Position numbers and translations under genes: made by a program
Assembly: GCA_024693505.1 (NCBI GenBank)
Contig: JAILKU010000022.1
Location: forward strand, 1 to 64,000
Direction: 5' to 3'
Length of the DNA stretch: 64,000 nucleotides
Origin: Bacteroidaceae bacterium
GTDB lineage: Bacteria > Bacteroidota > Bacteroidia > Bacteroidales > Bacteroidaceae
Shown here: positions 1 to 64,000 of the stretch, one piece after another
Layout of the letters: each line of letters opens with the position of its first letter
Numbering within the stretch: position 1 is the first letter of the stretch
Notes under the pieces: generated by a model
What the model saw: only the letters and a program-made list of their open reading frames with translations
Told to the model about the DNA's origin: nothing
Databases searched by the model: none

Positions 1-1
1 T

Positions 2-3000
2 AGCCTCGCCGGTCACGGTGGCGATGGTGCCGATGATGCTCCGTGCCGTAATCTTCATGCCCTGTGCAGCCTCTGCCGGGAAGGCGCGTACTGTGATGAC
101 GCGCTCAGCCCCCTTGGCTACCTCAACGATGGAGTCAGCACCGATGGCATAGACCTCGCGCACCACGGTAAACTCCTGCATGAAGTCCTTCTGCATCTGC
201 AAGCCGTTGTAGGCTTCCACTTGACGGCGGACGGTCAACTGCACCTTACTACCGCTAGCAAGCGGTTTGTCTGTCCGTACCTTTACACGCGAGACGTATG
301 CATCCTTCTTGTCGTACGACAGACTCCGGTTCTGCTCCTCGATGCGGCATGGCAGCAGTTGACCGTCCTGGGTCAGTGTCAGCCGCTCAGCTGTCAGCGA
401 CTGCGGACGCATATACTCGTTGAAGGTGACTTCCACGCCGTCCTCGTAGGCACGTGCGGCCTGCACGGCGGGCAGGGTATTGCGCACCAGCGGGATATTG
501 ATGTCCAACTGTGGCGGAGGTACGGGCAGCCAGTCGGAGTAGGCCGTCTCGTAGCCTGCCTTCTCTACCTTCACCTGCCACAATCCCTGCGGCACGTCCC
601 AGGCATACTTGCCCTCGGCATCGGTCAGCAGCGGATTCTCCTGACGGAACTCCTCGGCCCGCCACTTCACCACCTCGTCGTGCAGGTCGCCATACTCATC
701 CTCACCCGTCTGCTTGTAGTAGATGGTGGCGGTGGCGTTCTCCACGCGGTTGTCGGCCACGGCCTCATAGACGTAGCCGGAGGGGTCGATACCTACACGG
801 ACTTTGGGAAGATGCTCACGGTTTTCAACTTTGAGTAGTGCCCTGCGTCGTTTTTCATTCCATTTTCGGCTTTCCTCATCGCAGTCCAGCAAGTATATTT
901 CTCCACTGTAATGTTGCAACTTGCTGGCATAAGTTTCATCGTTCAGATAGTTTGCAGCTAACTTCACCAGCGTTGCACCAATGCCACTGAACACCTCTGT
1001 TATGCTTGTTCCAACCGTTCCTGGAAGAGCCTTCAGGCCAGTCTTCACAAGACCTGTTGCAAGCAGGTCGGCAACGGCAAGACATTTGAAATAGTTCATC
1101 TCATAGTAAGCAAATTCCTCAATGTCTTTCTTCAGCGCAGTGGCATCCGCCTGTTGTTCTTCACACGGGTCGGGCACATCCTCCCAGATACTCATCAGTT
1201 GGTTCACTCTGTCGGCACCTTCCTTAATGTCGTTCAGTATGACCACGTAGGAGAACACCTCACCAATGGCTTGCATAGTCTTCAGCGATGACTGCATCAA
1301 CTTTCCCAAAAAGGTCTTCGGAGTGACAAAATGTTTCAACTTACTTGGATCGAGTCCGTCCTGCTGGAGCATGACCGCCGACTCCTTGACACTCTGTAGG
1401 AATCCTTTCTTTCCGCCTAAGTCGGCAAGAGTCTTCAATTGCTTGTCTGTAAGCGGCGGCATGCCTGGTTCATGCCATACTTTCATAAGATAGCTTATAT
1501 CACGTGACAACGACGAAGTCAGGTTGCCGAAGAACTTCACTGCATCACCGGCAAATACCTTCGAAAGTGCCACTATGGCTTGTAGTTCACTGTATTGTGT
1601 CATTATCTCGCCCACATAGCGGTTTACGTCGGTGATAAAATCTCCTTTTATTTTCCTTCTTGCAGGAGCCATCAGAGCAAATGCCTTACCACGAACCTCC
1701 ATATAAATGTTGTTCTTCAGGTCCACAAGCCTATACGAGTCATTACCTACTAACTCGTAGAGGGTGCTTCCGTCAATGCCTGTCAACTCGCTGTAGCCTT
1801 CGCTTAGAAGCCGCTCCGCCGTAAGTCCTTCTGCGGAAGTGATGCTTAAGCCGTCTCCAAAGTCGGCATCTTGAATGTTCATTCCAGTAAGCACCTCAGA
1901 CAGGTTGAAGTCAAGGTCGGCAAGGTCATTCTCAATCTGTGCAAAAGCCTCGTCAAGCGTGATGTCGGGCACTGGCTCATCCTCTATTCCGCTCATATCC
2001 ACGCCTATCAACTCGGCATACTCCTTCATCAACGTCCAGCGACGATCGGGATTTTTCTCCCCTGCAATTTCCGTCATAAGACTGTCTATAGTGTTCTGCA
2101 ACTCCTCAAACCCTTCTCTTTGGTATTCCAAGAAGTTGGAAGCCACAAACTGCAAGTTGTTGTCAAAATGTTTCTCAGATGCATCTTCATAGTCAACATC
2201 CACGCTGCAAACGGCATCATTTTTCAAGTTGACGCTGCACATCCAGTGTCCTGTGATGCCGTCATATTCTGTTGGAAGATAACCAATCTCACCATTCACG
2301 GTCTGGTATATAAGGGTGACGTTCTTCACCTTGGTTGAGTCCGTTGTGTTGAAGATAATCTCGAAGAGGAACGGATTGCTTGTGTGGACGTATGCCGAAT
2401 ACCACTGCTCGCTCAGGCTCATGGGATTCTCGTAGTCGAAATCGATGCACAGTTTGTTGGCGTCGGAGATGACCGAACTATAGTCTTTAGGATTATTCCA
2501 TTTACCTATCAGTGGAGGGAACATCAGTACGTGCAATGGACGAATCATATCCTTGTTGTAGGTCACATTCACGGTTTCGGTCTTTGCCTCCCGTCCCTGC
2601 TTGGTTGTGATGACGGCATAGACGGGAATGGTTGCCAAGTTAGGACAACCGAGTAGTTCCACATGCATATTCCAACTGCCATCTGCCAATGAGTGCGTTT
2701 CACCAACCAAGATGTCATTGCCTGCATACACCCTGACAGGACTGAGTGCCGGGGCTGTTCCATAAACAGGGAATGACAGTTTGTAAATCGATTCGGGTGC
2801 CACAATGGTCATATACTTCACATCGCAAGTGGCAAAGCCAATGGGCTGTGTCACCTCGCGGCCGTCAAGCGTGAACTGAAGCTGTGCCGAAGCCATCAGT
2901 GTGCCTTGGTCGATGGCTGTCAGGATGAAGCGGGTCGGCTCATCCAAGTAGTCCTTCTCCACGGGGATGGTCAGTCTGCCGTCTTCTACGGTGACCCGCA

Positions 3001-5704
3001 CCATCTTCGTCCCCGTCATCGACGAACCTTCCACATATTCTGCCTTGTCAGCTGGATAGTCCACCAGCAGGCGCACGTTGCTCACACGGTCGCGGATGCT
3101 CTCTTTGAAACCGATTTCTGCCCGCAGGGTGACGTTGCAGCTGATGCTCACCTCCGTCTTGTTGGGCAGGAAGAGGGTCTTTGTGTCGTCGGTGTAGTAG
3201 AACGGTTCAGCATAGAGTGTCGGAATCTGGTCGTTCGTCACCTCGGCAATGAGGCCGCTCTCCACCTTTACCTTGTTGCTCAGGTAGTCCTTGTCTGCCT
3301 CCATGCCCACAGCGGTATAGTCGCTCAGGTAGAGCATCTTGCTGAGAAACGGGTCGCTGCCCATCGTCACCACGGTGTAGTCGCCATCCTTCAGCCCCGT
3401 GAGGGTGATGGTCGCCTCTGTGAAGGTCTCCTGCCGGCACAGCAGTCCGTCTGCGTCGTACAGGGTTGCCGTCACCGCCTGGTTGTCTGACCGCAGGAAC
3501 GACACCTCAACGCCGCCCAACTCTTTCAGGGCGAAGGTGACGGAGTCTGCCTTCTCCTCATCGTTGTTGAGGGTCACGCTCACCTCCACAGGCATGAACA
3601 GGTCTTTTAGGCTCGATGCCGTCAGTCGGATGCGGTCGCCCGCCTTGGCTCCGCTTAGCAGTTGCACCTCGGGGTACTGCACCATGAGGCTGTCCAGTGC
3701 CTCGCCTGTCGTCTCGTTGTAGGCGGCAATGGTGACATTCTGGTAGTCGCTATAGTATGGTAGTGTCTGCCCTTCCTCGTCAGCGGCAACGGAGGCGGTG
3801 TAGGTGAAGTCGTAGTGGATGGTAGGTCCGGCAAGCGGCGACAGGGTGAGGTCGAAGTTGCTGTTGGGGTCAGACAATCTGCTGTACTCCACTGCCTTTC
3901 TTGCAGCTACATACCCTCGTGCGGTGGCACTCAGCGTCAGGTCGCCTGCCGGGGTTTCCAGTTCGTAGCGGCCCAACTGGTCGGTAGTGGCGGTGAACAC
4001 CTTTCCCACAGTGCCGTTCATCATCAGCGAGGCGGTGACGGTAGCGATGCCGATGGGGTTGCCGTCGGGGTCGGTCACCCGTCCGCTCAAGGTGAGGGTA
4101 TCGGGCTGGCTGAGCGTGTAGATGGTCTGAGCCGTAGCCTCCTTCACCACCAGTTCGGTGCGTGGCGGTGCACCGTAGCGGGCAGCCAGTTCGGTGGGCA
4201 GGGTGATGCCGTAGAGCAGTCGGGTGCCCTCCACCTGCCTGTCGAGGGTACTGCCCGTGCCGATGAGGTTGCCCATGGCATCCATCCACACGATGGTGGT
4301 CTGGTCGGTCACGTCGGTGGGGGTTCCTCCCTCCTCTCCGGCGGGTGTCTGTACGGTCAGTTGCACAGCTTGCATGGGCTGGACGCTCTTGAAGGTCATC
4401 TCCATCGGCTGGTTACTGAGGGTGAAGGTGTCGGTGGAGGCAACCAGTACGCCCTGAGGACTCATCAGGTGGGCGGTGTAAGGCTCCTCGTTGGTCTGTG
4501 CATAGAAGATGTAGGAAGGGCGTTCGTCGACGATGTATTTGGTCTGTTCGCCACTGCGTGCGTTAAAGAGCACGAGCGACATGCCCTTGTAGCGTCCGTC
4601 CATGAAATTGTCAGGCAGGTCAACGGTGATGTTCTCCGCCTCGCCTTCGGGTATCGCGAGAACGTCGGCAAAGCGGGTGCCCCAGACTTTATCTGCCTTA
4701 TAAGCCGCAACTGACTGCTCGGGCACATAGAGAACGCAGGACTGTGGGATACGGTCGAACCCATAGAGCATATAGCCCGTATATTCGTATTCGCTGATAC
4801 AGATGGCCGGCGGCACTGTAGCATAAAGCGTGACAGCCTCCAAGACGGAATTTGGAGGCAGTTGCCACCATCCCATGTATTTGATGTTTGACGGAAGAAT
4901 CAGCTGCTTCAGCTTGGGCATGCCGTCGACATGAATCTCCAGCACATCTTCATGTTTGTTGACTCCATCATCCCAGACGCCTTGATAAGAGGTATGCCCG
5001 AACGTGTGACGAAGGTCTAATTTCTCTGCATTGGGCAAAGCGTTGTATGAACCTAAAACACTGAAACATTCACTGCTCATGCCTACTTCGCCTGAAACGG
5101 TCAGGGTTTTCACATCGGCGGGTTTGATGCCGAACTGATTCAGATAGGCGTACAGATGGAAACCACCGATGGAATTGCCACCGGGAGCCTGCCCTGCTTT
5201 CTGGAAATAGTTGACGAACAGCTCGCCCGTAGTGGCATTCCAGCTGTTGGTGCCGGGACTTTCCGGATTCTGCATCTGTCCGTCTCCATATTCCCATCCT
5301 CCTTCCGGCACTTCGGGGTCGAACTCTGCACAGGCGTTGATGGTTACATCGTGACTGGGCATCGTGAAGACTGGCCAGACATCGGAACTGACCATGACTT
5401 CCCTCCCCTCAAACATCTTCTTTCCCTCAAATTCCATGTGGGTATATACCCAGCCCAAGTTGGCCATTCCCATGACTTCGATCTTCACACTGTCACCAGC
5501 TGCCAACTCGCAACTGACGCTGTAATCAGCCGTGTTGTTTATCAGATTGTTGTAAAGATCCCAGCTACCATCGCTGTGGTGGTGATATATGTTGATGCTC
5601 AAGCCGCGCCCGGCGGTGGAGACGACGGTCAGCTTGTATGCCTGTGCCGAAACTGCTGTCAGCATCAACAGCAGGGCGGCTAAATATCTCTGTATCTTTT
5701 TCAT
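2..5704 (-). CDS. Large secreted multi-domain protein (BspA/LRR_5-like segment, carboxypeptidase-regulatory-like segment, Ig-like repeats), 3' end outside the window
   Basis: Absent from the ORF track because there is no stop in the window. Reverse-strand reading from ATG at 5704 (MKKIQRYLAALLLMLTAVSAQAYKLTVVSTAG...) stays in frame to ...SIIGTIATVTGEA at the left edge. Contains LSGRVTDPDGNPIGIATVTASL and LKQLILPSNIKYMGWWQLPPNSVLEAVTLYATVPP. Confidence 0.85.
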   Translation of the reverse strand, partial: MKKIQRYLAALLLMLTAVSAQAYKLTVVSTAGRGLSINIYHHHSDGSWDLYNNLINNTADYSVSCELAAGDSVKIEVMGMANLGWVYTHMEFEGKKMFEGREVMVSSDVWPVFTMPSHDVTINACAEFDPEVPEGGWEYGDGQMQNPESPGTNSWNATTGELFVNYFQKAGQAPGGNSIGGFHLYAYLNQFGIKPADVKTLTVSGEVGMSSECFSVLGSYNALPNAEKLDLRHTFGHTSYQGVWDDGVNKHEDVLEIHVDGMPKLKQLILPSNIKYMGWWQLPPNSVLEAVTLYATVPPAICISEYEYTGYMLYGFDRIPQSCVLYVPEQSVAAYKADKVWGTRFADVLAIPEGEAENITVDLPDNFMDGRYKGMSLVLFNARSGEQTKYIVDERPSYIFYAQTNEEPYTAHLMSPQGVLVASTDTFTLSNQPMEMTFKSVQPMQAVQLTVQTPAGEEGGTPTDVTDQTTIVWMDAMGNLIGTGSTLDRQVEGTRLLYGITLPTELAARYGAPPRTELVVKEATAQTIYTLSQPDTLTLSGRVTDPDGNPIGIATVTASLMMNGTVGKVFTATTDQLGRYELETPAGDLTLSATARGYVAARKAVEYSRLSDPNSNFDLTLSPLAGPTIHYDFTYTASVAADEEGQTLPYYSDYQNVTIAAYNETTGEALDSLMVQYPEVQLLSGAKAGDRIRLTASSLKDLFMPVEVSVTLNNDEEKADSVTFALKELGGVEVSFLRSDNQAVTATLYDADGLLCRQETFTEATITLTGLKDGDYTVVTMGSDPFLSKMLYLSDYTAVGMEADKDYLSNKVKVESGLIAEVTNDQIPTLYAEPFYYTDDTKTLFLPNKTEVSISCNVTLRAEIGFKESIRDRVSNVRLLVDYPADKAEYVEGSSMTGTKMVRVTVEDGRLTIPVEKDYLDEPTRFILTAIDQGTLMASAQLQFTLDGREVTQPIGFATCDVKYMTIVAPESIYKLSFPVYGTAPALSPVRVYAGNDILVGETHSLADGSWNMHVELLGCPNLATIPVYAVITTKQGREAKTETVNVTYNKDMIRPLHVLMFPPLIGKWNNPKDYSSVISDANKLCIDFDYENPMSLSEQWYSAYVHTSNPFLFEIIFNTTDSTKVKNVTLIYQTVNGEIGYLPTEYDGITGHWMCSVNLKNDAVCSVDVDYEDASEKHFDNNLQFVASNFLEYQREGFEELQNTIDSLMTEIAGEKNPDRRWTLMKEYAELIGVDMSGIEDEPVPDITLDEAFAQIENDLADLDFNLSEVLTGMNIQDADFGDGLSITSAEGLTAERLLSEGYSELTGIDGSTLYELVGNDSYRLVDLKNNIYMEVRGKAFALMAPARRKIKGDFITDVNRYVGEIMTQYSELQAIVALSKVFAGDAVKFFGNLTSSLSRDISYLMKVWHEPGMPPLTDKQLKTLADLGGKKGFLQSVKESAVMLQQDGLDPSKLKHFVTPKTFLGKLMQSSLKTMQAIGEVFSYVVILNDIKEGADRVNQLMSIWEDVPDPCEEQQADATALKKDIEEFAYYEMNYFKCLAVADLLATGLVKTGLKALPGTVGTSITEVFSGIGATLVKLAANYLNDETYASKLQHYSGEIYLLDCDEESRKWNEKRRRALLKVENREHLPKVRVGIDPSGYVYEAVADNRVENATATIYYKQTGEDEYGDLHDEVVKWRAEEFRQENPLLTDAEGKYAWDVPQGLWQVKVEKAGYETAYSDWLPVPPPQLDINIPLVRNTLPAVQAARAYEDGVEVTFNEYMRPQSLTAERLTLTQDGQLLPCRIEEQNRSLSYDKKDAYVSRVKVRTDKPLASGSKVQLTVRRQVEAYNGLQMQKDFMQEFTVVREVYAIGADSIVEVAKGAERVITVRAFPAEAAQGMKITARSIIGTIATVTGEA

Positions 5705-5713
5705 AGTATGTCG

Positions 5714-7924
5714 TTATTTGATGATGATTTTCTTTCCGTTCTTGATGTAGATGCCAGGACGCAGGGTGCCAGTGACTTTACGACCTGCGAGGTCGTAATA
5801 GTTGAGAGTTGACAGTTGAGAGTTGACAGTTTGAGAGATTCCTGTGGGGGCACCGTAGGCGAGAGCGAAGCGGGTTGTGGTTTCTCCCGCTTGGGCGGTA
5901 AAAGTATAAGGCTCCGTGGCTGGTTGCATGGTGCCTGTCTCATGGTCGATAAGCATCAACTTGCCTTCCAAGTCAGGATAGGGCGTCTTGAAGTCAGCTA
6001 TGAAGGTGTATTCGCCCGCAACAGGAAACTTGGCACCCATACTTACTGCATCACCTTCGGTAAAAGGCTGTTCGCTGATGGCATAGTGGGTGTTGTCGGC
6101 ACCAATTACATATAGTAAGGTGGAGGTGCCGGTCAGGTCGGGGAACTTGGTGGCATCGCAGGCTGCTTCGTAGTCAGCGCTGGCATCGGGATTGCCTACC
6201 AGTCGGGTACGGTCAAGCTCCATGCCTTCGGCATTCCGCACGTGCAGGTTGATGACACGGCGGTTCTCCATCGTACCCACAGGCGGACGGGGGGAGGCAG
6301 CACGCCGCTGTCTTGCCTGAGCGGGAAGGATGTCGGAGGTCAGTTCGGCATAGAAGTCCTCGTAGTCACTGACGGTAGCGAAACGCCCGTACTCTGGGAA
6401 GTTCAGGGCCTCGCAGCCCAACGGGCGCTGCACAAAGAACCCTTGGAAGGGGTGCAACACATAATTGTCGTCAACAGGGCTATAAGTGACATAACCTTCG
6501 GGATAGGTCGTTACGGTTGAGCCCCAAGGCAAAGGATAGGAGAATGGCTCTTTTCTTCCATAGACCACAAAGGGCATCGACGGCTCGAAGTATTTGGTGC
6601 TGTAGAAGCAGGGATAGGGATTGCCTATAAAGTTCCAAGAGCGGTCACATTCAGCGGAGGCGGTATATTGTTGCAAAGGGATTGAGACATCCTCGGTAGT
6701 GAAGAGGTTGTTCTTGTTGGCATTGTTGATGGCGGGCAGCTCGATGGTGATGTCAGGCGTGATGACCTCGTTCCATCCGCAAGTGAAGATAAACCCCTCA
6801 CCCGCATGGAGGATGCTGTCAGCAGTCTGTCTCACCCATACCTCGTCGAACTTGGCATCGGCCCGCATCTGTCCTGAATACTTCCTAATGGCCCACTGGA
6901 AGTTGTTACCCGTCTCGAGAATATGCAAATCGCTCAGACGACAGTCGTAGGGCAACGACATAAATATCCAACGACCGCTCCAAAAGGTCGACTCATTCAA
7001 CCGCAGGGTGGTCTTCACCTCATCGGCTCGCATCGGCGATTTCGCATAGAGCGTTGGCCAACAGTTGTCGAGCGTCGTGGTTGTCATCGTGTTCTCTTTC
7101 AGGATGCGGATAGCGTTCTCGTAGGCATCTTGCTCGATGTTGAACGTACCGACAGACAGCGTTCCCTCTGCCTCATGGGTGAGGTGGCCGGCATAGTAGA
7201 GACTATTTTCGTTGTCCATGCTGACGGCAAGGGTCAGATTGGGCTTATTGGATGGCAGATTCTGAATGAGCGTGAACTCCTTGCACACACGCAGGTCGCC
7301 CGGCCAACTGATGTCAAGCGGCTTGAACACAGGAAAATGGTTCCAACCCGTCTCCAGTTCGTAGGGCGTACAGGCTGGGTGGGAAAGCGTGTGGCCACGC
7401 ATCATGTAGTTCAGATAGACCACGTTATCGTAGGGATAGGTTTCGTCCCTAACCGTAAAGTCCTTGCTGTCGTCGTAGTTGTAGAGACCATAATTCCTGT
7501 AGGGAACCTTACGGGCGTAGAGGTCGCCATAATAGATATACCTCGGTTGTTCCGTGCCGTAGTAAGACTGGCTATAATAAGACGGAGGAGCCACGAGCGA
7601 GGGCGGAACAATGCCCAGACAGGTGACGTCCTTCAGACTGTCGCAGTGGTCGAAGGCTCCGTTGGCACGGATCAGCGTTGAGGGCAGTGTTACTTTCTTC
7701 AGGTTATTGCAGCCCCTGAATGCAGATTCCTCAATGATCTCCACGCCCTCGGGGATAGTAACTTCTACCAAATCGATTCGGTTCTGGAACGCATTCGCAG
7801 GAATGATTTTCGTCCCGGCAGGCAACTGTTCAGGCGTAATGTCCTTATAGTTGACTTGGTTTTGTGCCCATGTGAAGGCGGTCCAGTCAACTAATAAAAG
7901 GAAAATAAGGGCAATTTCTTTCAT
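5714..7924 (-). CDS. BspA-like leucine-rich repeat surface protein with T9SS-type C-terminal tail
   Basis: 736 aa; N-terminal LPAGTKIIPANAFQNRIDLVEVTIPEGVEIIEESAFRGCNNLKKVTLPSTL; C-terminal YYDLAGRKVTGTLRPGIYIKNGKKIIIK. Confidence 0.85.
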   Translation of the reverse strand: MKEIALIFLLLVDWTAFTWAQNQVNYKDITPEQLPAGTKIIPANAFQNRIDLVEVTIPEGVEIIEESAFRGCNNLKKVTLPSTLIRANGAFDHCDSLKDVTCLGIVPPSLVAPPSYYSQSYYGTEQPRYIYYGDLYARKVPYRNYGLYNYDDSKDFTVRDETYPYDNVVYLNYMMRGHTLSHPACTPYELETGWNHFPVFKPLDISWPGDLRVCKEFTLIQNLPSNKPNLTLAVSMDNENSLYYAGHLTHEAEGTLSVGTFNIEQDAYENAIRILKENTMTTTTLDNCWPTLYAKSPMRADEVKTTLRLNESTFWSGRWIFMSLPYDCRLSDLHILETGNNFQWAIRKYSGQMRADAKFDEVWVRQTADSILHAGEGFIFTCGWNEVITPDITIELPAINNANKNNLFTTEDVSIPLQQYTASAECDRSWNFIGNPYPCFYSTKYFEPSMPFVVYGRKEPFSYPLPWGSTVTTYPEGYVTYSPVDDNYVLHPFQGFFVQRPLGCEALNFPEYGRFATVSDYEDFYAELTSDILPAQARQRRAASPRPPVGTMENRRVINLHVRNAEGMELDRTRLVGNPDASADYEAACDATKFPDLTGTSTLLYVIGADNTHYAISEQPFTEGDAVSMGAKFPVAGEYTFIADFKTPYPDLEGKLMLIDHETGTMQPATEPYTFTAQAGETTTRFALAYGAPTGISQTVNSQLSTLNYYDLAGRKVTGTLRPGIYIKNGKKIIIK

Positions 7925-7956
7925 AAATGATGAGGGTTAGGTTGGATATTTGGAGG

Positions 7957-7964
7957 CAAAGATA
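7957..7964 (-). promoter_or_regulatory. Bacteroidales -7 element (TATCTTTG) upstream of the BspA-like gene
   Basis: Reverse complement of CAAAGATA, about 30 bp upstream of the start codon. Confidence 0.5.
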
Positions 7965-8220
7965 CGGGAAAAGAACGAAAAAAAGGAAGAAAAAACAAAC
8001 TATATGACGAAGTGGCGAAGTGGAGTGACGAAACGCGCATTTCGAGTGACGAACGGAAAAAACCTTCACCACCTCAACCTTCGAGATGCCAGTTTAGGCC
8101 AAAAAGGGCCGCTACCCGTCCTGACTTTGGCGATGTGTTACCCTGCTCTCGCGTGTTTAGGGTCTAAGAGTCCGTGACGAATACTCATACTCCCTTGCGT
8201 ATCTTTATGTCCCGCAAAGC

Positions 8221-8605
8221 GAATGGAGCAGCGAGAGCAGAGCCAAATAAATTTGCCTCGGCTTTGCCGCTTCGCTTGTCGAAGAACTATGCCGAGTCGT
8301 GACAGACGAAGACGATAGGCAAAACGCAGAAATACGCAGAAATTATTTCCGCAAGCGAAAATTGAGGCGCCAGCCCTTTGACTTTCAGTCGAAGTGCCTC
8401 ACGCTGATGTTCATCGACCTCGAACGCGACTCGGCCATCAGAGTGCAAGCACTCATGGCTCTCGCTGCTTACTCGGTTCGGCATAGCTGGAACAAGTTCC
8501 ACTCTGCACTCGCTTACTCGGCCCTTTGACTTTCAGTCGAAGTGCCTCACGCTCGGCATAGCTGGAACAAGTTCCACTCTGCACTCGCTTACTCGGCCCT
8601 TTCTG
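8221..8605. repeat. Mosaic intergenic repeat region with hairpin modules and duplicated blocks
   Basis: 50-bp identity 8478-8527 = 8553-8602; 33-bp identity 8373-8405 = 8521-8553; hairpins CAAAT-AA-ATTTG, GAGTGC-AA-GCACTC, GGAAC-AA-GTTCC (twice). Confidence 0.85.
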
Positions 8606-8795
8606 TGCATTTCTTTTCTTTCTGCGGGACTATTAAATACTCAGGCATCTCCTGACTTCGGCGATGCGTCACCCTGTTGGCGTGCGCCAGTTGGCAATTC
8701 TTGTAATTTTGAGATGCTCGTCAGCAAAAAATCACCCTTTCCTTTTCTATTTCATATTATTTATACTTTTGCCACGGATTATACATACTCCACCC

Positions 8796-8853
8796 AAGGT
8801 GTAGCCAAGGTGTACACAAGGTGTACCCAAGGTGTACACAAGGTGTAGCCAAG
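8796..8853. repeat. 11-bp tandem repeat array, 5 units plus partial (AAGGTGTASCC / AAGGTGTACAC)
   Basis: Units at 8796, 8807, 8818, 8829, 8840, exactly 11 bp each. Confidence 0.95.
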
Positions 8854-9084
8854 TTTGAAAGGCTGTCATTACCTTGGGAAGACACTGAGTACTGCTTGGA
8901 TAGGGTATGGGTAGAGCGGAGCTCTATCGTCATTACCATCATATAGCATGTATAAATAACGAAGGACACATCTTTCCTGAGTCACCCAAGTCACTATGCA
9001 GAATTCCCTGCTTATCGGGGTTGCAAGATGGCCAGCCACTCGGAAATGTTAAAACTGCCGAGGTCAGGAGATGTCGGTGTAGGC

Positions 9085-9121
9085 AAAAAGGGCCGCTACC
9101 CGATTGTCGGACAGCGGCCCT
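9085..9121 (-). terminator. Intrinsic terminator for the 9150-10958 gene
   Basis: Stem GGGCCGCT (9090-9097) / AGCGGCCC (9113-9120), followed on the minus strand by a T5 tract. Confidence 0.8.
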
Positions 9122-9149
9122 GCGCATTCAGCACAAATGTTTCTGGCTT

Positions 9150-10958
9150 TTACTTAATCACCATTTTCTTTCCGTTCTTGATATAGAGGCCCTTGACGGG
9201 ATTCTCTACGCGACGGCCGGAGAGGTCATAAACGGGACCTTCTGCCTCCGAGCCATAGCCTTGAATCTCTTCAATGCCAAGGCCCTTGCTGATGCCGGTC
9301 ACGACGGTGTTAACATACTTGCTGCCGCTAATGTACATGGCAAAGCCGGTTACGGTAATGGCATCGCCGTCAGCCAGACCTTCCTTTAGGGCTTCGGGCA
9401 GATAAACGAGCGAGCCCTGAGCGGTCTCGGCACCCTCGACGCTAACATTATAATAATTGCCGCTGATGGAGAGCATACCCGTATATTGTACATACTGAAT
9501 GGCGGGCGCTGCAATCCAGGCATCCATAGCTGCGCCGTCCATTACGACGGGCTCGGGATAGCTGACGGTTGTGGTGCCGGTCTTGGTGAGCTCGTAGCCG
9601 GCCGAAGCGGAGAACTGCTTGAAGCCGCCGTATGTGCTGGTTGTGCCCTCTACGGTAACCTGATCGCCTACTTCGGAAGCGAAGTTCTGGTCGTAAACGT
9701 AGATGTATCCGGTAGCATCGCCGATGACAGCACCGCGAGCGCAAACGGCCACCACTGTGCCCTCAACCTTCACCTTACCGTTCTCGCCAGCCTGCACCTC
9801 GGCAATAGTCTTGGTGGTAAGCTCAACAGGACCGGGAGCATCGCCCTTTTGGTGGCTGATATACACGGCCTTTGCAATCTGAGGAGAATCGTTGTAAGTG
9901 GTATAAGTACCTACAATTGTAAGGATGTCTCCCTCTTCAACGCCAAGGGATTCCCATATCTTATTGTTGGCGGTATCGTCCTGTTTGACCACTCCATAGA
10001 TGTAAATCTTAACCTGGTCGTTTTCCTGGTCAACTAAATCGAAATTTCCGTAGGTCGTATTAACCAGATTGGCAACTTTACCAGTCAGCTTGTACATGGT
10101 CTTTGTATCGGCCTTTTGCAGGAAGTCAGCTATCGAGATGGCCTCGATTTTGGAGTAATCAATCTTCTCTTCTTCCTTTGTCACGCCATTCAGAGAATAA
10201 ATGTAATTGCCCTGAGAAAACTCTGGAGTTTCCTGATAGAGTTGAAGCTTACCATACACGATAACCTTGTCACCCTCCTTCAGCTGGTCTTCGCTCTCGA
10301 ACTTCGCATTTCCAAGATAATTGCCGCGATAAACCTTCAGCACGCTTGTGCCATCGGTAATATCATACTCTGCGTTGCCATAGGACACGCTGATGCTGGG
10401 TGTTCCTGTTACTTCGCCTTTCACATAAACCTTAGTATTCAAATCCTGACCGGCTGCAATAATTTCCAAAGCCTTGGTCACATCGTAAGCCGTTTCGGGC
10501 GTATTGGCAATACCTGTAACGGGACCAGGCTCAACGCCCTCGCCGCTGAGCTCGAAGGCAGCAGCGTTCTTTAGGCCGTTCTGTCCGAAGTACTTGATGA
10601 GCTGAGCCTGAATGAGCAGTTCCTTACCCAGGTTACCGGGATTGTCCTTCAGGTTGATGGCTGCGCGAATATCGCCAGTGGGCAGCTGAACTGGAATACA
10701 GTTTGCCACGTTCGTCTCGTTCTGGGCGTCGGCCAAAGCGATATTGGTGGCCGAGGCTCCTTCAGCCGTAAACTGGATGTTCTCCATCTTGGAACCGTTG
10801 ATATTGCCCACGATATAGGCTTTTACCCAGACGGTCGATTCGTCCATGTTGGCAGCCAGCACATCGGCTACAGTCATAGGATTCTCCTTCGTGCCGTCGC
10901 CGGCGAAGGACACAATAGCAGCCATAGCTGCAAAGAATGTAAGTAAAATTTTTTTCAT
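9150..10958 (-). CDS. Secreted repeat protein with OB-fold/DUF6359-like domains and T9SS-type C-terminal tail
   Basis: 602 aa; signal peptide; GTKENPMTVADVLA...VWVKAYIVG and similar internal repeats; C-terminal VYDLSGRRVENPVKGLYIKNGKKMVIK. Confidence 0.7.
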   Translation of the reverse strand: MKKILLTFFAAMAAIVSFAGDGTKENPMTVADVLAANMDESTVWVKAYIVGNINGSKMENIQFTAEGASATNIALADAQNETNVANCIPVQLPTGDIRAAINLKDNPGNLGKELLIQAQLIKYFGQNGLKNAAAFELSGEGVEPGPVTGIANTPETAYDVTKALEIIAAGQDLNTKVYVKGEVTGTPSISVSYGNAEYDITDGTSVLKVYRGNYLGNAKFESEDQLKEGDKVIVYGKLQLYQETPEFSQGNYIYSLNGVTKEEEKIDYSKIEAISIADFLQKADTKTMYKLTGKVANLVNTTYGNFDLVDQENDQVKIYIYGVVKQDDTANNKIWESLGVEEGDILTIVGTYTTYNDSPQIAKAVYISHQKGDAPGPVELTTKTIAEVQAGENGKVKVEGTVVAVCARGAVIGDATGYIYVYDQNFASEVGDQVTVEGTTSTYGGFKQFSASAGYELTKTGTTTVSYPEPVVMDGAAMDAWIAAPAIQYVQYTGMLSISGNYYNVSVEGAETAQGSLVYLPEALKEGLADGDAITVTGFAMYISGSKYVNTVVTGISKGLGIEEIQGYGSEAEGPVYDLSGRRVENPVKGLYIKNGKKMVIK

Positions 10959-10997
10959 ACGTTTATCTGTTTTGAATTTTGAATTATATTTTTGAAC

Positions 10998-11810
10998 TCA
11001 CCCTTCCACCAGGAACCAGGGGTTCATCAGGTTCTCCTTGTTGTACTGCAGGGAGCGGCCGGTCTCCATGTCCAGCACCTTGAAACCAGCGCCTTCCACG
11101 ATGGCCTGACCCGCAGCCGTATCCCACTCCATAGTGGGCGCAAAGCGAGGATAGACATCAGCCTTCCCCTCTGCCACCAGGCACATCTTGATGCTGCTGC
11201 CGCTGCTGATGAGTTGTACGTTCGAGTGCTGTCGGCGCACATCTTCGATGAAGGCCTCCGTCTCGAAGCTCATGTGACTTCGCGAAGCCACGACCACGAA
11301 TCCGTCCACCGCCTCGTCTCTCTTGCGGAGGGGGAGAGGCTGTGCTCCTGTCAGTATTTTTTCAACCGACGGAAATTCCTCGGCGCAGGGCACGTTCAGC
11401 TTTCTGGCCCCCATGTCTTCGCTGGCGAAATAGAGGTCGCCCAGCACAGGCACATAGATGACACCCAGGCGCAGCTGGCCGTCGCGCAACAGGGCGATGT
11501 TGACGGTGAACTCGCCGTTCTTCTTGATGAATTCCTTGGTGCCGTCCAGGGGATCGACAATCCAGAGGGCCTCCCAGTCCCTGCGCTCCTCGTAGGGCAT
11601 CTGCCGCCCTTCCTCGCTCAGCACGGGAATGCCCAGGGGCTCCAGATGCTGCATGATGCGGCGATGAGAGGCCTTGTCGGCCAGGGTAAGCGGGCTGTTG
11701 TCCGCCTTCCGCTCAATGCCGAAGTCCTGGGCCGGGTCGTTGTAGATGGCCAGGATGTCGCGCCCGGCCTCGAGGGCAGCCTGAATGGCTGTAGTCAGTT
11801 CATAATTCAT
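10998..11810 (-). CDS. cysQ: 3'(2'),5'-bisphosphate nucleotidase
   Basis: 270 aa inositol monophosphatase fold; WIVDPLDGTKEFIKKNGEFTVNIAL, WDTAAGQAIVEGAG. Confidence 0.92.
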   Translation of the reverse strand: MNYELTTAIQAALEAGRDILAIYNDPAQDFGIERKADNSPLTLADKASHRRIMQHLEPLGIPVLSEEGRQMPYEERRDWEALWIVDPLDGTKEFIKKNGEFTVNIALLRDGQLRLGVIYVPVLGDLYFASEDMGARKLNVPCAEEFPSVEKILTGAQPLPLRKRDEAVDGFVVVASRSHMSFETEAFIEDVRRQHSNVQLISSGSSIKMCLVAEGKADVYPRFAPTMEWDTAAGQAIVEGAGFKVLDMETGRSLQYNKENLMNPWFLVEG

Positions 11811-11812
11811 AG

Positions 11813-12412
11813 TCAGAGCATCTTTAGGGCCAACTTAATAACGCGCTCGACGGGCGCATCGGGCTCCTGATGCAGAATCTGCATCACCACCTTGTGAGTG
11901 GGAGCCGGACTGAAGCCGAGCATCGTCAGAGCCTGTACTGCCTCGTTCTGCACCTCCTGATTGACCAGCGGCAAGGCATTGGAACCGGCGGGCGAGACGG
12001 GCGAGACGTCGAGGGTGGCAATCTTGTCGCGAAGGTCCACGATAATGCGCTGAGCCGCCTTGGGCCCGATGCCCTTCACCTGCTTCAGCATTTTGTCGTT
12101 CCCCTCGCTGATGATGCCGCACAGTTCAGCTGGCGTCATCGCAGAGAGAATCATGCGCGCCATAGCGGCGCCGATGCCGCTGACGCTGGTGAGCAGTAGG
12201 AAGAGCTCGCGCTCTGTGCGCGTGCTGAAGCCCCACAGCTGATAGGCATCCTCTCTGATGCTCTCGGTAATCCAGAGCTTCACCTCGTCCTTTCCCTGAA
12301 TGGCGGCATAGGTGTTGAGCGAGATATTCACGCCATATCCCACTCCACCGCACTCCACCACCGCCAGGGTGGGCGTCAGGTCGGTCAGACTGCCTCGAAC
12401 GTATTCAATCAT
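11813..12412 (-). CDS. ruvA: Holliday junction branch migration protein RuvA
   Basis: 199 aa; [12 protein letters not shown]...[14 protein letters not shown]...[19 protein letters not shown]. Confidence 0.96.
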
Positions 12413-12447
12413 AGGCCTTTTTGATTTCTTTTTCGATTTTCAGGCTG

Positions 12448-12499
12448 CGAAGTTACAAATAAGCAGGGGATATACAAAATAAATCCCAATTTTATTTTG
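12448..12499 (-). promoter_or_regulatory. ruvA promoter with dyad overlapping the -33 box
   Basis: Minus strand: TTTG (12475-12478), N19, TAACTTCG (12448-12455). Dyad CAAAATAAA (12475-12483) / TTTATTTTG (12491-12499). Confidence 0.65.
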
Positions 12500-12521
12500 C
12501 TTAAGGCAACATCTTCGCGAA

Positions 12522-12609
12522 AAAGCCGAGTAATTTTTGCCAGAGGCGGGTGTAAATTTTGCGGGAGGCGGGTGTAAATTGAAAAATACCCGGGTTTGGA
12601 TAGAAGAGA
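12522..12609. repeat. 22-bp period array, family AGGCGGGTGTAAATTTTGCGGG
   Basis: Units start at 12522 (degenerate), 12544, 12566, 12588. Confidence 0.8.
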
Positions 12610-12629
12610 GTGGAGGTACAGATTTGTGC

Positions 12630-12761
12630 AAAAGCCTATGAAATTTTGCGGAAAGGCCTTTGAAATTTTGCGGAAAGACCATTCAGTAAATGCGGAAAGG
12701 CCATTCTGTAATAACACAAAGCCCTTTCAGATAAAACGCAATGGCCTTTGAGAAAAACATG
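12630..12761. repeat. 22-bp period array, family AAAGGCCTTTGAAATTTTGCGG, six units
   Basis: Units start at 12630, 12652, 12674, 12696, 12718, 12740; most carry an AAAGGCCTTT-like palindrome. Confidence 0.9.
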
Positions 12762-12834
12762 AAAGTTTGTGCGGAAATCAACTTTTTTGGGGGTTCCGTA
12801 TAATAAAAAGGGCCTTGCGCACGTTTATATAATC

Positions 12835-15800
12835 GTGAACGCGCGAAAAATCATAGCGATTCTGATCGTGACCCTCTGCGTAAACGTGCTGTGGGCCACT
12901 CATTTGTCTATGCCCTCAGCCAATGGACTGGAGGCTCCGGCCGATACCGCAAAGCCGAAGAAGAAGACGCGCTTCAGCGTCAAGAAGACTACGCCTCAGG
13001 ACACAAAGGACCTGAAGCAGAAGACGGCCGACCTGAAAGACCCAGACAACCTGCAGACGACCGTAACCTACGACGAGAAGGACAACACCTATACGATCGG
13101 CACAAGCATCGGCACAGGCACTGGCAACACAGGCGCTCAGGGCGCAGCCGGCCGCAATACGCAGCAGAACCGAAACAACAACCAGTCGAACCGAAACACG
13201 CAATCGAGCCGAAACAACTCGCAGTCGAGCCGCAACAACAGTTCTTCGTCGCGCGGAAAGAGCGGCTCTGGCTCGAACAACACCTCGAACAGCATAGCCG
13301 CAAGCATGGGAACAGGCGTGCCAGGACAGGCCGGAATGACCCTGGGCATAGCCACCAGCTACCTGGACGCTCCCCTTCTGATGACGCCCGAGGAGTTCCA
13401 CCAATGGAGTCTTCGCCAGAGCATGAGCCGATACTATCAGCAGAAGAACCGCGAGGCCTTCGAGAACGAGGGAACCAGCAAGTTCGACTTTACGGACATG
13501 CACTTCGACCTGGGCCCTGCCGAGAAGATTTTCGGCCCTGGCGGCGTTCAGCTGAAGACGCAGGGTAGTGCCGAGCTGAAGATGGGCGCCAACATGAAGA
13601 AGGTGGACAATCCCGCCCTGGCAGCCAGCCGCAGAAAGACTTTCGGCTTCGACTTCGACGAGAAGATTAACCTGAGCCTGAACGGTAAGGTGGGCGACAA
13701 AATCAACCTGAACCTGAACTACAATACGGATGCCACGATGGACTTCGACACCCAAAGCATGAAGCTGAAATACGACGGCAAGGAGGACGATATCGTGAAG
13801 CTCATCGAGGCGGGCAACGTTTCCTTCCCCAGCAACGTGGGCCTGGTGCCAGGCATCAGCAGTCTGTTCGGCCTGCGCACCGACCTGCAGTTCGGCAAAC
13901 TGAAGATGCAGACGGTAGTGAGCCAGAAGAAAAGCGCCAGCACCAGCGTAAACAGCAAGGGAGGCAGCCAGCAGAATACGTTCGAGTTCAGCGCCACGAA
14001 CTACGAGGAGAACCGCCACTTCTTCCTCTCTCACTTCTTCCGCGAGCAGTTCGACCGCAGCATGCAGACCCTGCCCACCATCGCCAGCGGCATCACCATC
14101 AAGCGCGTTGAGATCTGGGTGACGAACAAGAGCGGCAATACCTCGGGCAACCGAAACATCATCGCTCTGGCCGACCTGGGCGAATCGACCTACATCAGCA
14201 ACCCGATGTGGATTGCCTCGAACACGACTGTACCCAGCAACCGCACCAACGACGAATATGAAACGTTGGTGAACGACTATCCCGAGGCCCGCGACATCAG
14301 CCAGGCCACGACCGTTCTGGACGGCATAGGCGACTTCGAGGGCTCGGTCGATTACGAGAAACTGCAGTCGGCCCGCAAGCTGAACTCGAGCGAATATACC
14401 GTCAACACCAGCTTGGGCTATGTCAGCCTGAACAACACCCTGCAGACTGACGATGTGCTGGCCGTCGCCTACGAATACACCTATAGCGGCAACACCTATC
14501 AGGTGGGTGAGTTTGCAAGCGACATCAGCAACAACAAGCAGACTCTCTACGTAAAACTGCTGAAAGGCACTACGGGAAGTCCCTCGCTGCCCACCTGGCG
14601 ACTGATGATGAAAAACGTCTACTACCTGGGCGCCAGCACTGTTCAGAAGGAGAAGTTCCGCCTGGACGTCAAGTATCTGAGCGACAGCACAGGCGTCTAT
14701 CTGACCTATCTGCCCGAGGAGAAACTGAAGAACACGACCCTGCTGAAGGCCCTGAACCTGGACCGCCTGGATGCAAACAACAACGCCAACCCCAACGGAC
14801 AGTTCGACTACGTGGAAGGCTTCACCATTCAGAAGGGGCGCATCATCTTCCCCGTTACGGAACCCTTCGGACGCCACCTCCGCAAATGGATCGGCAACGA
14901 TGCGATGGCCGACAAATACTGCTTCGAGGAACTCTACGACAGCACCAAGACCGTAGCCAAGCAGATAGCCGAGCACGACAAGTTCTTGCTGACCGGCCAC
15001 TATACAGGCAATAGCGCAGCCGAGATAGACCTGGGCGTAACGAATATTGCACAAGGTTCGGTCCGAGTGACGGCAGGCGGCGTTCAGCTGACCGAGAACT
15101 CCGACTATACAGTCGATTACAATATGGGGCGCGTCACCATCATCAACCAAAGCCTCATCGATGCCGGCACGAATATTCACGCCAGTGTGGAGAGCAACGA
15201 CAACTACGGCATGCAGCGAAAGACGATGGTGGGAATGAACATGGACTACGAGCTGAGCAAGAACCTGACTTTCGGCGGTACGTTGATGTACCTGAGCGAA
15301 CAGCCGCTCACCACCAAGGTAAACATGGGCAGCGAACCGCTGAAGAACACCCTCTGGGGCGGGCATATCAGCTGGAAGCGCGAGAGTCAGTGGCTCACCA
15401 ACATGATAGACAAACTGCCCCTCATCCAGGCCACACAGCCCAGCCAGATTACCTTCAACGCCGAAGTGGCCCAGCTGCTGGCCGGCGTGAACAAGAGCAT
15501 TCAGGGAGGCGCCTCCTATCTGGACGACTTCGAACAGAGCAGTTCCAAGACCAGCCTTTCGCAGCCCACCTACTGGACAATGTCCAGCACCCCAAGCATG
15601 TTTGCCGAAAGTAAGCTCTCGAGCGACCTCGCCTACGGCTACAACCGCGCCCTGCTGGCCTGGTACTATGTTGACCCCATCTTTACCCGTCGCAGCAGCA
15701 CCCTGACACCCAGCCACATCAAGAGTGACCTGAAGCAGCTCTCCAATCACTACGTTCGAGAGGTATTCGAACGCGAGCTCTACCCTCGAAAGGCACAGAA

Positions 15801-18800
15801 CAGCTACACCAGCGCTAGCAGCCTGAACGTTCTGAACCTGGCCTTCTACCCCAACGAACGAGGTGCATACAACCTGACGACCGATGTAGACCAGAACGGC
15901 CGGCTAAACAATCCGCGCAGCCGATGGGGAGGTATGATGCGCAAGCTTGACAACGCAGACTTCGAGGCACAGAATATCCAGTATATCGAGTTCTGGATGA
16001 TGGATCCCTTCATCTACAAGAAAGACGTAGCGGGTGATCACGGAGGCGATTTCTACATCAACCTGGGTGAAGTGAGTGAGGATATCCTGAAGGACGGCAA
16101 GAAATACTTCGAGAGCGGTATGCCTGTGGACGGAAACAGCCAGTACTGGACAGAAGGGCTCTGGGGACGCGTGCCAAACACCACCAGCGTTACTTACGCG
16201 TTTAACAATGAACGCGGAGCGCGTGCGCGACAAGACGTTGGCCTTAACGGTCTGACTGACTCGGAAGAGCAGCAGTTCAACACCTATATGCAATATCTGC
16301 AGCAGATTCGAGGACAAGTGAACGCCCAGGTATTCGACAGTATCTATGCCGACCCGGCCAATGACAACTACCACTACTATCGCGGCACAGACTACGACGA
16401 GGCACGCACCAGCATCCTGGACCGCTACAAGCGAGTGAACATGCCACAGGGAAACAGCGCCGACAGTGATACGAATCCAGAGAGCTACGAGACGGCCTGG
16501 AAGAGCACACCCGACGTAGAGGATATCAATCAGGACTATACACTGAACGAATACGAGAAATACTATCAGTATCACATCAGTATCCGCCCTGAGGATATGG
16601 TGGTGGGCCGCAACTACATCGCCGATAAGCGGACAGCCAGCGTAAAACTGCGCGACGGCTCAACCGAAGAATGTACCTGGTATCTCTTCCGCGTCCCCCT
16701 GGACGAATACGAGAGGAAAGAGGGCAATATCAACGACTTCACCAGTATACGCTTCATGCGTATGTTCCTCACAGGCTTCCAGGAAGACATCATCGTCCGT
16801 TTAGCTACACTCGACCTGGTTCACGGCGACTGGCGCACCTACGAGCAACCGCTATACACAGGCGAGGCACCGGCTTCTAGCGGCACTTTGGAGGTGAGCA
16901 CAGTCAACATTGAGGAGAACAACGACAAGGAACCTGTGAACTACGTTCTGCCGCCAGGCATCAGCCGCGTAACGGACCCCCACGAGACGCAGCTGGTGGA
17001 GAACAACGAGCAGGCTATGTCTATGATTGTGCGCAACCTGAGCCCTGGCGATGCGCGAGCCGTCTATAAGAACTGCTCCTACGATATGCGCAAGTATAAG
17101 CACCTGCAAATGTTCCTGCACGCCAATGCCCTGGCGCAGGATATCACAAACGTAGCAGACGGCGAGACAAGCGTCTTCCTGCGCCTGGGTTCGGACTACA
17201 AGAGCAATTTCTACGAATACGAAGTGCCGATGCAGCTGACGCCAGAAGGGTTCTACGATACAGAAAGTGCTGCCGGATGTGCCGCAGTCTGGCCTCAGGA
17301 GAATATGATAGACATCGACCTGGACATCTTCACCAGCCTGAAGAAGGCACGCAATACGCAGAACAGCCTGGGGCTGACCAGCCTAACGCAGCTCTTCTCT
17401 GACTACGACAAGGAACGCCCAAGCAACCGCATTTCTATCATGGGTAACCCGTCGCTGGGCGAGGTGAAGACCATCATGATCGGCGTAAGGAACAACGGCC
17501 GTACGGTGAAGAGCGTTGAGGTCTGGTGCAACGAACTGCGCCTGCAGGAATTCTCGAACGAAGGAGGATGGGCGGCTCAGGGCAACCTGAACATGCAACT
17601 CTCAGACATCGGCTCTGTCAACGTAACTGCACAAGTAGAGACTGCCGGCTTCGGAGGCATCGAGCAGAGCGTAATGAGTCGCACCGACGAGGACGACCTC
17701 AACTATGCCATAACGACGAACGTAGATCTGGGACGTCTGCTGCCTGAGAAGGCCAGACTGAACATGCCGCTCTACTACAGCTACAACAAGGAGACCGTCA
17801 AGCCGAAGTACAACCCCTTCGACACAGACATGAAGCTGGAGGATGCCTTGGACGCCCTGACCACCAAGCAAGAGCGCGATTCGCTGAAGTCGCTGACCAC
17901 ACATAAAGAGGTGAGCAAGAACCTGTCGTTCAGCGGCGTCAAGATAAACATTGTCACCAAGAAGCACCCTATGCCCTACGATCCAGGCAACTTCACCTTC
18001 AATTACAGTCACAGCAACCAGACGACGGAAGGCGAGACGACCATCTACGAGCATGAGAAAAACTGGAAGGGCGGCCTGAATTATGCCTGGAGCCCCAATT
18101 GGAAGGCCTGGGAGCCCTTCAAGAACCTCAAGTCGAAGAGCAAATGGCTCGACCTGCTGAAGGCTCAGAACCTATCCTATGCGCCGCAGAGTATTTCGTT
18201 CAATACCGACCTGAGCCGTTCTTACTACGAGCTGCAGGAACGCGATCTCGACAACATCGAGTCCCCTACAGCCCTGCCTGTCAGCTTCAGCCAGAATTTC
18301 CTCTGGAACCGCAATTTCCAGCTGCGATGGGATATCTTCAAGGCGCTTCACTTTACATTCCAGAGCGGAACTCGCGCCGAGGTGGAGGAGCCCTATATGC
18401 AGGTCAACAAGCACCTCTACCCTGATGAATACACAGCCTGGAAGGATTCAGTGAAGATGAGCCTGCGTCACTTCGGCCGGCCTTTGGACTACAACCAAAG
18501 CGTACAGCTCAGCTATAAGGTTCCCCTTGACAAGATTCCAGCCCTGGACTGGACCAGCTTGGACGGTACGTATAATTCCACCTACGGATGGCGTCGGGGA
18601 ACTCGTATGTCAGACGGCAGTACACTGGGCAACAACATCAACACCCAGCGCACCGTCAACCTGAACGGAAAGCTGGACCTGGAGAAGCTGTACAACCACA
18701 GCAAGTTCCTGAAGGAAGCCAACCAGCGTTTCTCGGCTACCAACGCCAGAAACGCAGCCAACAAGAAGAAGCAGGAGAAACAAAAGGAAGAGGAAGAGAA

Positions 18801-20745
18801 GAAGAAGCGGCGAGAGCAGGAGAAGGCCGAACGTAAGCAGGCCGAGGAGGAGGCCGCTGCACAGGGCGTTCCCGTAGATTCCATCCTGGCCAAGAAGAAC
18901 AAGCTGCCCGACGGCAAGCAGACCAATGCCAAGGGACAGAGCCAGCAAAAGGAAGATTCCAGGAAAAAGAAAGGCTTTGCAGAGGAGATAACCCTCTATC
19001 CGGACTCGGCCCTGAAGATAGCCCATAGCCAGAACAGCAAGCGCCTGCGCGTATCAGCCCTGGATACATCGGGCCACGAGTTCAAGGTGAAGTATAAGAA
19101 GGTTGACGAGAATACTATATTAATAACGCGCACGCCTAAGGACACCACCCAGATACGCCTGAACGTCATCGCCCTGAAGCCGCGCGAGGAGATGAAGGGA
19201 TACTCGATCATGCAGGCTGCAGCCCGACTGGCAATGGCGCTCAGAAACGTGACGGTAAGCTATCGCAATACGTACAACCTGTCCCTGCCTGGCTTTATGC
19301 CAAACGTGGGCGATATGCTGGGCCAGACCAAGGACCGAGGTGTGTTCAGTCCTGGTGTAGGCTTCGGATTCGGTTTCGTCGACGATTCGTATATCGACAA
19401 GGCGAAGAGCCACGGATGGCTGCTCTGCAACGACAGCGTTTCCACACCTGCCGCCACAGCCACTACTGAAGACGTACAGGTAAAGGTGGCATTGGAGCCC
19501 TTCAGCGACTTCAAGATAGACCTGACGATGAGCCGTACGGACAACAGGAACAAGAGCATTCAGTTCATGTACGCAGGCAATCCTACTACCCACACAGGCT
19601 CCTTCAATATGACTACAATCAGCCTGAAAACGGCTTTTGCCAGCCGCGGAAACGTAGGCAACGGGTACCAGAGCCGCACCTTCAGCCGATTCCAGGATAA
19701 CCTGAATATCATGCAGCAGCGCGTTGAAGCCCAATACCTGAACTCACAGTACCCGGAGGGAACAGGCATGAACGGCACCTTCAACCCCGAGAACGGAACC
19801 GTCGACCGCTATAGTGCAGACGTAATGATACCAGCCTTCCTGGCAGCCTATACGGGAGGCGATGTCCGAGGCCGCTCTCTCGATATCTTCCCATCCATCA
19901 CGAAGATGTTGCCCAACTGGAGCCTGACGTACAAGGGTTTGAGCAATCTGCCCTGGGTGCGCGACCATTTCAAGAGCGTCAGCCTGACCCATGCCTACAA
20001 GAGTGTCTATTCCGTGGGCTCCTACAACTCATACAGCTCCTGGATAGAGGCTATGGGCAGTGGAGGCGCCCTGGGCTACGTGCAGAACACCACCACCGGC
20101 TTCTACCAGCCAAGCTCAGCCTACGATATCAGCAGCATTTCCATCAACGAGAGCTTCGCACCCCTGCTGGGACTGAACATGACGTTCAACAACAATATGA
20201 CCCTGAAGCTGGAGTACAAGACCACTCGCGTGATGGCACTTAGCATGACAAGCGCCCAGCTCGACGAGACGGGCAGCAACGATATCGTGCTCGGCTGGGG
20301 CTATAAGATAAACGATTTCCGACTGGGAAGCCTCTTCGGCAAGGGAGGTTCCAGCGCCAGCGCCCGTGCATCAAAGGGGAGCAAGAGTAAGAAAGGTAAG
20401 AACACGAAGACAAAGACGGACAAGGGAGAAGAGGTTGCAGACAACAGCCTGCAGCAGAACAACCGCTCGCGCTCCAACTTTGCCCACGACCTGAACCTGC
20501 GCTTCGACTTCAGCCTGCGCAACCAGGATGCCATCAAGCGCGACCTGCAGACCAGCCTGTGCGAAGCCACCAGCGGTAGCAAGGCCATCAAGACCAGCGC
20601 CCAGATAGACTATACAATGAGCCGCTACGTTACTCTGAGCCTCTACTACGACCGCCAGCGCTCCCAGCCCCTGCTCTCCAGCAGCAGCTACCCCACCATT
20701 ACCCAAGACTTTGGCATGAGCATGAAGTTCTCCTTGACAAGATAA
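12835..20745 (+). CDS. sprA: Cell surface protein SprA, T9SS outer-membrane translocon component; GTG 12835 preferred over the track start at 12769
   Basis: About 2,640 aa with the repeated barrel motifs typical of SprA. In-frame GTG at 12835 gives signal peptide VNARKIIAILIVTLCVNVLWATHLS; the 12769 start lies in the tail of the 22-bp array. Confidence 0.92.
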   Translation: MNARKIIAILIVTLCVNVLWATHLSMPSANGLEAPADTAKPKKKTRFSVKKTTPQDTKDLKQKTADLKDPDNLQTTVTYDEKDNTYTIGTSIGTGTGNTGAQGAAGRNTQQNRNNNQSNRNTQSSRNNSQSSRNNSSSSRGKSGSGSNNTSNSIAASMGTGVPGQAGMTLGIATSYLDAPLLMTPEEFHQWSLRQSMSRYYQQKNREAFENEGTSKFDFTDMHFDLGPAEKIFGPGGVQLKTQGSAELKMGANMKKVDNPALAASRRKTFGFDFDEKINLSLNGKVGDKINLNLNYNTDATMDFDTQSMKLKYDGKEDDIVKLIEAGNVSFPSNVGLVPGISSLFGLRTDLQFGKLKMQTVVSQKKSASTSVNSKGGSQQNTFEFSATNYEENRHFFLSHFFREQFDRSMQTLPTIASGITIKRVEIWVTNKSGNTSGNRNIIALADLGESTYISNPMWIASNTTVPSNRTNDEYETLVNDYPEARDISQATTVLDGIGDFEGSVDYEKLQSARKLNSSEYTVNTSLGYVSLNNTLQTDDVLAVAYEYTYSGNTYQVGEFASDISNNKQTLYVKLLKGTTGSPSLPTWRLMMKNVYYLGASTVQKEKFRLDVKYLSDSTGVYLTYLPEEKLKNTTLLKALNLDRLDANNNANPNGQFDYVEGFTIQKGRIIFPVTEPFGRHLRKWIGNDAMADKYCFEELYDSTKTVAKQIAEHDKFLLTGHYTGNSAAEIDLGVTNIAQGSVRVTAGGVQLTENSDYTVDYNMGRVTIINQSLIDAGTNIHASVESNDNYGMQRKTMVGMNMDYELSKNLTFGGTLMYLSEQPLTTKVNMGSEPLKNTLWGGHISWKRESQWLTNMIDKLPLIQATQPSQITFNAEVAQLLAGVNKSIQGGASYLDDFEQSSSKTSLSQPTYWTMSSTPSMFAESKLSSDLAYGYNRALLAWYYVDPIFTRRSSTLTPSHIKSDLKQLSNHYVREVFERELYPRKAQNSYTSASSLNVLNLAFYPNERGAYNLTTDVDQNGRLNNPRSRWGGMMRKLDNADFEAQNIQYIEFWMMDPFIYKKDVAGDHGGDFYINLGEVSEDILKDGKKYFESGMPVDGNSQYWTEGLWGRVPNTTSVTYAFNNERGARARQDVGLNGLTDSEEQQFNTYMQYLQQIRGQVNAQVFDSIYADPANDNYHYYRGTDYDEARTSILDRYKRVNMPQGNSADSDTNPESYETAWKSTPDVEDINQDYTLNEYEKYYQYHISIRPEDMVVGRNYIADKRTASVKLRDGSTEECTWYLFRVPLDEYERKEGNINDFTSIRFMRMFLTGFQEDIIVRLATLDLVHGDWRTYEQPLYTGEAPASSGTLEVSTVNIEENNDKEPVNYVLPPGISRVTDPHETQLVENNEQAMSMIVRNLSPGDARAVYKNCSYDMRKYKHLQMFLHANALAQDITNVADGETSVFLRLGSDYKSNFYEYEVPMQLTPEGFYDTESAAGCAAVWPQENMIDIDLDIFTSLKKARNTQNSLGLTSLTQLFSDYDKERPSNRISIMGNPSLGEVKTIMIGVRNNGRTVKSVEVWCNELRLQEFSNEGGWAAQGNLNMQLSDIGSVNVTAQVETAGFGGIEQSVMSRTDEDDLNYAITTNVDLGRLLPEKARLNMPLYYSYNKETVKPKYNPFDTDMKLEDALDALTTKQERDSLKSLTTHKEVSKNLSFSGVKINIVTKKHPMPYDPGNFTFNYSHSNQTTEGETTIYEHEKNWKGGLNYAWSPNWKAWEPFKNLKSKSKWLDLLKAQNLSYAPQSISFNTDLSRSYYELQERDLDNIESPTALPVSFSQNFLWNRNFQLRWDIFKALHFTFQSGTRAEVEEPYMQVNKHLYPDEYTAWKDSVKMSLRHFGRPLDYNQSVQLSYKVPLDKIPALDWTSLDGTYNSTYGWRRGTRMSDGSTLGNNINTQRTVNLNGKLDLEKLYNHSKFLKEANQRFSATNARNAANKKKQEKQKEEEEKKKRREQEKAERKQAEEEAAAQGVPVDSILAKKNKLPDGKQTNAKGQSQQKEDSRKKKGFAEEITLYPDSALKIAHSQNSKRLRVSALDTSGHEFKVKYKKVDENTILITRTPKDTTQIRLNVIALKPREEMKGYSIMQAAARLAMALRNVTVSYRNTYNLSLPGFMPNVGDMLGQTKDRGVFSPGVGFGFGFVDDSYIDKAKSHGWLLCNDSVSTPAATATTEDVQVKVALEPFSDFKIDLTMSRTDNRNKSIQFMYAGNPTTHTGSFNMTTISLKTAFASRGNVGNGYQSRTFSRFQDNLNIMQQRVEAQYLNSQYPEGTGMNGTFNPENGTVDRYSADVMIPAFLAAYTGGDVRGRSLDIFPSITKMLPNWSLTYKGLSNLPWVRDHFKSVSLTHAYKSVYSVGSYNSYSSWIEAMGSGGALGYVQNTTTGFYQPSSAYDISSISINESFAPLLGLNMTFNNNMTLKLEYKTTRVMALSMTSAQLDETGSNDIVLGWGYKINDFRLGSLFGKGGSSASARASKGSKSKKGKNTKTKTDKGEEVADNSLQQNNRSRSNFAHDLNLRFDFSLRNQDAIKRDLQTSLCEATSGSKAIKTSAQIDYTMSRYVTLSLYYDRQRSQPLLSSSSYPTITQDFGMSMKFSLTR

Positions 20746-20815
20746 GCCCCTAAGGCCTCCCAGGATATCCTAGGGTTTTCCAGGGTTTCCTAAAACAACC
20801 ATAAGAACTGGAATT

Positions 20816-22612
20816 ATGAATAAGATGAGTGTTTTCAGCCTGCTGCGCCAGCTCTGGCCCTACGTCAGGCCCTATCGCTGGCTCATTGCCATTACCGTCA
20901 GCCTCACCTTCCTGGGTTCGCTGATGGCACAGGTCAATGCCGTTGTCCTGGACCGCACCGTTGATGCTATCAATGCCCTCATTCAGCAGGGCGATGTTCT
21001 ATGGAGCCGCGCTGCACGCATCCTGGTCACCATCAGCATCATCCTGCTGGGCAAGGAGGTAGTGGCCTCCCTGGTCACCTTCTGCCAACGATATTTCGGA
21101 GAGCGCCTGCGCATCCTCGTCAGTCGCGACCTCTCGCTGCAGGTGGTCAGCCGCCTGCTTACCTTCCGCATGGCTTTCTTCACCGCCGACGGCAACGAGA
21201 CGGGCAAACTGCAGTCGCGCATAGACAGGGGCATCATGAGCCTGAGCAATACGGTGAACAATTTCTTCATAGAGATACTGCCGCTCTTCACCAGCGCCAT
21301 CCTGGCCCTCGTGCTGATGTTCCTGGCCAACGTTTATGTGGGTCTTGTGGCGCTGTGCATTGTGCCGCTTTACTTCTGGGTGACCAATATTCAGGCCACT
21401 CGCATGAAGGGCGGGCGGCGCAGCATCTTCCAGAGCCACCAGGCCGTCAGCCAGGGCATACTGAACATCATTGAGAGCATCACCGTTATCAAGTCCTTCA
21501 ACCGTCAGGATATCGAAGCCCGCAGGCAAGAGGATATCCAGCTGGCCATGACGGGTCAGCAGCTCGCCACACGCCGCCAGAGCTTTCTCTTCAACGGTCT
21601 GAAAAGTTTCCTTGAGCAGATAGGTACCGTTCTCATCATTATCCTGACCGCCTACCTGGTGCTCATCGACTATCCAGGCATGAGCATCGGTAAGATCATG
21701 TATCACGTCATGCTCTTCTCCAATGTCAGTGCCCCCATCCGCCAGCTCCACCGTATCTACGACGACCTAAACGATGCCCTCATCTATGCCGAGGGGTTCT
21801 TCGGTCTGCTTCAGGCCAGGGATCAGGTGGAGGAGAGCGGCAGCTACCGCCCAGAGAAGGTGCAGGGCGACTTCGAGATGCAGGGTGTGGACTTCACCTA
21901 TCCAGGCGGCACGAAGGCGCTCCACAACGTCAGCCTACGCATTCCAGCCGGAAAGATAACAGCCCTGGTGGGGCTGAGCGGAGCCGGTAAGAGCACCATC
22001 GTGAACCTGTTGGACAAGTTCTATCAGCCCGACTGCGGCCGCATCACCCTGGACGGCACACCGCTCTCTGAGTGGGACACGCAATGGCTGCGCGAACATA
22101 TCGGACTCGTCCTGCAGAAGAACCATATCTTTGAGGGCACCATCGAGGAGAACATCCTCTACGGCAATCCGGATGCCACACACGAAGATGTCGTGGAGGC
22201 GGCACGTCAGGCCTTCCTGCTCGACCAGGTTATGCAGTTGCCCTATGGGTTCCAGACCAGCGCCCTCCAGCTCAGCGGCGGACAGCAGCAGCGCGTAGCC
22301 ATAGCACGCATGTTCATCAAGAACCCGCCAATTATCTTCCTCGACGAGCCCACGGCCAGCCTGGATGCGATCGCCACAGAGCAGATACGTTCCAGCATAG
22401 ACGCCATCAAGCAGGGCCGAACCGTCATCATCATCTCGCACAACATCGGACAGATCATCGATGCCGACCAGATCTACGTGCTCCAGGAGGGGCGTGTCGT
22501 GCAGAGCGGTACGCCTCAGGAGGTCTATCGCCAGGGCGGTGTCTATAAAGAGATATTCGATGCCAGCGCCCGTAGCATGAATGCCGACAAGATAGCCCAG
22601 ACAATGGGGTAG
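20816..22612 (+). CDS. ABC transporter, fused permease/ATPase (MdlB type)
   Basis: 598 aa; Walker [10 protein letters not shown], signature [14 protein letters not shown], Walker [13 protein letters not shown]. Confidence 0.93.
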
Positions 22613-22632
22613 GAAAGGTTCAAAGTTCCCCC

Positions 22633-25626
22633 TTACTCAATCCATATCAGATAGCCCTTCTTGGCAGGGATGACGAGGGGTTGGGCCGTGTCATACAGGC
22701 CCTCCTCCTGGAAATTCTTGACTGCGGGTATGTGAGCCTTCGCGCGGTTGGCCTTTAGTCCCAGGCGTTTCCAGTCGAAGGTGAGGCTGACGCTCTTCTC
22801 CTGGGCCGAGAAATTACCTACTGCCACGAGCACGCGCCCCTTGTTGACGAAGGCGGTGGCTTTCACCTCTGGGTCAGAAGTCTCTACGGCACATTCCTCG
22901 TCCCACCAGCCTGTCATCCGCGCCTCCTCGATGCCGAACTCCTGCCAGAGCTGCCATACGGGTACGGGCGAATGCTCGTTATATGAATAGCGTCCTGTAG
23001 CGCCGAATACAGCGCCCAGCCATCGGTTGCCGCCGTCCTGCAGCATCTCGGCCATCGGTCCGAAGGGGATGCCAGAGAAGGTGATGAGCCACTGGTCGGG
23101 CGTCATCTGATTGTAGCGGAACGACTCGCCGAACCACAGGCGGTCCACGAAGGCCATGTAGTCGGTGTATTGGTTCATGGGGCCGTTGGAGTAGCCTGTG
23201 TTGGAGTGCAGGTCGATGAGCGAACCAGGGCGGTAGGTCTCCATCACGCAGCGCATGCGCTTCATCACAGAGCCGTCAAACGATATGTCGTCCATATAGA
23301 CGCCGTCAATCTCGTAGTTCTGAAGCATCCAGCGCAGGCCCTCCAGATAGTAGTTTATCCAGCGCGACTGGGGGCTGGTGACCCATGCGGCATCGGTCAT
23401 CTCCAGGCTGTACTCGGCATACCAGGCAGGCCAGTAGTCCTCCACCAGGTGTTCGCAGAGCCAGGGGGCGCCTCCGCCTGGGCCTGCCGCCATGATCTCA
23501 TGGTTCAGGCTGTGCAGGGCATATATCTCCGATACGAAGTCGGTCAGTTCGCGTATGGTGTAGTAGAGCTTCACCTTCAGTCCTTTCTGGTGCATGGCCC
23601 TGATGTGTTCCTTCAGCGGTTCCCTGACGATGAAGGGGTAGTTGATAACGGGGTTGAGTCTGCCCGCATGGTGTATGTTGCTGATGTTAGCACCGTCTTT
23701 CGAAGCATTCTCGAAGCCCGAGGGATCGCCGTGGAAGTACCGTTGTTCGAACTGATGGCGGGTGTCGAGCGGTTTGGCGGGCGTGATGTGCAGTACCATC
23801 TGCAGTTCCAGCGGCTGTTTGCCCAGCGTCTGAGGTCCCAGGGCGGCGGTCACTACGGCCTGAGCCTGCTCGCCCGCTCCCTGCGTGTTCATCACGACGC
23901 GGCTCTTCCCCTCGTTGAACCAGGCAGCCGGCGCGTTCTTCTTGTAGTCGCGCAGCAGGGGACCGTGGTAGGCGTCGTCGCCTCGGAACTCCGTGTGCAG
24001 GCCAGCCTTTATGCTGCCCATCCAGTAGCTGTCCCATTGTCCGCTCCAGTCCCATGAGCATTCTTTTGGGCGGTAGCCGCCGTCCTGTCCGATGCCCATC
24101 ATGTAGGTCGAGGCATATGGTGTGTAGGCCGTCCTGAGCCGTATGTCCTTCACGTCCAGTTCCCTGTCGGCCGAGAGGTTCAGTTTGAGCAGCACCTGTC
24201 CGTCATACTCCATCTGCGCCTGGGTGGTCAGGTTCACGCCCTGCTTCTGCTGCGCTGAGGTCCAGCTCACTTGCGTATCGGCATCGCGTTGTATGCTCAC
24301 CTTGCCGCCGTCCAGCCGGATGGTGCCCTCCTGGGTCTCCACCTCTATGCGCATAGGTTCTGACAACACCTTGTGCCCGTTCACCTCCACCTGGCCGGGC
24401 AGTCCGCTGGCCGCCACTTCCAGGCTCTTCTCAGTAGCCCTGATGCGCTTGCCGCTTACCTTCATGGGCTTGAATGGGCGGATGAGCGTGCGCTCCGATC
24501 CGATGGTTGAGTTGAGCCAGCGCAGTCGTGCCAGGCGCCACAGATCGCCGTCTCCCTTATCGGCCAGCACCTGGTCCTTCACATGCAGGGTGAAGCCCAC
24601 CTTGCGCGGCGTCATGCCCTGGGCGGTTACCGTAGCCGAACCCTCGTACACCCCGGCCGGAGCATCCTCGGGCACCTGTACGCCGCACCACAGCGCCTGA
24701 ACGTCGCCCTGTGCCACGTTCACCTGCATCCTGAGCGGTTGTCCGTCCCAGCCCGTTCCTGTGCAGTTGAAGCAGGTCTGTTCGCTGACTGGGATTATCG
24801 TATTGCCACCCCTCTCCTTCAGGTCCGAGAACGTGACGTTCACTCCTTGCAGAGCGCCGTGGGCTGCCCATAGGCCTATCTGCCAAACGTAGTACTCATT
24901 CCTCAGCGCCGTACCCTCGAAGGCATCCTGCGGCACCCGCTTCACCCAGCGCACGGGCAGCTGGTGGAACAGGCGGATGGGAAAGCATCGGTCTTCGGTA
25001 TAGATGACGGGGTTCTCCGTGTGGCGCCCCCTCAGCAGGTCGGTCTCAGCCTGAGTAGCCGTGTTGCCCATCTGCGTGAAGGCCTCGAACCTGTTCACTG
25101 CCTCGAAGCGCAGCACCAGTGCCTCCACGGGCCTCTCGTCCTTCAGTGAGGTCTTCCATGCCTTGGCCTCCGCCTCGGGATAGGCGATGTAGTCGTTGTA
25201 GTCCCACATGAAGCGGCACTCGGCACTTCCCTTGCGCAGGTTGAAGGGCATGTAGTAAACCAGGTAGGTGTCCTCCCCCTCCAGCGGTTCGAACCACACA
25301 GCTCCCTCTTCGGGCGTACGCTTCTCGGCCCAGAAGTGAGCCACCTGCCTGCCGCTCGCCTGCCCAGTGATGACGAAGCTCGTGATATTGCTCTTCACGT
25401 CCGGCCTGCGCCATTTCAGCGTAGCGCGTACGGCCTTGGTTCCCTTCGGGCACTTCGCCTGCACAACGGCACGGTGGTTGCCCAGTCCGTCGGCCACCCA
25501 GGGCTCACTGGTCACCTCGAACGGCACGCCGTCGGGTGCATAACTGGCATACTGGCTGTCAGCATCCTGTGCCGACGCATTGATGACTGCCATCCAAAGC
25601 AGCATGATGAGGATTCTTCTTTTCAT
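22633..25626 (-). CDS. Secreted glycoside hydrolase-like protein (DUF6067-like)
   Basis: 997 aa; signal peptide; C-terminal TIM-barrel-like region (GVYMDDISFDGSVMKRMRCVMETYRPGSLIDLHSN). Confidence 0.6.
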   Translation of the reverse strand: MKRRILIMLLWMAVINASAQDADSQYASYAPDGVPFEVTSEPWVADGLGNHRAVVQAKCPKGTKAVRATLKWRRPDVKSNITSFVITGQASGRQVAHFWAEKRTPEEGAVWFEPLEGEDTYLVYYMPFNLRKGSAECRFMWDYNDYIAYPEAEAKAWKTSLKDERPVEALVLRFEAVNRFEAFTQMGNTATQAETDLLRGRHTENPVIYTEDRCFPIRLFHQLPVRWVKRVPQDAFEGTALRNEYYVWQIGLWAAHGALQGVNVTFSDLKERGGNTIIPVSEQTCFNCTGTGWDGQPLRMQVNVAQGDVQALWCGVQVPEDAPAGVYEGSATVTAQGMTPRKVGFTLHVKDQVLADKGDGDLWRLARLRWLNSTIGSERTLIRPFKPMKVSGKRIRATEKSLEVAASGLPGQVEVNGHKVLSEPMRIEVETQEGTIRLDGGKVSIQRDADTQVSWTSAQQKQGVNLTTQAQMEYDGQVLLKLNLSADRELDVKDIRLRTAYTPYASTYMMGIGQDGGYRPKECSWDWSGQWDSYWMGSIKAGLHTEFRGDDAYHGPLLRDYKKNAPAAWFNEGKSRVVMNTQGAGEQAQAVVTAALGPQTLGKQPLELQMVLHITPAKPLDTRHQFEQRYFHGDPSGFENASKDGANISNIHHAGRLNPVINYPFIVREPLKEHIRAMHQKGLKVKLYYTIRELTDFVSEIYALHSLNHEIMAAGPGGGAPWLCEHLVEDYWPAWYAEYSLEMTDAAWVTSPQSRWINYYLEGLRWMLQNYEIDGVYMDDISFDGSVMKRMRCVMETYRPGSLIDLHSNTGYSNGPMNQYTDYMAFVDRLWFGESFRYNQMTPDQWLITFSGIPFGPMAEMLQDGGNRWLGAVFGATGRYSYNEHSPVPVWQLWQEFGIEEARMTGWWDEECAVETSDPEVKATAFVNKGRVLVAVGNFSAQEKSVSLTFDWKRLGLKANRAKAHIPAVKNFQEEGLYDTAQPLVIPAKKGYLIWIE

Positions 25627-25677
25627 ATACTATTCTGTTGTTTCTGTCGTTATTGAGGTATTCGGGTTTTTCGACTG

Positions 25678-25685
25678 CAAAGATA
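25678..25685 (-). promoter_or_regulatory. -7 element TATCTTTG for the 22633-25626 gene
   Basis: Reverse complement CAAAGATA, about 50 bp upstream of the ATG. Confidence 0.5.
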
Positions 25686-25962
25686 CTAAATAATATTCAC
25701 AATACATCGTTCATGCGGCATAAATTACTGGAAAAGGGCTCAAACCGCACGGATTTCAACTCTCGCAGCTATTTTCCGGCACGTTTTTCTGCATTACATA
25801 AACTGTTTTACTTAAGCTTGTTGTTCATGAGATGCTCATAGGATTACCATATTGTTGCCGTGCTCCAGGAATATGAGAGCTATATGAAAAGAACTCTAGT
25901 CCAATTAGAGTTCAATTAGAGATGAACACAGAAAGAATAAAGAAAAAATATACAAGTTTTCA

Positions 25963-26127
25963 ATAAATTCTCTATAAATTCTCTATAAAAACGCTATCCC
26001 TATGGTATAGAGACTTTATAGAGGTTTTATAGAGAACCAATAGAGGTCTTACTTAGGTCTTACTTAGGTCTTACTTAGGTTTCATTGAAGTTTTATTGAG
26101 AACCGGTAGAGGTTTCTTTGAGAAAAT
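25963..26127. repeat. 11-bp period degenerate tandem array, 15 contiguous units (about ATAGAGGTTTT)
   Basis: ataaattctct/ataaattctct/ataaaaacgct/atccctatggt/atagagacttt/atagaggtttt/atagagaacca/atagaggtctt/acttaggtctt/acttaggtctt/acttaggtttc/attgaagtttt/attgagaaccg/gtagaggtttc/tttgagaaaat. Confidence 0.9.
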
Positions 26128-26189
26128 ACAGTAATGTTAAAATATGCTAAAACGGATGGTGCGATGCAAGAAAGTCTGCATTATATTCG

Positions 26190-26197
26190 TATCTTTG
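26190..26197 (+). promoter_or_regulatory. -7 element TATCTTTG upstream of the GLUG/LamG gene
   Basis: TATCTTTGCAC about 110 bp upstream of the ATG; no clear -33 TTTG. Confidence 0.6.
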
Positions 26198-26304
26198 CAC
26201 AGAAAAAGCACAGAAGCCGGGGGCTGAGAGGACGGCAGGACCCCCTTTAGGAAGCGCAACTGGCATAAGAAAAAGAAAACAACCTTATAATAAAGACAAA
26301 ACAC

Positions 26305-29300
26305 ATGAAGAAGAATTACCTTAAGTCTTGCCTGGCAGCCCTGGCGCTGCTGACGGCACCCCTGAGCCTCTCTGCTCTGGAGAAAGCGGACGGCACGTAC
26401 CAGATTGGCACAGCAGCCGACCTGATTGAGTTTTCAAGTCTGGTGAATGGCGGCGAAGCGGACGCCTCGGCCTGCCTGACGGCCGACCTGGACCTGAGCG
26501 GCGCTGCCCTGGAGCCTATCGGCACGGCGGCAAGCCTGTACCGCGGCACCTTCGACGGACAGGGCCACACGATCAGTAACCTCACCATCGAGAAGGAGGG
26601 AACGGATTATGTAGGCCTGTTCGGCATCGTCACGGGCGGCGCCACCATCAGGAACTTCACCCTGAAGAATGCCAGGCTGAGCGGCCAGGCCTTCATCGGC
26701 ATCATCGGCGGCTCGAACGGCAGCGGCACCATAACCGTGGATGCCCTGGGCTTCGAGGGCGAGGCCGTCGGTACGGCCCAGAACGTATCGGGCATCATCG
26801 GCGTGAACATGAACAGCAGCGCGGCCTTCAAGATAAGCAACTGCTACGTCACGGGCAAGGTGGCAGGCGGACGCGAGAGTGCAGCCATCACGGGCTGGAC
26901 AGGCGGCGGACAGAGCTCCGTCGTGAACTGCTGGAGCACGGCAGAGGTGAGCGGCAACGACACGGGGAAAGCGTTCTATCGCAACGATGCCACGGTATGG
27001 TCGAACTGCTTCGACTCATACGGCGAACAGGTGGACGCCATCCCTGAAGGTGCACTGGCAAGCGGCGCCCTGACCTTCCTGCTGAACGGCAACACGGCCG
27101 AGGGACCCTGGCGCCAGACACTGGGCGAGGACGGGCATCCCGTGCTCGCCAGCGCAAGCAAGAAGGTGTATGCCATAGCCAGCGAGGGATTCCGCTGCGA
27201 CGGTATGCCGATGGGCGAGATTACCTACACGAACGACGCTCAGACCACCGTAATTCCCGACCACCAGTACGGCGAGGGCTACGTCTGTGCAGTGTGCGGC
27301 AGGTTCAACGAGGACTTCATTCAGCCCGAGGACGGCGTCTATTCCATCGGCAACGCCACGGAACTGGCCTGGTTTGCCGAGATGGTCAACAGGGGCAACA
27401 CGGCGATAAACGGCAAACTGACGGCCGACATCACACTGGAGGACAACGTGCTGCCCATGATCGGCACGGAGGCCAACAAGTACGGCGGCACGTTCGACGG
27501 TCAGTTCTATACCGTGACGATGAACGTGGAGGCCACGGAGGCCCGCACGGCCCTGTTCCGCCATCTGAACGGCACGGTGCGCAACCTGCACACAGCCGGT
27601 CGCATCAGCACCCAGTATGCCTATGCCTGCGGTATCGCGGCCATCATGTACGGCTGCACCATCGAGAACTGCATCAGCTCCATCGAGATCCACAACGCAC
27701 GCGGCGGTCAGGACTACTGCCACTCGGGTATCGCAGGCCGTGCCACAGGCGGGGGCAACACCATCCGCAACTGTGTCTTCGACGGCAAAGTGACCGGCGA
27801 GGACCCGGTCAGCACGTCGGGTATAGTGGGCTGGGCGCCAAACGGAACGGTTGTGGACAACTGTCTGCAGATAGCCGACATAGAGGTTGGGGGCTCGGGC
27901 CGCGGCTGCTTCACCATCGGATGGGGCAACGGAGCCCTGGTGGTGAACAACTGCTACTACAAGACCGCCTTCGGCAACATGAACGAGGGTTCGACCCAGG
28001 TGAACGAGGAGCGCCTGGCCAGCGGATATATGTGCTACCTGCTGAATGAGAACCAGAACACCACCAAATGGACGCAGACGCTGGGCGAAGACGCTTATCC
28101 CCTGCCCTGGACGAACCACAAGGAGGTCTATCCGCAGAACGGTAACATCCTGTGCAGCGGAGCGCTGGATCCCAGCAACACACCCACCTTCAGCAACGAG
28201 AACACCAATCCCGCCACGCGCGAAGAGCATACCTTCAACAACAACGGCGTCTGCACAAAGTGCGGCTTCTTCGACGAGACGGCCGTGCCGCAGCTGGTGG
28301 ACGGATATTACGAGATCTTCAATGCAACCCAGTGGAAGTGGTTCGGCTCTCAGGTAGCTGCCGGCGAGGCTGAGATAAACGGCCGGCTGACAGCCGACAT
28401 CATCCTGGACGACGACAAACTGCCGATGATCGGTACGGACACCCATCCCTTCGCCGGAATCTTCGACGGCCAGTTCCACACCATTACCTTTAACGTTGAG
28501 GATGCCGAGGCACGCACAGCCCCCTTCCGCCACCTGAGCGGCACGGTGCGCAACCTGCACACAGCCGGCCGCATCCACACCAATAACTCATACGCCTGCG
28601 GTATAGCGGCTATCATGTACGGCTGCACCATCGAGAATTGTATCAGCTCCGTAGAGATATACAACGCCAAGGGCGGACAGGACTACTGCCACTCTGGCAT
28701 CGCAGGACGAGCTACGGGCGCAGGCAACGTCATCCGCAACTGCATCTTCGACGGCAGACTGGCCGGCGAGACGCCTCAGAGCACCAGCGGCATCGTGGGA
28801 TGGGCGCCCAACGCCACGCTCGTTGAGAACTGCCTGCAGATAGCAGAAGTGGAGATGGGTACAGGCCGCGGCACCTTCACCATCGGATGGAGCGACGGCT
28901 CGCTGACCGTCAGGAACTGCTACTACAAGAACGCTTTCGGATATCTGAACGACGGCAGCAGACAGGTGAACGACGACCAGCTGGCCAGCGGTGAGATATG
29001 CGTAGCACTGAACGGGAGCCAGGAAACCATAAACTGGACGCAGAACCTGGGCGAGGACATGGTTCCCGTGAACAACGCAACCCACAACCCTGTGTATCTC
29101 CTCTTCGATACCTACATAAACGACGGAACGGCCAACTACACCAAGGCCATCATGAACGAGCTGAACGCCTGCCAGGGCATGCTCGCAAACAAGGAGATGC
29201 TCACAAGTTACATGGAGGCAGTAGAGAGCCTGACGAAGTACGACAACATCACAGACCTGCTGGCTGCCTACGAGCCCCTGAAGGCTCAGCGCCAGGAACT

Positions 29301-31419
29301 GCTCTCGTGTCGCGATGCCTATACGGCCTATAAGAATAAGGTGGACGAGACCATCGCCTACATGGAAGAGCACAGCCAGATGACAGGCGAGAAGACCGAT
29401 CTGCTGAACGACTATCTGACGGGCGACGAGGAACCAGGCGAGAACTTCACCAACGGCGCTGCCCAGTACATCCTGGAGAACGGAAACCTCACAGAGGAGG
29501 AGATTATTGCCGAGACAGCCAGGATTGATGTCATGCTGCAGGAAGCAGTCATCAGCAGTCCCACAGCCGGCACAGAGATTACGAAGCTGCTCGTCAATCC
29601 CGACTTCCGCAACAACTTCAACGGCTGGGAAGGCGAACCGGGCACTGGAACCACCGTAACCGAACAGATGGCCGGAGCCGAAAGCTGGGCTAAGACAATG
29701 GACATGCACCAGACGCTCACCAACCTGCAGAACGGTGTGTACGAACTGCAGGTGAACGGTGCATACCGTCCCAACGAAGAGCCGGCCGGCACCAACTATG
29801 CGGCCTTCCTCTATGCCAACGACATTCAGAACTACTTCCAGGCCGACATTGAGGACGTCATCTTCGAGGATGAGGCTCAGGACGGCGTAAACTGCAACAT
29901 CAGCGGCAGCACTCCCGACTATATCATAGAGCAGGAAACCGAATCGGGCACCCGATTGGGTTACGTCATGCACGGCACGCTCGGCTGCTGCTATGCCTTC
30001 CAGGCCGGACGATACAGGAACAGCGTGCTGGTGAACGTGACGGACGGCACCCTGACGGTAGGCATAAAGAAACTCTCGACCCGCAGCAACGCCAAGGACT
30101 GGCTGGGCTTCGGCAACGTAAGGGTCATCTACCAGGGCACTCAGGACGAGGCCGTAGGCGCCATGCAGAGCGTACTGCGCGATATGACTGCCAGAGCCGA
30201 TGTGCTGGTGAATGTTTACGAGGCAAGCATCAACTCCGACTATCCAGAGCATCCCAACTTCAGTCAGGCCATCAAGGATGAACTGCAGGCACTTAGCATT
30301 AAAACGACTGAGAAGGTGCAGAGGACTCCTGAGGAATATTACGCCATGATTCAGCAGTTCTCCGACCTCTTCCAGCAGGTATATGACTGCAAGAATGCTT
30401 ACCTCGAACTGGGCGACTGCCTGGAGGACCTCTTCGAACTGAGCGAATACGACCCCTCGCTCACCGATGAAATCAACGCCACCTACGACAAGACCTGGGC
30501 TGAATGGGAAGCCGGCAAGTTCACACAGGAGGAAGCTCTGGCCAAGAAGCAGGAGATTGAAGAGTGGATTCGCTCCAAGGTTGCCGGCGACATTCCGGAG
30601 CCCGACCTGCTGGACGTAGCCTTCAATGCCGACGGCACAGCTACCGACAAGTCTGCTCTTGCAAACGAGATAGCCAACTTCGGCGAGCCCTCCGTACTGC
30701 TGGATTCCGAAGTCAACATGAATATATTCGACGAGACGGCAAATGCCTGGGGCGGAAACCAGCTTAACTCGTACTGCTTCGATATGACTGGCGACCTCTG
30801 GGACAAGCTCTCCGACGGCTTCTCTGTTGAGGCTTATGTATGTCCCACCTGGGAAGGCGACAACGTGCCGACTGGCTGGTGCGGCGTTCTCGGCCTGGCA
30901 CAGAACGGCGGTTTCCTCCTGGGCGTAAGCTCTCAGAAGTGGCTATTCCAGGCCTCCATCAATGGTGCCTGGGCTAACGGTCGTGGCGACAAGAACCTGG
31001 AGAAGGACAAGTGGACGCACCTCGTTGGCGTATGGAACAAGACGGCTGGCACGCTGGCGATGTACGTCGACGGAAACCTCACAGGCCTGGTTACCGCTTC
31101 AGGCGAGCTGACGGTGCCTCAGGTAGTAGATGACACCAAGTGTTATATTGGTGCAGACATGAAGGGAGGCGTTCCAGGTACTGAGCCCGAGGCTTCTTTC
31201 CAAGGCAAGATTGCCTTTATACGCCTTTATGACGTAGCAATGCCTGGCGCAGCTGCCACAGAGCTCTATCGCAGGGCCACAGCAACAGCCCTGGATGAAA
31301 TTGCCGCCGAAAAGGGCCAGACGAGTCCTGCGGGCATCTACAACATCATGGGGCAGCGCGTACAGAAGGCTCAGCACGGCATCTTCATCATAGACGGAAA
31401 AAAGGTATTACTGAAGTAA
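26305..31419 (+). CDS. Giant secreted adhesin-like protein: GLUG-type repeats, duplicated approx 250-aa module, LamG-like domain, T9SS-type tail
   Basis: 1704 aa; GTFDGQGHTISNLTIEKEGTDYVGLFG; two copies of NLHTAGRI...YACGIAAIMYGCTIENCISS; C-terminal IYNIMGQRVQKAQHGIFIIDGKKVLLK. Confidence 0.85.
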   Translation: MKKNYLKSCLAALALLTAPLSLSALEKADGTYQIGTAADLIEFSSLVNGGEADASACLTADLDLSGAALEPIGTAASLYRGTFDGQGHTISNLTIEKEGTDYVGLFGIVTGGATIRNFTLKNARLSGQAFIGIIGGSNGSGTITVDALGFEGEAVGTAQNVSGIIGVNMNSSAAFKISNCYVTGKVAGGRESAAITGWTGGGQSSVVNCWSTAEVSGNDTGKAFYRNDATVWSNCFDSYGEQVDAIPEGALASGALTFLLNGNTAEGPWRQTLGEDGHPVLASASKKVYAIASEGFRCDGMPMGEITYTNDAQTTVIPDHQYGEGYVCAVCGRFNEDFIQPEDGVYSIGNATELAWFAEMVNRGNTAINGKLTADITLEDNVLPMIGTEANKYGGTFDGQFYTVTMNVEATEARTALFRHLNGTVRNLHTAGRISTQYAYACGIAAIMYGCTIENCISSIEIHNARGGQDYCHSGIAGRATGGGNTIRNCVFDGKVTGEDPVSTSGIVGWAPNGTVVDNCLQIADIEVGGSGRGCFTIGWGNGALVVNNCYYKTAFGNMNEGSTQVNEERLASGYMCYLLNENQNTTKWTQTLGEDAYPLPWTNHKEVYPQNGNILCSGALDPSNTPTFSNENTNPATREEHTFNNNGVCTKCGFFDETAVPQLVDGYYEIFNATQWKWFGSQVAAGEAEINGRLTADIILDDDKLPMIGTDTHPFAGIFDGQFHTITFNVEDAEARTAPFRHLSGTVRNLHTAGRIHTNNSYACGIAAIMYGCTIENCISSVEIYNAKGGQDYCHSGIAGRATGAGNVIRNCIFDGRLAGETPQSTSGIVGWAPNATLVENCLQIAEVEMGTGRGTFTIGWSDGSLTVRNCYYKNAFGYLNDGSRQVNDDQLASGEICVALNGSQETINWTQNLGEDMVPVNNATHNPVYLLFDTYINDGTANYTKAIMNELNACQGMLANKEMLTSYMEAVESLTKYDNITDLLAAYEPLKAQRQELLSCRDAYTAYKNKVDETIAYMEEHSQMTGEKTDLLNDYLTGDEEPGENFTNGAAQYILENGNLTEEEIIAETARIDVMLQEAVISSPTAGTEITKLLVNPDFRNNFNGWEGEPGTGTTVTEQMAGAESWAKTMDMHQTLTNLQNGVYELQVNGAYRPNEEPAGTNYAAFLYANDIQNYFQADIEDVIFEDEAQDGVNCNISGSTPDYIIEQETESGTRLGYVMHGTLGCCYAFQAGRYRNSVLVNVTDGTLTVGIKKLSTRSNAKDWLGFGNVRVIYQGTQDEAVGAMQSVLRDMTARADVLVNVYEASINSDYPEHPNFSQAIKDELQALSIKTTEKVQRTPEEYYAMIQQFSDLFQQVYDCKNAYLELGDCLEDLFELSEYDPSLTDEINATYDKTWAEWEAGKFTQEEALAKKQEIEEWIRSKVAGDIPEPDLLDVAFNADGTATDKSALANEIANFGEPSVLLDSEVNMNIFDETANAWGGNQLNSYCFDMTGDLWDKLSDGFSVEAYVCPTWEGDNVPTGWCGVLGLAQNGGFLLGVSSQKWLFQASINGAWANGRGDKNLEKDKWTHLVGVWNKTAGTLAMYVDGNLTGLVTASGELTVPQVVDDTKCYIGADMKGGVPGTEPEASFQGKIAFIRLYDVAMPGAAATELYRRATATALDEIAAEKGQTSPAGIYNIMGQRVQKAQHGIFIIDGKKVLLK

Positions 31420-31521
31420 AACGAAGCAGATTACGACTGCAGAGAATAACTTATGGAATCTCATTCCTCACCTCTGGCGGAGGGTGAGATTCCTTCAATA
31501 CAGAAAGAAACACAGAAAGAC

Positions 31522-33510
31522 ATGCAGAACAGAAGAGAATTTTTGGGCAATGCAGCCCGACTGCTGGGAGCCGCTGTCATAGGCAAGCCTGCCTGCGTCC
31601 TGGGAGCCGAAATGGTCGAAGGGCCGATACGACGCAACGCTGCCAAGAGAGGCGCCACTGCTAATACGCAGGACGAGATTCCCTCCTTCGTAATGGAACA
31701 GGCAGCAGAGACTTTCCAGCGCCTGGAGGAATGGCGAGGCGACGAGGAAACGCTGCTCTTCCCCATCCTGACCGATGTCCACACTCAGGACAAGGAGACC
31801 TGGCGCCACATCGGATGGATGGTGGAAACGGACAAGATTTTCCACTACGACTTTATGGCCAACCTGGGCGACATAGGACTGAACCTCGGAAGCCCGCACT
31901 CGAACGCCAATTACAGCGACCAGATCCTGAAGCTCACCCAGGAGCAGATGATGCGCTACAAAGGCCCGTTCATCTACGCTGCAGGAAATCATGACTGGGA
32001 CGGCGGCGAGGGGCGGCACCTGACGAGCCAGAACCTGCACGACACATTCCAGCGGTATTGGACTGGTAAATATAAGAAGTACTATCATATCGTGGACGGA
32101 AAGGTCTATGGCTACTACGACATCCCCAAGAAGAACGTGCGCGTCATCATCCTGAACAGCCAGGGCACGGAGACCATCGGCGAGTACTATACTTACGGAA
32201 ACGAACAGTTGGAATGGCTCATCGGCCTGCTGAAGGAGACTAAGCCAGGGACACACCTGGTGCTCCTGTCCCACTACATGCCCCACTGGATCGGGAGATG
32301 GACCAGCGTTGAGAACGTTGTGCGCCCCACCTGCGAGATCCTGCTGCACATCCTGCAGGACTTTGCCGAGCGCAAGAAGGGTGCAGAGCAGGGTATCGAA
32401 TGGGACTTTACCGAGGCGCAAGGCATCCTGGCCGGCCTGTTCTGCGGCGATTCGCACGCCAACCTGCAGGTGAGGGACCACGGTGTGAACTACTACATCA
32501 CCCAGGGCCTGGGGCCCGTTAGCCCTTCCAGTCTGCTCTACGGGCAGAAGCATGCTGACTTCGACTATCAGACGACACTCTGTTGCGATGTGATTGCCAT
32601 CAAGCCGGCAAGCCGGCAGGTAAAGAGTTTCCGCATCGGAGCAGGGGGAAAGCGGATGGACATGGAATTCTCCTACGCCGAGCAGGAAGCACGACCGCAG
32701 GCCGACCTGCTGGATATCACTTTTGCCAAGAGCGGAGCAGCCACCGATATCTCTCCGATGGTAAACAGAATCAGCAAGACGGGTTTTCCTGCTGCTGTCT
32801 TCGATAACGAACTGGGGCAGTACGTCTATGACGGCACTCGCAGCGAGTGGGGCACGGCGCCCGACAGGTATCACTACTTCGACATGCAGGACAAGATATG
32901 GAACCAGATTACGGACGGCTTCAGCCTGGAGTGCTACGTCCGCCCCTCCTGGAGCGGAGAGGAACGGCCCAACAGCTGGTGCAGCATCCTGGGCTATCAG
33001 CAGAACGGCGGTTTCGGAATGGTTGTGGGAAGCGACGGGAAGTGGCTCTTCCAGCCACATATAGGTGGCTGCTACGTTAACCTGAAGTCTGATGCCCTGA
33101 CGGTAAAGGACCGTTGGACACATCTGGTAGCCACCTGGAACCGTGAGAGCGGCAAAGCCAGTCTCTATGTGGACGGCATGCTGGCAGCCCAAACCGACTG
33201 CCCAGGCGAGCTGAAAGCGCCAGACACCTCCTTCAGGCGTTGCTTCCTGGGATGCGATTTGCGAGGAGCGGACGGCGCAGCAGAAGCTGCCTTCCGCGGG
33301 CAGATAGCCACCCTACGCCTTTATCGCGACGCTTTCACACCAAATGAAGTGGCAAAGCTCTTCGAAACTGCAACAGGACTGCCCGTCGTACAGGTGCCCA
33401 GAGAAAGGCAATCGGTTCATGAAGGTACTTACAACCTGCTGGGCCAGAATGTGCAAAGCTACCAGCACGGCGTTTACATCCATAACGGCAAAAAGATTCT
33501 GGTGAAGTAG
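31522..33510 (+). CDS. Calcineurin-like metallophosphoesterase with LamG-like domain, Tat-like signal and T9SS-type tail
   Basis: In-frame ATG at 31522 gives MQNRREFLGNAARLLGAAVIG; LTDVHTQD..GNHDWDGG..LSHYMPHW phosphoesterase motifs; C-terminal TYNLLGQNVQSYQHGVYIHNGKKILVK. Confidence 0.85.
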   Translation: MQNRREFLGNAARLLGAAVIGKPACVLGAEMVEGPIRRNAAKRGATANTQDEIPSFVMEQAAETFQRLEEWRGDEETLLFPILTDVHTQDKETWRHIGWMVETDKIFHYDFMANLGDIGLNLGSPHSNANYSDQILKLTQEQMMRYKGPFIYAAGNHDWDGGEGRHLTSQNLHDTFQRYWTGKYKKYYHIVDGKVYGYYDIPKKNVRVIILNSQGTETIGEYYTYGNEQLEWLIGLLKETKPGTHLVLLSHYMPHWIGRWTSVENVVRPTCEILLHILQDFAERKKGAEQGIEWDFTEAQGILAGLFCGDSHANLQVRDHGVNYYITQGLGPVSPSSLLYGQKHADFDYQTTLCCDVIAIKPASRQVKSFRIGAGGKRMDMEFSYAEQEARPQADLLDITFAKSGAATDISPMVNRISKTGFPAAVFDNELGQYVYDGTRSEWGTAPDRYHYFDMQDKIWNQITDGFSLECYVRPSWSGEERPNSWCSILGYQQNGGFGMVVGSDGKWLFQPHIGGCYVNLKSDALTVKDRWTHLVATWNRESGKASLYVDGMLAAQTDCPGELKAPDTSFRRCFLGCDLRGADGAAEAAFRGQIATLRLYRDAFTPNEVAKLFETATGLPVVQVPRERQSVHEGTYNLLGQNVQSYQHGVYIHNGKKILVK

Positions 33511-33606
33511 AAGACGATAACGATAACCCTAACCCTAACGCAAACGAAACGCTGCGCTACGAAAACGAAAGCCTTTGAACCTTTTGAACTCTTGAACCTT
33601 TGAACT

Positions 33607-34368
33607 TTGAACAAAATGAGAAAGTATTACATTCTGCTGCTCTGTGCCCTGCTATCGGGCTCAGCAACTATGGCCGGGAAGCCAAAGACCATCAACCTCT
33701 CGACCTATAACATCCGGCACGGCCAGGGAATGGACGGACAACTCGCCTTCCATCGCATAGGAAACATCCTGAAGGAAGCCGGCGCCCAGGTGGTTGCTGT
33801 TCAGGAGGTGGACAGCGTAACAAAGCGCACCGACGGCCGCTATGGCTTGCGCGAGATAGGAAAGTCTATAGGTATGAAGGATATCTACGCTCCGGCCATC
33901 GACTTCCAGGGGGGCAAGTACGGCATCGGGATACTATGTCAGAAGAAGCCCAGAAGTGTACGCCGCATTCCGCTTCCGGGCCGTGAGGAGAGCCGCATGC
34001 TGCTGGTGGCCGAGTTCCGCGACTATGTAGTGGCCTGTACTCATCTCTCGCTTACGGAGGAGGATCGTCTGGCCTCCCTGACCATCATTGCCCGGGAAGC
34101 CAGCCGATGGGACAAACCCTTCTTCCTGATGGGCGACCTGAACGATGAACCAGGCTCGAAGTTCTATTACGAGCTGACACAGCACTTCCGTGTGCTCAGC
34201 AATACAAAGGAACCGACTTTCCCCTCCGATGCGCCCAACGTCTGCATCGACTACGTAGCCGTCTATCGTTCTCAGGCCCATCGCGTAGGCGAAGCCTCGT
34301 CGAGAGTGGGAAAGGAGCAAACCTCCGACCATTGCCCCCTCCACGCAACGATTCAGCTGCTGAAGTAG
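33607..34368 (+). CDS. Secreted endonuclease/exonuclease/phosphatase family protein
   Basis: 253 aa; STYNIRHGQGMDG, VVAVQEVD, GDLNDEPGS, SDHCPLHATI. Confidence 0.88.
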   Translation: MNKMRKYYILLLCALLSGSATMAGKPKTINLSTYNIRHGQGMDGQLAFHRIGNILKEAGAQVVAVQEVDSVTKRTDGRYGLREIGKSIGMKDIYAPAIDFQGGKYGIGILCQKKPRSVRRIPLPGREESRMLLVAEFRDYVVACTHLSLTEEDRLASLTIIAREASRWDKPFFLMGDLNDEPGSKFYYELTQHFRVLSNTKEPTFPSDAPNVCIDYVAVYRSQAHRVGEASSRVGKEQTSDHCPLHATIQLLK

Positions 34369-34411
34369 GAAACGAAAATGAAAACCTTTAAACTCCTTTA
34401 GCCACAAAACG

Positions 34412-34497
34412 GAACCCGGGTCTTTTGTTTGCGGGACCCGGGTCTAGTAATTGCAGAACCCGGGTCTGGCAATTGTAGAACCCGCTTTGATATAAAC
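34412..34497. repeat. 22-bp period array, family GAACCCGGGTCTGGCAATTGTA
   Basis: Units start at 34412, 34434, 34456, 34478 (last partial); ACCCGGGT palindrome in each full unit. Confidence 0.93.
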
Positions 34498-34516
34498 CTC
34501 AAAATACGAATAAAAT

Positions 34517-35740
34517 ATGAAAAGACACATTTTACTGGCAGCCCTCCTGGGCGCCATTCTGGGCCTTAGCGCCAAGACGCGCAAGGCAGTATTTGTTATC
34601 ATCGACGGCATCCCTGCCCAGACAATAGAACGGCTACAGCCTCCAACCCTTATGGATATTGCTCGCCACGGACGCTACAGTCGGGCCTACTGCGGCGGAG
34701 AAGTGGGGGCATATAGTCAGACTGCCACCATCTCAGCCATCGGTTATACAAACATACTGACTGGCACCTGGGTGAACAAACATAACGTTCGCGGAAACGG
34801 AAACATCGAGGCTAACTATAACTATCCCACACTGTTTCGCATAGCAAAGGACCAGTCGCGCCCTGTCACAACTGCCATCTACTCAAGCTGGACCGACAAC
34901 CGCACCATCCTGCTTGGTGAAGGGCGGCCCGAGACACGCAACCTGAAGGTGGACTATGTCTTTGACGGTTACGACAAGGACAAGCAGCACTATCCCGACG
35001 AACCAGGTGATCTGCATATCCAGAAGATCGACGGCCGTGTCTGTGAAGAAGCTGCAAAGTGCATCGGAACAAACGCGCCCGACCTTAACTGGATCTACCT
35101 CTGGTACACCGACGATGCCTTCCACAATCACGGACACGGCCAGTTCTCCGACGAATCCGTCATGACGGTGGACCGGCAGCTGGCACCTGTCTGGCAGGCC
35201 ATCTGCCAACGCGAGAAGGAAAACGACGAGGAATGGCTCGTCATTGTCACTACTGATCACGGACGTACAGTAACCGGTAAGGGGCACGGCGGGCAGACTC
35301 AGGAGGAACGTACCGTCTGGGTGATAACAAACCAGAAGCGTGTCAACCGCCAGTTCCATCGCCCGACGCTGTCTCATGTTGACATCAATCCCACCATCTG
35401 CCGATGGATGGACTTCCAGGTTCCGCGCGATGTGGAATTCGAGCGCGACGGCATTCCTTTCATCGGGCCGACTGACATCTGCAATCTACATGCCGAGACA
35501 TACGACAAGCAGCTCAACCTGACCTGGGACGCTCAGGGCAACAGTGGCCCCGCAACGGTATGGATTTCTCCCACAAACGACTTTGCAAAAGGCGGACACG
35601 ACGAATGGAAGCAGGCCGGACAGGTTCCAGCCCGCTCAGGAAGTTACCAAATTGACTTGAGCCCCTGGCCCGAAGCCAGAACCTTCAAGATTGTTGTCCA
35701 GACGCCTGCTACCACTCTCACTCGCTGGCTGGTGAAGTAG
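34517..35740 (+). CDS. Secreted alkaline phosphatase superfamily / nucleotide pyrophosphatase-phosphodiesterase
   Basis: 407 aa; FVIIDGIPAQTIE, GYTNILTGTWVNKH, TTDHGRTVTGKGHGG. Confidence 0.85.
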   Translation: MKRHILLAALLGAILGLSAKTRKAVFVIIDGIPAQTIERLQPPTLMDIARHGRYSRAYCGGEVGAYSQTATISAIGYTNILTGTWVNKHNVRGNGNIEANYNYPTLFRIAKDQSRPVTTAIYSSWTDNRTILLGEGRPETRNLKVDYVFDGYDKDKQHYPDEPGDLHIQKIDGRVCEEAAKCIGTNAPDLNWIYLWYTDDAFHNHGHGQFSDESVMTVDRQLAPVWQAICQREKENDEEWLVIVTTDHGRTVTGKGHGGQTQEERTVWVITNQKRVNRQFHRPTLSHVDINPTICRWMDFQVPRDVEFERDGIPFIGPTDICNLHAETYDKQLNLTWDAQGNSGPATVWISPTNDFAKGGHDEWKQAGQVPARSGSYQIDLSPWPEARTFKIVVQTPATTLTRWLVK

Positions 35741-35768
35741 ACTTCTGCAACGATTATTTCTGAACCGG

Positions 35769-36086
35769 TTACTTCTTCCGTTTCTTCGGCTCAGGTAGCG
35801 CTTTGCAGGTCTCGCGGACAAGGGCAGACAGATAGTCGCTGTCGTCCACATCGGCGATGTAGAAGTAATCCTTTGCGCCTTCGTAGGGCGGACGCAGTTC
35901 TTCCGTCCTGAGCAAGGCGCGAGCGGCCTCGGTAGGCTTCAGGTAGAAGCAGTCGTCACAGATAAGTCCGAAAATCTTTCCGTCGCAATAGATGCCGTAG
36001 TCGCCAAACATCTTCCTGGCCACTATCTCGCCAGCCCCACCGCATTGGTCGGCGATAAACTGTACAAAGTCTGCATTACTTGCCAT
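35769..36086 (-). CDS. TfoX N-terminal domain protein
   Basis: Start MASNADFVQFIADQCGGAGEIVARKMFGDYGIYCDGKIFGLIC preferred over the longer track start. Confidence 0.82.
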   Translation of the reverse strand: MASNADFVQFIADQCGGAGEIVARKMFGDYGIYCDGKIFGLICDDCFYLKPTEAARALLRTEELRPPYEGAKDYFYIADVDDSDYLSALVRETCKALPEPKKRKK

Positions 36087-36161
36087 AATCAGAGTGAAAT
36101 AGATTCTTACTGCGTGCAAAGATACAAAAAACTGCGAAACAATCAATAGTCTCGCCCTAAT

Positions 36162-36216
36162 AAGCGAAATAAAACCCTAATTTATTTTGCTTATCGCCCA
36201 CTTCTTTGTACCTTCG
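36162..36216 (+). promoter_or_regulatory. hisS promoter with dyad overlapping the -33 box
   Basis: Dyad aagcgaaataaa (36162-36173) / tttattttgctt (36181-36192); TTTG 36186-36189, N19, TACCTTCG 36209-36216. Confidence 0.7.
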
Positions 36217-36246
36217 CGGCCAAAATAATGATAAAAGGTAAAAAAG

Positions 36247-37611
36247 ATGGCACAGAAACCCAGTATTCCCAAGGGGACACGCGACTTCGGTCCGCAGGAG
36301 ACAGCACGACGAAACTACATCTTCAACACCATTCGCGAGGTTTATGAACTCTATGGCTTCCAGCAGATAGAGACGCCCGCAATGGAGAACCTCAGCACGC
36401 TGATGGGCAAGTACGGCGAGGAGGGCGACAAGCTGCTCTTCAAGGTGCTGAACAGCGGCGACTTCCTGCGCGGCATCTGCGAGGGGGAACTGGCCGAGGG
36501 CGCAACCGGCCACCTGGCTGCACGCCTCTGCGAGAAGGGCCTCCGCTACGACCTGACTGTTCCTTTTGCGCGCTACGTGGTGCAGCACCGCGAGGAACTG
36601 ACCATGCCTTTCCGCCGTTATCAGATACAGCCCGTATGGCGAGCCGACCGTCCGCAGAAGGGACGCTATCGCGAGTTCTACCAGTGCGATGCCGATGTTG
36701 TGGGCACAGACTCGCTGCTGTCCGAGGTGGAACTGATGCAAATAGTGGACACCGTCTTCCGCCGTTTCGGCATTCGTGTCTGCATCAAGATAAACAACCG
36801 CAAGATTCTGCAGGGCATAGCCGAAATGATCGGAGAGGCAGAGCGGATTGTGGACATCACCGTTGCCATCGACAAACTGGACAAGATAGGGCTGGACGGG
36901 GTGAACGATGAACTCCGCCAGGACGGACTCAGCGAGGAAGCCATAGGCAAACTGCAGCCTATCATCAGCCTGAGCGGCTCAAACCAGGACAAACTGAACA
37001 CGATGCGACAGGTTTTGGCGCAGAGCGAGGCAGGGCAGAAGGGACTGGACGAGGTGGAATATGTCATCTCCAAACTCTCGACCCTAAGCTCTCAACTGGA
37101 CTTAGACCTCACCCTTGCCCGCGGACTGAACTACTATACGGGCTGCATCTTCGAGGTGAAGGCCCTTGACGTAGAGATTGGCAGCATAACAGGCGGCGGA
37201 CGCTACGACAATCTGACAGGCATCTTCGGCCTGCCAGGCCTGAGCGGTGTAGGCATCAGCTTCGGCGCAGACCGCATCTACGACGTGCTGGGTCAGCTGG
37301 ATCTCTATCCTGCGCAGGTCACCACAGCCACCCAACTGCTCTTCATCAACTTCGGTGAGCAGGAGGCAGACTACTGCCTGCCCATCCTGGCCGAAGCCCG
37401 CCAAGCCGGCCTGCGCTGCGAGTTATACCCAGACGCAGCCAAGATGAAGAAGCAGATGCAGTACGCCAACCAGAAGCAAATCCCCTTCGTGGCCCTGGCC
37501 GGAGAGACAGAGATGGCGCAAGGCCGACTCACCCTGAAGAACATGCTTACAGGCGAGCAGACGTTGATCACCCCTCAGGAGCTTATTGAGCAGGTGAAGA
37601 CAATGGCGTAG
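36247..37611 (+). CDS. hisS: Histidyl-tRNA synthetase
   Basis: 454 aa; [50 protein letters not shown]. Confidence 0.97.
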
Positions 37612-37618
37612 TCAAGCT

Positions 37619-37684
37619 AAAACAACGGCGTTGAAAGGCTGAAACAACGGCGTTGTTTTGGCAAAACATCGGTGTTGTTTTTCA
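37619..37684. repeat. 22-bp period array, three units, family AAAACAACGGCGTTGTTTTGGC
   Basis: Units start at 37619, 37641, 37663; between convergent hisS and ispF. Confidence 0.95.
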
Positions 37685-37718
37685 GGGGGTAGGTAATGCC
37701 TGAAAAGCGCGAAGCCCT

Positions 37719-38198
37719 TCAGTCCTCTATCAGTACGGTAGCATAGGCGCTTATGCCCTCCTCGCGGCCTGTAAAACCAAGCCGTTCGGTGGTCGTGGCC
37801 TTTATGCTGATATCCTCGGCCGGAATGCCCATTACATCAGCCATACAGCGTTGCATTTCAGGAATATGGGGATTCAGCTTGGGACGCTCCGCACAAACCG
37901 TAGCGTCGATATTACCCACTTCATAACCCGCCTCGCGGATAAGACGGACGGTCTCGCGAAGCAGAATCTTGCTGTCTATGCCGCTATATCGCGGATCGGT
38001 GTCTGGAAAATGATAGCCGATATCGCGCATATTGGCAGCGCCAAGCAAAGCATCGCAGATGGCGTGGATAAGTACATCGGCATCGCTATGGCCCAGAAGG
38101 CCCATTGTATGCTCCAGGCGAACACCGCCCAACCATAGTTCCCGTCCGTCGACCAAGCGATGGACATCAAATCCAAATCCTACTCTTATCTTACTCAT
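37719..38198 (-). CDS. ispF: 2-C-methyl-D-erythritol 2,4-cyclodiphosphate synthase
   Basis: 159 aa; GFGFDVHRL, LLGHSDADVLIHAICDALLGAA. Confidence 0.97.
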   Translation of the reverse strand: MSKIRVGFGFDVHRLVDGRELWLGGVRLEHTMGLLGHSDADVLIHAICDALLGAANMRDIGYHFPDTDPRYSGIDSKILLRETVRLIREAGYEVGNIDATVCAERPKLNPHIPEMQRCMADVMGIPAEDISIKATTTERLGFTGREEGISAYATVLIED

Positions 38199-38351
38199 AA
38201 AGGTTCAAAAGTTCAAAAGGTTCATAGTTCAAGAGGTTCAAAGGTTCAAGAGTTCAAAAGGTTCAAGGGGTTCCCGTTAGAGAGTAGCGACGGCGTCCAG
38301 CCCATTCCCAGCCCCTGTAAAGGTAGAGGTATGGGTGTGCAAGGCACCCTG

Positions 38352-38945
38352 CTAAACATCATTCTTGGTTTTTGTCTTCCTCAGTTCCTTCCAGACATCC
38401 GGCGGGAGGCCCTCGCCTTGGTAGCCAGGATCTGTGCGCATCCGTTCCCGGATGGCCGTGCTGCTGATGTCGAGCATGGGCGTGTCGGCCACTATAGCCG
38501 TAGGCGGAAGGTTCTCCAACCGGCAGCCCGGCCGCGGAAAGATGATAAGGCGGTGATGGCGGAGTATCTCTTCGCTCTGATACCATTGAGGAAAGCGCTC
38601 CCAGTTGTCGCCGCCGATGACCAGTACAAACTCGCGCCGCGGATAGTGTCGGCGCATTGCCTCCAACGTATGCACCATATAGGACGGGCGGGGCAAGCGG
38701 AACTCAAAGTCGCTCACCTTCAGTTTGCTGTGCCCCCGGACGGCAAGTTGCGTCAGTCGGAGGCGTTCCTCGTCGGGCATCAGCTCCTGGTTCACCTTGA
38801 AAGGATTCTGAGGGGAAACCAGGAACCATAGTTCCTCAACAAGCCCGGCCTCTACGAGAGAGCGCCCCAGCAGCAGGTGCCCGTTGTGGATGGGATTGAA
38901 CGTGCCGCCGTAGATGCCTGTCAGTTTTAACTTTCCGATGCTCAA
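38352..38945 (-). CDS. nadD: Nicotinate-nucleotide adenylyltransferase
   Basis: 197 aa; GIYGGTFNPIHNGHL, DISSTAIRERM. Confidence 0.93.
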   Translation of the reverse strand: MSIGKLKLTGIYGGTFNPIHNGHLLLGRSLVEAGLVEELWFLVSPQNPFKVNQELMPDEERLRLTQLAVRGHSKLKVSDFEFRLPRPSYMVHTLEAMRRHYPRREFVLVIGGDNWERFPQWYQSEEILRHHRLIIFPRPGCRLENLPPTAIVADTPMLDISSTAIRERMRTDPGYQGEGLPPDVWKELRKTKTKNDV

Positions 38946-38986
38946 TGTGCTATAGGGGAGGTGCTAAAGGTTATCAGATGGGACGT

Positions 38987-39586
38987 CTATTCGCCTTGTT
39001 CGTCCTGCGAATCCTCAGGCAGGCCAAGGAATTCCTTTACCAGATGCAGCGTCTCGGCCTCGGCCAGCGACAGGTCGTCGTTGACTACGACTTGGTCGAA
39101 GTAGGGGGCAAAGGTCAGTTCGTACTCGGCTTTCGACAGGCGTTGCTCAATCTGTTCGGGCGAGTCCGTGCCCCGCTTGGTGAGTCTTCGACGCAGTTCA
39201 TCTACAGAAGGCGGCTGGATGAAGATGCTCAGGGCGCGGGGACCGTAGAACTCCTTGATGCGGCAACCGCCCTTGACATCTACGTCGAAGACGATGTTCT
39301 GCCCGGCTGCAAGTTGTCGCTCCACCTGTGCCTTCAGCGTGCCGTAGAAGCGGTCTGGATAGACCTCCTCATACTCCAGGAACTCTCCATTCTCTATCTT
39401 CTGGCGAAACTCGTCGGGCGAGAGGAAGAAATACTCCACTCCGTCCTGTTCCGTGCCGCGGGGCGGACGGCTCGTAGCGCTGATACTGAAGGCCAGATGC
39501 AACTCGGGATGAGTCATCAGCCATTGTACAATCGTGCTCTTTCCGCTCCCGCTGGGAGCCGAGAAGATGAATAAACCGCCTTCCAT
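38987..39586 (-). CDS. gmk: Guanylate kinase
   Basis: 199 aa; GGLFIFSAPSGSGKSTIV, SISATSRPPRGTEQDGVEYFF. Confidence 0.96.
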   Translation of the reverse strand: MEGGLFIFSAPSGSGKSTIVQWLMTHPELHLAFSISATSRPPRGTEQDGVEYFFLSPDEFRQKIENGEFLEYEEVYPDRFYGTLKAQVERQLAAGQNIVFDVDVKGGCRIKEFYGPRALSIFIQPPSVDELRRRLTKRGTDSPEQIEQRLSKAEYELTFAPYFDQVVVNDDLSLAEAETLHLVKEFLGLPEDSQDEQGE

Positions 39587-40462
39587 TTACATTACGTTTA
39601 AGACTTGTTCCTTAATCTGTTCCAGCTCGTCCTTCCTGCGAACCACGATGTTCTGCATCTCGGCCTGGTTGCTCTTGCTGCCTGTCGTGTTTATCTCGCG
39701 CCCCATCTCCTGGGCGATGAACCCCAGTTTCTTGCCCTGTCCGTGCCCGTCGCGCATCGTCTCGCGGAAGTAACGCAGATGGTTAGCCAGTCGCTGCTTC
39801 TCCTCGTTGATGTCGAGCTTCTCGATGTAGTAAATCATCTCCTGCTCCAGGCGGTTCTTGTCGTACTCCACCTCAGGGATAGACTGCAGTCCCTCTATGA
39901 TGCGCTGGCGAATCTTCTCGGTCCGGCTCTGCTCATACGGCTCGATACTCTGCAGGAGGTCCGCTATGTTATCGAGCTTTTCAGTGAACTTGTGCTCCAA
40001 GGCAGCCCCTTCCTGACGGCGGAACTCCATGAGCCGCTGAATGGCTTCCTCCACGACACGGTTCACTACACTCCATTCCTCAGGGCTGACCTCCTGCACC
40101 TCAGTCCTCGTCAAGACATCGGGCATTCGCATCAGGGTACCCCACCAGTCATCAGGCTCTGGGATGTCGTACTTCTCACAAAGGCCTTTTATCTGCTGAT
40201 GGTAAGCCTCGACCATCGGTCCGTTCACTGGTGTGGCATTCGATCCCTCGGTCTGTTCCACCCAAAGGTTGAACTCCACCTTGCCGCGCTCCAAGGTCTG
40301 AGCGATCATGGTGCGCAGTTCCAGCTCCCGTTCTCTGTAACATGAAGCCACTTTTGAACTCAGGTCAAGTGCCTTGCTGTTCAGCGATCTTACCTCTGCT
40401 GTAATCTTCTTCTCCTGGAATTCGGCCGAGGCTTTGCCGTATCCGGTCATCGATAGTATCAT
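39587..40462 (-). CDS. YicC/YloC family endoribonuclease-like protein
   Basis: Start MILSMTGYGKAS (40462); C-terminal GKKLGFIAQEMGREINTTGSKSNQAEMQ. Confidence 0.92.
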   Translation of the reverse strand: MILSMTGYGKASAEFQEKKITAEVRSLNSKALDLSSKVASCYRERELELRTMIAQTLERGKVEFNLWVEQTEGSNATPVNGPMVEAYHQQIKGLCEKYDIPEPDDWWGTLMRMPDVLTRTEVQEVSPEEWSVVNRVVEEAIQRLMEFRRQEGAALEHKFTEKLDNIADLLQSIEPYEQSRTEKIRQRIIEGLQSIPEVEYDKNRLEQEMIYYIEKLDINEEKQRLANHLRYFRETMRDGHGQGKKLGFIAQEMGREINTTGSKSNQAEMQNIVVRRKDELEQIKEQVLNVM

Positions 40463-40591
40463 AATAAAACAATTAAATATGAATGCCAAAAGTGCAGGGC
40501 AAAACATGATTTAGCCGTGCCTTGACATGAAAAAGTAGGATGGAATCCAACAATTTCATTGCAAAAGTACGGAAATAATGGCAAAAAATTG

Positions 40592-40599
40592 TAATTTTG
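40592..40599 (+). promoter_or_regulatory. -7 element TAATTTTG upstream of tsaB
   Basis: TTGTAATTTTGCGCC about 30 bp upstream of the ATG; a divergent TACTTTTG (minus, 40562-40569) faces yicC. Confidence 0.5.
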
Positions 40600-40627
40600 C
40601 GCCAAAATTACGAGATAAATCTGCAAG

Positions 40628-41320
40628 ATGCCTTGTTTATTACATATTGAGACCAGTACAAAGGTCTGTTCTGTAGCCCTTAGTGAGGACGGTGCACTCC
40701 TATTTCACAAGGAAGACATGGAGGGTCCGAGCCATGCTGTTTCGTGCGGTGTATTCGTTGAGGAAGCCCTGTCCTTTGCAGAAAGCCACGCCATCCCCCT
40801 GGACGGAGTGGCCGTAAGTCAGGGTCCAGGCAGCTACACAGGCCTGCGCATTGGCGTTTCGATGGCTAAAGGTGTATGCTACGGACGGGATGTTCCCCTG
40901 ATTGCCATACCCACGCTGAAGGTGCTCTGCGTCCCCATCCTTCTCTACCACGAGGATATTCCCGACGATGCCCTGCTCGTCCCGATGATAGACGCCAGGC
41001 GAATGGAGGTGTATGCTGCCGTTTACGACCGCGCCCTGAAGGAAAAGCGGGCCGTACAGCCCGACGTCGTAAATGCTGAAACCTACCTGCCCTGGCTGGA
41101 ACAGGGGCCTGTATGCTTCTTCGGTAACGGCGCACCAAAATGCAAGGACGTCATTACGCATCCCAATGCGCTGTTCATCGACGGCATAAATCCCTTGGCT
41201 AAATATATGCTGCCCCTGGCTGAACAGGCTATGGCTCGCCAAGAGTTCCAGGACGTAGCCTACTTTGAACCCTTCTACCTAAAGGAATTTATCGCAACAA
41301 AGGCTAAAAATCTTATTTGA
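40628..41320 (+). CDS. tsaB: tRNA threonylcarbamoyladenosine biosynthesis protein TsaB
   Basis: 230 aa; LLHIETSTKVCSVALS, QGPGSYTGLRIGVSMAKG. Confidence 0.93.
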   Translation: MPCLLHIETSTKVCSVALSEDGALLFHKEDMEGPSHAVSCGVFVEEALSFAESHAIPLDGVAVSQGPGSYTGLRIGVSMAKGVCYGRDVPLIAIPTLKVLCVPILLYHEDIPDDALLVPMIDARRMEVYAAVYDRALKEKRAVQPDVVNAETYLPWLEQGPVCFFGNGAPKCKDVITHPNALFIDGINPLAKYMLPLAEQAMARQEFQDVAYFEPFYLKEFIATKAKNLI

Positions 41321-41919
41321 ATATGCAATATAACACTCAAAAGAACAAACTGATTATGCCCGAATACGGGCGCGGAGTACAGGACATGGTAGAACTGGCC
41401 ATTACCCTGCCCGACCGACAGCAGCGCCAAGTGTGCGCCAATGCTATTGTAACCGTAATGTCCAGGATACAGCCTGAGCAGGCCGGACAGTCCGACTACC
41501 AACATAAACTTTGGAACCATCTGGCCCGCATCTCACGCTACAGGTTGGATATTGACTACCCTGTAGAAATCGTTACCGAAGAGGAGGCGATGGCCCATCC
41601 TGCCCCACTGCACTATCCGATGAAGAAGATTTCGCGCAAGCACTACGGTTCTCTGGTGGAGAGCGCGCTGAAATATGCCCAGACACTGCCCGAAGGACTG
41701 GAGCGTGAAACTCTTGTGCAGATGACGGCAAACCAGATGAAGCAGAACCTGTTCGTCTGGAACAGGGACTCGATGGATGAAGAACTGGTGGCACAGGACA
41801 TTGAACGCTACACCAAGGGCGAGATAAGCCTCGACCTGGACAACTTCCACTTTGCACCTGTCGGAATGCCATCCGCCCAGCAGCTTTCAGGCAACAGTAA
41901 GCGAAAGAAGAAGAAATAG
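41317..41919 (+). CDS. DUF4290 family protein
   Basis: 200 aa; MPEYGRGVQDMVELAITLPDRQQRQ, directly upstream of murA. Confidence 0.85.
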   Translation: MNMQYNTQKNKLIMPEYGRGVQDMVELAITLPDRQQRQVCANAIVTVMSRIQPEQAGQSDYQHKLWNHLARISRYRLDIDYPVEIVTEEEAMAHPAPLHYPMKKISRKHYGSLVESALKYAQTLPEGLERETLVQMTANQMKQNLFVWNRDSMDEELVAQDIERYTKGEISLDLDNFHFAPVGMPSAQQLSGNSKRKKKK

Positions 41920-41938
41920 TCAGAAAAGGAAACGAGGA

Positions 41939-43246
41939 ATGGCTTCATTTATCATAGAGGGTGGACACCGTTTATCGGGCGAAATAGTACCGCAGGGCGC
42001 AAAGAACGAAGCCCTGCAGGTCCTCTGTGCCACGCTGCTCACCGACGAGTCTGTCAGGATAACGAACCTGCCGGACATAGCAGACGTGAACAACCAGATA
42101 CGCCTGCTGCAGGATTTGGGCGTCCGCGTTCAACGCAACGCTCCCGGCGACTATACCTTTCAGGCAGACAGAATCAGTTCGGACTTCCTGCAGAACGAGG
42201 CGTTCGTGCTCCATTGTGCCAGTCTCCGAGGCAGTGTGATGCTGGCTGGCCCTATGCTTGCCCGTTTCGGCAAGGCCGTTGTGGCAAAGCCAGGTGGTGA
42301 CCAGATAGGGCGTCGCAGGCTCGACACTCACTTCCAGGGGCTCCAGACATTGGGAGGAGACTTCCGCTATGACCCTGAAACAAGTCTTTTTACCATTACG
42401 GCCGAAAGGCTGCGCGGTGCCTATATGCTGCTGGACGAAGCCTCTGTGACGGGAACGGCCAACATCGTCATGGCCTCTGTGCTTGCCGAAGGTACCACTA
42501 CCATCTACAATGCAGCTTGCGAACCATACGTTCAGCAGCTCTGCAGGATGCTCAACCGCATGGGGGCAAGGATACAGGGCATCGGCAGCAACCTCCTCAC
42601 CATCGAAGGCGTATCGTCGTTGCATGGTACGGAGCATACCGTCCTGCCCGATATGATCGAGGTGGGTTCCTTCATCGGAATGGCGGCAATGGTAGGAGAC
42701 GGCATACGAATCCCCCAGGTGTCCTATGACCAGCTGGGCATCATTCCCGATACGTTCCGCCGCTTGGGCATCCAGGTGATGCGCGAGGGTGACGATATCT
42801 TCGTGCCCCGGCAGGACCACTACGAGATAGAGTCTTTCATCGACGGTTCCTTCATGACACTGGCTGATGCACCTTGGCCGGGACTGACTCCCGACTTGCT
42901 GAGTGTCCTGCTCGTGGTCAGTACGCAGGCCAAAGGCTCTGTCCTCATCCACCAGAAGATGTTCGAGAGCCGTCTGTTTTTCGTGGATAAGCTGATCGAC
43001 ATGGGGGCCCAGATCATCCTTTGCGACCCGCATCGGGCTGTCGTAGTAGGACACGACCACCAGCGCCAGCTTCACGGAGGCAGGATGACAAGTCCGGACA
43101 TCCGAGCCGGTATCGCCCTGCTCATTGCTGCAATGAGTGCCGAGGGCAGGAGTCAGATCGACAATATCGGGCAGATAGACCGCGGATATCAGAACATCGA
43201 GCAGAGACTTAATGCCATTGGGGCCAGAATAAGACGAATTGAATGA
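41939..43246 (+). CDS. murA: UDP-N-acetylglucosamine 1-carboxyvinyltransferase
   Basis: Start MASFIIEGGHRLSGEIVPQGAKNEALQVLCA (track start too long); LPDMIEVGSFIGMAA. Confidence 0.95.
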   Translation: MASFIIEGGHRLSGEIVPQGAKNEALQVLCATLLTDESVRITNLPDIADVNNQIRLLQDLGVRVQRNAPGDYTFQADRISSDFLQNEAFVLHCASLRGSVMLAGPMLARFGKAVVAKPGGDQIGRRRLDTHFQGLQTLGGDFRYDPETSLFTITAERLRGAYMLLDEASVTGTANIVMASVLAEGTTTIYNAACEPYVQQLCRMLNRMGARIQGIGSNLLTIEGVSSLHGTEHTVLPDMIEVGSFIGMAAMVGDGIRIPQVSYDQLGIIPDTFRRLGIQVMREGDDIFVPRQDHYEIESFIDGSFMTLADAPWPGLTPDLLSVLLVVSTQAKGSVLIHQKMFESRLFFVDKLIDMGAQIILCDPHRAVVVGHDHQRQLHGGRMTSPDIRAGIALLIAAMSAEGRSQIDNIGQIDRGYQNIEQRLNAIGARIRRIE

Positions 43247-43755
43247 TTGCAGAAGACAAAGTATATAAGATAGGACGAATCACCCACACTCACGGCGTTA
43301 AGGGTGAAGTGGCCATGACTTTCATCGACGATGTCTGGGACCGGGCAGAGGCGGAGTATCTCATACTGCGCATCGAGGGCATCCTCGTGCCTTTCTTCAT
43401 GGATGAATACCGTTTCCGCTCAGATACGACGGCCCTGATTAAATTCCAGGACTATGATTCAGCCGATGCCGCCCGCGAATTGTGTGGCGCAGATGTGTAC
43501 TTTCCCCACGACCTCACTCCGCAGGAGAGAGAGGATGAAGAATACGCCTGGCGCTACTTCACCGGCTTCCGTCTGGTGGCAGAGGGCTACGGCGAACTGG
43601 GCACAATCGACTTCGTGGACGAGAGTACCCAGAACGTGCTCTTCAACGTCGGCCATCATCTGATACCCGCAGCGGAAGAGTTCATAAGGGACATCGACCA
43701 TCAGAACAGGGTTATCACCATGACTTTGCCGGACGGTTTGCTGGAGCTTAACTAG
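43243..43755 (+). CDS. rimM: 16S rRNA processing protein RimM
   Basis: 170 aa; YKIGRITHTHGVKGEVAM; C-terminal PDGLLELN. Confidence 0.94.
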   Translation: MIAEDKVYKIGRITHTHGVKGEVAMTFIDDVWDRAEAEYLILRIEGILVPFFMDEYRFRSDTTALIKFQDYDSADAARELCGADVYFPHDLTPQEREDEEYAWRYFTGFRLVAEGYGELGTIDFVDESTQNVLFNVGHHLIPAAEEFIRDIDHQNRVITMTLPDGLLELN

Positions 43756-43776
43756 CGCAAATTTGAATATTAAGGA

Positions 43777-44958
43777 ATGAAAAGAAATAAAGAAGATAAC
43801 GAAAGACAGAGAAAAAGGGTTTGCATACTGGGTTCCACCGGCAGTATCGGCACCCAGGCCCTGCAGGTCATCGAGTCGCACGCCGACTTGTTCGAGGCAT
43901 ATGTCCTGACAGCCAACACGCAGGCCGACCTGCTGATTCAGCAGGCCCGCCAGTTCCAGCCCTGCTGTGTGGTCATTGCCGACGAGAGCCGCTACGATTA
44001 TGTCCGCGAGGCGCTTTCCGACGAACCTATTCAGGTTTATGCAGGAGCCGATGCGCTGTGCCAGGTGGTGCAGATGGAGCCGGTCGATATCGTGCTGACG
44101 GCTTTGGTGGGCTTCTCAGGCCTCCGCCCTACCATCAGTGCCATAAAGGCCCGCAAGCCCATTGCCCTGGCCAATAAGGAGACGCTGGTGGTGGCCGGCG
44201 AGCTGATAACCCGCCTTTGCATAGAGAACAATGTCCCCATTCTGCCGGTTGACAGCGAGCACAGTGCCATCTTCCAGAGCCTGATGGGCGAGTGCAGTCC
44301 CATCGAAAAGATTATCCTGACGGCCAGCGGAGGTCCCTTCCGCACCTTCAGCCACGAGCAGTTGCGCTCCGTTACGCCCGCTATGGCCCTGAAGCATCCC
44401 AACTGGGATATGGGCGCCAAGATAACCATCGACAGCGCCAGTATGATGAACAAAGGCTTCGAGGTGATCGAGGCCCGCTGGCTGTTCGATGTGGCGCCTC
44501 AGCAGATTCAGGTGGTCGTGCATCCGCAGAGCATCATCCACAGTGCTGTCGAGTTTCAGGACGGTGCCGTGAAGGCCCAGCTGGGAATGCCCGATATGCG
44601 CGTCCCCATTCAGCTGGCTCTTTCCTATCCCGAACGGTTGCCAAGCGACTTCCCGCGCATAGACTGGTGGCAGATGAAGGACCTCACCTTCGAGCGTCCG
44701 GACGTTGAGAAGTTCCGCTGCCTTCAGATGGCCTACGAGGCTATTCGTCTGGGAGGCAATGCAGCCTGTGTGGTGAACGCGGCCAACGAGGTGGCCAACC
44801 TGGCTTTCCGCCAGGAGAAGTGCGCCTTCCTGCAGATGGCCGAGGTCATTGAGCAGTCGCTGCAGCGCGTGCCGCACATTGAGTCGCCCTCCCTGGAGGA
44901 CTATCTGGCTTGCGATGCGGAAACCAGGCGAGTGGCCCTGGAGATGATTAATAGTTAA
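43777..44958 (+). CDS. dxr: 1-deoxy-D-xylulose-5-phosphate reductoisomerase
   Basis: 393 aa; ILGSTGSIGTQALQVI, LANKETLVVAGELI, PVDSEHSAIFQSL. Confidence 0.97.
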   Translation: MKRNKEDNERQRKRVCILGSTGSIGTQALQVIESHADLFEAYVLTANTQADLLIQQARQFQPCCVVIADESRYDYVREALSDEPIQVYAGADALCQVVQMEPVDIVLTALVGFSGLRPTISAIKARKPIALANKETLVVAGELITRLCIENNVPILPVDSEHSAIFQSLMGECSPIEKIILTASGGPFRTFSHEQLRSVTPAMALKHPNWDMGAKITIDSASMMNKGFEVIEARWLFDVAPQQIQVVVHPQSIIHSAVEFQDGAVKAQLGMPDMRVPIQLALSYPERLPSDFPRIDWWQMKDLTFERPDVEKFRCLQMAYEAIRLGGNAACVVNAANEVANLAFRQEKCAFLQMAEVIEQSLQRVPHIESPSLEDYLACDAETRRVALEMINS

Positions 44959-44984
44959 TAAGTACAAACTGGTAAATATCATTT

Positions 44985-46409
44985 ATGAATATAGTCTTGA
45001 TTAAAGCCCTGCAGCTGCTGTGCTGCCTTAGCCTCCTGGTTATATTGCACGAGGGAGGACACTTTGGATTTTCGAAGCTTTTCCGCGTTAAGGTGGAGAA
45101 GTTCTATATGTTCTTCAACCCCTATTTCCATCTGTTCAGCACGCGCGACAAGTGGTTCACCCGCCTGTTCCCCTACTTCTCGAAGAACGAGACGGAATAC
45201 GGTATCGGCTGGGTGCCCCTGGGCGGTTACGTAAAGATAGCCGGTATGATAGACGAGAGTATGGACACCGAGCAGATGAAGCAGCCGGCCAAGCCCGACG
45301 AGTTCCGTTCGCAGAGTGTATGGAAACGCTTCCTCATCATGTTCGGCGGCGTGCTGATGAACCTGCTTACGGCTTGGTTCATCTATAGCGCAGTCATGTT
45401 CACCTGGGGCCGCGACTATCTGCCGATAGAGAGCATCGGGAAAGGCTTCCAGTTCAACGAGCATGCCCAGCAGCTGGGATTCCGCAACGGCGATATCCCC
45501 GTCGCTGCCGACGGCAAGGCCATCAGCGAGTGGTCCGCCTCGGTGTTCCGCACCCTGTCAAATGCTAAGCGGATCACCGTATTGCGCGGAACGGAGCGGG
45601 TGGACATCAATCTGGACGAGAAGCTGAACATGCTCACCATCCTGCAGGAGGTGCCGCCCTTTATGAGCATCTACTCGCCCGCCGTCATCGACTCCGTGCT
45701 CCCCACCGGGGCAATGGCCCAGGCCGGAGCCCGCAAGGGTGACCGCCTGCTGGCTATAGAAGGTACGCGCATTGAGACCTGGACCGACTTCGACAGCCTG
45801 ATGCAGCGCCGCGCCGACGTCCTGGACATGCCGAACTGCTCGCATGCCGACAGCATCCGGCTCCGCAGCATGAACGTGGTCTTCGGCAGCGCCGACGGCC
45901 TGCGCAGGGACACCGCCCTGCTGCAGCTCGACGAGAACTACATGCTGGGCATCGTCAAGATGTTCCCCACCAAGCAGTACGAGGCGCAGTTCAAGCATCA
46001 GGACTACAGCCTGCTCTCCTGCATACCGGCCGGCCTGAAGAAGGGATGGGACACCCTGAGCGGCTACGTCAACGACCTTAAGTACGTGGCCAGTGCCGAC
46101 GGAGCCAAGTCGGTGGGTTCGTTCATCACCATCGGCAACATCTTCCCCTCGGCTTGGGACTGGTATCAGTTCTGGATGCTCACAGCCTTCATCAGCATCA
46201 TCCTGGCCGTCATGAACATCCTGCCCATCCCGGGCCTCGACGGCGGCCACATCGCCATCCTGCTCTACGAGGCAGTGACGGGCCGCCAGCCCAGCGACCG
46301 CTTCATGGAGTGGGCCGAGAAGGTGGGCATCTTCATTCTCTGTGCCCTGATGCTCCTGGCTTTCAGCAATGACATCAGGAACTTCGTCTTGCCCCTGTTT
46401 GGACTTTAG
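44985..46409 (+). CDS. rseP: RIP metalloprotease RseP
   Basis: 474 aa; VILHEGGHFGFSKLF, PDZ-like repeats, LPIPGLDGGHI. Confidence 0.95.
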   Translation: MNIVLIKALQLLCCLSLLVILHEGGHFGFSKLFRVKVEKFYMFFNPYFHLFSTRDKWFTRLFPYFSKNETEYGIGWVPLGGYVKIAGMIDESMDTEQMKQPAKPDEFRSQSVWKRFLIMFGGVLMNLLTAWFIYSAVMFTWGRDYLPIESIGKGFQFNEHAQQLGFRNGDIPVAADGKAISEWSASVFRTLSNAKRITVLRGTERVDINLDEKLNMLTILQEVPPFMSIYSPAVIDSVLPTGAMAQAGARKGDRLLAIEGTRIETWTDFDSLMQRRADVLDMPNCSHADSIRLRSMNVVFGSADGLRRDTALLQLDENYMLGIVKMFPTKQYEAQFKHQDYSLLSCIPAGLKKGWDTLSGYVNDLKYVASADGAKSVGSFITIGNIFPSAWDWYQFWMLTAFISIILAVMNILPIPGLDGGHIAILLYEAVTGRQPSDRFMEWAEKVGIFILCALMLLAFSNDIRNFVLPLFGL

Positions 46410-46411
46410 GC

Positions 46412-46436
46412 AATTCATAATTCATAATTCATAATT
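46412..46436. repeat. (AATTCAT)n heptamer repeat
   Basis: AATTCAT at 46412, 46419, 46426, then AATT. Confidence 0.95.
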
Positions 46437-46480
46437 GAAATCCATTTGTCCTATTATGAATTGTGAATTATGAACTCCTG

Positions 46481-46620
46481 GAGCAGCGAGTGGAAATCAA
46501 GCTTGCTTGAATTTTCCCGAACCGAGAGAGCAGCGAGCGGAGAGTCATGCTTGCATGAACTATCCCGAAGGCTGCGATTAAGCGAGAGGAGAGCCAAACT
46601 TGTTTGAGCTATCCCGAGCG
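46481..46620 (+). repeat. Three tandem approx 48-bp hairpin modules with covarying stems
   Basis: CAAGC-TT-GCTTG, CATGC-TT-GCATG, CAAAC-TT-GTTTG in conserved flanks GAGCAGCGAG/AAGCGAGAGGAGAG...TATCCCGA. Confidence 0.9.
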
Positions 46621-46745
46621 GAAGCAGGCTCGATGCAATCAACCGCGTTCGAGGAAGACAATAAGTCAGTCGTGACAGGAGTCGACCGAAGGTCAATTAT
46701 GAATTAAATATAAATTTTGAATTAATGAACTCAGTTCTATTTGGT

Positions 46746-47084
46746 ATGTCAAAAAAGGTATTACTTGCCCTTGCTCTGATGGGCCTCGCAGCCTGCAGTT
46801 CGGGCAACAAAGAGGAACAACTGGCTTCCCGTATGCTGGGCGACGCACGTTTCGCCCTGCGCCACGGACATTACGATGAGGCGCGAGACAGCATCCTGTC
46901 CATGCGCCGTCAGCATCCCACGGCTCTCCAGGCACGCCGCCAGGCCATTCTCCTGCTCGACAGCATCGAGATGGCTGCTGCTGCCGACAGCCTCAAGCAA
47001 GCCGAGGGACCCGAATGGGAGCGCCTGGACATGAAGGTGAAGTTCTTTGAACGCAAGTTGCAGGAAGACGCAAAGAAGAATTAG
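46746..47084 (+). CDS. Small putative lipoprotein
   Basis: MSKKVLLALALMGLAACSSGNKEEQ lipobox; helical remainder. Confidence 0.75.
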   Translation: MSKKVLLALALMGLAACSSGNKEEQLASRMLGDARFALRHGHYDEARDSILSMRRQHPTALQARRQAILLLDSIEMAAAADSLKQAEGPEWERLDMKVKFFERKLQEDAKKN

Positions 47085-47102
47085 GAGACAGGCGTTTTTG
47101 AG

Positions 47103-48569
47103 ATGAGAAGTATTACGCAGGAAGAGATGAGGCAATTGCTGTCCGCGCCGCTGTTCCACCAGATAGGGCAGACAGCCGACGAGATGGGCGTGGAATGCTA
47201 TGTCGTGGGCGGCTATGTGCGCGACCTCTTCCTCGAGCGCCCCTCTAAGGACATTGACTGTGTCGTCGTGGGCTCCGGAATCCGCGTGGCTGAAGCCCTT
47301 AAGGAGCGGCTGGGCAGCAAGGCACATCTGAGCGTGTTCCGCAACTTCGGCACCGCACAGCTGAAGTTCGGAGGCACCGAGGTCGAATTCGTCGGCGCCC
47401 GCCGCGAGAGCTACAGCCACGACAGCCGCAAGCCTGTCGTGGAGGACGGCACACTGGAGGACGACCTCGACCGCCGCGACTTCACCATCAATGCACTGGC
47501 CGTATGCCTCAATCAGTCGCGCTACGGCGAGCTCATCGACCGCTTCGACGGCCTTCTCGACCTCGAGGACGGCATCATCGCCACACCCCTCGACCCCGAC
47601 ATCACCTTCAGCGACGACCCCCTGCGCATGATGCGCTGCATACGCTTTGCCACCCAGCTCAGGTTCCAGATCGAGGACGAGACGCAGGAGGCACTGGGCA
47701 GGAATGCCGAGCGCATAAAGATCATCTCCCGCGAACGCATTGCCGACGAGCTCAACAAAATCATGCTCAGCCCCATCCCCAGCATAGGCTTCATCGAGAT
47801 GCAGCGCTGCGGCCTGCTCAGCCTGATACTGCCCGAGATTGCCGCCCTCGAGGGCGTCGAGGTCCGCCAGGGACGCGCCCACAAGGACAACTTCTACCAT
47901 ACGCTCGAGGTGCTCGATAACGTGGCCCGAGCCCAGGACGGCACCGATGCCGACGACGAGAAGAGGCTATGGCTGCGCTGGGCGGCACTGCTCCACGACA
48001 TCGGCAAGCCGCGCACCAAGCGATGGGAGAACGCAGGTGGCTGGACATTCCACAACCACAACTACGTGGGCCGCAAGATGGTGGCTCCGCTGTTCCGCCG
48101 CATGAAACTGCCGCTGGACGAGCGACTGGCATACGTCGAGAAGCTCGTCGACCTGCACATGCGACCCATCGTCATTGCCGATGATGTGGTCACCGACTCC
48201 GCCGTCCGCCGCCTCCTCTTCGAGGCCGGGGAGGACATCGACGACCTGATGATGCTCTGCGAAGCCGACATAACCAGCAAGAACCAGCAGCGCAAACGAC
48301 AGTTCCTCGACAACTTCCGCATGGTGCGCGAGAAGCTGGCCGACCTGCAGGCGCGCGACAACTACCGCACCTGGACCAACCCCGTCACGGGCGAGGAGAT
48401 CATGCAGACCCTCGGCCTACCACCCTGCCGCCAGATCGGCATACTGAAGCAGGCCGTCAAGGACGCCATCTGGGACAGCCTCATCCCCAACGATCACGAT
48501 GCCGCCTTCGAATATATGATGAAGAAAGCCGAAGAGATGGGACTCCTGAGTTCAATTCATAATTCATAA
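47103..48569 (+). CDS. cca: CCA tRNA nucleotidyltransferase / poly(A) polymerase family with HD domain
   Basis: 488 aa; VVGGYVRDLFLERPSKDIDCVV, DLDRRDFTINALAV, LLHDIGKPRTKRWE. Confidence 0.93.
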   Translation: MRSITQEEMRQLLSAPLFHQIGQTADEMGVECYVVGGYVRDLFLERPSKDIDCVVVGSGIRVAEALKERLGSKAHLSVFRNFGTAQLKFGGTEVEFVGARRESYSHDSRKPVVEDGTLEDDLDRRDFTINALAVCLNQSRYGELIDRFDGLLDLEDGIIATPLDPDITFSDDPLRMMRCIRFATQLRFQIEDETQEALGRNAERIKIISRERIADELNKIMLSPIPSIGFIEMQRCGLLSLILPEIAALEGVEVRQGRAHKDNFYHTLEVLDNVARAQDGTDADDEKRLWLRWAALLHDIGKPRTKRWENAGGWTFHNHNYVGRKMVAPLFRRMKLPLDERLAYVEKLVDLHMRPIVIADDVVTDSAVRRLLFEAGEDIDDLMMLCEADITSKNQQRKRQFLDNFRMVREKLADLQARDNYRTWTNPVTGEEIMQTLGLPPCRQIGILKQAVKDAIWDSLIPNDHDAAFEYMMKKAEEMGLLSSIHNS

Positions 48570-48592
48570 TTCATAATTCAAAATGCATAATG
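48554..48592. repeat. (AATTCAT)n heptamer repeat overlapping the cca stop codon
   Basis: AATTCAT at 48554, 48561, 48568; cca ends ...SSIHNS*. Confidence 0.95.
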
Positions 48593-48657
48593 CATAATTC
48601 AAAATTTGTAAATTCAAAATTCAAAAATGGGCTGCGCCTTGAACCTCTTGAACGTAT

Positions 48658-48700
48658 GGAGCAGCGAGCGCCATTGAAAGCTTGCTTTCATTTGGCCTAT
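48658..48700 (+). repeat. Single copy of the hairpin module
   Basis: GGAGCAGCGAGCGCCAT TGAAAGC-TT-GCTTTCA TTTGGC. Confidence 0.85.
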
Positions 48701-48740
48701 TATGAATTGTGAATTATGAATTATGAATTAAATAAAGATT

Positions 48741-49403
48741 ATGAATTTCTACTTAAACGCAGTTCTATTTGATTTCGACGGCACCCTGGTGGACACCGAG
48801 GGGCAGTACACCGCATTTTGGGCCGGGGTGGGGAAGGAGTACCTGCCCGACATCCCCGACTTTGCGCAGCTCATAAAGGGGAATACACTCAGGAAGATGT
48901 ACGACACCTACTTCCGCGGCTTCAGCCGGGAACGCCTCAACCGGCTCGACGAGCTCCGGGCCGAGATGGAGCGCAACATGACCTTCCCCCTCATCCCTGG
49001 AGCCGAGGCCTTCGTCAGCGAACTGCATGAGAACGGCGTGCGCACCGCCATTGTCACCAGCTCCGACCGCAGCAAGATGGAGAATCCCTGGCGCAAGATA
49101 CCGGCGTTCATGAGCCTCTTCGACGAGGTGCTCACCGCCGAGGACTTCCGCGAGTCCAAGCCCAGCCCCGAGCCCTACCTCACTGCCGCAGCCCGGCTCG
49201 GAGTGCCCACCACCCAGACCGTCATCTTCGAGGACGCCATTAACGGACTGCGCTCGGCATACGCAACGGGAATGCTGACCGTGGCACTCACTACCGAGAA
49301 TCCGCCCGAGCTGGTAAAACCCCTCTCTCATCACTTCATCCCCGACTTCCGCGAAATGAATATCAGCCTGCTCGAACACTGGCTAAAGGCATTCAACCTT
49401 TAA
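48741..49403 (+). CDS. HAD superfamily phosphatase (beta-phosphoglucomutase-like)
   Basis: 220 aa; VLFDFDGTLVDTEGQY, VTSSDRSKM, KPSPEPYLTAAARLG, FEDAINGLRSA. Confidence 0.92.
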   Translation: MNFYLNAVLFDFDGTLVDTEGQYTAFWAGVGKEYLPDIPDFAQLIKGNTLRKMYDTYFRGFSRERLNRLDELRAEMERNMTFPLIPGAEAFVSELHENGVRTAIVTSSDRSKMENPWRKIPAFMSLFDEVLTAEDFRESKPSPEPYLTAAARLGVPTTQTVIFEDAINGLRSAYATGMLTVALTTENPPELVKPLSHHFIPDFREMNISLLEHWLKAFNL

Positions 49404-49428
49404 AACGGAAATTATGAATTGAACCAAA

Positions 49429-49452
49429 TGCAAAAATGCAAAAATGCAAAAA
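49429..49452. repeat. (TGCAAAAA)3 octamer repeat
   Basis: Units at 49429, 49437, 49445; reverse-complement partner at 50012-50042. Confidence 0.9.
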
Positions 49453-49470
49453 AAAACGGAGCAAATGTGC

Positions 49471-49530
49471 CATATCGTGCCTTATCGTGCCTTATCGCTC
49501 CATATCGTTCCATATCGCGCCGTATCGCTC
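49471..49530. repeat. 10-bp tandem array 1 (CWTATCGYKC-like), six units
   Basis: catatcgtgc cttatcgtgc cttatcgctc catatcgttc catatcgcgc cgtatcgctc. Confidence 0.95.
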
Positions 49531-49531
49531 C

Positions 49532-49562
49532 TCGCGCAAAAAAACTGTTGTATCTTTGCACC
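49532..49562 (+). promoter_or_regulatory. Promoter-like block copy 1 (TCGCGCAAAA...TGTTGTATCTTTGCACC)
   Basis: -7 element TATCTTTG at 49551-49558; paralogous block at 49665-49695. Confidence 0.7.
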
Positions 49563-49570
49563 GCGAATGA

Positions 49571-49664
49571 AGCAATAACGTGCAATACCCTGCAATACCC
49601 TGCAGTACCCTGCAATATCGTGCAATATCGTGCAATACCCTGCAATACCCTGCAATACCCTGCA
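49571..49664. repeat. 10-bp tandem array 2 (TGCAATACCC), eight units plus a degenerate first unit and a partial last unit
   Basis: tgcaataccc at 49581, 49591, 49631, 49641, 49651; tgcagtaccc 49601; tgcaatatcg 49611, 49621. Confidence 0.97.
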
Positions 49665-49695
49665 TCGCGCAAAATAAATGTTGTACCTTTGCACC
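49665..49695 (+). promoter_or_regulatory. Promoter-like block copy 2 (TCGCGCAAAATAAATGTTGTACCTTTGCACC)
   Basis: -7 element TACCTTTG at 49684-49691; same TCGCGC-to-TA distance (19) as copy 1. Confidence 0.7.
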
Positions 49696-49821
49696 AGAAA
49701 AACGTGGACGGCGGCTCGACTTAGTCCGGACAACAACAGAGCTTCCCCACATACCCAACAAAGGTCGGTTACCATATAACCAGTGTTCTTTGACTTAATG
49801 TTACAAACAATACCTTTCAGC

Positions 49822-49887
49822 CGAAGGCGGCAGTAAATTTACCAGACCCGGGTGTAAATTTTACTAGACCCGCCTCGCGTAAGAAAA
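49822..49887. repeat. 22-bp period array, family AGACCCGGGTGTAAATTTTACT
   Basis: Units at 49844 and 49866, with a degenerate unit at 49822. Confidence 0.7.
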
Positions 49888-50011
49888 GACCCTTCCCCAA
49901 GAAGACCCTCCCCCAGCCCCTCCCTTGTAGGGCGGGGAGGGGAATGCTGAGGAAGCTGGAGACGATAGGAGTAGGAATGGGCTGGCGCCGTTGCCACTCT
50001 CTAACAAAATC

Positions 50012-50042
50012 TTTTGCATTTTTGCATTTTTGCATTTTTGCA
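50012..50042. repeat. (TTTTTGCA)n octamer repeat, inverted relative to 49429-49452
   Basis: ttttgcatttttgcatttttgcatttttgca. Confidence 0.9.
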
Positions 50043-50132
50043 CTTAGGTATTTTGCGATTCTTGCTTCCAGGGTAGAGGGCTTGATTGTCGGATCCGGGG
50101 AAGGTGTGGCGCAATCTGATTCAGATACAAAT

Positions 50133-50159
50133 CAGGGGCGTCCGCTTGGGGCGCCCCTG
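50133..50159 (-). terminator. Putative terminator hairpin for the 50197 gene
   Basis: CAGGGGCG (50133-50140) / CGCCCCTG (50152-50159), about 40 bp beyond the stop codon. Confidence 0.55.
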
Positions 50160-50196
50160 GTAGATTATCCGATGGGATTAAGACAGAGTGCAAGAC

Positions 50197-50679
50197 TTAG
50201 AACACGTAGGCAGCGCCGATGGCGATTACGCCGCGGCTACCGTCGGCCCACTGTAACTTACCCTCCAGGTTAGCCTTGAAGTGCTCGCTGAAGTAGTACT
50301 CGAAGCCGCCGCCCAGGTTGAAGCCGATGTTCGTGTCGGAAGTGCTGCCGAAGGGACCCAGGTCCGCCTTCGCGCCCAGCAGAGTCAGACCGGCCAGGGG
50401 ATAGAAATTGAACTTCTCGCTGACGATGGGCACGATGTAGTGCACGTTCAGGTTGAAGTCCCACTCGCTAACCATGTCCTTCTTGAAGAAGTAGTTGAAG
50501 CTGGCTTCGCCGCGCCACTTCTCGGCAAAGCTGTACTGGAACTTGGGGCCGATACCGAAGTTGTTGTAACCGTCCTCAAGACCGATGTTCAGGTTGGCAC
50601 CTACAGACATCTCGCCCTTCTGGGCACTGGCAGTGAAGGCCATCAGCAGACCGACTGCAAAAAACAGGATTTTTTTCAT
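50197..50679 (-). CDS. Small outer-membrane beta-barrel protein
   Basis: MKKILFFAVGLLMAFTASAQKGEMSVGANLNIGLEDGYNNFGIGPKFQYSFAEKWRGEASFNYFFKK. Confidence 0.85.
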   Translation of the reverse strand: MKKILFFAVGLLMAFTASAQKGEMSVGANLNIGLEDGYNNFGIGPKFQYSFAEKWRGEASFNYFFKKDMVSEWDFNLNVHYIVPIVSEKFNFYPLAGLTLLGAKADLGPFGSTSDTNIGFNLGGGFEYYFSEHFKANLEGKLQWADGSRGVIAIGAAYVF

Positions 50680-50708
50680 AATAGTTGTTTTTAAGATGTT
50701 AAACAATG

Positions 50709-50739
50709 CAAAGGTAGGATTATTTCCCGAAACTACAAA
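50709..50739 (-). promoter_or_regulatory. Promoter of the beta-barrel gene
   Basis: Minus: TTTG (50736-50739), N19, TACCTTTG (50709-50716). Confidence 0.75.
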
Positions 50740-50754
50740 GAAAAAGTTGATATA

Positions 50755-50786
50755 TTTGCATTTTCTTTCGTTTTATATTATCTTTG
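50755..50786 (+). promoter_or_regulatory. Promoter of the GH95-like gene
   Basis: TTTG 50755-50758, N20, TATCTTTG 50779-50786. Confidence 0.75.
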
Positions 50787-50858
50787 CACCCGAAAAAGTG
50801 CAGTTTATCCTGCCTGGCGGAGACAAAACACAAATATAACCGATAAAACATAGATACA

Positions 50859-53192
50859 ATGAAAAGAAACACACCTGAATGCATGAGAAGGCGTCTGAAC
50901 GGAACGTCTCTCCGTAGCTCGTTACTTAGTGCGCTCGTCCTGAGCCTTGTCCTGGCCTCGTGCCGGATGCAGGAGCTGGAGGTGGAGCCGTCGCCCGGCG
51001 ACCTGCAGTTTACCGACCTGGCAACGGTATGGGACGAGGCGATGCCCCTGGGCAATGCCACGCTGGGCACCCTCGTCTGGCAGAGGGAGGGCCGCCTGCG
51101 CTTCTCGCTGGACCGCAGCGACCTGTGGGACCTCCGTCCGCTGGACTGTTTCCAGGGTGAGTATTTCTCGTTCGACTGGATAAGCCGGAAGATACGGGAG
51201 AAGGACTATATGCCGGTCGTCAACGAGCTGGAGACGAAGGGGCACAGCAGTCCCGCCCCCTCGAAGATTCCCGGCGCGGCGCTGGAGTTCGACAGCGAGG
51301 GATGGGGGGAGGTCACGCAGTCGCGCCTCTTCCTGAACAATGCGCTGTGCCAGGTCTTGTGGGACAGCGGCATCCGCCTGCAGACGTTCGTCCAGGCCGA
51401 CAGTCCCGTGGGCTGGTTCGTGCTGGAGAATGTCCCCGACTCGCTGCAGCCCCGCCTGATCCCGCCTGCTTACCAGCCCGAGACGAACTCGGCAGGCAAC
51501 GGCGGGCTGGGCGACGCCTCGCTGGCACTCCTGGGATACGAGCAGGGGAAGGTGGAAGCGGGAACGCTAACGGGAACGAAAACGAAAACGGGAACGAAAA
51601 CGAAGGAGGGGCTTATCACCTACCATCAGCCGGGCTGGGGCGGTTTCTTCTATGATGTTGCCGTGGGGTGGAAGCGCGTGGGCAGCGGTATCGTGGGTGC
51701 CTGGAGCATCACCTCCTCGCTGAGCGGTGACCACGCCGAAGAGGTTGTCAGGGAAGCGCTCTGCCAGGGCATCGCGACGGCCTACCGCCGGCACATGGCC
51801 TACTGGACGCCCTACTGGCAGAAGTCGGTGGTGGAGGTGCCCGATACGGTTGTGCAGTATCAGTACGACCGCGAAGTGTATAAGTTCGGCTCGGCCAGCC
51901 GAAGCGATTCCTATCCCATCTCACTGCAGTCGGTATGGACGGCCGACGACGGACGCCTGCCGCCCTGGAAGGGAGACTATCACCACGACCTGAACACGCA
52001 GCTGAGCTACTGGCCTGCCTATAGCGGCAACCGCCTGGACGAGGGGCTGGCCTACCTGAACACCCTCTGGGCGCAGCGCGACGTTCACAAGGAGTTCACC
52101 CGCACGCTCTACGGCAAGGACGGCCTGAACGCACCGGGCACCTGCTCGCTGGACGGGCATGTCATTCCGGGCTGGACGGCCTATACCATGTCGCAGACCA
52201 CCAGTGCCTGGCTCGCCCAGCACTTCTATCTGCACTGGAAGTACTCGGCCGACAATGACTTCCTGGCCGAGCGCGGCTATCCCTACCTGCGCGACGTGGC
52301 TCTCTTCCTGGAGCAGCAGAGCCAGGTGGACGGACAGGGCGTGCGCCGGCTGGAGTTCAGCAGCAGCCCCGAGGTAAACAACAACAGCCTGGAGTCGTGG
52401 TTCTCCGACTTCACGAACTTCGACCTCTCGCTGATGCACTTCGCCTTCCAGGCCGCCGGTGAGATGGCCGACTCGCTGGGCATCCCGACCGAAGCAGCCC
52501 ATTGGCGGGAGCTGGACGCCCAGCTGCCGGGCTATGCCACGGACGAGACGGGGGCGCTCTGCTTTTCTCCCAGCATGCCGTACAATCAGTCGCACCGCCA
52601 TTTCTCCCATGCGATGGCCATTCATCCGCTGGGCCTGATCGACATCAGCCACGGCGAGGAGGAGAAGCGTATCGTAGAAGCCACCCTGGCCAAGCTGCAT
52701 GAGTACGGTCCCGACTGGTGGTGCGGCTACTCCTACTCGTGGCTTGCCAATATGGAGGCCCGGGCTGGTCATGGCAACGAGGCCCGCGAGGCGCTGCGCA
52801 CCTTTGCCCAGTGCTTCGTGCTGCGCAACTCGTTCCATGCCAACGGAGACCAGACGGCCAGCGGGAAGAGTCTCTTCACCTATCGCCCCTTCACGCTGGA
52901 GGGCAACTTCGCTTTTGCCGCCGGCGTGCAGGAGATGCTGCTGCAGAGCCATACGGGCGTCATCAACGTCTTCCCCGCCATCCCCGCCGACTGGAAGGAT
53001 GTCCGCTTCGAACGCCTCCGTGCCCGCGGCGCCTTCCTGGTGTCGGCTGAGATGAAGGAGGGTCGCGTAGCATCGCTCAGCATCCATAGCGAGCGCGGCG
53101 GACTCCTGCGCGTAAGGCATCCGCAGACGGGGCAGGTCATCGAGCGGTCAACGAAGCCGGGCGACGATATCATCATTGACTTGAAGGAATGA
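50859..53192 (+). CDS. Glycoside hydrolase family 95-like lipoprotein
   Basis: 777 aa; WDEAMPLGNATLGTLVW, WWCGYSYSWLANMEARAGHGNEAREAL, EGNFAFAAGVQEMLLQS; lipobox LVLASC. Confidence 0.8.
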   Translation: MKRNTPECMRRRLNGTSLRSSLLSALVLSLVLASCRMQELEVEPSPGDLQFTDLATVWDEAMPLGNATLGTLVWQREGRLRFSLDRSDLWDLRPLDCFQGEYFSFDWISRKIREKDYMPVVNELETKGHSSPAPSKIPGAALEFDSEGWGEVTQSRLFLNNALCQVLWDSGIRLQTFVQADSPVGWFVLENVPDSLQPRLIPPAYQPETNSAGNGGLGDASLALLGYEQGKVEAGTLTGTKTKTGTKTKEGLITYHQPGWGGFFYDVAVGWKRVGSGIVGAWSITSSLSGDHAEEVVREALCQGIATAYRRHMAYWTPYWQKSVVEVPDTVVQYQYDREVYKFGSASRSDSYPISLQSVWTADDGRLPPWKGDYHHDLNTQLSYWPAYSGNRLDEGLAYLNTLWAQRDVHKEFTRTLYGKDGLNAPGTCSLDGHVIPGWTAYTMSQTTSAWLAQHFYLHWKYSADNDFLAERGYPYLRDVALFLEQQSQVDGQGVRRLEFSSSPEVNNNSLESWFSDFTNFDLSLMHFAFQAAGEMADSLGIPTEAAHWRELDAQLPGYATDETGALCFSPSMPYNQSHRHFSHAMAIHPLGLIDISHGEEEKRIVEATLAKLHEYGPDWWCGYSYSWLANMEARAGHGNEAREALRTFAQCFVLRNSFHANGDQTASGKSLFTYRPFTLEGNFAFAAGVQEMLLQSHTGVINVFPAIPADWKDVRFERLRARGAFLVSAEMKEGRVASLSIHSERGGLLRVRHPQTGQVIERSTKPGDDIIIDLKE

Positions 53193-53226
53193 AGCGCCTC
53201 CCCCCGGCGCAACTGACGGCAGGGCT

Positions 53227-53718
53227 TCAGCGCGGGATCTCGATAACCTCGAGGTCCTCGAAGGCGCCGTCGCGGGCGGTGAAGCGGACAAGGGTGCGCA
53301 CCAGGTGCCATCCCTGCAGGCCCGCCGCTCCGGGATTGATATGGAGCAGGCCGAGCCGCTTGTCGTACTGCACCTTCAGGATATGGCTGTGGCCGCTGAT
53401 GAAGAGCTTGGGCGGACGGGCATAGATCTGCTGGCGTATGCCGGGATCGTAGCGGCCCGGATAGCCCCCGATATGGGTCATCAGCACCTCGGCGCCCTCG
53501 CAGTCCCAGCAGAGCTTCACCGGGAACATACGGCGAAGGTCGCCTCCGTCGCAATTACCGCAGACTGCCCGCAGGGGACGGAACTCCTGAAGGCGCAGGG
53601 CAAGCTCGAGCGACCCGATATCGCCGGCATGCCAAATCTCGTCGCACGACTCGAAGTATTCCAGGTATCTGGCATCCCAATAGCCGTGGGTATCACTTAA
53701 AAGACCAATGCGCTTCAA
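53227..53718 (-). CDS. YfcE/MJ0936-type metallophosphoesterase
   Basis: 163 aa; IGLLSDTHGYWD, IWHAGDIGS, VCGNCDGG, FISGHSHI. Confidence 0.92.
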   Translation of the reverse strand: MKRIGLLSDTHGYWDARYLEYFESCDEIWHAGDIGSLELALRLQEFRPLRAVCGNCDGGDLRRMFPVKLCWDCEGAEVLMTHIGGYPGRYDPGIRQQIYARPPKLFISGHSHILKVQYDKRLGLLHINPGAAGLQGWHLVRTLVRFTARDGAFEDLEVIEIPR

Positions 53719-53752
53719 CTTTTTTTAATTCATAATTCATAATTCAAAAGGT

Positions 53753-55165
53753 TCAAAGTTGACCTTCGGTCGACTCCCTTGACCTTTTGAACTTTTGAAC
53801 CTCTTGAACCTTTTGAGCCTTTCTCACTTTCCTCACCAGCCAGTAGAGCATGCCGATGGCTGCGAAGAAGCTGATGCAGTCTGATATGGGATGGGAGAGC
53901 CAAACGCCATCCAGGCCCCAGCGGCGGGGCAGGAAGATGAGCAGGGGAATGAGAAACAGCATCTGGCGGCTCACACTCAGGAAAATGCTCTTGCCTGCAT
54001 GACCGATGCTCTGGAAGAAATTGCCTATCACGATCTGCGAACCCACGATAGGGAAGGCGGCAGCTGTGATGCGGAACCCGCGAACGGCAATCTGCGAGAT
54101 GGTGGGGTCGCTGGTGAAGGCGCGCACCAGGAGCTGAGGCATGAACTGCACGATGAGGAATCCGGCGGTGGTGACCAGTGTGCCGGCTATCATCGTATAG
54201 CGAAGCACGCGCCAGACACGGTCGTTCTGATGAGCGCCCCAGTTGTAGCCGGCAATGGGCTGCATGCCCTGGTTGAGTCCCATAACGACCATGGTAAAGA
54301 GGAACATCACGCTGTTCATGATGCCGTACGCCCCGATGGCATAGTCTCCTCCGTGGGTGCGCAGGCCGCGGTTGATGAGCAGCACCACCAGACAGGCGCA
54401 GCTGTTCATCAGGAACGGGCTCATACCGATGGCCAGCGTCTGGCGTACGATATCGGGTCTTACGCGGAAGATGCCCCGCTTCAGGCGCAGCAGTTCGGTG
54501 GGGGCGGAGAACATGTAGATCTGCCATACGAGGCTTACGGCCTGGCTGAGGATGGTAGCTATGGCCGCACCGCGGATGCCCATATGGAGACCCCAGATGA
54601 AGAGGGGGTCGAGGATGGTGTTCAGTACGACAGTCAGGATGGTGCAGTTCATGGCTGCCCGCGGATGCCCTGCCGCCCTGAGGATGGCGTTCAGGCCGAA
54701 ATAGCTGTGGGTGATGATGTTGCCGATCAGGATAACCTGCATATATTCTCGGGCATAGGGAATAGTGGCCTCGCTTGCGCCGAAGAGATAGAGGATGCGG
54801 TCGAGGTATGGCCAGCACGCAAGGGTGAAGAGCAGGCCGATGATGATGTTCAGGGTGATGGCATTCCCCAGTACGAACTGCGCCGTGCGGTAGTCCTTCT
54901 GGCCCAGGCGTACGCTGATCACGGTGCTGGCTCCCACGCCAACCATGGCTCCCAGCGCGGCGCTCAGGTTCATGAAGGGGAAAGTGGTGGCCAGTCCGCT
55001 GATGGCCAAGGGGCCTACGCCCTGTCCGATGAAGATGCGGTCAACATTGTTGTAAAGGCTGCTGGCCGTCATTGCGATAATGGCAGGCAGGGCATATTGC
55101 CAGAGCAGTCGTCCGATGCTCTTCATGCCCAGTTCGGTGGGAATGTATTGTCTCTTCTGCTCCAT
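53753..55165 (-). CDS. MATE family efflux transporter
   Basis: Start MEQKRQYIPTELGMKSIGRLLWQYALPAI preferred; multipass MATE protein. Confidence 0.93.
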   Translation of the reverse strand: MEQKRQYIPTELGMKSIGRLLWQYALPAIIAMTASSLYNNVDRIFIGQGVGPLAISGLATTFPFMNLSAALGAMVGVGASTVISVRLGQKDYRTAQFVLGNAITLNIIIGLLFTLACWPYLDRILYLFGASEATIPYAREYMQVILIGNIITHSYFGLNAILRAAGHPRAAMNCTILTVVLNTILDPLFIWGLHMGIRGAAIATILSQAVSLVWQIYMFSAPTELLRLKRGIFRVRPDIVRQTLAIGMSPFLMNSCACLVVLLINRGLRTHGGDYAIGAYGIMNSVMFLFTMVVMGLNQGMQPIAGYNWGAHQNDRVWRVLRYTMIAGTLVTTAGFLIVQFMPQLLVRAFTSDPTISQIAVRGFRITAAAFPIVGSQIVIGNFFQSIGHAGKSIFLSVSRQMLFLIPLLIFLPRRWGLDGVWLSHPISDCISFFAAIGMLYWLVRKVRKAQKVQEVQKFKRSRESTEGQL

Positions 55166-55340
55166 TTGTTCTGATGAACCCTTCGGTAGTATAATATAAT
55201 AATGTGTGCGGGGGTCCGAAACGCCCAAAACGGGGGTGAAAAAGTTCCCGCATTTCCTTCCGCAGTGCAAATTTACTCATTAATTGGTTTATTATCCAAT
55301 TTTTTTGCGCGAAATGATAGGCTGGTTCACGTTTTTTTAC

Positions 55341-55348
55341 TAATTTTG
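55341..55348 (+). promoter_or_regulatory. -7 element TAATTTTG upstream of mmdA
   Basis: ACTAATTTTGTGCC about 50 bp upstream of the start. Confidence 0.5.
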
Positions 55349-55398
55349 TGCCGTTTTTGCGAAACGAACACATACTTTTATATTAACTTTCAAAATAA

Positions 55399-56970
55399 AT
55401 GAGTACTCAAGCAGAAAAGATCAAGGAGTTGGTTGAACTCCGTGCCAAAGCCCGTATAGGCGGTGGCGAGAAGGCTATTGAGAAGCAGCATGAGAAGGGC
55501 AAGTACACAGCCCGCGAGCGCATTGCCATGCTGCTGGACGAAGGTAGCTTCGAGGAAATGGACATGTTTGTGCAGCACCGTTGCACGAACTTCGGAATGG
55601 ACAAGAAGCATTATCTGGGCGACGGTGTGGTGACCGGTAGCGGAACTATCGGCGGCCGTCTGGTTTATGTCTTTGCACAGGACTTTACCGTAAGTGCCGG
55701 TTCTCTGAGCGAGATGCTGGCAAGCAAGATTTGCAAGGTGATGGACATCGCCATGAAGGTAGGTGCCCCCGTTATCGGTCTGAACGACTCGGGCGGTGCC
55801 CGTCTGCAGGAGGGTATCAATGCCCTGGCCGGCTATAGCGAGATATTCCAGCGCAATATCATGGCCAGCGGTGTGATTCCCCAGATTTCCGCTATCATGG
55901 GTCCGTGTGCCGGCGGTGCCGTTTATAGTCCTGCCCTGACCGACTTCACCCTGATGATGGAGAACACTTCCTATATGTTCCTCACCGGTCCCGCAGTCGT
56001 AAAGACCGTGCTGGGCGAGGTGGTTACCCAGGAGCAGCTGGGCGGTGCCAGCGTACACAGCACCAAGTCGGGCGTTACGCACTTCACGGCTTCCTCCGAG
56101 GAAGAGGCTATGGCCATGATCAAGCAACTCATCAGCTATATTCCCCAGAACAACCTGGAGAAGACGCCCCGTGTGGCTTGCACCGATCCCATCGACCGCA
56201 AGGAGGACTACCTCAACGAGATTATCCCCGAGAATCCCAACATGCCCTACGATATGTACGAGGTTATTGCCGGTATCGTGGACAATGGCGAGTTCTTCGA
56301 GGTTCAGCCCAACTTTGCCAAGAATATCATCGTGGGCTTTGCCCGCTTCAACGGCGAGAGCGTGGGTATCGTAGCCAATCAGCCCAAGCAGCTGGCCGGT
56401 GTGCTTGACTGCAATGCCAGCCGTAAGGGCGCCCGCTTCGTGCGTTTCTGCGACTGCTTCAATATTCCCATCGTCACGCTGGTTGACGTTCCCGGCTTCC
56501 TGCCCGGTACAGGTCAGGAGTATAATGCCGTTATCCTGCACGGAGCCAAGTTGCTCTATGCCTACGGCGAGTGCACGGTGCCCAAGGTAACCGTTACGCT
56601 GCGCAAGTCATACGGCGGTTCGCATATCGTGATGAGCTGCAAGCAGTTGCGCGGCGATATGAACTACGCTTGGCCCACTGCCGAGATAGCAGTGATGGGT
56701 GCTGCCGGTGCTGCCGCTGTGCTGTATGCCAAGGAGGCCAAGGCCCTGAAGGAAGAGGGCAAGGTGGACGAGGCAAAAGCCTTCATCAAGGAGAAAGAGG
56801 ACGAATACACCAACCTCTTTGCCAACCCCTACAACGCTGCACGCTACGGCTATATCGACGATGTCATCGAGCCGCGTAACACGCGCTTCCGCATCATCCG
56901 CGCTCTGGCTCAGCTGGAGAACAAGCGTCTGACGAACCCCGCCAAGAAGCATGGCAATATTCCTCTGTAA
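55399..56970 (+). CDS. mmdA: Methylmalonyl-CoA decarboxylase alpha subunit / acyl-CoA carboxylase carboxyltransferase
   Basis: 523 aa; GGEKAIEKQHEKGKYTARERIAMLLDEGSF, GLNDSGGARLQEG, VDVPGFLPGTGQE. Confidence 0.93.
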   Translation: MSTQAEKIKELVELRAKARIGGGEKAIEKQHEKGKYTARERIAMLLDEGSFEEMDMFVQHRCTNFGMDKKHYLGDGVVTGSGTIGGRLVYVFAQDFTVSAGSLSEMLASKICKVMDIAMKVGAPVIGLNDSGGARLQEGINALAGYSEIFQRNIMASGVIPQISAIMGPCAGGAVYSPALTDFTLMMENTSYMFLTGPAVVKTVLGEVVTQEQLGGASVHSTKSGVTHFTASSEEEAMAMIKQLISYIPQNNLEKTPRVACTDPIDRKEDYLNEIIPENPNMPYDMYEVIAGIVDNGEFFEVQPNFAKNIIVGFARFNGESVGIVANQPKQLAGVLDCNASRKGARFVRFCDCFNIPIVTLVDVPGFLPGTGQEYNAVILHGAKLLYAYGECTVPKVTVTLRKSYGGSHIVMSCKQLRGDMNYAWPTAEIAVMGAAGAAAVLYAKEAKALKEEGKVDEAKAFIKEKEDEYTNLFANPYNAARYGYIDDVIEPRNTRFRIIRALAQLENKRLTNPAKKHGNIPL

Positions 56971-56989
56971 TCCCTAAAACATACGCAAT

Positions 56990-57325
56990 ATGATTTTGGC
57001 AACTAATTGGTCTGCGGCCTGGCTGATGACAGGCATGGGTGTGGGTACGGTGTTTGTCATCCTTATCCTGCTCGTGCTTATACTTCAGATATTCAGCGTG
57101 GTCGCTGCCGCCGGAAAGGACAAGGCGCCCACAACGGTGAAGAGCGTGTCGAGGGACAATGGCGAAGAGCATCCCATCCTGAGTGAGTACAAGGATGACA
57201 TGGCTGCCATAGCCACCACCCTGTATCTGTATATGAACAATGCGCATGACGAAGAGAGCGGTGTGCTGACCATCCACATGGACGAGCACACCCTTTGGCA
57301 TGCCGAACTCAATCCGGATTGTTGA
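56990..57325 (+). CDS. OadG-like gamma/delta subunit of Na+-translocating decarboxylase
   Basis: 111 aa; single N-terminal TM helix (MGVGTVFVILILLVLILQIFSVV); operon position. Confidence 0.85.
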   Translation: MILATNWSAAWLMTGMGVGTVFVILILLVLILQIFSVVAAAGKDKAPTTVKSVSRDNGEEHPILSEYKDDMAAIATTLYLYMNNAHDEESGVLTIHMDEHTLWHAELNPDC

Positions 57326-57363
57326 GAGTGAGAGTAAAGTTAAACAATTAAAGAACACAAACA

Positions 57364-58095
57364 ATGAAAGATTTCAAGTTTAAGATAGCCGGTCGGGACT
57401 ATACCACAAAGGTGGAAGAACAGGAAAATGGCGCCCTGCTGGTAACCGTCAATGGAAAGGCCTATGAGGTTGAACTGCCCGAGCAGGCTCATGCCGCTCA
57501 TAAAACAATTGTAAAGGCCGCTGCCTCAGCAGCTCCCTCCGCTCCTTCTGCTGCCCCCTCTGCCGCTGCAGCCAAGGGCAACACGATGAGCGCTCCCTTG
57601 CCCGGCACGATCACCAAGGTGATAGCTCAGGCCGGTCAGAAGGTGAAGAAGGGCGATGTGCTCATTGTCATGGAGGCCATGAAGATGGCAAACGATATCG
57701 TGGCCGAGGCCGACGGAACGGTGAAGGCCGTGTGCGTCAGCGTAGGTCAGAGTGTGAACCAGGGCGATGCCCTCATTGAGTTCCAGGCTGATGCAGCACC
57801 CGCTGCTCCCAAGGCTGCACCTGCTGCTCCTAAGGCCACACCCGCGCCTGCTGCTCCGGCTGCTGCCAAGCCCGCCGCTGGGGCCAGTGTTGTTTCAGCC
57901 CCTCTGCCCGGTACGGTCACCAAGATACTGGTTCAGCCCGGTCAGGCTGTGAAGGCAGGCGAAACCGTGCTGACGATGGAGGCTATGAAGATGGAGAACA
58001 ACATCACGGCCGAGACCGACGGTACGGTAAAAGCAATTCTTGTTCAACAGGGTGCTCAGGTTCAGAGCGGAGACGCCCTTATAGAAATGGCATAA
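57364..58095 (+). CDS. Biotin carrier subunit with two tandem biotinyl domains
   Basis: 243 aa; [13 protein letters not shown] and [13 protein letters not shown] separated by an Ala/Pro linker. Confidence 0.93.
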
Positions 58096-58100
58096 GGCGT

Positions 58101-59390
58101 ATGAAAAGCAAGATCCAATTCTTCAGTATCCTGGCCCTTCTGTGTCTCTCGGCCATGCCTGCCATGGCGGCCGATCTGGACGTGCAAGAGGGGTTGGTAA
58201 AGTTTGTTGAGGAGATGGGCATCGTCAGCTTCTTCGCAGGCGAGGGTTGGAAGAATGCCGTGATGATCTGCATCGGCTGCTTTCTGCTCTACCTTGCCAT
58301 TAAGAAGGAATACGAGCCCCTGCTTCTGCTGCCGATTGCCTTCGGTATGATTCTGACCAATCTGCCGGGTGCCGGCATGTTCGACTCCGAGATGTGGAAC
58401 AACGAGTTCCTGAACCCCAGCAGTCCGAACTATCACAGCTACGGCTATGTGATGGCTCATGGCGGTCTGCTGGATATCCTCTATATCGGTGTCAAGGCCG
58501 GTGTCTATCCGTGTCTCATTTTCCTTGGCGTGGGTGCAATGACTGACTTCGGTCCGCTGATTGCCAACCCCAAGAGCCTTATTCTGGGCGCCGCTGCCCA
58601 AATAGGTATCTTTGCCACCTTCTTAGTCACGCAGATTGACATTCCCATCTTCGGTTTCTCGCCCGCTCAGGCCGCTTCAATCGGCATTATCGGCGGTGCC
58701 GACGGACCGACTGCCATCTTCCTGACGAGTAAGCTGGCTCCCGAGCTGCTGGGTCCCATTGCCGTAGCCGCCTATAGCTACATGGCCCTGGTGCCCGTTA
58801 TTCAGCCTCCTATCATGCGTGCACTGACTACCGAGAGCGAGCGTCGCATCCGCATGAGCCAGTTGCGCAGCGTCAGCAAGAAGGAGAAGATCCTCTTCCC
58901 CATCATCGTGGCTATCGTGGTGTCGCTGATCGTACCGTCTGCTGGCACCCTCATCGGTTGCCTTATGCTGGGCAATCTGATGAAGGAGAGCGGCGTAGTG
59001 GAACGTCTGAGCAAGGCCGCCCAGAACGAGCTGAACAACATCGTGGTCATCTGTCTGGGCCTCACCGTGGGTGCTACGGCAACAGCCACTTCGTTCATGA
59101 ACCTTCAGACGCTGGGTATCCTCTGTGTGGGCATCGTGGCCTTTGGCATCGGTTCCGCTTCGGGCGTGGTGATGGCCAAGGTGATGAACCTCTTCCTGAA
59201 GGAGAAGATTAACCCGCTCATCGGTTCTGCCGGTGTGAGTGCCGTGCCTATGGCTGCCCGTGTGAGCCAGATGGAGGGTGCTAAGGCTGATCCCCGCAAC
59301 TTCCTGCTGATGCACGCTATGGGTCCCAACGTGGCCGGCGTAATCGGTTCGGCCGTAGCTGCGGGCATCCTGCTCAGCTTCCTGGGATGA
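58101..59390 (+). CDS. oadB: Na+-translocating decarboxylase beta subunit
   Basis: 429 aa; [30 protein letters not shown]-type region, [24 protein letters not shown]. Confidence 0.93.
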
Positions 59391-59394
59391 TCCT

Positions 59395-60639
59395 ATGACG
59401 CTCTATGAGCTGAACCATATCGTCCGCACGGTGCTCGCGTCTTCTTTGGACGACGAGTACTGGGTTCAGGGCGAACTCGCCGATGCCTCGGCAGGCTACG
59501 GCGGGCATTTCTATGGCGAGCTCATACAGAAAGATGATAAGGCGCAGGCGATTATAGCGCGAGCCAGAGTGAACTGCTGGGCTCGTACCTATAATCTCCT
59601 GCGTCTTCGTTTTCAGAACGAGACGGGGCAGACGCTGCGTCCAGGTATGCAGGTAAAGCTGCTTGTCCGCGTTACGTTCCACGAGCAGTACGGTTATGCC
59701 CTTAATATCCAGGACATCGACTCGGCCTACACTCTGGGCGATATGGCACGCCGTAGGCGCGAGATACTCATGCAGTTGGAGGAGGACGGCATTCTGCACG
59801 ATAACCAGCAGCTTGCTCTTCCCCGCCTGCTGAAGCGCATTGCCATTGTCTCGTCGGCCTCCGCTGCGGGATATGGCGACTTCTGCAACCAGCTCCAGCA
59901 CAACGAGTATGGCCTATGCTTCATCACCCGCCTCTTTCCCGCTGTCATGCAAGGGCAGAAGGTAGAGGAATCCGTCATTTCGGCTCTGCAGCAAGTGGCG
60001 GACGAGGCTGAGGAATGGGACGTCGTGGTCATCATACGCGGCGGCGGTGCAACGGGCGACCTGAGCGACTTCGACAGCTATCCGCTGGCTTCGTTCATAG
60101 CCCAGTTTCCCATTCCCGTTATTACCGGCATCGGGCACGAACGCGACGAGACGGTGCTCGACTATGTGGCTCACACCCGCGTGAAGACCCCTACGGCTGC
60201 CGCGGCCTTCATCATCGACCATCAGGCACAAGAGGTTGCGCGGCTCGACGACTTGAAGCAGCGTATCGAACGTCACTCTCAGGACCGCCTGGCTCTAGAG
60301 CGCCAGCGCATGGAGCGCTATGCCCTCACCATCCCCCTCCTCTTCGAGCGCTTTAAGCAGCGTGCCGATCATCGGCTGGACATTATATTCCAGCGGCTCC
60401 AGTCTTCCCTCGCTCAGCGCACCGAGCGCGAGCTGCATCGTCTGACCCTCATGGAGCAACGCCTGAAGGGACTCGATCCCTCGCTCCTTCTCCACCGCGG
60501 CTACAGCATCACGCGGCTCGGCTCCCGTATCGTGAGAAGCCCCCGCGACGTAAAGCCCGGGGACGTCATCGTCACCCAGCTGAATGAGGGGGAGGTTAAG
60601 TCAAGGGTGGAAGACCCTAACCCCCGTCCTTCCTTGTAG
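59395..60639 (+). CDS. xseA: Exodeoxyribonuclease VII large subunit
   Basis: 414 aa; VIIRGGGATGDLSDFDSYPLA, TGIGHERDETVLDYVAHTRVKTPTAAA. Confidence 0.95.
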   Translation: MTLYELNHIVRTVLASSLDDEYWVQGELADASAGYGGHFYGELIQKDDKAQAIIARARVNCWARTYNLLRLRFQNETGQTLRPGMQVKLLVRVTFHEQYGYALNIQDIDSAYTLGDMARRRREILMQLEEDGILHDNQQLALPRLLKRIAIVSSASAAGYGDFCNQLQHNEYGLCFITRLFPAVMQGQKVEESVISALQQVADEAEEWDVVVIIRGGGATGDLSDFDSYPLASFIAQFPIPVITGIGHERDETVLDYVAHTRVKTPTAAAAFIIDHQAQEVARLDDLKQRIERHSQDRLALERQRMERYALTIPLLFERFKQRADHRLDIIFQRLQSSLAQRTERELHRLTLMEQRLKGLDPSLLLHRGYSITRLGSRIVRSPRDVKPGDVIVTQLNEGEVKSRVEDPNPRPSL

Positions 60640-60717
60640 GGAAGGAGTGGTTAGTCCTGAAGGCTGAGGGGAATATGGAAGTAAATCTCACAAGTAGCAA
60701 GTTACATATTATTATAT

Positions 60718-61017
60718 ATGAATAAAGACAACAATCCGAATCAAACCGCTCACTCCCTGCAAGGGAGGGCAGGGGAAGGGTCTTCTATTGCTGGAGGGTC
60801 CTCTAAGGCTGAAGGGTCTTCCTCTTCTTTAACCTACGAGCAGGCAATGCAGCAACTGGAGATGCTTGCGGCCAAGATGGAGCAGAACGAGATTAGTCTG
60901 GACGACATGGCCGAACGTTTGCGTGAAGCGCAGCAACTGATGAAGTATTGCCGCGATTGCCTCTATGAAGCAGAAAAAAACTGCAAATCATTACTGAGTG
61001 TCGAAGAAAAATTGTAA
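60718..61017 (+). CDS. xseB: Exodeoxyribonuclease VII small subunit with repeat-derived N-terminal extension
   Basis: 99 aa; conserved part LTYEQAMQQLEMLAAKMEQNEISLDDMAERLREAQQLMKYCRDCL. Confidence 0.9.
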   Translation: MNKDNNPNQTAHSLQGRAGEGSSIAGGSSKAEGSSSSLTYEQAMQQLEMLAAKMEQNEISLDDMAERLREAQQLMKYCRDCLYEAEKNCKSLLSVEEKL

Positions 61018-61060
61018 TTTTGCAGAGAATTAGCGTAAAAAGATTTAAAATACAAACATT

Positions 61061-62083
61061 ATGAATGAAATTGACTGGGGTAACCTCTCGTTTGGTTACA
61101 TGAAGACGGACTACAACGTACGCTGCTACTATCGCAATGGCACATGGGGCGAGATTGAGACGTGCAGCGAGGAAACGATTCCCATGCACATGGCAGCCAC
61201 CTGCCTCCACTACGGCCAGGAGGCTTTCGAAGGGCTGAAGGCCTACCGCTGCCCCGACGGCAAGGTGCGCATCTTCCGCGCTGATGAGAACGCCGCCCGA
61301 CTGCAGAGCACATGCCGCGGCATCATGATGCCCGAACTGCCGACAGAGCGCTTTATCGAGATGGTGGAGAAAGTGGTGAGGCTGAACGAGCGCTTTATCC
61401 CGCCATATGAGAGCGGCGCCACGCTCTATGTGCGGCCCCTGCTCGTGGGAACCAGCGCCCAGGTGGGCGTGCATCCCGCATCGGAGTACCTGTTCCTCAT
61501 CTTCGTAACGCCCGTGGGACCGTACTTCAAGGGCGGATTCAGCACCAACCCTTACGTAATCATTCGCGAGTACGACCGCTCGGCGCCTCTCGGTACGGGT
61601 ATCTACAAGGTGGGCGGCAACTATGCCGCAAGTCTGCGAGCCAACCACATGGCCCATGAGCTGGGCTACAGCTGCGAGTTCTACCTCGATGCCAAGGAGA
61701 AGAAATACATGGACGAGTGCGGAGCCGCAAACTTCTTCGGCATCAAGGACAATACCTATGTGACGCCTAAGAGCACCAGCATCCTGCCTTCCATTACGAA
61801 CAAAAGCCTGATGCAACTGGCCCTCGACATGGGCCTGAAGGTCGAGCGCCGTCAGATTCCCGAGGACGAGCTGGCCACTTTCGAGGAGGCAGGAGCCTGC
61901 GGCACGGCAGCCGTCATCAGCCCCATCGCGCGCATCGACGACCTCGAAGAGAAGAAGTCCTTCATCTTCAGCAAGGACGGAAAGCCAGGGCCCGTCAGCA
62001 CTAAGCTATACAATAAGCTGCGCAACATCCAGTACGGCATAGAACCCGACGTTCACGGATGGACGCGTGTCGTGATAGAGTAA
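61061..62083 (+). CDS. ilvE: Branched-chain amino acid aminotransferase
   Basis: 340 aa; MHMAATCLHYGQEAFEGLKAYRCPDGKVRIFRADENAARL, YMDECGAANFFGI. Confidence 0.96.
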   Translation: MNEIDWGNLSFGYMKTDYNVRCYYRNGTWGEIETCSEETIPMHMAATCLHYGQEAFEGLKAYRCPDGKVRIFRADENAARLQSTCRGIMMPELPTERFIEMVEKVVRLNERFIPPYESGATLYVRPLLVGTSAQVGVHPASEYLFLIFVTPVGPYFKGGFSTNPYVIIREYDRSAPLGTGIYKVGGNYAASLRANHMAHELGYSCEFYLDAKEKKYMDECGAANFFGIKDNTYVTPKSTSILPSITNKSLMQLALDMGLKVERRQIPEDELATFEEAGACGTAAVISPIARIDDLEEKKSFIFSKDGKPGPVSTKLYNKLRNIQYGIEPDVHGWTRVVIE

Positions 62084-62106
62084 AGGACGTACGGCGCAGG
62101 AAGACT

Positions 62107-62172
62107 AAAACATCGGTGTTGTTTTGGCAAAACAACGACGTAGAAAAGGCAAAACAATGGCGTTGTTTTCTA
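62107..62172. repeat. 22-bp period array, three units, same family as 37619-37684
   Basis: Units start at 62107, 62129, 62151; between convergent ilvE and the 62446 gene. Confidence 0.95.
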
Positions 62173-62302
62173 TGGGTGCCCGTTAAGTCTTTCTCGGCGT
62201 CTTTCCTGTCTTGGGCAGAGGTATCTGCTGGTTCTTCTGCAACATGCTTCTGGATTGCTCAAGATAACAGACAGTTTCTTTAAGAACGTTTTATTTATAA
62301 CA

Positions 62303-62332
62303 AGAAAGGCCCGCCGGATGGCGGGCCTTTCT
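62303..62332. terminator. Bidirectional intrinsic terminator between convergent genes
   Basis: AGAAAGGCCCGCC-GGAT-GGCGGGCCTTTCT, perfect 13-bp stem. Confidence 0.85.
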
Positions 62333-62445
62333 TTGGTTCCTCCCTTGATGTGGAGGTTAGAGGTTTTCACTAAACCAGAACCTTGAGCTTTGCTCGAGCT
62401 TCTTTCCGTTCGGTAGAACACTCGAGCAAGCTCAGCGTTCTATTC

Positions 62446-64000
62446 TCACTTAACAAGAATCTTCTTGCCATTGATGATGTAGATGCCCTTCGGGAGCTTC
62501 TTCAGGTCGTTGCCAACCTTCACACCGGTGAGGGTGTAGATAGCGTCGGAAGCGATGTTCAGCTTAGGCATTGCAATGCTGGTGCTGCCAGTGCCGATGA
62601 GAACGGGATACTCGCCCTCACCCATGCCGCAGGACCAAATGTTGCTGTCCCATGCGACAACAGCCTGCTGCAGTTCTGCGAAGTTCGTCTTGTTGTAGTA
62701 CTTGACGTTCGTCATCTTGTCGGCTGCGGCTGTCTCGCCGAAGTTCTCGAAGTAGTTGTTCCAAACCACGATGTTGTTATAGGTACATGCGGGTGTTGCG
62801 GCCTGCTGGCCACCGCCGATGATACCACCGCCGTGGTTGTGGCTGCCTGCTGCATAGACGTTGTCCATCTGCAGCTTGCCACGTACGCGACCTACGATAC
62901 CGCCAGTCAGAGCAGAGGTGCTGGTGATCTCTACGTTGGCATAGCAGTTGCGGATGTATGCCTCGCCTTCGGTGTGGCCTGCGAGAGCACCTGCATAGCC
63001 GGCGGCATTCAGCTTACCGGTTACCCAGCAGTGGTCGATGACGCAAATGTCGCTGTAGCTGGCGGTGCGGCCGAGCCAGGCGGTCAGGATACCTGTACCG
63101 GAGGTGGTGCAAGTCAGGTCGGCATTCTCAACGCCCAAGTTGCGGATTGAACCGTGGTGGATACCGAAGATACTCTGGTAGCTCTGGTCGGTGTTAGCGG
63201 GATGGAAGTTCTTGATGACGTGGTTCTGACCGTCGAAGTCAATCCAGTTCGCATAGCCGGCAACAGCCTGGTCGCAGTTGAGAGGAATCCAGGTGGTTAC
63301 GGCATCCATGTCGATATCGTTCTCGAGCACAACCTTGTTCAGCTTGCCGGGACGCAGGTAGTCGATGAGCGAGCAGAACTCTTCAGCAGAATGGATGCGG
63401 AAGGGATTCTCCTCCGAACCGTCGTTCAGGGCCAGGCCTTCGGCTACGTTGGTATAGGTGCCGGCAGAGGTCTTATAGACAATCTTGTGGGTGTCGTCCA
63501 GTACGGGATAAGCATCCTCGCCGATCGTCTGGAACCATACGGGATCAACCTGTTCGCCGCCATTCAGTCTGTGGCAGACTTCACCGCTGGCCAGATTCTC
63601 GGCCGTGGCTACGTCAACGATAACGTTGTTGTTGCCGTCAACCACCTTCTTGCCTGCGAAGCAGTTGCTCAGCGTACCCTGGTTGGAGATGAGGTCGAAG
63701 GTCGTGAAGCAGTTGCGGACAGTACCGCTGGCAGCTTCACCTGCGAATGCAGCCTTCTGGCTGTGGGTGGTCTCGAGCACGATGTCGCCCACTACGAAGC
63801 AGTTCTCAATGATCGTACCGTTAGCCTCGCCGCAAAGTGCGCCAACGCGCTTGCCGTCGTTGGGATGGCTGTTCACTACGCGGGCGTTGATGATACCCAG
63901 GTTGCGAATCTGTGCAGAGGTGCTCGAACGGCTGAAGAGAGCGAGCTCTACGTTGCCATTACCCTCTACGTTCAGGTTCTTGATGACGTGGCCCTGACCG
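62446..64000 (-). CDS. GLUG/adhesin-like secreted protein with T9SS-type tail, 5' end outside the window
   Basis: Track starts at 63876, but the frame stays open to the right edge (GQGHVIKNLNVEGNGNVELALFSRSSTSAQIRNLGIINARVVNSHPNDGKRV); C-terminal IYTLTGVKVGNDLKKLPKGIYIINGKKILVK. Confidence 0.85.
   Translation of the reverse strand, partial: GQGHVIKNLNVEGNGNVELALFSRSSTSAQIRNLGIINARVVNSHPNDGKRVGALCGEANGTIIENCFVVGDIVLETTHSQKAAFAGEAASGTVRNCFTTFDLISNQGTLSNCFAGKKVVDGNNNVIVDVATAENLASGEVCHRLNGGEQVDPVWFQTIGEDAYPVLDDTHKIVYKTSAGTYTNVAEGLALNDGSEENPFRIHSAEEFCSLIDYLRPGKLNKVVLENDIDMDAVTTWIPLNCDQAVAGYANWIDFDGQNHVIKNFHPANTDQSYQSIFGIHHGSIRNLGVENADLTCTTSGTGILTAWLGRTASYSDICVIDHCWVTGKLNAAGYAGALAGHTEGEAYIRNCYANVEITSTSALTGGIVGRVRGKLQMDNVYAAGSHNHGGGIIGGGQQAATPACTYNNIVVWNNYFENFGETAAADKMTNVKYYNKTNFAELQQAVVAWDSNIWSCGMGEGEYPVLIGTGSTSIAMPKLNIASDAIYTLTGVKVGNDLKKLPKGIYIINGKKILVK

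Follow-up and report, generated by a model that had tools for sequence, protein, structure and literature searches.

The window analysed here, a stretch of 64,000 nucleotides from the genome of a Bacteroidaceae bacterium, contains at 25963-26127 a repetitive intergenic element situated between two divergent genes. According to profile searches, the gene on the reverse strand (22633-25626) encodes a GH123-family protein, and the one on the forward strand (26305-31419) a secreted protein of 1704 amino acids with a C-terminal LamG domain. The latter product had been described in an earlier note as a GLUG/LamG surface protein. The LamG part of this description holds, with Pfam Laminin_G_3 found at residues 1503-1646; the GLUG profile gave no match at E 1e-3, and GLUG-like motifs are visible by eye only. 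By inspection, a candidate Bacteroidetes-type -7 box of this gene, TATCTTTG, is located on the forward strand at 26190-26197, about 63 bp beyond the end of the array, in agreement with the distance of about 60 bp given previously, and it is correct that a clear -33 TTTG is absent upstream of it. The 5' leader of the gene has a GGGGGC...ACCCCC inverted repeat (26215-26260) that, by eye, is not kept in the ortholog of the sister species, G152.

The 11-bp period claimed for 25963-26127 is borne out. Identity at lag 11 is 0.636, versus 0.281 +/- 0.036 in shuffled sequences (z 9.9; none of 1000 dinucleotide-preserving shuffles reached as high), and further harmonics are found at 22 and 33. As a check set beforehand, the span of the perfect GGTCTTACTTA units (26044-26080) was masked; the peak remains, at 0.585. 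The proposed run of 15 like-oriented units, on the other hand, has to be redrawn, as units 1-3 are reverse complements and unit 4 is a centre. The element is an inverted lattice, in which three CTCTA units are followed by the centre and by about eleven TAGAG-like units pointing the opposite way. The left arm, defined by the sequence and an inverted-repeat search, is read on the reverse strand at 25965-25996 (units 1-3 in the former division, 25963-25995), with CTCTA at 25970 and 25981 and CGCTA at 25992. The asymmetric centre, CTATCCCTATGGTATAGAG, which is conserved and common to the palindromic family, was located by pattern match at 25994-26012 of the forward strand (contig C173 of the source genome, G000). 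The right arm (26008-26127, forward strand), delimited by sequence and autocorrelation, is composed of about eleven 11-bp lattice units: four with TAGAG, three with CTTAG, and then TTGAA, TTGAG, TAGAG and TTGAG. A repeat search aligns 25968-26000 with 26004-26036 as inverted arms, 82% complementary and 3 nt apart. Units 3 and 4 had been recognized as the weakest matches, and this can now be understood, since the former ends the inverted arm and the latter constitutes the centre. A two-unit array, AGTCCAATTAG AGTTCAATTAG, adjoins the element at 25898-25921 (forward strand); on the basis of its sequence and a genome DNA search it belongs to a separate TAGAG-TYCAAT subfamily, with longer arrays at C6, C33, C128 and C165 of G000.

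The element is not confined to this locus. A DNA search of its own genome (3.59 Mb in 180 contigs) retrieved at least eight further copies, at C152, C85, C136, C145, C7, C162, C54 and C73, the most similar being 92% identical to the query. Owing to the palindromic nature of the element, matches are obtained on either strand. The copies at C152 and C136 have central parts that are 97% identical and flanks that are unrelated. Seven copies are present in the sister species, one of them at the orthologous site and flipped. The centre was searched for as CTATYCCTATN{2,5}ATAGAG, with the reversed pattern as a control. Among 139 genomes of the genus it has eight occurrences in G000, seven in G152 and a single one in each of G005, G089 and G107, the control giving 0; the four single matches among another 295 genomes from the order do not exceed the reversed control and are thus at chance level. 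The genes neighbouring the palindromic copies are diverse: the C152 copy is found between convergent genes, the C85 copy upstream of a GLUG-like paralog, and several others upstream of genes for exported proteins. The copies at C7, C54, C73 and C162 form a subfamily with about 300 bp in common around the palindrome, including AAAACAACGCCGTTGTTTT arrays, and those at C73 and C162 are situated at contig ends, so that the assembly probably breaks on the element. Furthermore, 1649 bp are 98.2% identical without a gap between C145 of G000 (L012 2219-3867) and C4 of G152 (L110 1270-2918). Since other orthologous regions of the two species are about 75-89% identical, this suggests a recent horizontal exchange.

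Conservation within the units is unevenly distributed. For this comparison, 19 copies were aligned with the centre as the only anchor, and information was computed from 12 non-redundant copies for units 1-3 of each arm. The (A)TAGAG positions carry 1.35-1.89 bits and the five spacer positions 0.48-0.93 bits. This contrast does not arise from relatedness alone, because the positions within one unit share one history. The earlier prediction that the units may be helically phased and cooperatively bound gains support from the TAGAG lattice and from this maintenance of the motif while spacers drift. The two arms do not covary: over 26 positions, pairing is 0.818 with the own partner versus 0.836 with shuffled partners. 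Therefore, the dyad represents a DNA motif in two orientations rather than a covarying RNA stem.

The lattice is also apparent from TAGAG itself. In 344 kb of G000, pairs of TAGAG are spaced 41 times at 11 bp, 28 times at 22 and 17 times at 33, each of the other distances from 6 to 35 being found 0-2 times. The samples of G152 display a similar spacing pattern, and no TAGAG pairs at 11 bp were seen in sampled stretches of other species. The triple TAGAG-N6-TAGAG-N6-TAGAG is present in 16 of the 139 genomes of the genus, with 90 occurrences in G000, 50 in G152 and 17-18 in G111 and G127; the reversed control yields 2, 1, 5 and 12, respectively, and with a control of 12 the lattice in G127 is not convincing. 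In the rest of the genus, the TAGAG-N6 lattice is rare or absent.

Some of these lattices persist at orthologous sites. In G152, the element is likewise found in the gap between the GH123 and GLUG/LamG genes; relative to these genes, its centre and long arm are turned round, and about 120 bp separate array and promoter, versus 63 in G000. At the miaA locus, both species have 11-bp TAGAG lattices that differ in their letters, and at the sppA locus a palindrome in G152 is matched by an array of CTCTAGTTCCT-type units in G000 (these gene names, and AraC below, were assigned by eye from protein sequences). Both species are thus occupied at three of the four loci compared, four loci being few. The fourth, the AraC locus (G000:C156), has no lattice in G000 and its upstream DNA differs, so that it cannot count as a clean empty site; a search for empty sites by means of GH123 homologs in G079, G006 and G077 led to loci that are not syntenic and hence uninformative. 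With regard to the number of units, three ortholog pairs were compared. Two pairs, with 97.4% and 98.2% identity, have equal numbers, and a more diverged pair (C7/C73 versus C1 of G152) differs in length by exactly one 11-bp unit. The idea of phase variation through unit number thus finds a single one-unit difference in its favour and two unchanged close pairs against it, and it is weakly supported at best.

With its 11-bp period, inverted layout, dispersal, conservation of motif over spacer, non-covarying arms and persistence at several orthologous sites, the element is best explained, with a probability of roughly 0.55, as a MITE- or BIME-like dispersed repeat that would act as a helically phased candidate lattice for protein binding and that would not be dedicated to the adhesin gene. 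TAGAG, returning every 11 bp and so at every helical turn, is displayed in two inverted arms around the conserved asymmetric centre CTATYCCTAT-N-ATAGAG. A sequence-specific protein, postulated from the conservation, could then recognize TAGAG on a single helical face, with cooperative assembly along the array; a nucleoid-associated protein, a partition-like protein or a recombinase/transposase are candidate classes. Such a lattice would act at the level of DNA, with no transcript as an intermediate, and the adjacent surface-protein gene would not be its dedicated target. Copies may have spread among intergenic sites in the way of a MITE or BIME, and arrays would gain or lose length in steps of 11 bp.

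It could also be imagined that the element is a selfish or neutral minisatellite within a MITE-like palindrome, comparable to BrickBuilt of Porphyromonas, a known example of this kind (PMC4596501), with a transposase supplied in trans, expansion by slippage and no function for the host. The dispersal through intergenic DNA whatever the gene orientation, the restriction to one lineage, the near-identical central parts with unrelated flanks at C152 and C136 and the extended subfamily of about 300 bp are all in line with this. The element is indeed multi-copy, short, noncoding, AT-rich and intergenic, as MITEs are, and shares with REP and BIME sequences the character of a dispersed palindromic extragenic repeat. 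However, a minisatellite would not be expected to keep its motif positions while the spacers drift, nor to persist as a lattice at orthologous loci. Moreover, inspection revealed neither terminal inverted repeats nor target-site duplications, the inverted arms being internal and the ends varying between copies, and no Y1/RAYT transposase (PF01797) was found in the carriers G000, G152, G005, G089 and G107, of which the assemblies are 84-91% complete. The latter result also led to the rejection of membership in the REP/RAYT group, within the limits of these incomplete assemblies. As a whole, this explanation seems somewhat unlikely.

The array might otherwise be a product of mutation only, if some process of replication or repair in the lineage produces duplications whose length is a multiple of 11 bp, so that any sequence can become an array. 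To describe this background, repeats of 10 bp or more in intergenic DNA were counted in sampled stretches at distances of 11, 22, 33, 44, 55 and 66 bp versus twelve neighbouring distances. The ratio is 33 to 6 places in G000 and 15 to 5 in G152, some stretches of both having been picked for carrying the element, and 33 to 12 in other members of the genus. Other genera of the family yield 23 to 7, with lag 66 probably partly CRISPR and to be discounted, and stretches sampled from ten further families yield 0 to 1. When all TAGAG arrays are left out, G000 still has 25 to 6. Arrays with periods of 11, 22, 33 or 44 bp are thus common in intergenic DNA of the genus, weaker in the family and unseen in the samples from the ten families; their sequences vary from one species to another, palindromes of 10-12 bp on a 22-bp step being frequent. 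Noncoding DNA (33.7 kb) contains 20 lag-11 repeats, coding DNA (310 kb) 0. Because many different and unrelated sequences have these periods in the genus, part of the pattern may reflect a mutational tendency to amplify DNA by complete turns of the helix. As the only cause it is quite unlikely, as it leaves unexplained both the constancy of TAGAG alongside variable spacers and the conservation of the asymmetric centre in 18 copies.

In the window itself, unrelated intergenic arrays with a 22-bp period are present at 8777-8868, 12528-12717, 34397-34482, 37605-37670 and 62111-62172, often palindromic (CCCGGGT, CAACGGCGTTG, AAAGGCCT), and two of these kinds, CCCGGGT and CAACGGCGTTG, recur as 22-bp arrays in the sampled stretch L023, at 15405 and 18480. 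Heptanucleotide arrays of the AATTCAT type, with 7, 14 or 21 bp, constitute a second class of intergenic repeats (48554-48626, 46412-46474 and 53726-53746), with a lower density in other families. Two 10-bp tandem arrays close together at 49467-49664, GTGCCATATC and GCAATACCCT, do not follow the 11-bp pattern. No description of 11-bp or 22-bp intergenic arrays in Bacteroidetes was found in the open-access literature.

A third possibility, and the one favoured in the earlier note, is that the array controls the GLUG/LamG gene in cis, as a set of tandem operators to which an activator or a repressor would bind, with the number of units as a possible source of phase variation. Its location about 63 bp upstream of the candidate -7 box, the copies upstream of the GLUG-like paralog and of exported proteins, and the binding of 11-bp direct repeats by OmpR/PhoB-type regulators speak for it. 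However, copies also reside at many unrelated genes and, at C152, between convergent ones, and the ortholog in G152 has the opposite orientation and a distance of about 120 bp to the promoter. The placement of arrays is as predicted by gap length, with 18, 10 and 6 arrays in tandem, divergent and convergent gaps versus 19.4, 10.5 and 4.2 expected (G000 and G152 together), and in tandem gaps of all samples 29 of 41 arrays are nearer to the 3' end of the upstream gene. No bias towards promoters is seen, for arrays in general or for palindromic copies, and control of this adhesin specifically is unsupported. The intrinsic curvature that had been suggested is predicted for 25963-26127 itself, where a wedge model gives 1.33 versus 0.60 +/- 0.23 after shuffling; with values of 0.17 to 1.77 among family members it is not conserved, and curvature was rejected as a conserved function. 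Given the dispersal, the placement by gap length, the variable curvature and the mostly stable unit number, which does not change between close orthologs, a private switch of the adhesin, whether based on curvature or phase-variable, is not the best reading, and cis-regulation of this gene is very doubtful. A structured RNA or bidirectional terminator is extremely improbable, since the palindrome folds well (z -5.8 as RNA, -5.5 as DNA) but its arms do not covary, there is no Rfam match within the window, inspection reveals no T-run 3' of the stem and convergent gaps are not strongly favoured.

Returning to the dispersed binding lattice, if a protein reads TAGAG at every turn of the helix and does so in dozens of intergenic gaps, it would represent an undescribed chromosome-wide nucleoprotein system in uncultured Prevotellaceae-like bacteria. 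Its motif would then vary between sister species on a fixed spacing and provide a natural experiment on the birth and replacement of binding-site arrays. On a wider scale, it is possible to speculate, although this is unlikely, that helix-turn-locked intergenic lattices of 11, 22, 33 or 44 bp make up an undescribed system throughout the family, with a short motif particular to each lineage (TAGAG here, mostly palindromic others in sister species). They could be the cognate sites of a lattice-forming DNA-binding protein that evolves fast and that organizes the chromosome or drives motif-guided copying. Even a mere minisatellite habit would call for caution in taking such arrays for private promoter switches.

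Several known systems share features with the element. The plasmid partition site parC consists of 11-bp iterons bound by ParR, in two helically phased arrays of direct repeats on which the protein assembles cooperatively. The two helically phased arrays of 11-bp repeats are common to both, whereas here the arms are inverted and many chromosomal loci are involved. PhoB/OmpR boxes are 11-bp direct repeats with a conserved half of 5-6 bp, occurring at promoters and in few units. They resemble the lattice in the combination of a short conserved motif with an AT-rich spacer on an 11-bp step, and differ from it in that the lattice has up to about a dozen units and no promoter bias. Prokaryotic intergenic DNA has a 10-11 bp A/T periodicity, a weak dinucleotide signal (PMC516772); a period of one helical turn is likewise concentrated here in intergenic DNA, but the repeat consists of complete 11-bp units and has a specific motif. 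As to REP/BIME sequences with their RAYT transposases, these are also dispersed extragenic palindromes with regular spacing and alternating orientation (PMC3733652, PMC2817692), in contrast to which no Y1/RAYT gene was found in the five carriers, and the element, in place of one short palindrome, has arms of strictly 11-bp tandem units. Among described elements, BrickBuilt of Porphyromonas gingivalis comes nearest; it is a MITE with multiple intergenic copies, having tandem units of 23 nt, a leader, a tail and terminal inverted repeats (PMC4596501). Although the element has 11-bp units, two inverted arms, a conserved centre and conservation at the level of the motif, with no leader or tail identified, both are lineage-specific, always intergenic, multi-copy and mostly made up of short tandem repeats, and both belong to the Bacteroidales.
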